Assembly: GCA_016866935.1 (NCBI GenBank)
Contig: VGKS01000004.1
Location: 1-39,098, forward strand
Direction of reading: 5' to 3'
DNA: 39,098 nucleotides
DNA from: Candidatus Pacearchaeota archaeon
GTDB taxonomy: Archaea; Nanobdellota; Nanobdellia; Pacearchaeales; GW2011-AR1
Part shown: positions 1 through 39,098 of the stretch, piece by piece
How positions within the stretch are numbered: position 1 is the first letter of the stretch
Layout of the letters: the number at the start of each line of letters is the position of its first letter
Notes under the pieces: generated by a model
Seen by the model: only the letters and a program-made list of their open reading frames with translations
The model's database searches: none
Told to the model about the DNA's origin: nothing
Position numbers and translations under genes: made by a program

Positions 1-27
1 GACGTTCTTTGCAATAACTTTTCCCAT
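1..27 (-). CDS. 5' end of a CDS running off the window (MGKVIAKNV...)
   Basis: ATG on minus strand at 25-27, open to the window edge; TATA-like TTTAAATATAA upstream (about 58-68, minus). Confidence 0.45.
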
Positions 28-109
28 TTAACCTCCTTCTACAAAACAAAGTTCAACTTATATTTAAATGTTTGTATTTACCGACGGTAAAACGAACTCT
101 AAAAATAGT

Positions 110-478
110 TTAACGACGATAATATTTTTTTAATTTAGAGTAACTAACAAATTTTTTCAAGATATACATATTATCCAAATTAATAGGAATCTCGACGATT
201 TTGTAGAATTTTCTTTTCGACCTTATTGAAAATATGAAAGGTTTTACAATCTTACTATCAATAACCCTATTTTTATCATCAAGCCATATAGCTAAAAAAG
301 GAAAAAAGACGAAAAAAGAAGTTAAAGTGCCTTGCCATGTAACATATTTTCCAAAATCAAACAACAAACTAGAAGTATTTCTAGTTCTAAAAGTCAATCC
401 AAGACCTCTACGAAAAAAACCAACCATCTTAACAGGAATAGAAATGCTCTTTCCCTTTAGGAAAACACTAACCTTCAT
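110..478 (-). CDS. DUF192-like small protein
   Basis: Pattern GLGLTFR..SSLLFDF...FFVFFPFLAIWLDDKNRVID...VKPF...IVEIPIN resembles the DUF192 signature (GLM.R..L...G.LF.F......F.M.....LDI.FLD....V). Confidence 0.55.
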   Translation of the reverse strand: MKVSVFLKGKSISIPVKMVGFFRRGLGLTFRTRNTSSLLFDFGKYVTWQGTLTSFFVFFPFLAIWLDDKNRVIDSKIVKPFIFSIRSKRKFYKIVEIPINLDNMYILKKFVSYSKLKKYYRR

Positions 479-481
479 AAA

Positions 482-796
482 TCAAATATCTTTCATTTCT
501 GACTTTATCTTAGACATCTTCGCAATCTTATCAGAAACCTTATCTGATTTTCCAGACAACTCTTTCTTATGTTCTTGAAGTCTAGAATCTTTCTCTTCCA
601 AATTAGCAATTAAACGCTGTAATTCCGCTTCCTTTTTGCGAGTTTCAGATATATTAGAACTTGTCTTTTCCATGGATTTCTTCAAGGAATCCCTCTCCTT
701 GCTCAAAGAAGATATTTCATTCTCAAGGTCCTTAATAGCACCAGAAAGAGCAGACTTTTGTTTTTGTACCATGTTCCTCTCGATAGAACAAATCAA
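482..796 (-). CDS. coiled-coil protein of unknown function
   Basis: Heptad-rich Lys/Glu/Ser/Leu sequence; same strand and close to the surface-protein run. Confidence 0.55.
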   Translation of the reverse strand: MICSIERNMVQKQKSALSGAIKDLENEISSLSKERDSLKKSMEKTSSNISETRKKEAELQRLIANLEEKDSRLQEHKKELSGKSDKVSDKIAKMSKIKSEMKDI

Positions 797-802
797 TTCC
801 GT

Positions 803-1813
803 TTATAAACGTTTCTTTAAGCTAGCAGATAACTTATTTATCTCATCAATAGCTGAATCGTATGAATTTTTTGAGATATACTTCGAAGAGTAAGCTCTCT
901 CCAAAACATTCTTCTGTGCTTCTAACTTTCTAAGACCTTTAGCAGCATCGCTAAATTGAGTTTTTTTAACATATTCTAATTCAGATTTCCAGTCCTTTGC
1001 CTGATTCATAGAACGATTATACCATAAATAACTAACCAACATTATTGAAGAAATTAAAAATATGAATATTCCAGTATAAATCCTAGGTGTAAAATTATCG
1101 ACAGGGGGGCTAAACAAAAGACTATTCGATAAAGAAGCCTGATACATATCTATCCCATATGATTCTCCGCTTCTAGCAGAAACAACCATCAAAACTTCTT
1201 CATAATCAGTTAATCCTAAGTTAAAAAAATGTTCAAATGAAGCCTGCCTCGAAACAGAAACAACTTCATCAGAAGAAATCAATAAATCTCCATCAAGAGA
1301 ATAAATTGAGAAAGTAAGAGCAACTCCGTTAGAACCAGGATTATTATAATTAAGTTTATACACATTAACTATTGGAGAGAGTACAGTTTCTCCAGAAGTT
1401 ATAGAAATGTCAGAATTAGCATCAAAGTCTATAGAAACATCGTATCCTATTTCAGAACTTCTTGATTCAAGACCTATTATTATAGGTATTTCTTGAATAA
1501 TCTCAGACCCCTTTGAAATAATCAGATTATCAAAGTAAACTCCTCTAGCAATATTATCATTTCCTATAATTAAATTAAATGAACCAAAATCCTCACTTCC
1601 GACATTAATAGTATTTTGATCAAGCCTTACAGCCGGAGAGTTCTTTTCTAGAGTAGCAATATAAGTTCCCGCAGTGCCAGAGTTAAAAAAACTAATCGGG
1701 GATAAATAAGTTCCGCCTCGTACAGTCACAGTCATTATTTCAACAGTATCAGGAGTCTCTTGGGCACTTACAAAAAGCAGACATAAAATTAAAAGAATAA
1801 ACACTGCTTTCAT
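803..1813 (-). CDS. secreted/membrane-anchored surface protein with C-terminal TM and coiled-coil cytoplasmic tail
   Basis: N-terminal signal MKAVFILLILCLLFVSAQ; TM IYTGIFIFLISSIMLVSYLWY near the C-terminus; 1-nt gap to next gene. Confidence 0.7.
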   Translation of the reverse strand: MKAVFILLILCLLFVSAQETPDTVEIMTVTVRGGTYLSPISFFNSGTAGTYIATLEKNSPAVRLDQNTINVGSEDFGSFNLIIGNDNIARGVYFDNLIISKGSEIIQEIPIIIGLESRSSEIGYDVSIDFDANSDISITSGETVLSPIVNVYKLNYNNPGSNGVALTFSIYSLDGDLLISSDEVVSVSRQASFEHFFNLGLTDYEEVLMVVSARSGESYGIDMYQASLSNSLLFSPPVDNFTPRIYTGIFIFLISSIMLVSYLWYNRSMNQAKDWKSELEYVKKTQFSDAAKGLRKLEAQKNVLERAYSSKYISKNSYDSAIDEINKLSASLKKRL

Positions 1814-1814
1814 A

Positions 1815-2861
1815 CTATCTTTTCCTCATTGTAGCTTTAAATTGTTTACCTGAATGTCTAAAGAATAATATTGCAAGAATACATACTATAAGAGCAACAA
1901 CTAAAACACCAATAGCAAACCATGTCTGAGGAGTTATTAATGAATCAGATATCTTGAAGTGTGCGGTAGATGTAGCAAAACCGCCTATATATATCAACTC
2001 AACACCTAGAACATAATCTCCCGGTTCTAGTCCTGCAGTAGAAAATCTCTTACTATAACTCTTTGCTCCTTTAACGTAGAATGTCTCGGACTCCGTATAT
2101 CTTATATTTCCATCAAAGTCTTTTATAATATAATTCATGGTAACATCTACTCCGGTTTCTCCTCCAATTTCTAAAAGCTCTATTAATGCAGGAAGTCTCT
2201 GTCCTTCTCTAAGAACCCTATACAAATCTGGAACAGTAACTGTAGTATCGAATAATACCCCTTCACTTATAACATTAAGCAAAACCAAAACCTCTCTTGT
2301 AATTCCTTGATAAGTTAGTAAAATCTTTCCAGCATAAACTCCAGGTTCAGGAGCATTTATTGTAAATCTCAAAGGAACTCTTTCTGAAGGGTTCAAAGAT
2401 AAGTAATTAGTATTGAAAATAATATAATTCTCTATTCCAGTAACGCTTACAACAAGGTTTAATGCAGTCGAACCAATATTCTCAATTATTATCTCTTTTG
2501 TTTCACTTTCTCCTGAAACTATCTTTAGATTAAAACTATCCTCGCTAATAACAAAATTAGGAGAAGAATATACAGCGCCTCCACCACCTCCAGAACCCAA
2601 ACTTGGCGCAGAGGTTCCAGAGCATACACCACAATCCTCTTCGCAAGTAGAGCACGATTCAGCTCCATTACAGAGATTGTCACCACATGTAGCTCCGGAC
2701 GTTTCTACAAAAACTCCAACAGTTGCCTCTGAAGAGGAATGCCCTGCAAGCTTTGAATTATAATCATAAGTATAAACCCATAAAGAAAATATCAAACTCA
2801 AAAGAGAAAGAATACCTGCTGTAATCAAAAGCAAAAACAAAGACCTCTTTATCTGAATCAT
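1815..2861 (-). CDS. surface protein with Cys-rich motif (CGDNLCNGAESCSTCEEDCGVC) and Ig-like/CARDB-like ectodomain, N- and C-terminal TMs
   Basis: Hydrophobic N-terminus, Cys motif, Gly/Ser linker, beta-rich repeats, C-terminal TM. Confidence 0.7.
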   Translation of the reverse strand: MIQIKRSLFLLLITAGILSLLSLIFSLWVYTYDYNSKLAGHSSSEATVGVFVETSGATCGDNLCNGAESCSTCEEDCGVCSGTSAPSLGSGGGGGAVYSSPNFVISEDSFNLKIVSGESETKEIIIENIGSTALNLVVSVTGIENYIIFNTNYLSLNPSERVPLRFTINAPEPGVYAGKILLTYQGITREVLVLLNVISEGVLFDTTVTVPDLYRVLREGQRLPALIELLEIGGETGVDVTMNYIIKDFDGNIRYTESETFYVKGAKSYSKRFSTAGLEPGDYVLGVELIYIGGFATSTAHFKISDSLITPQTWFAIGVLVVALIVCILAILFFRHSGKQFKATMRKR

Positions 2862-2895
2862 ATAAAATTAATGAAATCTAGCATTAAATAGTTTA

Positions 2896-3303
2896 TTAGG
2901 CTCTGACTAATTTAATTATTATATTACCTGTATAGTTTCCTAAAAGATCAATAGAATCTGCACTAACAGTAAGATAAACTTTAGATGTCTGATAAGGTTC
3001 AATTATTGTTTGGTCAAAAGACAATATTCTCCTTATAGAACCATCAACTTTAGGTTCAACCTTTATTGGAAATGGATATGAATTATTAACAATTAATGAT
3101 CTTGTTGATGTTCCTCCGGGAACAATGCTTCCAAATGTTATAGAGCTAGTATTAACATCAAATCCTGCAACATCATAAGTAACAAATGCCGTAGTGTCAT
3201 AAGAATATTCAGAAAGAGGAGTCGTATAATAAAAATAAATAGAAACAGACATTACAAGAACAACTAAGGAAATAAAAAAAGAAAGTATTACTAGATTTCT
3301 CAT
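2896..3303 (-). CDS. small N-terminally anchored beta-rich surface protein
   Basis: Single N-terminal TM then ITFGSIVPGGTSTRSLIVNNSYPFPIKVEP...; start overlaps stop of 3300-4409 ORF. Confidence 0.6.
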   Translation of the reverse strand: MRNLVILSFFISLVVLVMSVSIYFYYTTPLSEYSYDTTAFVTYDVAGFDVNTSSITFGSIVPGGTSTRSLIVNNSYPFPIKVEPKVDGSIRRILSFDQTIIEPYQTSKVYLTVSADSIDLLGNYTGNIIIKLVRA

Positions 3304-4409
3304 CTTCTCTTCTTAAAGAATAATCTTTTTAAAATAATGTATAATGCTATAAAAAATAGTATGGCAAGTAATGCTGATACTGAATATATTATAATCCCAT
3401 AATTATCCCCTATGTAGAGCCTTCCTGTAGCAAGAGTTGATTGACCATGATAGCTTGCATTAAAATACAAGTCATAATATCCATCGAGATTTTCAGTATC
3501 AATATAGCTCTCTATAGTTTTTTGCTCCCAAGGCATTATATCAATAGAAGGTGTTCTGAAAACAGTACTATAAACCCCATTAGTAAGATTAACATCAACA
3601 TAAGCTCCATATATAGGAGAATTCCACATACTATCTAAAGTAACATAAAATCTCTGTATTCCATCACCTCTAATAGAGCTAGTATAATTAGTAATATTAA
3701 CAAACAATGAACCGACTCTAAATGATCTATTTACTTCTCTAGTTATATCCCTATATGAAACTCTTCCTGTTGCTATATAATTTCCAGGTTCAATACCAGA
3801 AGTCTCGGCATATTTTCTAAAATACCTATCTCCAGAAACAGGAATTGTTACGGGAGTAAATTCAATTCTTTTAACTGCTTTTCCAGTACTTGAAACAAAA
3901 TCAACATAAACCTCTTTTATTTCAAGAGGATTATCTCCTCTGTTAATTAAATAAAGTTCAACAGAAATCTGGTCATTTACATTTACGTCCAGGATATTCA
4001 AAGACAAATCCCCATAATAACCTGGATAAGGAACAAATGTTTTTATTATAGATCCAACTTCAACAAGAGTATTAATGAATGACGTTTCAGAAGGTCTTTC
4101 CTTTACGCTTACAGATACAGTGTGTTCTCCAGGTAAATCAATCTTTTCAGGGAAGTTTATAGAAAGAATAAAAGAACCACTTCCAACAACTGAGTTAGTA
4201 TTTACGGAAGAATACTGAGCTAAATATCCTCCCCTTATATTAACATCATATTCAACTCCCTCAACTGCATCTAAAACATAAAAGGTTATATTTGTCTGTT
4301 TTCCAGATTCGAAATTAATGTTTTTTATTGCAGGAGATATTCCTAATGAAGAGGCATAAGAAATACAAAATATAAAAGCTATAACTAAAATAAACCTCTT
4401 TATTACCAT
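3300..4409 (-). CDS. secreted NEW3/CARDB-like beta-domain protein, C-terminal TM
   Basis: Signal peptide followed by SLGISPA; TM YGIIIYSVSALLAILFFIALYIIL and basic tail. Confidence 0.7.
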   Translation of the reverse strand: MVIKRFILVIAFIFCISYASSLGISPAIKNINFESGKQTNITFYVLDAVEGVEYDVNIRGGYLAQYSSVNTNSVVGSGSFILSINFPEKIDLPGEHTVSVSVKERPSETSFINTLVEVGSIIKTFVPYPGYYGDLSLNILDVNVNDQISVELYLINRGDNPLEIKEVYVDFVSSTGKAVKRIEFTPVTIPVSGDRYFRKYAETSGIEPGNYIATGRVSYRDITREVNRSFRVGSLFVNITNYTSSIRGDGIQRFYVTLDSMWNSPIYGAYVDVNLTNGVYSTVFRTPSIDIMPWEQKTIESYIDTENLDGYYDLYFNASYHGQSTLATGRLYIGDNYGIIIYSVSALLAILFFIALYIILKRLFFKKRR

Positions 4410-4449
4410 ATACTAAAAAACCAACTGCCTTTTAAATACATTTTTAGAC

Positions 4450-5085
4450 TTAAGCAGCGAAAGCTACTGCAGTAATAGTGTCCCCAAGAGTTCCAGTAAA
4501 TGAATCTGAAGGTATTGTTAAGTTGAAATCAATACGTACAACATCTCTATCATCTAAGAATTGGAAGTAATTGCAGAACAAAGTAGTGCTAGTATTGACA
4601 ACATAGAAGAAATCTGTCTGCAATGCACCAGTTCCGCCTGAAGAGTTTCTGCAAGCACCAGATTCAAAGCTTGTAACATTCCATCTATATCCAGGAGAAG
4701 TTCCTCCAATCATTGAGGCAGCTGTCTTTGTACCAGATAAGTTCAAAGTGACATTAACATTTCCAAGATTCTCTATCCTTAAACCACCAGCATTCTGAAG
4801 AGACCAGTTACCATTAGTAACATTGTTAGTAGCAAATGTATTGAGTCCTGCAGAAGAAAATCCATCATTAACTCTTCCACTTCCCCAGTTAATTCTTGCT
4901 GTAGTAAAGTTAATAGTTACAACAGATTCTACAGTAAGGTTAGCTTCTCCTACGCTCGTAGCATAGCCAGATATTGTACTAAACAAAGTCTTAGCTGAAA
5001 GATAAAAGACCCCTACCGAAAATAAAGATATAATAAAAACAAAAACGGCAAATACCGTAACTGCCTTAGAATTGCTATCCGCCAT
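4450..5085 (-). CDS. pilin-like/fibre-subunit-like surface protein (211 aa)
   Basis: N-terminal TM, then beta-rich Thr/Asn-rich ectodomain (INWGSG...IENLGNVNVTLNLSG...). Confidence 0.6.
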   Translation of the reverse strand: MADSNSKAVTVFAVFVFIISLFSVGVFYLSAKTLFSTISGYATSVGEANLTVESVVTINFTTARINWGSGRVNDGFSSAGLNTFATNNVTNGNWSLQNAGGLRIENLGNVNVTLNLSGTKTAASMIGGTSPGYRWNVTSFESGACRNSSGGTGALQTDFFYVVNTSTTLFCNYFQFLDDRDVVRIDFNLTIPSDSFTGTLGDTITAVAFAA

Positions 5086-5278
5086 TACCAGATTGAACCC
5101 CTTTATTACTAGTCTCTACAAAAAAGCCTACATTTCCATAATTTGACGAAGGTCTTACCATCTCTTTATTATTAGAAGACTTCATATTGTAAATAGTTAA
5201 ATTGAAAACAACAGACAAAGCTGAAAGAACCAATGTAACCACAAGAATAACTACCAACACCTTCTTTAAATCTGCCAT
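5075..5278 (-). CDS. 67-aa single-TM small protein
   Basis: ORF overlapping next start; hydrophobic N-terminus; VGFFVETSN motif shared with the 1815-2861 protein. Confidence 0.55.
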   Translation of the reverse strand: MADLKKVLVVILVVTLVLSALSVVFNLTIYNMKSSNNKEMVRPSSNYGNVGFFVETSNKGVQSGNGG

Positions 5279-5335
5279 TACAAATAAAGAATAAATATCA
5301 TATATTTAAACATTTCCCGTTTTTCGGTAACAATC

Positions 5336-6526
5336 TTATCTTTTATTTGCCTTTTTCCTAAGAACCAAAAACCATGTAAGATTAAGTAAAACAAGTACTA
5401 TTACTACAACGACTAATATCGTATTTAAAGAACTATCTCTAGAGCTTGCAGAACTAACAACATAACCGACCCCTATAACAGTTATATCATTATCTGATAT
5501 ATCAAGCGTAAGCTCTTTTTGAGTAGATGTCTGTCCATAGTTAATGAACGCCTTAGCATTATAAGTTCCTGTTCTTACTCCTTCTGTATCCCAAAATGCA
5601 ACAAGAAGTTTACTAGAGAAAGCATTTATTTCATAAGTAGCAGATTTGAATTCAGCCATTACATCATTATCATCATTGAAAACTTGCATTGATATGTAAA
5701 CGTCCTCTGCAATGGAATTCAAAGTATTCTCTATCAAAAACTCAAACTTTGCTATTTCACCCAAACTAAAGTCATTGACTTCAACGCTCTTAAGGTCTAA
5801 AGTATCTTTTCCAACAGAAAATTCACTTTGTAAATTAAGAACAGACTCGTCATACAAGAGAGTAGCTATCGCCAAATATCTTCCCGAAGGTATTGAAGAA
5901 GTATCCCATTCAACGGCAATTTCTTTTCTTTCTCCTGCTAATATAGGGACTTCTTGAGTATTTAGGGTAGCAACTTTTTCATTTAAAGGGGTGTAAATAT
6001 CAATAACAGCTCGGGCTCTTGCAATATCCAATTTACCTTTACTTACAACAGGCAAAACAAAAGCAGTCTTTCCATCATTTGTTGTGCTGATACTTAAAGC
6101 AGACTGGGCATATTTTCCCGGGTAAGGAACGTCAATCAAAACTTTTGTAACAATTCCTATTACAGCACCAACATAGGTAGCAGAGGAACTTGGAGAGGGG
6201 TCAGGAACTTCAGTCACAACTATATCTGCATAGTGAGGTCCAGGAGATAATCCAGTAGGAATCTTTATAGTATATTTTATTGTTACTCCGCCAATATCAG
6301 GAGTAAGAGTAACATAATACTGGGATAATGCAATATTATTTTTCAACTCCCCCTCTGGTAAAATTACCAGATTAACTCTTTTATTTTCTGAGTTTATTAT
6401 ATCAAAAGAATAAGTTTGTTCACTTCCCGGACTATAATCAAATATTTTTTGAGCAGGAGTTATTCCAAATGATGAAACAAAAGGAATTAACAAAATAAGA
6501 AAGATAAAAATAGATTTACTCATCAT
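5336..6526 (-). CDS. secreted NEW3/CARDB-like protein, paralogue of 3300-4409
   Basis: Start revised from the track to MMSKSIFIFLILLIPFVSSFGITPA (signal peptide); C-terminal TM; VPYPGKY motif as in paralogue. Confidence 0.65.
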   Translation of the reverse strand: MMSKSIFIFLILLIPFVSSFGITPAQKIFDYSPGSEQTYSFDIINSENKRVNLVILPEGELKNNIALSQYYVTLTPDIGGVTIKYTIKIPTGLSPGPHYADIVVTEVPDPSPSSSATYVGAVIGIVTKVLIDVPYPGKYAQSALSISTTNDGKTAFVLPVVSKGKLDIARARAVIDIYTPLNEKVATLNTQEVPILAGERKEIAVEWDTSSIPSGRYLAIATLLYDESVLNLQSEFSVGKDTLDLKSVEVNDFSLGEIAKFEFLIENTLNSIAEDVYISMQVFNDDNDVMAEFKSATYEINAFSSKLLVAFWDTEGVRTGTYNAKAFINYGQTSTQKELTLDISDNDITVIGVGYVVSSASSRDSSLNTILVVVVIVLVLLNLTWFLVLRKKANKR

Positions 6527-6968
6527 TTCCTCCAGAGTAAACCAAACTTGTATTAACCAAAGAACCAGTACCATAAGTATTTATCAATAAGTCAGTCTCT
6601 CCTATATTAAAAAATCCAGTTTGATTTTCATCAACTCTTCTAAGTTCTATTTCAACATCAATTTCAAAAGTTATCTCCCTGACTTCGCTTGATGTTCCAT
6701 CAAAAAACTTTACAAAGTATCTTCCTTTTTCTAAAGTAAATGACTCATCTATAAATACTGTCTTGGGAGATGAAAATTTAGAATTGTCATCTATCAAAAC
6801 GTAATCAGTTGCTGGAATTGTGAATAACAAATTAGCATCTTCAGAAAATGGAGCTATTACCAAAGGCTGGGAGTATCCAACTAAAAAGAAAACAGAAATT
6901 AGCACCGCTCCAATAAGGATTGCATCTATTATCAAAATGTGTTTTTTATTTAACATAAATCTCCTCAT
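6516..6968 (-). CDS. N-terminally anchored small surface protein
   Basis: ORF with N-terminal TM HILIIDAILIGAVLISVFFLVGY; overlaps both neighbours slightly. Confidence 0.6.
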   Translation of the reverse strand: MRRFMLNKKHILIIDAILIGAVLISVFFLVGYSQPLVIAPFSEDANLLFTIPATDYVLIDDNSKFSSPKTVFIDESFTLEKGRYFVKFFDGTSSEVREITFEIDVEIELRRVDENQTGFFNIGETDLLINTYGTGSLVNTSLVYSGGNDE

Positions 6969-9900
6969 GACTCAACACTAGTGTAAATGTTATTGTTGAA
7001 TTCTTGAATCCGGGACCTTCGGTATTTGGAACAGTTACATTCAGGTCAACCTCCATAGTATCAAAATTATCTGTATAGTTCAAAGCATTAGCAAGAACAA
7101 TAGGTGAAGAAGTCAAGGGAATATTAGTATAACTTGTTGCAGAAAGATCAGCTCTAAATGTTTTATTCTGGAATATCCCATTAGTGCTTACATTATCAAC
7201 TTTAGCAGTATAATAAATGGAAGGGTTAGCCACAGATTTCCACAAACTTGAAGCACCTATAGTAGAGTTAGCCTTAACATTTCCTTGGTTAATTATTATA
7301 ATAGGATTAGGAGAATTATCACTTGTATCATTATATTTCAAATATTCAAGATTTCCAAAATCAACAGCACTTATATTCATTACAAAATTCAAGTAAGCCT
7401 GAACACTCAAGTTGAATGGTGCAGAAAATTGCCCATAATTAGTTCCATCATCAGTGGCTGTTACGCTCCATCTGTAATAATCTCCATTATCTATTAAACA
7501 GTTAAGCGGTGGACCTATGCTTTGTAAAGAAGAGCCCGAACTAAATATGTAAGTTGTAGCCCCATTATAGTTACTGTCTGCACAAGTTGAAGAAGCAATT
7601 AAAGAAATATTAATTCTGCTATCAACTATACTGTCTCCATCATCGTCACTTGAAGCAAATGTAAATATTTGATTAGTTCTGTTCAAAGTTACGCTTCCAT
7701 TAGAAGGATAAATTAAAGTAACATTAGGAGGGCTATTTATTATAGTTATGTTACTTGAATTGACTGTAAAGCTATCCATTCCATCCATTATAGTTAACTC
7801 TGCCTTCCAATTCTGTCCTTTTGTGGTATTTCCATCACCAAGAGTTGCAATAAAAGTAGTTCCATTCGCATAGCTTTTATTAAACTCAACAGTCAAATGG
7901 ACAAAGCTATTGTTATACCATCTGACAGTAACGTTCATTGTGTGGTTATTCAAATCAAGAAGTGTTGTTCTTACATTCAAATTTTCTGCAGTCTTATTTT
8001 GCCCTAAAGTAGAATTAAGTATTACAGCTGTTCCATTATAAGGAACATTATTTCCGACAGTAAAAGTATATACGGGAGAAACATTGTAGGCTCCGGCGTT
8101 ATCACTTACGTTAACCCTCCAGTGATATGTCCCTTCACGTAAACGATAAATATCAAGTATTTCTGCAGCTGTAAGAGTTTTATTGAAAATAGCAACATCA
8201 TCAATAAGGCCTTGGAAGTTATTATTTCCAGCTAATCCTCCAATTCCCAAAGAAGCATTTGTATCCATCAAAGAACCAGAGTCTATGCTTAGAATGGAAG
8301 ATTTATCTACCAATCCATTGACATAAGCTGTAGCATTTCTTGATGTCCTATTATAAGTGACGGCATAATGATACCACGTAGTATTTGGTACAAATACCGT
8401 ATTGGTATTTATTTGAACTCCAACAGTAGAGTTACCAATAGAAAATGCTATGGTCTTTGAGGCATTTTCAAATACAACTAAATAATCTCTGTCAGTGGAA
8501 TTGACTTGTTTGCTGACAATAGATCTATAAGCATTATCGCTAGTCACATTATTTGAAAAATTAAGCCATGCAACAACTGTAATCTCTCCAGTTATACTTG
8601 GAGAATTAAGTAAAGCATGGTCATTCAAAAGAATAGCTTCAGTATTATCAACCTCATAAGCCATGCCTAAACCATTTATGCTTCTTTCACGTCCACCGTT
8701 TAAATTAGAAGGAGTTCCATTGAATGCACCAGTAGCATAATCAACAACACTCGTCATATTATCTCCAAAAATAGTGTTATTGTCAAAGTGGTAAAGCAAG
8801 AACATTCCTTGAGTAGAATTGTACTTCAATGGAGGTATGCTATAATTAAAGAAGAACGTGCCGTTTGTTGTGAAGTTAACAGGTCCATACATTATATTTT
8901 CGTATGAAAAGTCATTATCAGTATCCACAAAAGCGGTTAAGTAGCCAGCCGTTCCATTTATCCAGTCAGTATCGTTTATCCCTAAGCTAATGTTTACACT
9001 TCTGACATTTGTTATAGAACCATTGGCAGGAGAATTCAAGCCGAATACATTAGGCGCCTTGCTTTCAGTATAAGTAACATTGAACATAAGTAAATCCTGT
9101 GATAAAGTACACGCTGCATCTTCTATATCATTCAAAACTTCTGTTCTTGCTATAGCTCGTGTTCCAGTACTACCAAAAAAGTTTCCACATGTCCAAGTCT
9201 CTAAACTTGTAACATTAACACAGCTTCTTCCAGGGTTAGCAGTTTTATCGGGGCAAGAAACACCTAAATTAGTAGGGCTTGCTCCTCCATTCGCATCAAC
9301 ATATAAGGGACAAGTAGTAAACCCTGTTGAAATATCATTCCACCATTCATAGCATAAAAATACTTGATTTACTAATTGGCAATTGACTATAGAGCTATTA
9401 AATACTGTAATATTTATTCCAGAGTATTCGTTAATATTCATCGTAGTATCTTCATTAGTTCCATCATCGCAACTAATCCTATCTGTCGCGCATGCAGCAG
9501 GATAAGTTCCAGTACAAGCGCTTGTGTAAGTATTAGGACTTCCGCTATTTATCATCGCATTACAACCCCGAGCTTTCAATTCGATCGCTCCGCCAGGTTG
9601 TGCTTGAGGGTCAATAATATGGTCAAATTCAATTTCCCCCCCAATAATACGTAAATCAAAAGTATCTTGAGTTCCATTCAGATTAGTCAAATATACTTTA
9701 TTGTAAACATTTTCACTTATATTTTCAAAAGTAACAATGATGTTGGTGGAATTAAATTCATAAACTTCTATAAGAACATTTTCTATAAGTGTTCCATTAG
9801 CGGCTCGTGGGTAAATTGTAATATCTTTTTCATTTGTTAGATTAATTTCAAAAGTAATTCTTACATAATGTCCATCCTGTATTGTTTCGCTCCAGGTTCC

Positions 9901-11856
9901 GTCTAGTTCTTTAGTTTCATTATAAATATTAGATATAAAATTCCTGTTTTTATCAAGATGAGCCGCATCAATAATTACTATGATATTAAAAGTCTGTTCA
10001 CTTAAATGTGGAGCAACCCACTCAACATAGTCTATATATCCATCAGAATCAGAATCATTAACTGAATATATCTGCAAATTAGTTTCATTCTCAATCCACT
10101 CAATTATTATGGAATCCTTACTTTCTACCTTTAACTTATCAGATAAGCTTGTAAAAACAAGCACATTTTCATAATGAACATCATCAGGGCTGACAACAGA
10201 CACTTTCTTCTCATATTCACTTACAGTTTCTTCAGTAGCTGTTGGGCCCGGAGTATAGTATTCTACTTCAACTCCTAAGTCTCCTTCATTCAAATTAACT
10301 TCTACCTCTTGTGTAGGATTATCTTGTGCAATTACCCTTCCAGTAAACCTAAGCAATCTTAGTATCTTTTTCCACAGTCCTTCCCTATGCAATTCGAATT
10401 CGGCAGTTACTTGACCAGTTATAAAAGAAGAGGAATCAGAAAGACCATCATTACTTTCTTCATTGACTGCTACAGTTATTTTATTTACTGTAATGTTATC
10501 TGCACTTGCGGGTATCTCAACAATCAAAGAGGTGTTTTCATTTAATGGATCAAGAGTTATTGTCTTTACCCATTTAACCGACTGATCAAGAACCGCCCCA
10601 AACTGTATCAAACTTACATTAGAGATACTAACATTGAAGGCTGTTTGATTAAGCTGAGTAATATTGACTTCAGTTTCGTTTATTTGAGTGGAGTTAATTT
10701 CAGTCTCATTTATTGTTGTAAAGTTTTCAATTGGGGTTATTTCAGCTACATTGGTTTCCTCAAGTTGGCTATCTTCTTTTTTATTTTCAATTTTTATTTT
10801 TTCACTTACCTCTAAAATATTCTCACTATCATGTTTTAAGGAAATGATTAATTCTTCTTCTCTATCAGCGACTAGTCCAAATTTAGTTATATCTATTGCT
10901 AATTCTAATTTTTCATCTCCAACATAATCCTCTCCAAATCCCTCTGAATTAACCGAATATTCTGTGTTTATCTTGACTTCTTTGTTTTTAACTTGAATAT
11001 CTAAAACATTACCAGGCAATTCATTTCCGTCATGTTTAACGCTTCCAGTAACTAAAGAAGCAGTCTCTCCATTAGACAACTCATAAGAAAAAGGCTCCTC
11101 CTTGGAAACTCTTCCGCTCAGGCTATTTTCTGCAATTTCTGCTACAATATTTCCAGTTATAACAGTACCACCATCATTATCTTCTGTTTCTGCGCTCCCT
11201 TCTTCACTATCGCTCTGTTCTATCTCTCCATTTGCTTCCACGGAATTTTCTGCATTGCTTTCCTGACCAGTATCTTGCCCATCGCTAACAAGAGCTTCTC
11301 CATTATCTTGATCTTCTTCAATTATGTAAATCTCAAAGTCAAGAAAAGGGTATTCTTTTTTTTCCCCTGCAATACCATATCCTATTCCATTACCTGAAAG
11401 AGATTTACCTTCGGCGTAAAATGCACCTTCTACTGTTTCATCAGATATAAGTTCAGAAAGGAAAAATTGCTTTGTTAAATTCCCGTAAGATACTGAAATG
11501 ATTGAGTCAGCAGGAATCAACTCTCCTTCCACCAAATTTAATTTAAGGTTACCAGTAATTTCTTCACCAAAATTGTATGCAGTATCCAATTCCAATAGAG
11601 CGTTTCCAGTAATACCAAAGGAGAATAAGTAAACAAAGGAAATTGCGATGGCTAAAAATATTAAAGAAAAGATTTTGACCAACCTTTTATTTTTATTTGG
11701 TAGGCTTGTTCCAAGATATGTAGTTACAACATGTCCATCAATCCTTTTTGTTTCATAATAATATGGTCCAAACTTCTTTCCATCCTTATAAGTATATTTT
11801 TTATGCACCACTTTTAGTTCTCTTACGCTCTTTTTATAACAAAAACTAGCAAACAT
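6946..11856 (-). CDS. giant (up to 1636 aa) surface protein: cytosolic N-terminus, TM, long Asn/Thr-rich ectodomain with LamG/concanavalin-like domain
   Basis: GKKFGPYYYETKRIDGHVVTTYLG N-terminus, TM near residue 65, LamG-like block (ITVVAWLNFSN...WYHYAVTYNRTSRNATAYVNG...GLIDDVAIFNKTLTAAEILDIYR). Confidence 0.8.
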   Translation of the reverse strand: MFASFCYKKSVRELKVVHKKYTYKDGKKFGPYYYETKRIDGHVVTTYLGTSLPNKNKRLVKIFSLIFLAIAISFVYLFSFGITGNALLELDTAYNFGEEITGNLKLNLVEGELIPADSIISVSYGNLTKQFFLSELISDETVEGAFYAEGKSLSGNGIGYGIAGEKKEYPFLDFEIYIIEEDQDNGEALVSDGQDTGQESNAENSVEANGEIEQSDSEEGSAETEDNDGGTVITGNIVAEIAENSLSGRVSKEEPFSYELSNGETASLVTGSVKHDGNELPGNVLDIQVKNKEVKINTEYSVNSEGFGEDYVGDEKLELAIDITKFGLVADREEELIISLKHDSENILEVSEKIKIENKKEDSQLEETNVAEITPIENFTTINETEINSTQINETEVNITQLNQTAFNVSISNVSLIQFGAVLDQSVKWVKTITLDPLNENTSLIVEIPASADNITVNKITVAVNEESNDGLSDSSSFITGQVTAEFELHREGLWKKILRLLRFTGRVIAQDNPTQEVEVNLNEGDLGVEVEYYTPGPTATEETVSEYEKKVSVVSPDDVHYENVLVFTSLSDKLKVESKDSIIIEWIENETNLQIYSVNDSDSDGYIDYVEWVAPHLSEQTFNIIVIIDAAHLDKNRNFISNIYNETKELDGTWSETIQDGHYVRITFEINLTNEKDITIYPRAANGTLIENVLIEVYEFNSTNIIVTFENISENVYNKVYLTNLNGTQDTFDLRIIGGEIEFDHIIDPQAQPGGAIELKARGCNAMINSGSPNTYTSACTGTYPAACATDRISCDDGTNEDTTMNINEYSGINITVFNSSIVNCQLVNQVFLCYEWWNDISTGFTTCPLYVDANGGASPTNLGVSCPDKTANPGRSCVNVTSLETWTCGNFFGSTGTRAIARTEVLNDIEDAACTLSQDLLMFNVTYTESKAPNVFGLNSPANGSITNVRSVNISLGINDTDWINGTAGYLTAFVDTDNDFSYENIMYGPVNFTTNGTFFFNYSIPPLKYNSTQGMFLLYHFDNNTIFGDNMTSVVDYATGAFNGTPSNLNGGRERSINGLGMAYEVDNTEAILLNDHALLNSPSITGEITVVAWLNFSNNVTSDNAYRSIVSKQVNSTDRDYLVVFENASKTIAFSIGNSTVGVQINTNTVFVPNTTWYHYAVTYNRTSRNATAYVNGLVDKSSILSIDSGSLMDTNASLGIGGLAGNNNFQGLIDDVAIFNKTLTAAEILDIYRLREGTYHWRVNVSDNAGAYNVSPVYTFTVGNNVPYNGTAVILNSTLGQNKTAENLNVRTTLLDLNNHTMNVTVRWYNNSFVHLTVEFNKSYANGTTFIATLGDGNTTKGQNWKAELTIMDGMDSFTVNSSNITIINSPPNVTLIYPSNGSVTLNRTNQIFTFASSDDDGDSIVDSRINISLIASSTCADSNYNGATTYIFSSGSSLQSIGPPLNCLIDNGDYYRWSVTATDDGTNYGQFSAPFNLSVQAYLNFVMNISAVDFGNLEYLKYNDTSDNSPNPIIIINQGNVKANSTIGASSLWKSVANPSIYYTAKVDNVSTNGIFQNKTFRADLSATSYTNIPLTSSPIVLANALNYTDNFDTMEVDLNVTVPNTEGPGFKNSTITFTLVLSHEEIYVK

Positions 11857-11893
11857 TCTTTATAAAGTCTTCTCAAAAAAATAGATAGTTCTC

Positions 11894-12280
11894 TTACACA
11901 AAAAAAGACTTATTTTTTCTACTAATCTGAAGGTTTCTATGAAGATTATTTATATTATCCTCGCAGACAAAATCATGTTGCCTAAACCCTCCTCCAAAAG
12001 TCTTTGGGATATGCAATAACTCATGGATTATTACCTTATCTTGCTGTTCATTATTCAATTTATCAAACCTTTCAAGAAACTCTATTGTATAAAAAGCAGG
12101 TATTTTCATTCCCTTCTGCATAACTTTTCCAATAGTATGACATCTAGCAATTGTCCTCTTAGTACTTGATCCAAAAGACCTTAAACATTCAACTCTATTC
12201 AAGTCTATATGATTCATATCAAGAGTCTTAACAATTTCAATCAACCTATTCTTCAAATCAGGAGCATAATCATACCTCAT
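11894..12280 (-). CDS. putative zinc metallopeptidase (HELLH motif)
   Basis: VIIHELLHIPKTFGGGFRQHD; resembles conserved archaeal putative metallopeptidases. Confidence 0.7.
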   Translation of the reverse strand: MRYDYAPDLKNRLIEIVKTLDMNHIDLNRVECLRSFGSSTKRTIARCHTIGKVMQKGMKIPAFYTIEFLERFDKLNNEQQDKVIIHELLHIPKTFGGGFRQHDFVCEDNINNLHRNLQISRKNKSFFV

Positions 12281-12319
12281 CTTATCACCAACATTATTTT
12301 ATTTAGAGTATATAAAAAT

Positions 12320-13495
12320 TTATCTCGTCAATATCTCTAAACCATCAAGATTCTTTATAACATAATCTTTTCCAACAGCTTGTTTGGTCTTCAGATTAAT
12401 GGCCTTAACAAACTTGTTTCCTATATCTGTATGCAATCTATATGCAAAGTCTAAAGCAGTAGAATTGGGAGGCATTAAGAAACAATCAGGTAAGACATTT
12501 CCCTTACTATCTTCCATTTTTGCTCCAGCAGGAAAAACTGCAACATATTTCAAAATATCAAAAACAACTCCATTTAATATTTCTTGAACCCCGGTAGAAC
12601 CAAATTCATGCATAACTTTCCTAATCATCTCAAGAGCATTCTTTTGAGGAGTGCTTAATTCCTTAAGTATCCCAAAATCCTTTTCTCCAGGAATATATTT
12701 TATCAGGCCAGCTTTATCTGCCTGTCTCAAACTTAATTCTCCATCTGCAAAACAAGCGATAACAGGATAACTAAACTCTTTCTTTATTTTAGTAAAATTA
12801 CTCATTCCATTAGGCCTGTCAACTTTATTTGCAGCAATTATCATAGGTTTTGTATAAACCCTCAAAGCTCTAGCAAAATGAAAAAGAGTTTCATCAGTCC
12901 AAATACTAGGTCTGATAATATCAAACTTTTCCTTAATAACAACATGATTAATATCATCTTCAGTAACTTTCAATCCAGAAAATTGTTTAGCAACCGTTTT
13001 CGCAAAATTTCCCTTTTGCATTTCCATGCTTTTCATCACAGTAGACCAGACTTTTCTTAAAATTCCCAAATACCATAAATCAAGTTCTTTTTCAATCATC
13101 ATTATATCTTTTGAAGGATTGTAATTTTCTGTTTGCTTTCCCCCTTCATCAGTTTCTCCAGACATATCAACTACATGGATAAAAGCGTCTACTCCTGCTA
13201 AATCATCAAGAAACTGATTTCCTAGTCCCTTTCCCTCACTAGCTCCCTCAACAAGACCTGCAACATCAAACAAATCTATAGGAACAAATCTATGCCCTTC
13301 GCGTACATATCCTTGCCTTGGATTAGAAACTTTCCCAAAATCTGCAGCTAAATCATGAATCTTAACATAAGCCATCCCATGATTAGGTTTTATTGTAGTA
13401 AATGGGTAGGAAGCAATAGCTACATCTTGTAAAGTAGCAGACTTGAAAAAAGTACTTTTACCACATGAAGGTTTACCAACTAATCCTATTATCAT
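12320..13495 (-). CDS. ychF: YchF/Obg-like P-loop GTPase/ATPase (archaeal type)
   Basis: GLVGKPSCGKST, DVAGLVEGASEGKGLGNQFLDDL, NKVD, C-terminal TGS-like region. Confidence 0.9.
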   Translation of the reverse strand: MIIGLVGKPSCGKSTFFKSATLQDVAIASYPFTTIKPNHGMAYVKIHDLAADFGKVSNPRQGYVREGHRFVPIDLFDVAGLVEGASEGKGLGNQFLDDLAGVDAFIHVVDMSGETDEGGKQTENYNPSKDIMMIEKELDLWYLGILRKVWSTVMKSMEMQKGNFAKTVAKQFSGLKVTEDDINHVVIKEKFDIIRPSIWTDETLFHFARALRVYTKPMIIAANKVDRPNGMSNFTKIKKEFSYPVIACFADGELSLRQADKAGLIKYIPGEKDFGILKELSTPQKNALEMIRKVMHEFGSTGVQEILNGVVFDILKYVAVFPAGAKMEDSKGNVLPDCFLMPPNSTALDFAYRLHTDIGNKFVKAINLKTKQAVGKDYVIKNLDGLEILTR

Positions 13496-13606
13496 AAATT
13501 ATCAACAAAATCGTGTGTTTTAAGTGTTCCTATTCTGTCTGAAAATAACTTCAAATATGTTTGAATATTAGATATTGTTTATAAATAATAAATCTATTAA
13601 AACAAC

Positions 13607-14109
13607 ATGATTAACAAAACAATTGCACTATTATTAATGCTTCCATTATTAGTGAGCACAACATTAGCATGCTCTTGCATTTACTATGAAAACACAGAAG
13701 CCAAGCTAAAAAATGCAGAATACATATTTACAGGAGAAGTAGTAAATATACAAACAATCAATAACTTACAAGAAGTTACTGTAAGAATAATTAACCACTG
13801 GAAACCATCCGCCTTCCCAGAATCAGTAAATCTAAGCTCTATGCCACAAAAGATACAGGAGCCAACTGCGGATACAACTTTGTTGAAGACAAAGAATATC
13901 TTATCTATGCATATTTAGACGGAGAAAAAGGAAAGTTCACAACAAATTCATGTATGGGAAACTTATTGTTAGAAGAAGCTCAATCCGAGATAAATGATCT
14001 AAACAGTCTTCTAAACAAAAATCCAGAACCTCCACCAACTCAACCAAAACCAATAAAGTCAAATATATTCACAAAACTCTTTAGCTGGTTTAAAGACTTA
14101 TTTTCTTGA
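13607..14109 (+). pseudogene. secreted NTR/TIMP-like domain protein, frameshifted near 13838-13842
   Basis: 13607 ORF has signal peptide plus CSC...; after ~13840 the frame-1 reading gives YATKDTGANCGYNFVEDKEYLIYAYLDGEKGKFTTNSCMGNLL... ending TGA 14107-14109. Confidence 0.65.
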
Positions 14110-14252
14110 TATTTCAAATCCTTTATATGAGCCCACCAGTCCACATAAATTGATATTTGTGGTAACTTCAAAACAAGTATATTTTGAAGTGATGTGAACC
14201 TGAAACCTGATTAAAATCCAAATGGATTTTTAAGGGATTTTCAAATCCCTTA

Positions 14253-14375
14253 TGAGCCCACCAGGATTTGAACCTGGGACCCCTGCTGTTCTTAGCTGTG
14301 TAGCTTAAACACTAAACTTCTAGCGAAGTCTATTCGTATAAGAGCAGTGCTCTAACCGGGCTGAGCTATGGGCTC
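14253..14375 (-). tRNA. tRNA-Ile(UAU) with 48-nt intron (intron 14289-14336)
   Basis: Cloverleaf GAGCCCA/TGGGCTC, GCTC/GAGC, CTGCT/AGCAG, CCAGG-TTCAAAT-CCTGG; bulge-helix-bulge CTTA(TAC)/TAAG(AAC); mature loop CTTATAC. Confidence 0.85.
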
Positions 14376-14421
14376 CTAAATATAACTCAAAAATAGTTCT
14401 TTTTAATGTTTCGCTTTTAGC

Positions 14422-15402
14422 TTACTTTTTACAAACAACCAAAGCATAACCTTTATCTTTATCAGTAAATACTTTAGAATCCGTAAAATACATCTTGCAG
14501 AACTTTTCAAATTCCTCTGAATAATATTTGTATAATGCTGCAACCACAAACTCATCTCCAGATTTAAAATCAATCCATCTTCCCTCAACTTTCTTTTTTG
14601 TCTCTTTATTTATCTTATACAAAAATTCAACTCTGGAATTTCTAAAACGAGCATCAAATTTTATATCTCTCTCACTAAATCCCATTGCAAACATTACATG
14701 TTTAAACCAATTATGGAATGACTTATCTTTGTACTTCTCTATATCTACAAGTCTTTCTCCGACTCTTACGCCATTTCCCATAATAAGAACATCTCCTTTA
14801 TACATATCTCGATTTAATTCAAACAAATACTCATTAATATCAAAACAAGCAATTACTCCTCCTAACAAAACAACAACATTTTTCTTATACTTTCCAAGCT
14901 TTAGTAACATGGAGATATTTCGTAAAGACATTCCATCTCCTGAAGAAAGAAATGGTTTGTAATCTTTAACATTTGCAATTTTTGAATTTTTTACATTTGA
15001 AACAGCCAAATCAAGTAAATATTGAGATGCGTTCAAAGGACAATAGCAAATTTCTGCACTCTTATTCCTAGAAACAATCTCTTTGATTAACTCTGAAGCC
15101 TTGAATCCATCTCCACAATAAATATCTATCAAATTAAAAGGTTCATTTCCAATACTTTTGGAAATCAAATCTGCTTGTTCTTTTATTAACCTCAATTCCA
15201 ATTCAAAAAATTGTTTCCTATAAGAAGGAGTAGTAGCAAAAGAAAGAAAACCTCTAGCCATATCGTCCGTCAAACTAAGATATTGCAAATCAGACAGCTC
15301 CCATGACTTATTCCCGTTTGTTTTAGCAAACCCATTCTTCAGAAATCCTTGTAACAATATGTCGTGCAACCACAGGTTTTGACCCATACTACTTCCAGAC
15401 AT
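14422..15402 (-). CDS. SAM-dependent methyltransferase, EgtD-like (Methyltransf_33-type)
   Basis: LIDIYCGDGFKASELI, later HNWFKHVMFAMGF...FRNSRVEFLYKI...GDEFVVAALYKYYSEEFEKFC pattern. Confidence 0.55.
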   Translation of the reverse strand: MSGSSMGQNLWLHDILLQGFLKNGFAKTNGNKSWELSDLQYLSLTDDMARGFLSFATTPSYRKQFFELELRLIKEQADLISKSIGNEPFNLIDIYCGDGFKASELIKEIVSRNKSAEICYCPLNASQYLLDLAVSNVKNSKIANVKDYKPFLSSGDGMSLRNISMLLKLGKYKKNVVVLLGGVIACFDINEYLFELNRDMYKGDVLIMGNGVRVGERLVDIEKYKDKSFHNWFKHVMFAMGFSERDIKFDARFRNSRVEFLYKINKETKKKVEGRWIDFKSGDEFVVAALYKYYSEEFEKFCKMYFTDSKVFTDKDKGYALVVCKK

Positions 15403-15564
15403 ATAAATTATTAGAACAGCTATTATTTATTCTTTGCTATTGGTATTTTACTATTAAGTAATAGGGATAAAAAAACTTAAATCAAAAAATCGATGCAACA
15501 ATTAAAAGTTTCATTAACATCAGTTAATAATATTTAAAAGGCATCTAAAACAGATAATCTTGTC

Positions 15565-15637
15565 GCCCTAATAGTCTAGTGGTCAAGGACGCGGCCCTTT
15601 CGCGGCCGAAACCCGGGTTCGAATCCCGGTTGGGGCA
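15565..15637 (+). tRNA. tRNA-Glu(UUC)
   Basis: 73-nt cloverleaf; GCCCTAA/TTGGGGC acceptor, CGGCC-CTTTCGC-GGCCG anticodon arm, CCGGG-TTCGAAT-CCCGG. Confidence 0.95.
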
Positions 15638-15696
15638 TAAAGCGGAAGCAGAGCGATCCCTAAACCCCTCTGCCTCTGCTTTAAATTTTAGTAAAA

Positions 15697-16266
15697 TTAG
15701 CCTATTCCTCTCAAAGCCTTTTTTCTATAAACAAAACCAAGAATTAAGCCAAGAAACATACCTGAAAGATGAGCAATATTAGCGGTATTTCCACTAGTAG
15801 AATAGAAAAAACCTATTAAGTCTCCTAGAGCCCAGACTATTCCTGCGATAAAAATCGGCATCGGAAATCCAAAAGCAAAAATCATCATTAAAGGTCTAAT
15901 AACAATTAAAGATCCTATAATTCCAAAAATAGCTCCACTGGCCCCGAGAGATGAATCATAAAAGTTTACGCTAACAATATTCGCAAGTATTCCGCTAATA
16001 AAAAAGACTAACAAAAACCTTCTGCTTCCTATAATCCTTTCAAGCATACTTCCAAATAGAGCTAAAGCAAAAGCATTGTAAAGTAAATGAGCGAATCCTC
16101 CATGTAAGAATATGGGTGTTACAAATCTCCACAATTGAGAAGGGGCTTTATCATTTAACAAAAATAAATCAGTAAATCCTGAAACAAATAACTGAATTAA
16201 AAATACAACAAATATTATTCCACAAAGCTTCAAGGAATAAAACCTAAACCTCTTTCTTCTATCCAT
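15697..16266 (-). CDS. rhomboid family intramembrane serine protease
   Basis: Catalytic GASGAIFG, HGGFAHLLYN, C-terminal AHLSGMFLG; multiple TMs. Confidence 0.9.
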   Translation of the reverse strand: MDRRKRFRFYSLKLCGIIFVVFLIQLFVSGFTDLFLLNDKAPSQLWRFVTPIFLHGGFAHLLYNAFALALFGSMLERIIGSRRFLLVFFISGILANIVSVNFYDSSLGASGAIFGIIGSLIVIRPLMMIFAFGFPMPIFIAGIVWALGDLIGFFYSTSGNTANIAHLSGMFLGLILGFVYRKKALRGIG

Positions 16267-16376
16267 AAATAATAATTAAAATAAGTAAATAAAAACCTAT
16301 CTAAAAACCAATTAATATAAACTATGAAGTGGTAACAAATAGAAAGATTTAAATAGACATAATTTTAATAAAAATT

Positions 16377-16724
16377 ATGAATATAAGAACATTTGGTGAA
16401 CAAAAACCAACAACATTAGAAAATAATTCAGATCATCTATTTAAAGTAGAAACTCTATTAAAAAGACTAGGTTTTAAATCAAAATTAGGCCCAGTATTTG
16501 TAGATACACCAATAGGATTTTATTCCTCACCAGATCGTACAGCCTTAGTTCAAGTTTTTACAAGATATACACATAGAGATGCGCCATTGGCAGCGAACTA
16601 TTATCAAGTAATTGGGTCAACAGGGGTAGCAGATAATGCAATAGAATCTATAAGAGCTTTAAGCAATAGAGAGGGATATGAAGAAATGGGGCATTTAGCG
16701 GACAGAATTGATTTATCTAATTAA
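16377..16724 (+). CDS. hypothetical protein
   Basis: 115-aa ORF with TATA-like box upstream (AGATTTAAATAGAC). Confidence 0.5.
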   Translation: MNIRTFGEQKPTTLENNSDHLFKVETLLKRLGFKSKLGPVFVDTPIGFYSSPDRTALVQVFTRYTHRDAPLAANYYQVIGSTGVADNAIESIRALSNREGYEEMGHLADRIDLSN

Positions 16725-16892
16725 ATACCCAATCTTTATAAACTCTCCAAATTAATCATAATCATGAATTTACAAACCTTGAGGTTTATTCATAGTCGCT
16801 AAAGAAAGCAATTCTAGTTTTAACACCGTTACACAAGATTTACAAAATACAAATTCTTTATATAATAAGTATAAGGAAAAACTAAATATATG

Positions 16893-16963
16893 GCGGATGT
16901 TGTGTAATGGTAGCATACCGGCTTGTGGCGCCGTTGGAGTGGGTCCGATTCCCACCTTCCGCT
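16893..16963 (+). tRNA. tRNA-His(GUG)
   Basis: GCGGATG/CTTCCGC acceptor (one U-U mismatch), anticodon loop TTGTGGC, GTGGG-TCCGATT-CCCAC arm; genomically encoded G at -1 (16892). Confidence 0.85.
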
Positions 16964-16966
16964 TTT

Positions 16967-17023
16967 CGGTTCTCCGCAGCGAGTGTCCCAGCAAGTTGAG
17001 GACGGTCGAGCAAGAGAGAATCG
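16967..17023 (+). ncRNA. structured RNA element, copy 1 (between tRNA-His and hisS)
   Basis: Outer stem CGGTTCTC/GAGAATCG, inner stem GTCC/GGAC, conserved blocks AGCGAGT and GGTCGAGCAAGAGAG shared with copy 2 at 33700-33752. Confidence 0.55.
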
Positions 17024-17048
17024 AAATAATTAGAATAAGGAATTTAAC

Positions 17049-18269
17049 ATGATATACCAACCAGAAAACGTCAAAGGATTTACTGATTACCTTCCACCAG
17101 AATCCCAAAAGAGAGCAGCTGTGAAGGCAGTTATTGAAAAAACATTCCAAGAATATGGGTTTATTCCTATAGAAACTCCTACGATAGAGTATGAAGAACT
17201 TATGAAATCGAACCCTATGGAGGAAGAAGATTCAACAGTTTCAGAGCGTTTCAGGCTAAAAGACAGAGGGGGAAGAAATTTAGGACTAAGATACGAATTT
17301 ACATTCCAGTTAGCAAGAATATTCAAACAAAATCCAAATATAAAACTACCATTCAGAAGATATCAAATAGGCTCAGTATTCAGAGATGAGCCAGCCGGTC
17401 CAAATCGTTTCAGGGAGTTTACACAATGTGATGCAGATATAATTGGAGATTCCTCAATCCAAGCAGATGCAGAAGGTCTGGCCATATTTGCAGATGTTTT
17501 TAACAAGCTTAAAATCAAATATGAAATAATTATTAACAATCGTAAACTTCTAAACTCCATCCTTGACAGCGTTCAAATAGAAAATAAAAATCAAGTCATA
17601 CGCGAAATAGATAAATTAGACAAGCTAGGAGAGGATGAAATCAAAACAAATTTGAGAAAATATGCAAATACCAATCAAATACTTTCATTATTCAAGCTTT
17701 TAGAAAAGGACATTAACTTCTTTAAAGAAAATATGTTCGACGGGGCAGAGGAAATAGTTCAACTAAAAGAAATAACGACATTCTATGGATTTAGTGTAAA
17801 ATTCAATCCTTCTTTAGTGCGAGGATTTTCTTATTATACTGGAAATGTATGGGAAGTAAAAGCAGAGGGTATGAAAGAAACTATTGCAGCTGGAGGCCGT
17901 TATGATAAAAGCGTAGGCCGATTTATTAATAAAGAAATACCAGTGGTAGGCATATCCTTCGGCCTAGATAGAATTGCAAAAAAAGCAGATATAGCCATAC
18001 CATTAACAAAAGCAATTGTAATCTCAATAGAAAAGGAAAAAGAATCCATTAAACTATCTCAAAACTTAAGAAAGAACAATATCAGTTGCATAGTCAACTC
18101 AGGAGGAGTAGGTAAAGCATTAGAATATGCAAACTCTTACAATATCCAATATGCAATATTTGTAGGAAAAGATGAAGTGAAACAAAAGAAGTTCAAATTA
18201 AAAAATCTCAAATCTGGAGAAGAATCTCTGTTGAATGAAAAGTCAGTTATAGCTAGATTAAAGGATTAG
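17049..18269 (+). CDS. hisS: histidyl-tRNA synthetase
   Basis: Class II aaRS motifs: KGFTDYLPPES, FRYEF-like LGLRYEFTFQLAR, FREFTQCDADIIG, AAGGRYD, GISFGLDRI. Confidence 0.93.
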   Translation: MIYQPENVKGFTDYLPPESQKRAAVKAVIEKTFQEYGFIPIETPTIEYEELMKSNPMEEEDSTVSERFRLKDRGGRNLGLRYEFTFQLARIFKQNPNIKLPFRRYQIGSVFRDEPAGPNRFREFTQCDADIIGDSSIQADAEGLAIFADVFNKLKIKYEIIINNRKLLNSILDSVQIENKNQVIREIDKLDKLGEDEIKTNLRKYANTNQILSLFKLLEKDINFFKENMFDGAEEIVQLKEITTFYGFSVKFNPSLVRGFSYYTGNVWEVKAEGMKETIAAGGRYDKSVGRFINKEIPVVGISFGLDRIAKKADIAIPLTKAIVISIEKEKESIKLSQNLRKNNISCIVNSGGVGKALEYANSYNIQYAIFVGKDEVKQKKFKLKNLKSGEESLLNEKSVIARLKD

Positions 18270-19158
18270 TATTCTTCTCAATTTTACTTTCAACTATCTG
18301 TTCTTCTTCAAGCTGTTCCATTTCTCTCTTTAACCTTTCTATTAAATCTTTATTCTTTGATTCATAAATCTCTTTAAGTAAAACCCATATTTCTTCAAAA
18401 TGACCTTCTTGTTCTAGCCAAACCTTTTGCTGATTATCCAAATGCAACAAAGAAACAAAAGTAAGCAATCTCTCTTCAGAATCCATACTTGACAATTCAG
18501 ATAAAGCAATCCTCTCGTCACTTTTAGAAAACATGCTCTTTAGTTTAGAATAAATTCCTTTTATTTTATCTTGTAAATTAAATAACTTTTTAGGAATAGG
18601 AAGATATGCATTAATTTCATGTTGCTTTAAAATTAAAGCCTTATGTTCTCTTCTAGATTCGGTATTCATAGCCTTAGATAGAGCAAGTATAAGCTCCTGC
18701 AACGAAACTTTCTTATGTCTAGGCAAGGGAGTTCTTGGAATTAAACCAGGGATTTCTTCATCTAATTCTATTCTTTCTTGAGCGTAAACTTTCTCTTCTT
18801 TTTTACCATATAATATATCATCTAAAGATTGTAAATCTCTACTTAGTAATATTTCAGATTTAAGCCTCAAAAGTAAAGATGCGGCAAGTAGAACTTTAGA
18901 AGATATAAAGAAATTAGCCTCCTCAAGAATTCTAACTTTCTCTATATACTTATTAGCCAAGACTGAAAGATTAATATCCCATGGATCAAGTTGTTCAGAG
19001 TTAATCAAATCATAAATAATAGTCTGCCACGATAGCCTTTCATCAAAAAGAAGGTCATGTATCTGTTCTTGACCTACGCGTTCTTTTAATTCCTTAATTT
19101 CTCTAACATTTCCTATTATCTCATCAGTTTCCTCTTCCATGAAACAAATAAGAAACAA
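18253..19158 (-). CDS. scpA: segregation and condensation protein A (kleisin)
   Basis: LDPWDINLSVLANKYIEKV...LLAASLLLRLKSEILL; convergent with hisS. Confidence 0.9.
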   Translation of the reverse strand: MFLICFMEEETDEIIGNVREIKELKERVGQEQIHDLLFDERLSWQTIIYDLINSEQLDPWDINLSVLANKYIEKVRILEEANFFISSKVLLAASLLLRLKSEILLSRDLQSLDDILYGKKEEKVYAQERIELDEEIPGLIPRTPLPRHKKVSLQELILALSKAMNTESRREHKALILKQHEINAYLPIPKKLFNLQDKIKGIYSKLKSMFSKSDERIALSELSSMDSEERLLTFVSLLHLDNQQKVWLEQEGHFEEIWVLLKEIYESKNKDLIERLKREMEQLEEEQIVESKIEKNTNPLI

Positions 19159-19215
19159 TGATTAAATAAACCTATACAAAAGCAATCTGTTGTAACTATA
19201 TAATAAGAACAAAAT

Positions 19216-19330
19216 CGAAAGGTTTAAATACCAGCTCAAGTTCGTATAATTATCATCACCTCTTTTTCCCAGGAGGAGACTTCATAGCCATCTTTTTGAA
19301 GGCCGTGGACTCTCCTCTATGGGTTTATAT
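19216..19330 (+). ncRNA. candidate small RNA with BRE/TATA promoter (CGAAAGGTTTAAATA) and compact hairpin
   Basis: TTTAAATA at 19223-19230 preceded by CGAAA; hairpin GAGGAGA-CTTCA...TGAAG-...TCTCCTC (19273-19317); no long ORF. Confidence 0.3.
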
Positions 19331-19429
19331 TTAATATAAAATAAAGACAAGAATATTATTTCTTCAAAGTTTTTCGCATAATAAGTCCAAAAAAGGCAAG
19401 AAAAACGTATTCTAGTTAGAGATAATAAA

Positions 19430-19657
19430 TTACTTCTTATTAAACTCTGTATACTTACACTTTCCGCAATGCAATCTATTCAATCCACCACCCAAGAAAA
19501 CTCCGGGTCCGCATCTTGGACAGAACTTTGCCTCTCTCTTTACAGAATCTCCTGAAACCTTATACAACTTATACTTTTCACTAGTAGGCTTATTCTTATG
19601 AGGTTTCTTCCCACCCTCACCAGCCTTCATCTTTGTCCCGCCTTCTCTTTCACTCAT
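19430..19657 (-). CDS. rps27ae: 30S ribosomal protein S27ae
   Basis: Zinc ribbon [10 protein letters not shown]...RLHCGKC; gene context. Confidence 0.85.
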
Positions 19658-19663
19658 GTTTAA

Positions 19664-19933
19664 TTATTTAGCCCCCTCCTTCTTTACCTTAGGCTTAGGT
19701 TCTATTTCGGCCAATTTCTCAGCAGAATCATAAACTCTAGCTTCAATAACAAATTCGTTGCTTCCAAAACTCCCCTTAACAGATTTCAAAGCAACACAAT
19801 CAACAGTTTTCTTGAAATGTTTTGCAACATCTTCTTTTACAGTATTATATCCAGGATTTGAAGGGTAAACATTCCTAACAATAACATCATGTCTGTGCAA
19901 TAAAGTATTGTAATTATTTAATGTGAATTTCAT
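19664..19933 (-). CDS. rps24e: 30S ribosomal protein S24e
   Basis: Size, sequence pattern and spt4-S24e-S27ae order. Confidence 0.85.
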   Translation of the reverse strand: MKFTLNNYNTLLHRHDVIVRNVYPSNPGYNTVKEDVAKHFKKTVDCVALKSVKGSFGSNEFVIEARVYDSAEKLAEIEPKPKVKKEGAK

Positions 19934-20118
19934 TTTAATCTAACCGCGTAAACTCCCTTTCCTTTAATACCAATATTCTTAGCAATTTCAGAGTTCTCAG
20001 GATCAATAACTGTTATCTTCCCTTTAAATCCATCAACACTATCCGTGCTTTGACAATTAGGACAACTTGAACCCTCGTAAACCATTCTGCAATTTTTACA
20101 AGCTTTTTCTTTACCCAT
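19930..20118 (-). CDS. spt4: transcription elongation factor Spt4 (RpoE2)
   Basis: MGKEKACKNCRMVYEGSSCPNCQS zinc motif, VIDPENSEIAK. Confidence 0.9.
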   Translation of the reverse strand: MGKEKACKNCRMVYEGSSCPNCQSTDSVDGFKGKITVIDPENSEIAKNIGIKGKGVYAVRLK

Positions 20119-20127
20119 GTGTTTAAT

Positions 20128-20736
20128 TTATTCTTTCTTCTCCTTCTTACCTTTTTTAGCAACAGATTCGCCTTTTTCAGCCTTTCTGGCAGCCACAACA
20201 GCCTTCTTCTTAGCTTCTTCAAGCCATTCAACTTTTCCAAGCCCAGGCTGTCTCATTGTTAATCCAATCTTAGGCTCCCCACCTTTGTATGAAATAGCAA
20301 CAATTCTTGCTAAACAACTATCTCCAACATTCAAAGAACGCTTACTCATTTTACCTTGTAAGTTTCCTGTCTTACTCAAAGATACAAAGTCTTCCATTGT
20401 TTGAGAAATATGAATCATTCCTTGTGTAGGTCCTATCTGCATGAATGCTCCGAAGTTTGTAATTTCTTTTATTACTCCAGGAACAAGTTCATGAAGCTCT
20501 GGTTTCCAAACTAAAACTGTAAATAATGATTTATAATAAGCTGCTCCATCTCCAGGAATAATTATTCCTTCTCCAACTTCCTTAACACCAATTACAGAAA
20601 TAACAAATCCAAGCTCCTTATGCATTGTTTTAACATAAGACTCTTCAAGTTGTTCAGCAACAGCATCCTTAGTAGCTAAACCAAAATGACGTGGCTCAAC
20701 ACGAACATGATCTTCAACTTCAGCAACATAAAACAT
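20128..20736 (-). CDS. rpoE: DNA-directed RNA polymerase subunit Rpo7 (RpoE')
   Basis: S1 domain ITNFGAFMQIGPTQGMIHISQ; N-terminal DHVRVEP; next to spt4. Confidence 0.92.
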   Translation of the reverse strand: MFYVAEVEDHVRVEPRHFGLATKDAVAEQLEESYVKTMHKELGFVISVIGVKEVGEGIIIPGDGAAYYKSLFTVLVWKPELHELVPGVIKEITNFGAFMQIGPTQGMIHISQTMEDFVSLSKTGNLQGKMSKRSLNVGDSCLARIVAISYKGGEPKIGLTMRQPGLGKVEWLEEAKKKAVVAARKAEKGESVAKKGKKEKKE

Positions 20737-20782
20737 AAGTTCTTGAGAAAAACATGGTTTTTAAATCTTAAGATTCACAAAA

Positions 20783-21157
20783 TCAGGCACCAGACTCAAC
20801 ACCAACCCTGTTTTGAGCCTTAAATATAACTATCTTCTTAGTTATTTTCTTCTTTATTCCATTATCTAAGGTAGCAATAAATATTCCTTGCTGCCCTTTT
20901 TTTATTAAAGATTCGTCAACTCTTCCAGTTCCTAAGCTTATTTTTTTTACATTTCCTTTCTCTAACATTTCAAGAGCAACATCCACGGCTATTCTGTCTT
21001 CTCGAGAAGAACGATTACTTGTTCTCAAATCTTTCATCTCTTGAAAAACCTCCTTAGGAACGACTGGACTAAAACCTTGTTCAGTTAATTGGGTAAGAAA
21101 GTCTATTCTATCTCTAACGCAAGATATAATAAAACTGCTATCTAAAATCACTTGCAT
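20783..21157 (-). CDS. FCF1-like PIN-domain nuclease
   Basis: Start revised to MQVILDSSFII; DSSFI...PKEVFQEM...TLDNGIKKK PIN-type pattern. Confidence 0.65.
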   Translation of the reverse strand: MQVILDSSFIISCVRDRIDFLTQLTEQGFSPVVPKEVFQEMKDLRTSNRSSREDRIAVDVALEMLEKGNVKKISLGTGRVDESLIKKGQQGIFIATLDNGIKKKITKKIVIFKAQNRVGVESGA

Positions 21158-21207
21158 ATAAAACAAAAATAAGTAAGGTATATTAATCTTTCCAGCCAAC
21201 ATATAAT

Positions 21208-21768
21208 ATGGAAGAGGCAGCACATGTCATAGATGTTCTTACAAGAGCTCGTTACGCTTTAGAGCAAGAAGATACCAAACAACTAAGAGATTTATCAGGT
21301 AGAACGATTCATGCAGCTTCAGTTTACCAACATACAGATTATATTCTTGTATCTACTATAATTTATACATTAAGCAAAATAGTAGAAAGAAAAGACAAAA
21401 TAAATATAAAAAACTGGAATCACTTTATAAAAGAAGTAAGCAATCTTCTTTCTCTTTCAATTATAGCAATACAAAGAAACAAACATTCTCAATTTATTAA
21501 ATTCCTTGGTAAAACAAAACACTATATAGAGAATTTATCTCAAGATATCAAACCACTCATAGAAGAACTTCTGAGAAAAGCATCAATAAACAAAGCATCT
21601 AAAGTTTATGAACATGGCATATCTCTAGCAAAAACAACAAAACTCCTAGGAGTAACACCATGGGAACTTTCAGAATATATTGGGGAAAAAGAAAACCCTC
21701 AAATTAAATTAAATAAAACAATAGATGCAAAATCCAGGGTGCAGATTGCAATGGACTTCTTCAAATGA
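21208..21768 (+). CDS. conserved hypothetical protein (alpha-helical)
   Basis: ORF overlapping the next gene start (ATGATTATG). Confidence 0.6.
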   Translation: MEEAAHVIDVLTRARYALEQEDTKQLRDLSGRTIHAASVYQHTDYILVSTIIYTLSKIVERKDKINIKNWNHFIKEVSNLLSLSIIAIQRNKHSQFIKFLGKTKHYIENLSQDIKPLIEELLRKASINKASKVYEHGISLAKTTKLLGVTPWELSEYIGEKENPQIKLNKTIDAKSRVQIAMDFFK

Positions 21769-22211
21769 TTATGAAAAAAGCTACATTGGAAAATATAGAT
21801 AATCTAACTCAAATAGCAGTAGAAAGCAGATATAGATGGAATGATAATGAAAAAGATTTAAAAAAGCATATAATCAGTAGTTTAAAAAGAAAGGGAGCAG
21901 AAACATATTATCTTCTTAAAAATAATATAGCGGTTGGTTATATTGTAATTACCATAAAGAATAAAATTGCCGATATTGATTTTATGGGTATAAAAAAGAA
22001 ATATCAAGGTAAAGGATATGGTAAGGAGATAATGTTTGCTATTATCTCTCAAATAAAAAAGTCATATAATCAGGCAAGATTAGCAGTATGGGCAAGAAAT
22101 TTTACAGCAATTAGCTTATATAATAAATTTGGATTTTATGTATATAAAATACAAAGAAATAATTATCCAAACGGAGATGCTAAACTGTTTATGAAAAAGG
22201 AGTTAAAATGA
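21765..22211 (+). CDS. GNAT family N-acetyltransferase
   Basis: VGYIVITIKNKIADIDFMGIKKKYQGKGYGKEIMFAI...NFTAISLYNKFGFYVYK. Confidence 0.85.
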   Translation: MIMKKATLENIDNLTQIAVESRYRWNDNEKDLKKHIISSLKRKGAETYYLLKNNIAVGYIVITIKNKIADIDFMGIKKKYQGKGYGKEIMFAIISQIKKSYNQARLAVWARNFTAISLYNKFGFYVYKIQRNNYPNGDAKLFMKKELK

Positions 22212-22879
22212 AAGTACTAATTCTCGACGCGGGTCCAATAATAAATCTCTCAATGAATGGTTTATTAGAGATATACGAAAAAATACACAAACAAGGAATA
22301 ACAATTGCAATAACAAATTATGTGTATCAAGAAGTAGTTGACAGACCAAGTCATATTCCAAGATTTGAATTAGGGGCGTTAAGAATAAAAGAACTAATTG
22401 AAAAAGGAGTCATAAAATTCGCTACAGATATAGGACTAGCACAAGCGGAAATAGAAAGTGAAACTCAACGCTGGCTTAAAATAGCAAACTCTGTAATCCG
22501 TTCAGACAATCATTTTATAGAAGTAGTAAGTGTAGCTGAGATATCGTGTATTGCAGTAAGCTCTTTGCTAAATAAAAAAAGAGTAGAGAATATAATAGGA
22601 ATAGATGAAAGAACAACAAGAATTTTGTTTGAAAAACCAGAAAACTTGAGAGACCTAATGTCGAGTAAATTGCATAGAAACATAACTCTTAATACAACAG
22701 AATTAGAAAATACAAAACAATTCAGATTCATAAGATCAAGCGAAATAGTATTCATGGCTTACAAAAAAAGGTTTATAGAAATCAGAGATAAACATGCTTT
22801 AGAAGCACTATTGTACGCAACAAAGTTTAAAGGCTGTGCCATAAGCTGGGAAGAAATTGAACAATTAAAGAGAAGGTAA
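22208..22879 (+). CDS. PIN-like domain protein
   Basis: MKVLILDAGPIINLSMNGLLE... resembles PIN N-terminal acidic motif; ATG overlaps upstream stop. Confidence 0.5.
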   Translation: MKVLILDAGPIINLSMNGLLEIYEKIHKQGITIAITNYVYQEVVDRPSHIPRFELGALRIKELIEKGVIKFATDIGLAQAEIESETQRWLKIANSVIRSDNHFIEVVSVAEISCIAVSSLLNKKRVENIIGIDERTTRILFEKPENLRDLMSSKLHRNITLNTTELENTKQFRFIRSSEIVFMAYKKRFIEIRDKHALEALLYATKFKGCAISWEEIEQLKRR

Positions 22880-22881
22880 TA

Positions 22882-22952
22882 TGGGCACGGAGGGAATCGA
22901 ACCCCCGTCTGCTGGGCTGGAGCCAGATATCCTACCATTGAACGACGCACCC
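22882..22952 (-). tRNA. tRNA-Trp(CCA), intronless
   Basis: GGGTGCG/CGTGCCC, GTTC/GGAT, loop CTCCAGC, GGGGG-TTCGATT-CCCTC, A73. Confidence 0.75.
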
Positions 22953-23069
22953 AATCTCCATTTATCTCAATAAAGAAGCCGTTTTAAGCTTTATCAATTA
23001 CAAATTACACAATTCCTTATATTTAAAATAACAATAAACCTTTATAAATAACAATAACGAATATAATAC

Positions 23070-23570
23070 ATGGCTAAAAAGAAGGTTGATGTTACTGTAA
23101 CTAAGACAGTTGTAAAACACCATAAAACTAGACCAAAACATGCCCATAAAAGACGCAATCATTCTCATTCTATTACAATACCAAGAGGCACTTTAGAAGA
23201 ACAAACAATATCGAGCTTAGTAGAATTACAAAAAGTTCATGTTAATCTAGCGGAGAAATTTAACAAACTCTCTAACCAAATAGAGAATCTCCTTGTATTG
23301 TTTGAATTAGCAGCAAGGAATTTTGCTAAGCAACCAAGTATGCAAAACACTGAAAAAGATAAAGAATTTTTAGACAAAATAGACAAACTTCTTGATCAAA
23401 ATAAACTTCTTGCTAAAGGACTTTCGTTAATGGAAGAAAAAATGAGAGAAAGAGTATATGGAGTATCTAACCAAAATCCAAGCGCAGACATGGGAAAACC
23501 TCCTTCATTTAAACCTCAGAATCAGGAAATGCAACAATCAATTTCTACAGCAGAGATAGAAGAAATATAA
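23070..23570 (+). CDS. hypothetical protein, His/Lys-rich N-terminus plus coiled coil
   Basis: 166-aa ORF, stop/start overlap with next gene. Confidence 0.6.
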   Translation: MAKKKVDVTVTKTVVKHHKTRPKHAHKRRNHSHSITIPRGTLEEQTISSLVELQKVHVNLAEKFNKLSNQIENLLVLFELAARNFAKQPSMQNTEKDKEFLDKIDKLLDQNKLLAKGLSLMEEKMRERVYGVSNQNPSADMGKPPSFKPQNQEMQQSISTAEIEEI

Positions 23571-24169
23571 TGAGAGATATAGCAGAATTATTCTTGATTG
23601 AATTCGTAAAGAATATACTTGATGCAAAAGCACCAAACCATACAATATTAGAGATAAAAGAAAATCAGGTAAATGAAAAAAAAGTAAAAGAAAACTACAA
23701 TTTAATGCAATCTTCAATTTTAAAAAAAGAATTAAAGACTGAAAATAAGATAGAAGTTCCTAAGTTTGTGCCTCCACAAATAAAAAAAGTCCAACAACCT
23801 CAAATTAATTTAAATAAACAAGTTCAAAGACCAAAAATAAATTATTCTATTCAAAGCCAATTATCTGCAACCGAAAAATTAAACATCTTGCTAAAAGATC
23901 CTTATGTAAATGAAATAGAATGTAACGGATCTGACACTAATCTATCTGTCAAGAAAGCAGGAATGAATCAAAACACTCAAATAAACTTGTCAATAGAAGA
24001 AATATATGATGTAATAGCGGAATTCTCTCAAAAAACAAAAATACCTGTAATAAACGGAAGAATAAAAGCAGCTCTAAATGATCTTGTAATAACTGCAGTT
24101 TTATCAGAAACTCTTGGTCCCAGATTTATAATTCAAAAGAAGAAACCTTTCCAAGAACTAATAATTTAG
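23570..24169 (+). CDS. stand-alone N-terminal-domain-like fragment of a type II/IV secretion (VirB11/TadA-like) ATPase
   Basis: LLKDPYVNEIECNGSDTNLSVKK...INGRIKAALNDLVITAVLSETLGPRFIIQKKKPF resembles the N-terminal domain; no P-loop follows. Confidence 0.5.
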   Translation: MRDIAELFLIEFVKNILDAKAPNHTILEIKENQVNEKKVKENYNLMQSSILKKELKTENKIEVPKFVPPQIKKVQQPQINLNKQVQRPKINYSIQSQLSATEKLNILLKDPYVNEIECNGSDTNLSVKKAGMNQNTQINLSIEEIYDVIAEFSQKTKIPVINGRIKAALNDLVITAVLSETLGPRFIIQKKKPFQELII

Positions 24170-24217
24170 AGAGCAAAGAACAACCATACTTAAAAACAAA
24201 GAAGACATAATCAAAAA

Positions 24218-24739
24218 ATGAGTAAAGAGTTAACAAAGAGTTTAGTAATTTTGACAATAGTAGCTACACTTTTGCTAACAGTTTTTGCTTTAACTCAAGA
24301 TGAATTCATCATTAGTGAAGATTCGGGTTCTGAAGAATCTGAAAAAAAGTCAGAAAGCAATAAAATATCAGAAAGTAAATATAGTCAAGTTTATTCAGCA
24401 GAAGACAAATCATATTCAAAAAAAATGAAAAAGAAGGAGCTCAAGATACTGATTCAATAGTAACAGAGTCAGAAGTTACTGAAGAACAATTATCTGCAAT
24501 GGAAGAATTTCTAAAGTTAATTAAAGTTAGACAAGAGTAGGAGATAAGTTTGTCAGACATCAAAGAAATGCGAGAAAATGAATCAAAACCAAAACAAAAG
24601 TGAAAATTTTTATTGGAATGCAATAATACAAGTACCGCCAATAACCTAGATAGAAAACCTAACTATATATGCAGGATTTGCTACAGCAAGATTAGACATA
24701 AGTGAACTCTTACCAGTATCAAATTCAGAACAATTATAA
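24218..24739 (+). pseudogene. decaying or frameshifted secreted protein gene
   Basis: 24218 ORF (signal/TM) continues after A8 tract (24418-24425) in frame 1 (EGAQDTDSIVTESEVTEEQLSAMEEFLKLIKVRQE, TAG 24538-24540); further coding-like text in frame 2 (ENFYWNAIIQVPPIT*IENLTIYAGFATARLDISELLPVSNSEQL*). Confidence 0.45.
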
Positions 24740-27244
24740 ATTTCTGACTTTATAGACTAAAGATTCATAACTCGAAGCAAGCTTTTCCTTATCCTTAAGA
24801 TTTAATCTTCTATATTCTTGGGAAATTAAATGCATTCTTGATTTAACAAGTTTAGGATTATTTCTTAAATCATGTAATGCATGTTCAATCATTTTATGAA
24901 CGCGAGAATAATCACTAAAGACTCCAACAGAATTATTGGTCTTAATTCTAGGTAATTCACCTTTGCCTGAAAACTCCAAATTAATCTTACTACTTCCAAC
25001 TCTTTCCTTTATTCTCCTTAAATATTCTAAAGCATCCTGTTTTACTTTAGAGTCATTAGAATAAGAAGAGGCCAAAGTATTGTAATTTTGAATAGCTAAA
25101 GCATAATCATTTTTGTTCAAAGCTTTCTTCCCTGAGGAAATAAGCCTCTCATTGTAAGGAGACAAAGTATTTCCAAACAAAACGAAACAAATGACCATCA
25201 CAAGTAGTATTATCCATAAAATCCAAGGAATAGAATTTGATTGCCCCACTATTTCTTCAGCTCGTTGTAAAGACATGCCAGTAATATAAGATACATCATC
25301 ACTTCCATACAACAACCTCTGAATTAGTTCACGTATTCTGTCCTCTAGACCATTATAGTCAGGGGAATTCAAGAAATTAAAAGTCAAATGACCATTTAGA
25401 CTATATACCACTGCGGCAACATAATTTCTAAAGTTCTCGGAATTAGGACTCTGAAAATAAATAGAAATAATGCTATTAGGAGTAACATTTCCATGTCCAT
25501 GTGGCCCTAAAATAGAAATATTAGGTTCTTCTAATATAAAAGGTCTTATATATAGATCGGATTTATCAATATAACATATTTCTCCAGTTAATGGGTTAAC
25601 TCCAGAACCACCAAAATCAACAAGATCTAGATTTAAGGCCGCAACCATGCTAGGATAGAAACAAGAACCACTAAGAATAATATTCTCACAAACCCTATTA
25701 CCTCGACATTGTGACAATCCCCCAGCTTGTGTTTGTTGGGATGGAATTTGAGGAGCAGAAATAATTCCTATGTTACTTCCTCCAGAAGAGCCTTGAGCAT
25801 TCGAACCTTGTTGTGTTCCAGATTCAGGACTCAAACATGATGCAATATATTGAACACAACTAACAAGGTGCGAAAATGGATTTACTCCAGGTTCATTATA
25901 AAAACCATAAGCACAATGTCTAATATAATTAGGACAAGCGCTAGGATTTCTGGAACAAACTTCAACATCCTCTCGGCATTGATAAGACATATAGTAATAA
26001 GGAGAAACATAATAATTATAGAAAGATGAAAAACTCTGGCTCAAGATATAATTACTCATAAGACATTCATTTTCAAAAGATTCGCAGTTTTGATTAGCAG
26101 CACATAAATATGTTGGAGAGTGTTGTCCACACGTGTTAGGATTATAAGACATACAATCAGATATTATCTCTTGACAGTCAAAAGTCAATTCAGTAATAGG
26201 ATAATTTTGTAAAAGCCAAGCCATCTGAGTAAGAGTCAATTGGCCTGTTGAGCCAGTCTGAGTCTGACCATCACCGGGAATTATACGAATACCTAGAGTA
26301 AACCCATCGCTATCTTCATTACAATTAACAACTAAATCAATGGTCTCAACTTGACCCACAAAAGCCTCACCACCAGGAAATAAGTTAACTATGTAATTCC
26401 CTGATGCGCCAGGGGCCAAAGAATTAAATCCGACACTAGAACTAAAACCAACCCAATTATGTATCCAGAAAGCATATTCTCCGCTAGACTTAATTATACA
26501 ATTATTAAGTTGGGCCTGACCTTGATTTGTAACAGTCAAATCAAAAGATCTTCTTTGTCCCAAAGGAATCTCTATCAATCCAGGAAGAGTTATTCTTAAA
26601 TCATACTGTTCCGAGATAGTATCACTTCCAACAACAATTAATGGGCTTCCAGTACCAAAATCCTCAAGAATTGCTAAAGATCCTTTAACCTCTTCGTCAT
26701 GATTCAAAGTCCAAACAGCTTGGTTAATCTGCTTCTCGAGTCTTTCCTCAACAGTAGTCGTAAGAAGGCTATCTATTTCCCTCAATTGTTTTTCAATAGT
26801 TGCTAGACTAATAGATATTTTTTCCTGATACTCATTAAGAACGTAGGAAGAGTATTTAGAAGAAGCATCATAAGAATATTTGTAAGAGGTACGAATTGCT
26901 TTTCTAGCCTCTTCTAACTTAGCCTTAAATCTAATAAGGTCTGATTCACTAGCAGGTTTTGTAGAAATTATTTCCCTAACACTTTGAGCATACTGAGCAC
27001 TTCCACCAGCAGTCCTTGCAATTTCAGAAACCACCTCTACTACTTGACTAGGAGGAGAATCTGAATCTGCAACAATAGGTGTTTTAGATCCAGAATCACT
27101 ATCTTCGTCATCCGTTCCAAGACCAGTAATTTTTGCAACACACCAATCAGCATAAGCAATAGAAAAAGCAGTCAAAAAGACAGCCACGGTAAGAAAAGAA
27201 ACCGCATGCATATTAAAAAATCCATCATTCTCTTTTCCAAACAT
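24734..27244 (-). CDS. large secreted/membrane protein with Cys-rich region and C-terminal TM plus TPR-like cytoplasmic tail
   Basis: N-terminal TM, CARDB-like block (GQRRSFDLTVTNQGQAQLNNC), Cys-rich Tyr-rich middle, TM IPWILWIILLVMVICFVLF, tail KKALNKNDYALAIQNYNTLASSY. Confidence 0.7.
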   Translation of the reverse strand: MFGKENDGFFNMHAVSFLTVAVFLTAFSIAYADWCVAKITGLGTDDEDSDSGSKTPIVADSDSPPSQVVEVVSEIARTAGGSAQYAQSVREIISTKPASESDLIRFKAKLEEARKAIRTSYKYSYDASSKYSSYVLNEYQEKISISLATIEKQLREIDSLLTTTVEERLEKQINQAVWTLNHDEEVKGSLAILEDFGTGSPLIVVGSDTISEQYDLRITLPGLIEIPLGQRRSFDLTVTNQGQAQLNNCIIKSSGEYAFWIHNWVGFSSSVGFNSLAPGASGNYIVNLFPGGEAFVGQVETIDLVVNCNEDSDGFTLGIRIIPGDGQTQTGSTGQLTLTQMAWLLQNYPITELTFDCQEIISDCMSYNPNTCGQHSPTYLCAANQNCESFENECLMSNYILSQSFSSFYNYYVSPYYYMSYQCREDVEVCSRNPSACPNYIRHCAYGFYNEPGVNPFSHLVSCVQYIASCLSPESGTQQGSNAQGSSGGSNIGIISAPQIPSQQTQAGGLSQCRGNRVCENIILSGSCFYPSMVAALNLDLVDFGGSGVNPLTGEICYIDKSDLYIRPFILEEPNISILGPHGHGNVTPNSIISIYFQSPNSENFRNYVAAVVYSLNGHLTFNFLNSPDYNGLEDRIRELIQRLLYGSDDVSYITGMSLQRAEEIVGQSNSIPWILWIILLVMVICFVLFGNTLSPYNERLISSGKKALNKNDYALAIQNYNTLASSYSNDSKVKQDALEYLRRIKERVGSSKINLEFSGKGELPRIKTNNSVGVFSDYSRVHKMIEHALHDLRNNPKLVKSRMHLISQEYRRLNLKDKEKLASSYESLVYKVRNL

Positions 27245-27309
27245 AATAAATAATAGAAAAAATACTTATTAAACCTATTTGTATTTAATTAAAATAAGTT
27301 AAACGTAAA

Positions 27310-28725
27310 CTAAAGAACCCGATTAAGGCTCAAACGAGGAAAAGTCAAACCATTTCCTAAGTCAACGACAGGTATCCCGCTACCCTTAAGCAAAGATTCT
27401 AACTTAATAGAGGTATATGAATTAACATTCCCCAGACGAGTGAAATATTTTTGTTTCATTAAAACAATAGCACCAGAAACATGCGCAGTCGCCATTGATG
27501 TTCCACTACATCTGGAAACTAAAGGATTTGAAATTAGGACATGACAAGCAAGGCCAACCGAAGAAGCTGTTGAATCTATCCTAGCCCCAGGAGCCATCAA
27601 ATCTAAATTAGAACCAGAATTTGAAGCACAAGATACTTTGTCTGCTACTATTGAACTATCAGTACAAGTCCCATTCCAGACATTCCACCCCATATTAATA
27701 AGTGTCGAAGCATCGTAAGTCATACCAACAGAAGTTGCATTCGGAGAACAAGCAGGATAAGATATTCCATTTTTAAAACCTTGATTACCTGAAGCTACAA
27801 CAACGGGAACTCCATTTGCAAAAGCAGTATTTATCGCAGCATTATAAGTAGTAGGACAATTAGAAGAATTATGGTTCATTAAGTTACCTAAACTCATAGA
27901 TATAGCTGCAAGTTTACCAGGGTTAATTACGGTTAAACAATGATTCAATCCAGCCAAAACACTTGAAGTAGGGCATGTTCCTGCAGCATTACATGATTTA
28001 ACTGCAATAATTCTAGCATCAGGCGCAACTCCTTTAATCCAAGTAGTTGAGTTTATCATACCATTTGCAGCAATTATTCCAGCCACATGAGTTCCGTGCC
28101 CATTATCATCCCTGGGGTCATAATCGTTATTTACAAAATCATATCCTGAGTAAACTTTAGTACCATAAACTCCACCTAAAGCAGGATGAGTATAATCGAC
28201 ACCAGTGTCTATAACACAAACAGGCAAACCAGCACCTGTCAAGTTACCAGTTAAATTGCTATAAGGCATTCCAACTACAACATTCCAAGCTTGAGTTGCG
28301 TTTATTAAAGGTAAACTTTGCTGTAATTGAGTATATAAAACATCATCTAAATTTACACTTTCAACCAAATCGCTGTTTCCCAAAGCTTCAAGAGAATCTC
28401 TGCTAACCATTGCGGAAAGCGAATTAAAAGCAGGGTATTCATAAACTATCTCAAAACCTTGTTTAAAAACAGACATTTCATCAGCTAAACCCTTAATATT
28501 GATAACAGATGCCTTTTTTATCTTATTAATATCATTAGATCCCACATTATCAACTAATTTAACTATAACTGATACTTTATCGCTTTTTTCAAATTCTGGA
28601 TAAATGCTAGAATCAATAAAAGCTACATCAGAGCTATCCTGAGCAATAGAAAATGAATTAAAAAGTACAATTAAAAATAAAGAAGTCAAAGAGACTATTA
28701 AAAAGCCTAACTTTATACCTTTCAT
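27310..28725 (-). CDS. subtilisin-like serine protease (peptidase S8)
   Basis: VIDTGVDYTHPAL, NGHGTHVAGIIAA, SGTSMATAHVSGAI; start revised to MKGIKLGFLIVSL signal peptide. Confidence 0.93.
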   Translation of the reverse strand: MKGIKLGFLIVSLTSLFLIVLFNSFSIAQDSSDVAFIDSSIYPEFEKSDKVSVIVKLVDNVGSNDINKIKKASVINIKGLADEMSVFKQGFEIVYEYPAFNSLSAMVSRDSLEALGNSDLVESVNLDDVLYTQLQQSLPLINATQAWNVVVGMPYSNLTGNLTGAGLPVCVIDTGVDYTHPALGGVYGTKVYSGYDFVNNDYDPRDDNGHGTHVAGIIAANGMINSTTWIKGVAPDARIIAVKSCNAAGTCPTSSVLAGLNHCLTVINPGKLAAISMSLGNLMNHNSSNCPTTYNAAINTAFANGVPVVVASGNQGFKNGISYPACSPNATSVGMTYDASTLINMGWNVWNGTCTDSSIVADKVSCASNSGSNLDLMAPGARIDSTASSVGLACHVLISNPLVSRCSGTSMATAHVSGAIVLMKQKYFTRLGNVNSYTSIKLESLLKGSGIPVVDLGNGLTFPRLSLNRVL

Positions 28726-28852
28726 AGAAAAAAAATTGTTAAGCCATATATAAAGCTTTGCATATAGATAGCTCAGAGTCTCTAAAAAATCAACGTAATT
28801 TAAAGATAAAAGCTTCAACAAGTATTAAATAAAGATTTTACTTGAAAATAAT

Positions 28853-29539
28853 ATGAAAGAGGTTATTATTTTAAGCCTTGGGGGCAGTCTAATAGTCCCG
28901 GAAAAAATAGATCCTATATGGCTTGATAAATTCAAATTACTAATTCTAAAGCTAAAAAACAAGTATAAATTTGTAGTAGTCTGTGGAGGAGGATTCGTAG
29001 CGAGAGAGTATATTACCTTATTAGAAAAAGAGCATAAAAGTAAGAAAGAACAGTCTATAGCAGGAATAGCAGTCACAAGAATGAATGCAAGAATAATGAT
29101 GCAGATATTTGGAGATTCTGCTAACAAAGAACTACCTATGGATATGAAACAAATCAAAGAGCTATTATCTAAGAAAGATATAGTATTCTGTGGTGCTCTT
29201 AGATACGCTCCAAATCAGACATCTGACAGTACAGCGGCAAAAATAGCAAACTACCTAAAAACTAGATTCATAAATATAACGAATGTTCCAGGGCTTTATT
29301 CTGATAACCCTATAAAAAATAAAAATGCTAAGTTTATTCCAAATATATCATGGAAATCATTTGAAAAAAGAGCATTGGGTATAAAATATAAACCGGGACA
29401 GCATTTTGTACTTGATCAGAAAGCATCAATAATAATAAGAAAGAATAAAATAAAAACATATATTATAGGAAAAGATATCAAAAGTCTTGAGAATTTAATA
29501 AAAAATAAAAAATTCAAAGGAACAACAATTGAAGGATGA
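28853..29539 (+). CDS. pyrH: UMP kinase (archaeal PyrH)
   Basis: LSLGGSLIVPEKID, VVCGGGFVAREYI, NVPGLYSDNP amino-acid-kinase motifs. Confidence 0.9.
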   Translation: MKEVIILSLGGSLIVPEKIDPIWLDKFKLLILKLKNKYKFVVVCGGGFVAREYITLLEKEHKSKKEQSIAGIAVTRMNARIMMQIFGDSANKELPMDMKQIKELLSKKDIVFCGALRYAPNQTSDSTAAKIANYLKTRFINITNVPGLYSDNPIKNKNAKFIPNISWKSFEKRALGIKYKPGQHFVLDQKASIIIRKNKIKTYIIGKDIKSLENLIKNKKFKGTTIEG

Positions 29540-29967
29540 TAAATAATCAAAACCTAGAAGAAGTAAAAAGATTCTTGAAAAAAGAACCAAACCCAAGAAT
29601 AGTTATGGCTCAAAATGACAATTTCAATAGAAAAATATTGGAATATGGAAAGTTTGATATTCTTTTATCAGTAGAGAAAGGTGAAAGAAAAGATAAAATA
29701 AGACAAGAAGACAGTGGACTAAATCACGTACTAGCAAAAATAGCAGTAAAAAATAATATAGCTATAGGAATAGAATTAGAAGAAATATCTAAACTTGAAC
29801 CAAAGGAAAAAGCATCTAGGCTAGTCAAAATAATTCAAAATATAATAATATGCAGAAAGTCAAGAACAAAAATAGCAATAAAAAATAAAAGTATTCAGGC
29901 TGCAAAAGACTTCCTTTTGGGACTCGGAGCGTCAACTTCTCAAATAGAGGAAACAATAGTTTTTTAA
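29536..29967 (+). CDS. rnp3: ribonuclease P protein component 3 (Rpp30)
   Basis: FDILLSVEKGERKDKIRQEDSGLNHVLAKIAVKNNIAIGIEL, C-terminal AAKDFLLGLGAS. Confidence 0.85.
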   Translation: MINNQNLEEVKRFLKKEPNPRIVMAQNDNFNRKILEYGKFDILLSVEKGERKDKIRQEDSGLNHVLAKIAVKNNIAIGIELEEISKLEPKEKASRLVKIIQNIIICRKSRTKIAIKNKSIQAAKDFLLGLGASTSQIEETIVF

Positions 29968-29988
29968 TACAGGTAAACACAAAATAAT

Positions 29989-31488
29989 ATGGACAAAATT
30001 ATAGACTCATTATCCAACATTGAAAGAGCAATAATACCTTATATCCACGCAAGCGTAGAAGAAATAGTAAAAAAGTCAGGTTTAGACAAAACAACAGTTC
30101 TAAGAGCCTTAGGATTTCTTGAAAGTAAAGGCTTTCTAAAACTAAATCAAAAAATAAATAAAGTGATAGACTTAGCAGTAAACGGAATACATTATAAAAA
30201 AAATCATTTGCCTGAAAGAAAACTCCTTATTAGTATTGAAGAAAATAATAATAAAAATCTAGAAGAAATAAAAAACATATCAAAACTTTCAGATAATGAG
30301 TTCAAAGCAGCTCTGGGAGCACTAAAGAAAAAAGCACTTATTAACCTTGAAAATGGTAAATTAAAGATTTTAGCGTCAAAAGAAGAATGTTCAAAAAAGT
30401 TTGTTGAAGAACTATTAATAGAAAAATTACCCATAGATATAGAAAAGTTATCTGATAAAGAAAAATTAGCATTAGACTCTCTAAAAAGCAGAAAAGATAT
30501 AATAGAAATATTAGAAACAAAAGAAATATCTTTTGTATTGACCGAATCAGGAAAATCGATAGCCGGTAAAAAAATAATATCTGAATTAATAGAAGAAGTA
30601 AATCCTGAAATAATAAAATCTTGGACAGGAAATAAAAAGTTCAGAAGATACGACTTCAACATTCCGACACCTTCAATTTACGGAGGTAAAAAACACTTTG
30701 TTAATCAATCAATAGAACAAGGTAAAAAAATATGGCTTGAACTTGGTTTCAAAGAAATGACTGGAGATTTTACAGTAAATGGTTTTTGGAATTTTGATGC
30801 TCTTTTCACCGCTCAAGACCATCCAGTGAGAGAAATGCAAGACACATTTTTCATTAAAGGAGTAGAAGGTAAACTTCCAAATCAAAAATTAGTGGATTCT
30901 GTAAAAAAAGCACATGAAGAAGGAGTAGATAATAGTAAAGGATGGGGATATAAATGGCAGGAAAAAGACGGTAAGAAAGTAATGCTAAGAACTCATACAA
31001 CTTGCCTTTCATCAAAGAAATTATCTACTCTAAAAAAACAAGACTTGCCAGCAAAATTCTTCTCAATAAATAAAGTATTCCGTAACGAAACAGTGGACTG
31101 GAAACACATCTTCGAGTTCAATCAAGCAGAAGGAATAGTTATAGACCCTAATGCAAATTTCAGACACTTAATAGGATATCTGAAAGAATTTGCAAAAAAA
31201 ATGGGTTATAATAAAATAAGGATTCAACCTTCTTACTTCCCATACACAGAACCATCTTTAGAAGCATCAATTTGGAATGAAGAAAGAAAAGAATGGGTTG
31301 AAGTATTAGGTGCAGGCATATTCCGTCCAGAAGTCACTATACCACTCTTAGGCACAACTCTTCCAGTCCTTGCATGGGGTCCAGGATTTGACCGTCTAAT
31401 GCTTGAAGCCCACAAAATAAAAGATTTGAGAGAATTGTACAAAAATGATATAGATTATCTTAGAAACCACAATATTCTAATTAAATAA
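29989..31488 (+). CDS. pheS: phenylalanyl-tRNA synthetase alpha subunit
   Basis: Class II motifs: DALFTAQDHPVREMQDTFF, LRTHTT, KVFRNETVDWKHIFEFNQAEG, GAGIFRPEV, LAWGPGFDRL. Confidence 0.95.
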   Translation: MDKIIDSLSNIERAIIPYIHASVEEIVKKSGLDKTTVLRALGFLESKGFLKLNQKINKVIDLAVNGIHYKKNHLPERKLLISIEENNNKNLEEIKNISKLSDNEFKAALGALKKKALINLENGKLKILASKEECSKKFVEELLIEKLPIDIEKLSDKEKLALDSLKSRKDIIEILETKEISFVLTESGKSIAGKKIISELIEEVNPEIIKSWTGNKKFRRYDFNIPTPSIYGGKKHFVNQSIEQGKKIWLELGFKEMTGDFTVNGFWNFDALFTAQDHPVREMQDTFFIKGVEGKLPNQKLVDSVKKAHEEGVDNSKGWGYKWQEKDGKKVMLRTHTTCLSSKKLSTLKKQDLPAKFFSINKVFRNETVDWKHIFEFNQAEGIVIDPNANFRHLIGYLKEFAKKMGYNKIRIQPSYFPYTEPSLEASIWNEERKEWVEVLGAGIFRPEVTIPLLGTTLPVLAWGPGFDRLMLEAHKIKDLRELYKNDIDYLRNHNILIK

Positions 31489-31489
31489 A

Positions 31490-33115
31490 ATGACAAACAT
31501 AATATTTTCCAGAAAAGAATTTGAAAAACAAGTAAAGTTGACTCCTGAAATTCAGGAAAAGATAACTCTATTTGGAACTCCTCTTGAAAATGTAACAAAA
31601 GAAACAATAGAAATAGAAATATTCGCAAACAGACCAGACCTTCTTTCGCTTGATGGATATCTTCGTTCTTTTAAAAAGTTTATCGGCAAGGAATCAAATT
31701 CAGACTACAATTTAAAAAAGTCAGAAAATAATTTCAAGTTATATATTGATAAGTCTGTAAAGGAAGCAAGACCTTATGTTTCATGCGCAGTTGTAAAAAA
31801 ATTAAGCTTTAATGAGGAAAGACTAAAAGATTTAATAAATCTCCAAGAAAAACTGGCAACAACTCTTGGTAGAAACAGAAAAAAAATAGCAATAGGAGTC
31901 TATCCTTTGGAAAAGATAAGTTTTCCAATAAAATATGAAGCAAGAGATCCAAAGGAAATAGTCTTCAAGCCATTAGGCATGGAAAAAGAACTAAATGCAA
32001 AAGATATCTTAACAATACACCCTACTGGCAGAAAATATGAACATCTTCTAAAAGATCTTAAAAAATATCCAATATTTATTGATTCAAGTAAGAACATTTT
32101 ATCTATGCCTCCAATAATAAACTCGGAAGTTGCAGGAAAAATTGAGTTAAGTACTAAAGAGTTATTTATTGAATGCACCGGCCATGATAAAAATGCTGTA
32201 GAAAAAACTCTGGCCATAATATCAACATCCCTTGCAGAGTCAGGAGGCACAATACATCCAATAGAAATAATGGATGAAACCTCATGTCAATCTCCTAATT
32301 TAGAGAAAGAAAAAACAAAAATCTCTATAAATAATGTGAACAAACTATTGGGCCTTAACTTAAACGAAAGCCAGATCCAAAAGCTTCTAGAAAAGATGGG
32401 ACACTCATATAAAAAAGGAATTGTAGAATCTCCATGCTACAGAATAGACATATTGCATGAAGTTGATTTAATAGAAGATATAGCAATTGCATACGGTTAT
32501 GAAAACCTAATTCCAGAAGTTCCTAATATATCTACAGCTGGTGAGGAATCAAAAGAAAGTATAATTAAAAGAAAAATGTCTGAGATATTAGTTGGGTTAG
32601 GTATGCTGGAAATATCAACATATCATTTAATAAAACAAGATGAAGTTGAAAAATATAATTTAAAAGAATCTCTAGAGCTATTAGACTCAAAAAATGAATA
32701 TAAACACTTAAGACCTAATCTTTTAGTTCCCTCATTAAGAGTATTATCTGAAAACAAAGATAGTGAATATCCACAGAAATTATTCGAAATAGGAAGAGTA
32801 TTCAATAAAAACTCTCAAAAAGAAAACGGCATAGATGAAAAAGATAATTTGATACTGGGTATAACTCCAGCAAATGCGACAGACATCAAGAAAAACATAG
32901 ATTATTTATTAAAAATGCTTAATATTGAATATAAAATAAAGGAAATAACCAAAGCTGAATTAATAGAAGGAAGAACTTGTGCAATTCTAGTTAATAATAA
33001 ACAAATAGGCTATTTTGGAGAAGTTCATCCAGAAACGCTAAAAAACAATAACTTAAACATGCCATTATCTATAGCTGAAATATCTTTAGAAGAAATTTAT
33101 AATTCTTTTAACTAA
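31490..33115 (+). CDS. pheT: phenylalanyl-tRNA synthetase beta subunit (archaeal type)
   Basis: EIFANRPDLLSLDGYLR, archaeal-length 541 aa, directly downstream of pheS. Confidence 0.95.
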   Translation: MTNIIFSRKEFEKQVKLTPEIQEKITLFGTPLENVTKETIEIEIFANRPDLLSLDGYLRSFKKFIGKESNSDYNLKKSENNFKLYIDKSVKEARPYVSCAVVKKLSFNEERLKDLINLQEKLATTLGRNRKKIAIGVYPLEKISFPIKYEARDPKEIVFKPLGMEKELNAKDILTIHPTGRKYEHLLKDLKKYPIFIDSSKNILSMPPIINSEVAGKIELSTKELFIECTGHDKNAVEKTLAIISTSLAESGGTIHPIEIMDETSCQSPNLEKEKTKISINNVNKLLGLNLNESQIQKLLEKMGHSYKKGIVESPCYRIDILHEVDLIEDIAIAYGYENLIPEVPNISTAGEESKESIIKRKMSEILVGLGMLEISTYHLIKQDEVEKYNLKESLELLDSKNEYKHLRPNLLVPSLRVLSENKDSEYPQKLFEIGRVFNKNSQKENGIDEKDNLILGITPANATDIKKNIDYLLKMLNIEYKIKEITKAELIEGRTCAILVNNKQIGYFGEVHPETLKNNNLNMPLSIAEISLEEIYNSFN

Positions 33116-33587
33116 AATAATCTCTACTCTTTCTATTAATACTCGATGATTTATTTCGTAGATTCTTCTCTAATATCTTAACAAGATACATAACATCGTC
33201 TCTTTTCTTACTCCAAGTAGAATTAATGTTATTAATTAATTTAGATTCCTCGCTAGCGTTAGATAAAACATCAAGCTTATGAGAAGCTATTTCTAGTTCT
33301 ACAAATGAGTTCATAACAGAGTCTATGATTTTTCTATCTTCCAAATTTATTTCTTTTAGAAGCATAAGCATTATAGGAGAAGCCTGAGACGGATTAATCA
33401 TAACCTCTACAAGCCTTACATAATAAACTATCTTTTCCATCATCACTCTTCTTATATCTCTAATTAAATTTCCAGAGTCTCTTCTTATTTTTCCTATATC
33501 AAAGTCAGTATTCAAATTATCAAATGATGGAAGAGAATGTTTTACATTAAGTTGTTCGTAAACTTTCTTAAATTCAGACAATTTCAT
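33108..33587 (-). CDS. hypothetical helical protein
   Basis: 159-aa ORF, convergent overlap with pheT stop. Confidence 0.55.
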   Translation of the reverse strand: MKLSEFKKVYEQLNVKHSLPSFDNLNTDFDIGKIRRDSGNLIRDIRRVMMEKIVYYVRLVEVMINPSQASPIMLMLLKEINLEDRKIIDSVMNSFVELEIASHKLDVLSNASEESKLINNINSTWSKKRDDVMYLVKILEKNLRNKSSSINRKSRDYFS

Positions 33588-33660
33588 AAAACTTATTAAA
33601 ATAATCAGTATAAAAACCCACCTAAACGTTTAAAACACAAAAACAATAAAATAAAATTAA

Positions 33661-33812
33661 GCCTCCGTAGCTCAGTGGTAGAGTACGTCCTTGGTACTTG
33701 CTACTCCATAGCGAGTCTTCGAGCCCGTGAGAAGGGTCGAGCAAGAGAGTAGAAAGCAGTAAAGTGGCAAACAATGAGGACGGGGTCCCGAGTTCAATCC
33801 TCGGCGGAGGCT
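33661..33812 (+). tRNA. tRNA-Thr(GGU) with 80-nt intron (intron 33697-33776)
   Basis: GCCTCCG/CGGAGGC, GCTC/GAGT, CGTCC/GGACG, CCGAG-TTCAATC-CTCGG; relaxed bulge-helix-bulge; mature loop TTGGTAA. Confidence 0.88.
33700..33752 (+). ncRNA. structured RNA element, copy 2 (inside tRNA-Thr intron)
   Basis: TACTC/GAGTA outer stem, CTTC/GAAG inner stem, AGCGAGT and GGTCGAGCAAGAGAG blocks identical to copy 1. Confidence 0.55.
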
Positions 33813-34022
33813 TTAATCATCCCCTGTTTCAGGCAGCCACTCATTCTTAATCACATAACTAGCAATAGACAAAGTCTTTTGAAACAAATGATTAATCCAA
33901 GAAGAATATTCAACTAAGAAATGGTCTCTATTTTCACTTACACTCATAGCAAGACCTTGGTTACTAATTATAAGTAAAGCTCCTATAATAAATACCTTCA
34001 TAACAATTAAAGCAAGTTTCAT
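33813..34022 (-). CDS. hypothetical small secreted protein
   Basis: 69-aa ORF with hydrophobic N-terminus. Confidence 0.4.
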   Translation of the reverse strand: MKLALIVMKVFIIGALLIISNQGLAMSVSENRDHFLVEYSSWINHLFQKTLSIASYVIKNEWLPETGDD

Positions 34023-34023
34023 T

Positions 34024-34317
34024 TTAAGCAGATATATTTGTAACGTTCCATCCCAAAGTAGCCTTTCCAGTTATAGAAGCAGTTGCCTTACCAAAATTTG
34101 TGAGCCATACAAAATAAGCTTTAGTTCCAGAAACAAACCCTTCAAAGGAGTTTAAATTTATATCATTAGCCTTAGTAACATTAAAGAAAGAAAAAAGCAC
34201 AAATATCAACAATATAGCAATAAGATAAGTCCACCATCTTTCATATCTAAATGAAGTAATCTTAAAGAAAAGAAATACAGCCAGAATTACGATAGCAATA
34301 AATACCAAATTCACCAT
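34024..34317 (-). CDS. hypothetical membrane protein (two TMs)
   Basis: 97-aa ORF, TM segments near N-terminus. Confidence 0.5.
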   Translation of the reverse strand: MVNLVFIAIVILAVFLFFKITSFRYERWWTYLIAILLIFVLFSFFNVTKANDINLNSFEGFVSGTKAYFVWLTNFGKATASITGKATLGWNVTNISA

Positions 34318-34509
34318 TTTTATCCAAAAATTAAAATCAAGTCTGTATAAATATTTAGCGGTTAAGCAGCACCAGGACCCTCATCTCCAGGAGAGTAACT
34401 CGGCTGAAACCACATAAAAAGATGCCGACCACCAATACGTGACAAAGGGAATAATCACAGTTATCAAAATATTTATATACTATAGCTACTTATAATCTGC
34501 TATAACAAA

Positions 34510-34719
34510 ATGGCAACAACAATACAAATATCAGATCATGTAAAGAAAGCTCTTGAAAAAATGAGACTCTTTGAGAAAGAAACCTATAATGAGGTAATTG
34601 AAAATATGCTTGAAGACAACTTAGATATTAATCAGCAAACCAAGAAAGAACTATCTGAAAGAAGGAATAGTAAAGACTTTGTCAGCCAGGAAGATATTGA
34701 AAAAGAGTTTGGTATATGA
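34510..34719 (+). CDS. antitoxin of RelE/ParE-type module
   Basis: Small helical protein (IQISDHVKKALEKMRLFEKETYNEVIENML), overlaps toxin start. Confidence 0.7.
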   Translation: MATTIQISDHVKKALEKMRLFEKETYNEVIENMLEDNLDINQQTKKELSERRNSKDFVSQEDIEKEFGI

Positions 34720-34967
34720 AATACAAAATAAGCTATGAGAAAAGAGCCTTATTAGAACTAAGAAAGATGGACAAACTCTTAGCAATTAGGATTATAAAAA
34801 AGATTAAAGAACTTGAAGATGATCCTTTTTCAAAAGATATAAAGAGACTTAAAGGACAGACATCATTTAGGTTAAGGATTGGAGATTATAGAGTTTTATT
34901 TGAATTGTTTGAGGAAGAAATAAAGATATTAAAAATAGGTCATCGGAAGAATATTTACGAATTCTAA
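34716..34967 (+). CDS. RelE/ParE family toxin
   Basis: MKYKISYEKRALLELRKMDK...IKRLKGQTSFRLRIGDYRVLFEL...KIGHRKNIYEF. Confidence 0.88.
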   Translation: MKYKISYEKRALLELRKMDKLLAIRIIKKIKELEDDPFSKDIKRLKGQTSFRLRIGDYRVLFELFEEEIKILKIGHRKNIYEF

Positions 34968-35022
34968 GTTATTCTTTTGAATAGGAAGTGAATGTGGTCT
35001 GAAATTGAAATGCCATTACTGA

Positions 35023-35063
35023 GTTCTGGGTTCAGTGAGCATCGGCATGGGATTTATTTCAAA
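35023..35063 (+). repeat. imperfect direct repeat copy 1 flanking mazEF
   Basis: gttctgggttcagtgagcatcggcatgggatttatttcaaa; 30/41 identical and same spacing as 35674-35714. Confidence 0.55.
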
Positions 35064-35391
35064 ACAAGGAATCTAATACTTTTTTCACTTGATTAAATGT
35101 TTCTTTATTTACTCTAGCTACTTTCTTTTTAACTATAGATTTGTCTAAAGTAAACAATTTATCAACTTTAATCAAACTCTTTTTAGGTATTTTGCCATAT
35201 TCAAGACTAGAATCATCTATCAATACAGAATTTTTGGAATCTTTTAGATTAGAAGTAATACCACAAGTTATGATATCCTCTGAATTGTTTGATTTAGAAA
35301 TAATTAGAACAGGTCTATTCTTTATACTACTTAGATCAGAAAAAGGAAATGGAACAATTATTATTTCCCCTTGTTTAAACATCATTCCAAA
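35059..35391 (-). CDS. MazF/PemK family toxin
   Basis: FKQGEIIIVPFPFSDLSSIKNRPVLIIS; start revised to an internal Met near MMFKQGEI. Confidence 0.85.
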   Translation of the reverse strand, partial: FGMMFKQGEIIIVPFPFSDLSSIKNRPVLIISKSNNSEDIITCGITSNLKDSKNSVLIDDSSLEYGKIPKKSLIKVDKLFTLDKSIVKKKVARVNKETFNQVKKVLDSLF

Positions 35392-35608
35392 CTTCGTCCT
35401 CTTCATTATCCCATAACTTCTTAGCAACACTTTCTGAATGCTTTAGTAAATCTCTAAAGTCATCTTTTTTAACTTTTTTTATTATTACAGAATCATTTGC
35501 TCTAGTTACAATTAAATCATCTCCTTGATTAATTCCTAAAGATTGACGCATACCAATAGGTAAAGATATTTGTCCTTTATCTGTAACCTTTATTATTTTA
35601 ATATCCAT
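35375..35608 (-). CDS. AbrB/MazE family antitoxin
   Basis: IKVTDKGQISLPIGMRQSLGINQGDDLIVTRANDSVIIKK. Confidence 0.88.
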   Translation of the reverse strand: MDIKIIKVTDKGQISLPIGMRQSLGINQGDDLIVTRANDSVIIKKVKKDDFRDLLKHSESVAKKLWDNEEDEVWNDV

Positions 35609-35673
35609 AATAAAGTAAGAAATTCCTTACTTATAAATCTTTGTATAACTTGTATTAGTATGTAGTGTGTCGC

Positions 35674-35714
35674 GTTCTAGGCTCACTTGGTATTTTGATG
35701 GGATTTATTTGAAA
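35674..35714 (+). repeat. imperfect direct repeat copy 2 flanking mazEF
   Basis: gttctaggctcacttggtattttgatgggatttatttgaaa. Confidence 0.55.
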
Positions 35715-35773
35715 TTCCTTATTGATAATCTCAATCAATAAGCTTTTAATAATGAATTAAATCCGAATTGTTA

Positions 35774-35804
35774 AGCCGTGAACTTATGCATTTCGTTTAC
35801 GGCT
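35774..35804 (+). promoter_or_regulatory. leader hairpin upstream of the 39-aa ORF
   Basis: AGCCGTGAAC-(11 nt)-GTTTACGGCT, 10 bp with one G-U. Confidence 0.5.
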
Positions 35805-35814
35805 CCTCCTATTT

Positions 35815-35934
35815 ATGAGTAAAGAAAAAATAATTTTATCTGGAAAGACATTGGCTGGGGCTTTAGGTCTGCCCTTGGTGGTTAGATTTACTAATAATTA
35901 TAGAAATAAAAGAAAAGGAGAAAATGTACAATGA
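35815..35934 (+). CDS. 39-aa micro-ORF MSKEKIILSGKTLAGALGLPLVVRFTNNYRNKRKGENVQ
   Basis: ATG 35815, TGA overlaps ATG of the next gene (ATGA at 35931-35934); not in the supplied track. Confidence 0.45.
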   Translation: MSKEKIILSGKTLAGALGLPLVVRFTNNYRNKRKGENVQ

Positions 35935-37460
35935 AAGCAACTATTGTGGCAGGACCCTACGCATCAGGAAAAACAACTGCTATAAGCAACATGATTCCAG
36001 GAGCTCTTTCTTTAGAAGGAAGGGTTGGGGCAATTGTAGCTGAAAGTGCCAATCTTGCACCGGATAGATTGCGATTTCCTCTTGGCTCAGGGGTTGCAAA
36101 GGGTATTTCTTTTGCTTCCGTGTGCTGTCCAACATTAGCCGATATGGAACAAGCGCTTACAACTGCGGTAAGAGATCAACCGTATGATATGGTTTTCATA
36201 GAACCGCCAGGTAATATGCACCCACTAATTGCAGTTGAAGCGGCAAAGAACAGAGGCCTAGATATTAATCATGTTCTCATGTTAGTTTCACATAGAGATT
36301 ATAATAGCGATAAGGTAAGAACTACCTTTCAAAGTGGATTACAATGCGCTAGCACTATTGGAGTAACTTTCTCTAATGGTCAAATTCCGCGTGAATTGGA
36401 AGCAGAATTAAAAAGAAAAAACCCTTCAGCGAACATAATTGCCGTAGGTAGAAATGATTTCTCATATCAGACCCTTCAAAGGCAACCACGATGGTCTCTT
36501 CAAGGCATGCAATCTGGATTTTTTACGCCAATTGAAAGTGATCCGCATGGTGAACATTATTCTATCGTCATGAGAGTGATTAATCCTGGCCTCAGCTTAG
36601 AACAGATAACAAGAGGATTGGAAGGTATCGCTAAAAGTGGTTTAGTTGAAAGAGCAAAGGGTCCATTACCTCAATTTGGATTACAATTTGATATTAAACG
36701 TGGAAATCTAGAAATTAATCCATCGCCTCATGGTACGTCTGATCAAATTCCATATATTGTTCTTATTTCCGAGAGGCCTCTGCCAGGAGATATTGGAAGT
36801 GCACTAGGAATTCCCGTAGATTATAAGCCTCAGGAGTTAATCTCTACTGCTAGCTTGAAAGATAAGACGCTGGCATTTAGCAAATTGTATGATGCTTCTC
36901 AAGGAGAAGTCCCTATCAGGGCAAATGGAGAAATAACATATACTTTCACACCGATTGATCCAGCCTATAAAGTAGCATGCCAGATTTACAAAGATCACGG
37001 AGATGATTCTCCTCTACGAATGATACTTGTAAGGTATAATGATATTAGATTTGAAGCACTAGATCAACTTTCATTAGAACCTCATAGTCGCAAGAATCTT
37101 ATGGGTATGAGGTTAGCTGCAGGTCTGCTTCATAAAGCTGGAACTGAAGAAGGAATACCCTTTGATCAATTTGTTGACCAGCATCATCTGAGACAGATTA
37201 GAGAAGGAGTTGTACCTACCTTTTTCGATTATGCTTCAAAACTTAAGGCACAGGAATGTGAAGGATATCCTCTTTATGAGCCTCATGTTGGACCTATATT
37301 TTTACGCATGGCAGATAGAGCATTAGGTTTAGAAGGACTTGCAAAAAGAAAAGTTCTTTCTTCTACTTATTCTGGCGCAATTCAAAATATGGCCCGAGTC
37401 CATGATGAACTTGGATATGCTAATCTTTCGAAAGGGTGGAGAGATATGGCCCATGGATAA
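35931..37460 (+). CDS. CobW/G3E-like P-loop NTPase, degenerate
   Basis: GPYASGKTT Walker A, SVCCPTLADMEQAL at the CxCC position, YDMVFIEPPGN. Confidence 0.6.
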   Translation: MKATIVAGPYASGKTTAISNMIPGALSLEGRVGAIVAESANLAPDRLRFPLGSGVAKGISFASVCCPTLADMEQALTTAVRDQPYDMVFIEPPGNMHPLIAVEAAKNRGLDINHVLMLVSHRDYNSDKVRTTFQSGLQCASTIGVTFSNGQIPRELEAELKRKNPSANIIAVGRNDFSYQTLQRQPRWSLQGMQSGFFTPIESDPHGEHYSIVMRVINPGLSLEQITRGLEGIAKSGLVERAKGPLPQFGLQFDIKRGNLEINPSPHGTSDQIPYIVLISERPLPGDIGSALGIPVDYKPQELISTASLKDKTLAFSKLYDASQGEVPIRANGEITYTFTPIDPAYKVACQIYKDHGDDSPLRMILVRYNDIRFEALDQLSLEPHSRKNLMGMRLAAGLLHKAGTEEGIPFDQFVDQHHLRQIREGVVPTFFDYASKLKAQECEGYPLYEPHVGPIFLRMADRALGLEGLAKRKVLSSTYSGAIQNMARVHDELGYANLSKGWRDMAHG

Positions 37461-38964
37461 AAATTTTGATTTTGCTTCAGCACGAAACCTTAACTTATTT
37501 GATGAAGTGATGGACAATACCAAAAAACAACTGCTTATTGAAAAAACAATTGATTCAATAACAAGTTATCCAGGTTTTCATTCAAAAGAGGAAGCTTTAT
37601 TGAAAAATGCTTTTTCCAATATTCTGAAAAAGCATTCACAACTGTCAGTAAAAGAATCAGAATTATTTCTAACTTCAGGAAGTTATAATACTTACAGAAT
37701 CCTTTCCACCTATTTCAAAAATGAGATTGTGGTCGTTCCTGAACATATACACAAATCACATAAAGACCTTTTTAGAAATATGGGGAAGAATGTCGTTGAA
37801 GCTTCTGAGAAAAATGGTTTGTTCGATCTTGATGCACTTAAAATAATCATAGAGACTCACAAAACAGATATGGCTTTTTTATATGTCCATCATCCTACTG
37901 CCCCTCTATTGACTCAAGCCTATGTTGATGAATTTGCAGATATAATTGATAAGAATAATGTTTTTGTAGTATATGATTTTGATGTTGTTTTCACAAAACA
38001 TATACAAAAAGCAGATCCATTATTGCCTCTAAGGAATACGACTCTGAAAAAAAGGATGATTGGACTTTACACCTTAAGCAAAGAATTTGGGGTTCCAGGT
38101 ATTCGTGTTGGTTTTGGTGTTGCTCCAGAAGATATAACGAAAGAGTTACAGGAATACAAAATAAAACTTTTGGATATTACTCCTCATTTTGAAAGCGAAC
38201 TTGCCCTTTACTTACTTAATGAATATCCTTTGGATAAAGCAACTAAGATATTGCAACAAAGAATGACTTTTTTAATACGTTTAATAACCGAAGCCGGATT
38301 TGTAGCAAAAGTTCCTGTTCATGGAATAAACTTATTTGTTGAAGGGGTAGACCTTAGTGATAACATAAAAAATAAACTTGCAGAGCAAGGAATTCTAGTT
38401 AGATCTGGCTCAGAATATGGCTTTGATAAAAGTGTGAGATTCGTGGTTTCTCAACCAATTTCAGTTATGAAAACTATCAATTTTCAAGATATTTCAAATA
38501 AAATAGTTATTGAATCTGAAAAAGAATCTGATATTCTTATGAGCAAGTATGAAAAATATTTATCTTTGAAGAATATGTCCGATTCACAATCAAAAATAAT
38601 TGCCGATAAACTATCAAAAGAAATTAGATTTAGTAATCCTCTGGCTTGGGTCATTTTTAAAAATAAGCAAAAGATACTCTCCAATAAAAAAGAGTTAGTT
38701 ATAAGTGAATTTCTAGAACATTGTCACGATGAAAAATTCACCTGTCGCAAACGTCTTGCCTTTCTAGAAAAAGAATATAGGCAATATAATGGGACAGATC
38801 TTTTTGGTAATTTTTCATCCAACTCCTTGGTCAAGGAAATAATCTTCTTTCCGCAATTGTTAAGAATTTGCAATGATAAAAAATTTATTGAAAAGTGGCA
38901 ATCTCATGAGTTTTATGAAAAAGATGGTCTTCCTTGTAAGTGGGATAATTATATTCTTAACTGA
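37453..38964 (+). CDS. PLP-dependent class I/II aminotransferase (HisC/CobD-like fold) with C-terminal extension
   Basis: Start revised to ATG 37453 overlapping upstream stop; LTSGSYNTYRIL, VHHPTAPLL, VVYDFDVVF, TLSKEFGVPGIRVGFG. Confidence 0.8.
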   Translation: MDKNFDFASARNLNLFDEVMDNTKKQLLIEKTIDSITSYPGFHSKEEALLKNAFSNILKKHSQLSVKESELFLTSGSYNTYRILSTYFKNEIVVVPEHIHKSHKDLFRNMGKNVVEASEKNGLFDLDALKIIIETHKTDMAFLYVHHPTAPLLTQAYVDEFADIIDKNNVFVVYDFDVVFTKHIQKADPLLPLRNTTLKKRMIGLYTLSKEFGVPGIRVGFGVAPEDITKELQEYKIKLLDITPHFESELALYLLNEYPLDKATKILQQRMTFLIRLITEAGFVAKVPVHGINLFVEGVDLSDNIKNKLAEQGILVRSGSEYGFDKSVRFVVSQPISVMKTINFQDISNKIVIESEKESDILMSKYEKYLSLKNMSDSQSKIIADKLSKEIRFSNPLAWVIFKNKQKILSNKKELVISEFLEHCHDEKFTCRKRLAFLEKEYRQYNGTDLFGNFSSNSLVKEIIFFPQLLRICNDKKFIEKWQSHEFYEKDGLPCKWDNYILN

Positions 38965-39098
38965 TGAATATATTATAAGAGAGCTACTCTGAAAGAAATT
39001 TATTTACTTAGACTGACTTTTCTCAATAAATCTAGAATTTAGTGTTCACTTTTGTGTGTTCAATCTCTTAAAGATAAAAACATATGATGCCCCTGCCG

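Follow-up and report, generated by a model that had tools for sequence, protein, structure and literature searches.

What is the short hairpin that occurs twice in this window (the whole stretch of 39,098 nucleotides that was analysed), once in the spacer between tRNA-His and hisS and once within the intron of tRNA-Thr? The preliminary description took it for a structured RNA class, and when the sequence was re-read both copies were indeed present at these two places with the blocks described for them. Our results favor, with good confidence, another kind of answer: a palindromic repeat, 38-72 nt long and probably selfish, that is dispersed in Pacearchaeota-type archaea, is non-autonomous, resembles MITEs and Rickettsia palindromic elements (RPE), and targets tRNA borders. 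We read it as a mobile repeat because it is dispersed, patchy and variable in copy number, lies on either strand, sits flush at tRNA borders or duplicated tRNA ends, and has in-frame coding copies; that it is a regulatory RNA class is unlikely. The features concerned are the following.

16893..16963, + strand: tRNA-His, host of copy 1 (Rfam tRNA model)
16964..17026, + strand: copy 1 of the palindromic element (fold and covariance-model match)
17049..18269, + strand: hisS, histidyl-tRNA synthetase (named from sequence)
33661..33812, + strand: tRNA-Thr(GGT), host of copy 2 (Rfam tRNA model)
33699..33754, + strand: copy 2, in the tRNA-Thr intron

The first base of copy 1 directly follows N73 of tRNA-His, and 22 bp separate its right end from the start of hisS, a gene order common to the genome of the window (G000) and to the same-genus genome G002. 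In both genomes (locus L053 in G002) the tRNA-His encodes G-1 (16892 in the window) and has U73 in place of the usual C73. Copy 1 consists of an outer stem (TTTCGGTTCTC/GAGAATCGAAA), two conserved internal-loop strands (CCGCAGCGAG and CGAGCAAGAG) and a variable inner stem (GTCC/GGAC), and it folds far better than its shuffles (z -4.4). Copy 2 begins about 2 nt or less from A37 (33696), which marks the 5' splice position, in a tRNA-Thr that was missed by ARAGORN and found by the Rfam model; exon 1 of this gene spans 33661-33696 and the intron, about 80 nt long, probably ends near 33776. On its own, copy 2 has a competing hairpin as its minimum-energy fold (z -1.5), so that its structure is supported by comparison and not by energy.

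In the 686-kb genome there are exactly two occurrences of the pattern AGCGAGT..GGTCGAGCAAGAGAG, and a search with the pattern reversed gives none. A first covariance model, built from the two window copies and searched over 55 relatives, gave strong matches only in the own genome and in G002, which holds four strong further copies plus others; one of the G002 loci matches the public contig SICU01000021 (Candidatus Pacearchaeota isolate Baikal-deep-G140). Scanning 85,000 species genomes for the pattern revealed more copies in Pacearchaeota and Nanoarchaeota MAGs, and the wider covariance model R2 found the element in 15 of 181 same-family genomes (Pacearchaeota/Nanoarchaeota MAGs), patchily and with 1-22 copies each, the highest number being that of G076, a MAG that is 62% complete. 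R2 gave 99 matches, 92 of them distinct, diverged and spread over many genera; 38 nt is the shortest form, and the consensus reads roughly TCTTTGTTCNCCGCAGCGAG, inner stem-loop, CGCAGCAAGAGNGAATCAAAGA. Among 378 genomes sampled across the class, only G302 and G311 carry the element beyond its own family, and at least the two copies of G311 sit in tRNA introns. The two occurrences of the pattern against none backwards, the further copies and the strong covariation together place this family far beyond chance.

Some candidate occurrences were set aside. L069, which lies in a coding region, has the look of a chance match, viral contigs scanned with the pattern returned only coding-like or chance-like sequences (L074-L076, L226, L227), and phage and plasmid collections gave no match to the element. 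The contig JAQTRG010000035.1 (L068), deposited as a Paceibacterota bacterium, is best read as a mis-binned archaeal contig, because it shares 76% identity with G172 over 1.3 kb and carries the same tRNA-Lys. At the tRNA-Lys locus itself, L068 is 76-93% identical to G172, a Pacearchaeota-type genome.

The stem-internal loop-stem architecture with compensatory change, proposed from two sequences, held in the larger family. When the 92 distinct copies were aligned to the model, compensatory changes were seen in 16 of 18 base pairs, 88.6% of cells were paired (69.1% when shuffled), and the covariation score was 0.514, as compared with 0.193 (sd 0.008) for shuffled and at most 0.09 for slid alignments; this alignment was fitted to the structure and thus leans towards it. 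An eight-sequence MAFFT alignment, which was not so fitted, still had both sides changed in 12 of 18 pairs. Outer and inner stems both covary, and the internal-loop strands stay constant; judged from their sequence, these conserved unpaired strands may form tandem G.A pairs by way of a GA / G(C)A motif. Rfam comparison at the gathering threshold, over the window and related loci, returned only tRNA and one 5S rRNA, and a permissive search around copy 1 added nothing to these, in agreement with the earlier impression that the hairpin fits no known consensus. C/D and H/ACA guides were considered and rejected: no box motifs were visible by eye, and the conserved strands are not variable guides, because they are identical in every copy. 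None of the outcomes named in advance as contrary to the preliminary description (lack of covarying homologues, an Rfam match, a duplication free of structure) was observed. What stands of it is a covarying family that matches no Rfam entry; an RNA class in the usual sense does not, given copies that are dispersed, patchy and, in part, coding in frame.

The genomic context was classified for 86 of the 99 aligned matches. In 27 of these, at most 4 nt separate the left end from a tRNA 3' end, and in 8 the same holds, in antisense, for a tRNA 5' end; five copies are located in tRNA introns, three of them (copy 2, L121 and L145) beginning right after A37 or no more than about 2 nt beyond it. Another 11 adjoin a duplicated tRNA 3' end of 12-17 nt, six lie in ORFs, and 29 are found elsewhere, several of them still near tRNA genes or fragments. 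Thus 35 copies are flush with a tRNA by their left end and 0 by their right end, where random placement would give about 0.1% per copy. Relative to neighbouring genes, copies occur on either strand. Some copies (L142, L006, L095) have a duplicated tRNA 3' end beside them, and single flush copies show no such duplication. Two copies in G156 (L077, L115) lie in antisense directly upstream of ATG start codons, and a copy in G193 (L141) adjoins a tRNA 3' fragment in antisense, the end of which is at the T-arm. A left-hand DNA hairpin as the general target was rejected: no such hairpin lies next to the coding copies.

These coding copies are six in-frame insertions: in MetRS at two sites (two genomes), in S4, in S11 (two genomes) and in L31e, the last three proteins being named from their sequences. 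All six are in sense orientation, in one reading frame (..SPQREAPQQSEEARSKSES..) and stop-free. In the own genome (G000, contig 15), MetRS bears a 20-aa insert, VHSPQREAPQQSEEAHSKSK, between EKKPWE and the next helix; nine aligned MetRS orthologs, that of the same-genus G002 among them, have no insert anywhere. G076 MetRS lacks the G000 insert and has its own, of 21 aa, at a different site. The S4 insertion is at the C-terminus, those of S11 (in both genomes) and L31e are at the N-terminus, and the S11, S4 and L31e inserts have frame and peptide in common.

How far do these data fit other explanations? A simple segmental duplication or gene conversion under no structural constraint might be imagined from one window with two near-identical blocks, but it is refuted by the compensatory changes in both stems across 92 distinct copies and by the divergence of copies in many genera, so that we give it virtually no credence. 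A functional structured RNA tied to tRNA genes, be it a small RNA or a cis-element that is co-transcribed and serves processing, stability or termination, would be in keeping with the strong structural covariation, with the 27 copies lying in sense directly 3' of a tRNA, and with an internal loop that is conserved in sequence and has tandem G.A potential. We nevertheless consider it improbable: about 90% of relatives lack the element, orthologous tRNAs in the same genus do without it, the eight copies on the tRNA 5' side are antisense and the six in protein genes are read in frame, and there is no T run to suggest a terminator.

Other modes of movement must also be weighed. In IS200/IS605 family elements, hairpin ends and a site-specific, directional placement are typical, and the hairpin and directional placement seen here resemble that family; hairpins of the REP/RAYT-like type, moved by an HUH Y1 transposase, would therefore come to mind. 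However, this is a very improbable account, as the HUH transposase domain Y1_Tnp was not detected in 10 of the 15 carriers (incomplete MAGs), among them the own genome, G002 and the 22-copy G076, and several non-carrier genomes have many Y1_Tnp. An RNA- or cDNA-mediated retroelement, in which the hairpin, as RNA, would be attached to the 3' ends of tRNA or cDNA and then converted to DNA, has a little more in its favor and is still improbable. It would account for a left end that is always joined to a tRNA 3' end, to the end of exon 1 (A37) or to the complement of a tRNA 5' end, for the tRNA 3'-end fragments from near A58 that are duplicated beside elements, and for the antisense tRNA 3' fragment next to L141, but the reverse transcriptase domain RVT_1 was not detected in 9 of the 15 carriers, again incomplete MAGs and again including G000, G002 and G076. 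Neither an autonomous relative of the element nor a mobilising enzyme emerged from the Y1_Tnp and RVT_1 searches of these 15 incomplete carrier MAGs.

Comparison of orthologous loci indicates turnover of the mobile repeat. At the tRNA-His/hisS locus, G000 has the main element and G002 has a second one, which we call type A, with a duplicated tRNA-His 3' end at its flank; the tRNA-Thr intron of G002 is empty of the element. At one tRNA-Lys locus, L068 and G172 hold different versions, both flush to the tRNA; the tRNA-Lys gene itself has a short anticodon-loop intron in G172 (L101) and none in L068. In L104 (1501-1660), three right-half remnants lie downstream of a full copy beside the tRNA, a pattern that points to insertion having occurred repeatedly on the side next to the tRNA. 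Right halves that lack left halves, downstream of a tRNA-proximal full copy, were seen in L104, L107, L109, L138 and L151; they look as if newer copies had replaced the tRNA-proximal half of older ones. The window contains a type A member as well.

14128..14139, - strand: 12-nt repeat of the tRNA-Ile 3' end (original at 14253-14264), at the flank of the type A element
14138..14190, + strand: type A element member, antisense to and downstream of tRNA-Ile
14253..14375, - strand: tRNA-Ile (anticodon UAU, inferred) with intron, host of the type A element (Rfam tRNA model)

Type A is a second structured family, with a P1 stem formed together with tRNA T-stem sequence and two further covarying hairpins. 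It was observed downstream of many tRNA genes in both orientations (L049, L066, L067, L044, L059, L040, L019, L012, L045), with direct repeats of the tRNA 3' end (about A58 to N73) and inverted T-arm copies on its flanks, and often as exact tandem duplicates with a CRISPR-like look. The type A model (R3) found it in 29 of 165 family genomes, and at least 12 of the 15 main-element carriers have it (Fisher p ~3e-8, assuming that all 15 were scanned). One could speculate that tRNA borders are the landing and growth point of an integration system: short folded units would be added there, the tRNA 3' end, from about A58 to N73, would be copied as a repeat, and CRISPR-like arrays would grow in which the unit closest to the tRNA is the newest. 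The hairpin and the three-way-junction type A would then be two substrates of the same machinery; we hold this wider idea to be unlikely.

As for the palindromic repeat itself, we propose that it would move as a folded single strand and in trans, and that the left end of this strand would be attached at the border of a tRNA gene, on one DNA strand or the other. The hairpin would then be kept by selection or by the recombination machinery because the element moves in folded form. In coding genes, presumably only those insertions survive that keep the frame and fall in segments, at the surface or the termini, that tolerate them.

Palindromic repetitive elements with coding potential were reportedly described in Methanocaldococcus jannaschii by Suyama et al. 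in 2005. Palindromic repeats of this methanogen, some of them inside protein genes that they do not disrupt, are cited in PMC2229807 and PMC2996958; judged by these brief descriptions, they are likewise archaeal and likewise occur in protein genes, and their lineage differs. RPE are dispersed between genes and also lie, in a constant frame, inside unrelated conserved protein genes; they occur in RNA genes (tmRNA, M1 RNA) too, and have no known transposase (PMC2229807, PMC10969869). The present element shares with RPE the multi-copy dispersed palindrome and the insertion of the same peptide in the same frame into unrelated conserved protein genes. In contrast, RPE are bacterial and 105-146 bp long, whereas this element is archaeal, 38-72 nt long and strongly targeted to tRNA borders by its left end. 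Prokaryotic MITEs and REP are likewise short, non-coding, multi-copy inverted repeats that are presumably moved in trans, but our element lacks terminal repeats of known IS and the Y1 transposase is undetected in most of its carriers. In casposon/CRISPR-type integration too, the tRNA 3' end is the target and becomes duplicated, and new units likewise appear tRNA-proximal (L104, and L101 as compared with L068); unlike there, the units here are structured repeats and not captured foreign sequence. The element thus appears RPE-like in behaviour and new in sequence, size, target and lineage, a distinction from RPE and from the M. jannaschii elements that is drawn from published descriptions. A literature search of partial coverage returned no report of such an element in Pacearchaeota or at archaeal tRNA borders.

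Models R1 and R2 allow these hairpins to be annotated, and caution is warranted, since such hairpins can be mistaken for regulatory RNAs. A few intracellular bacteria and a single methanogen are known to have palindromes that invade protein genes in frame, and here they are found in tiny, symbiotic-type DPANN archaea, together with a placement at tRNA borders that has single-nucleotide precision and involves the same end each time. Two matters thereby become testable: the agent that mobilises RPE-like elements, and the way in which essential genes (MetRS, S4, S11, L31e) put up with, or make use of, inserted selfish peptides.
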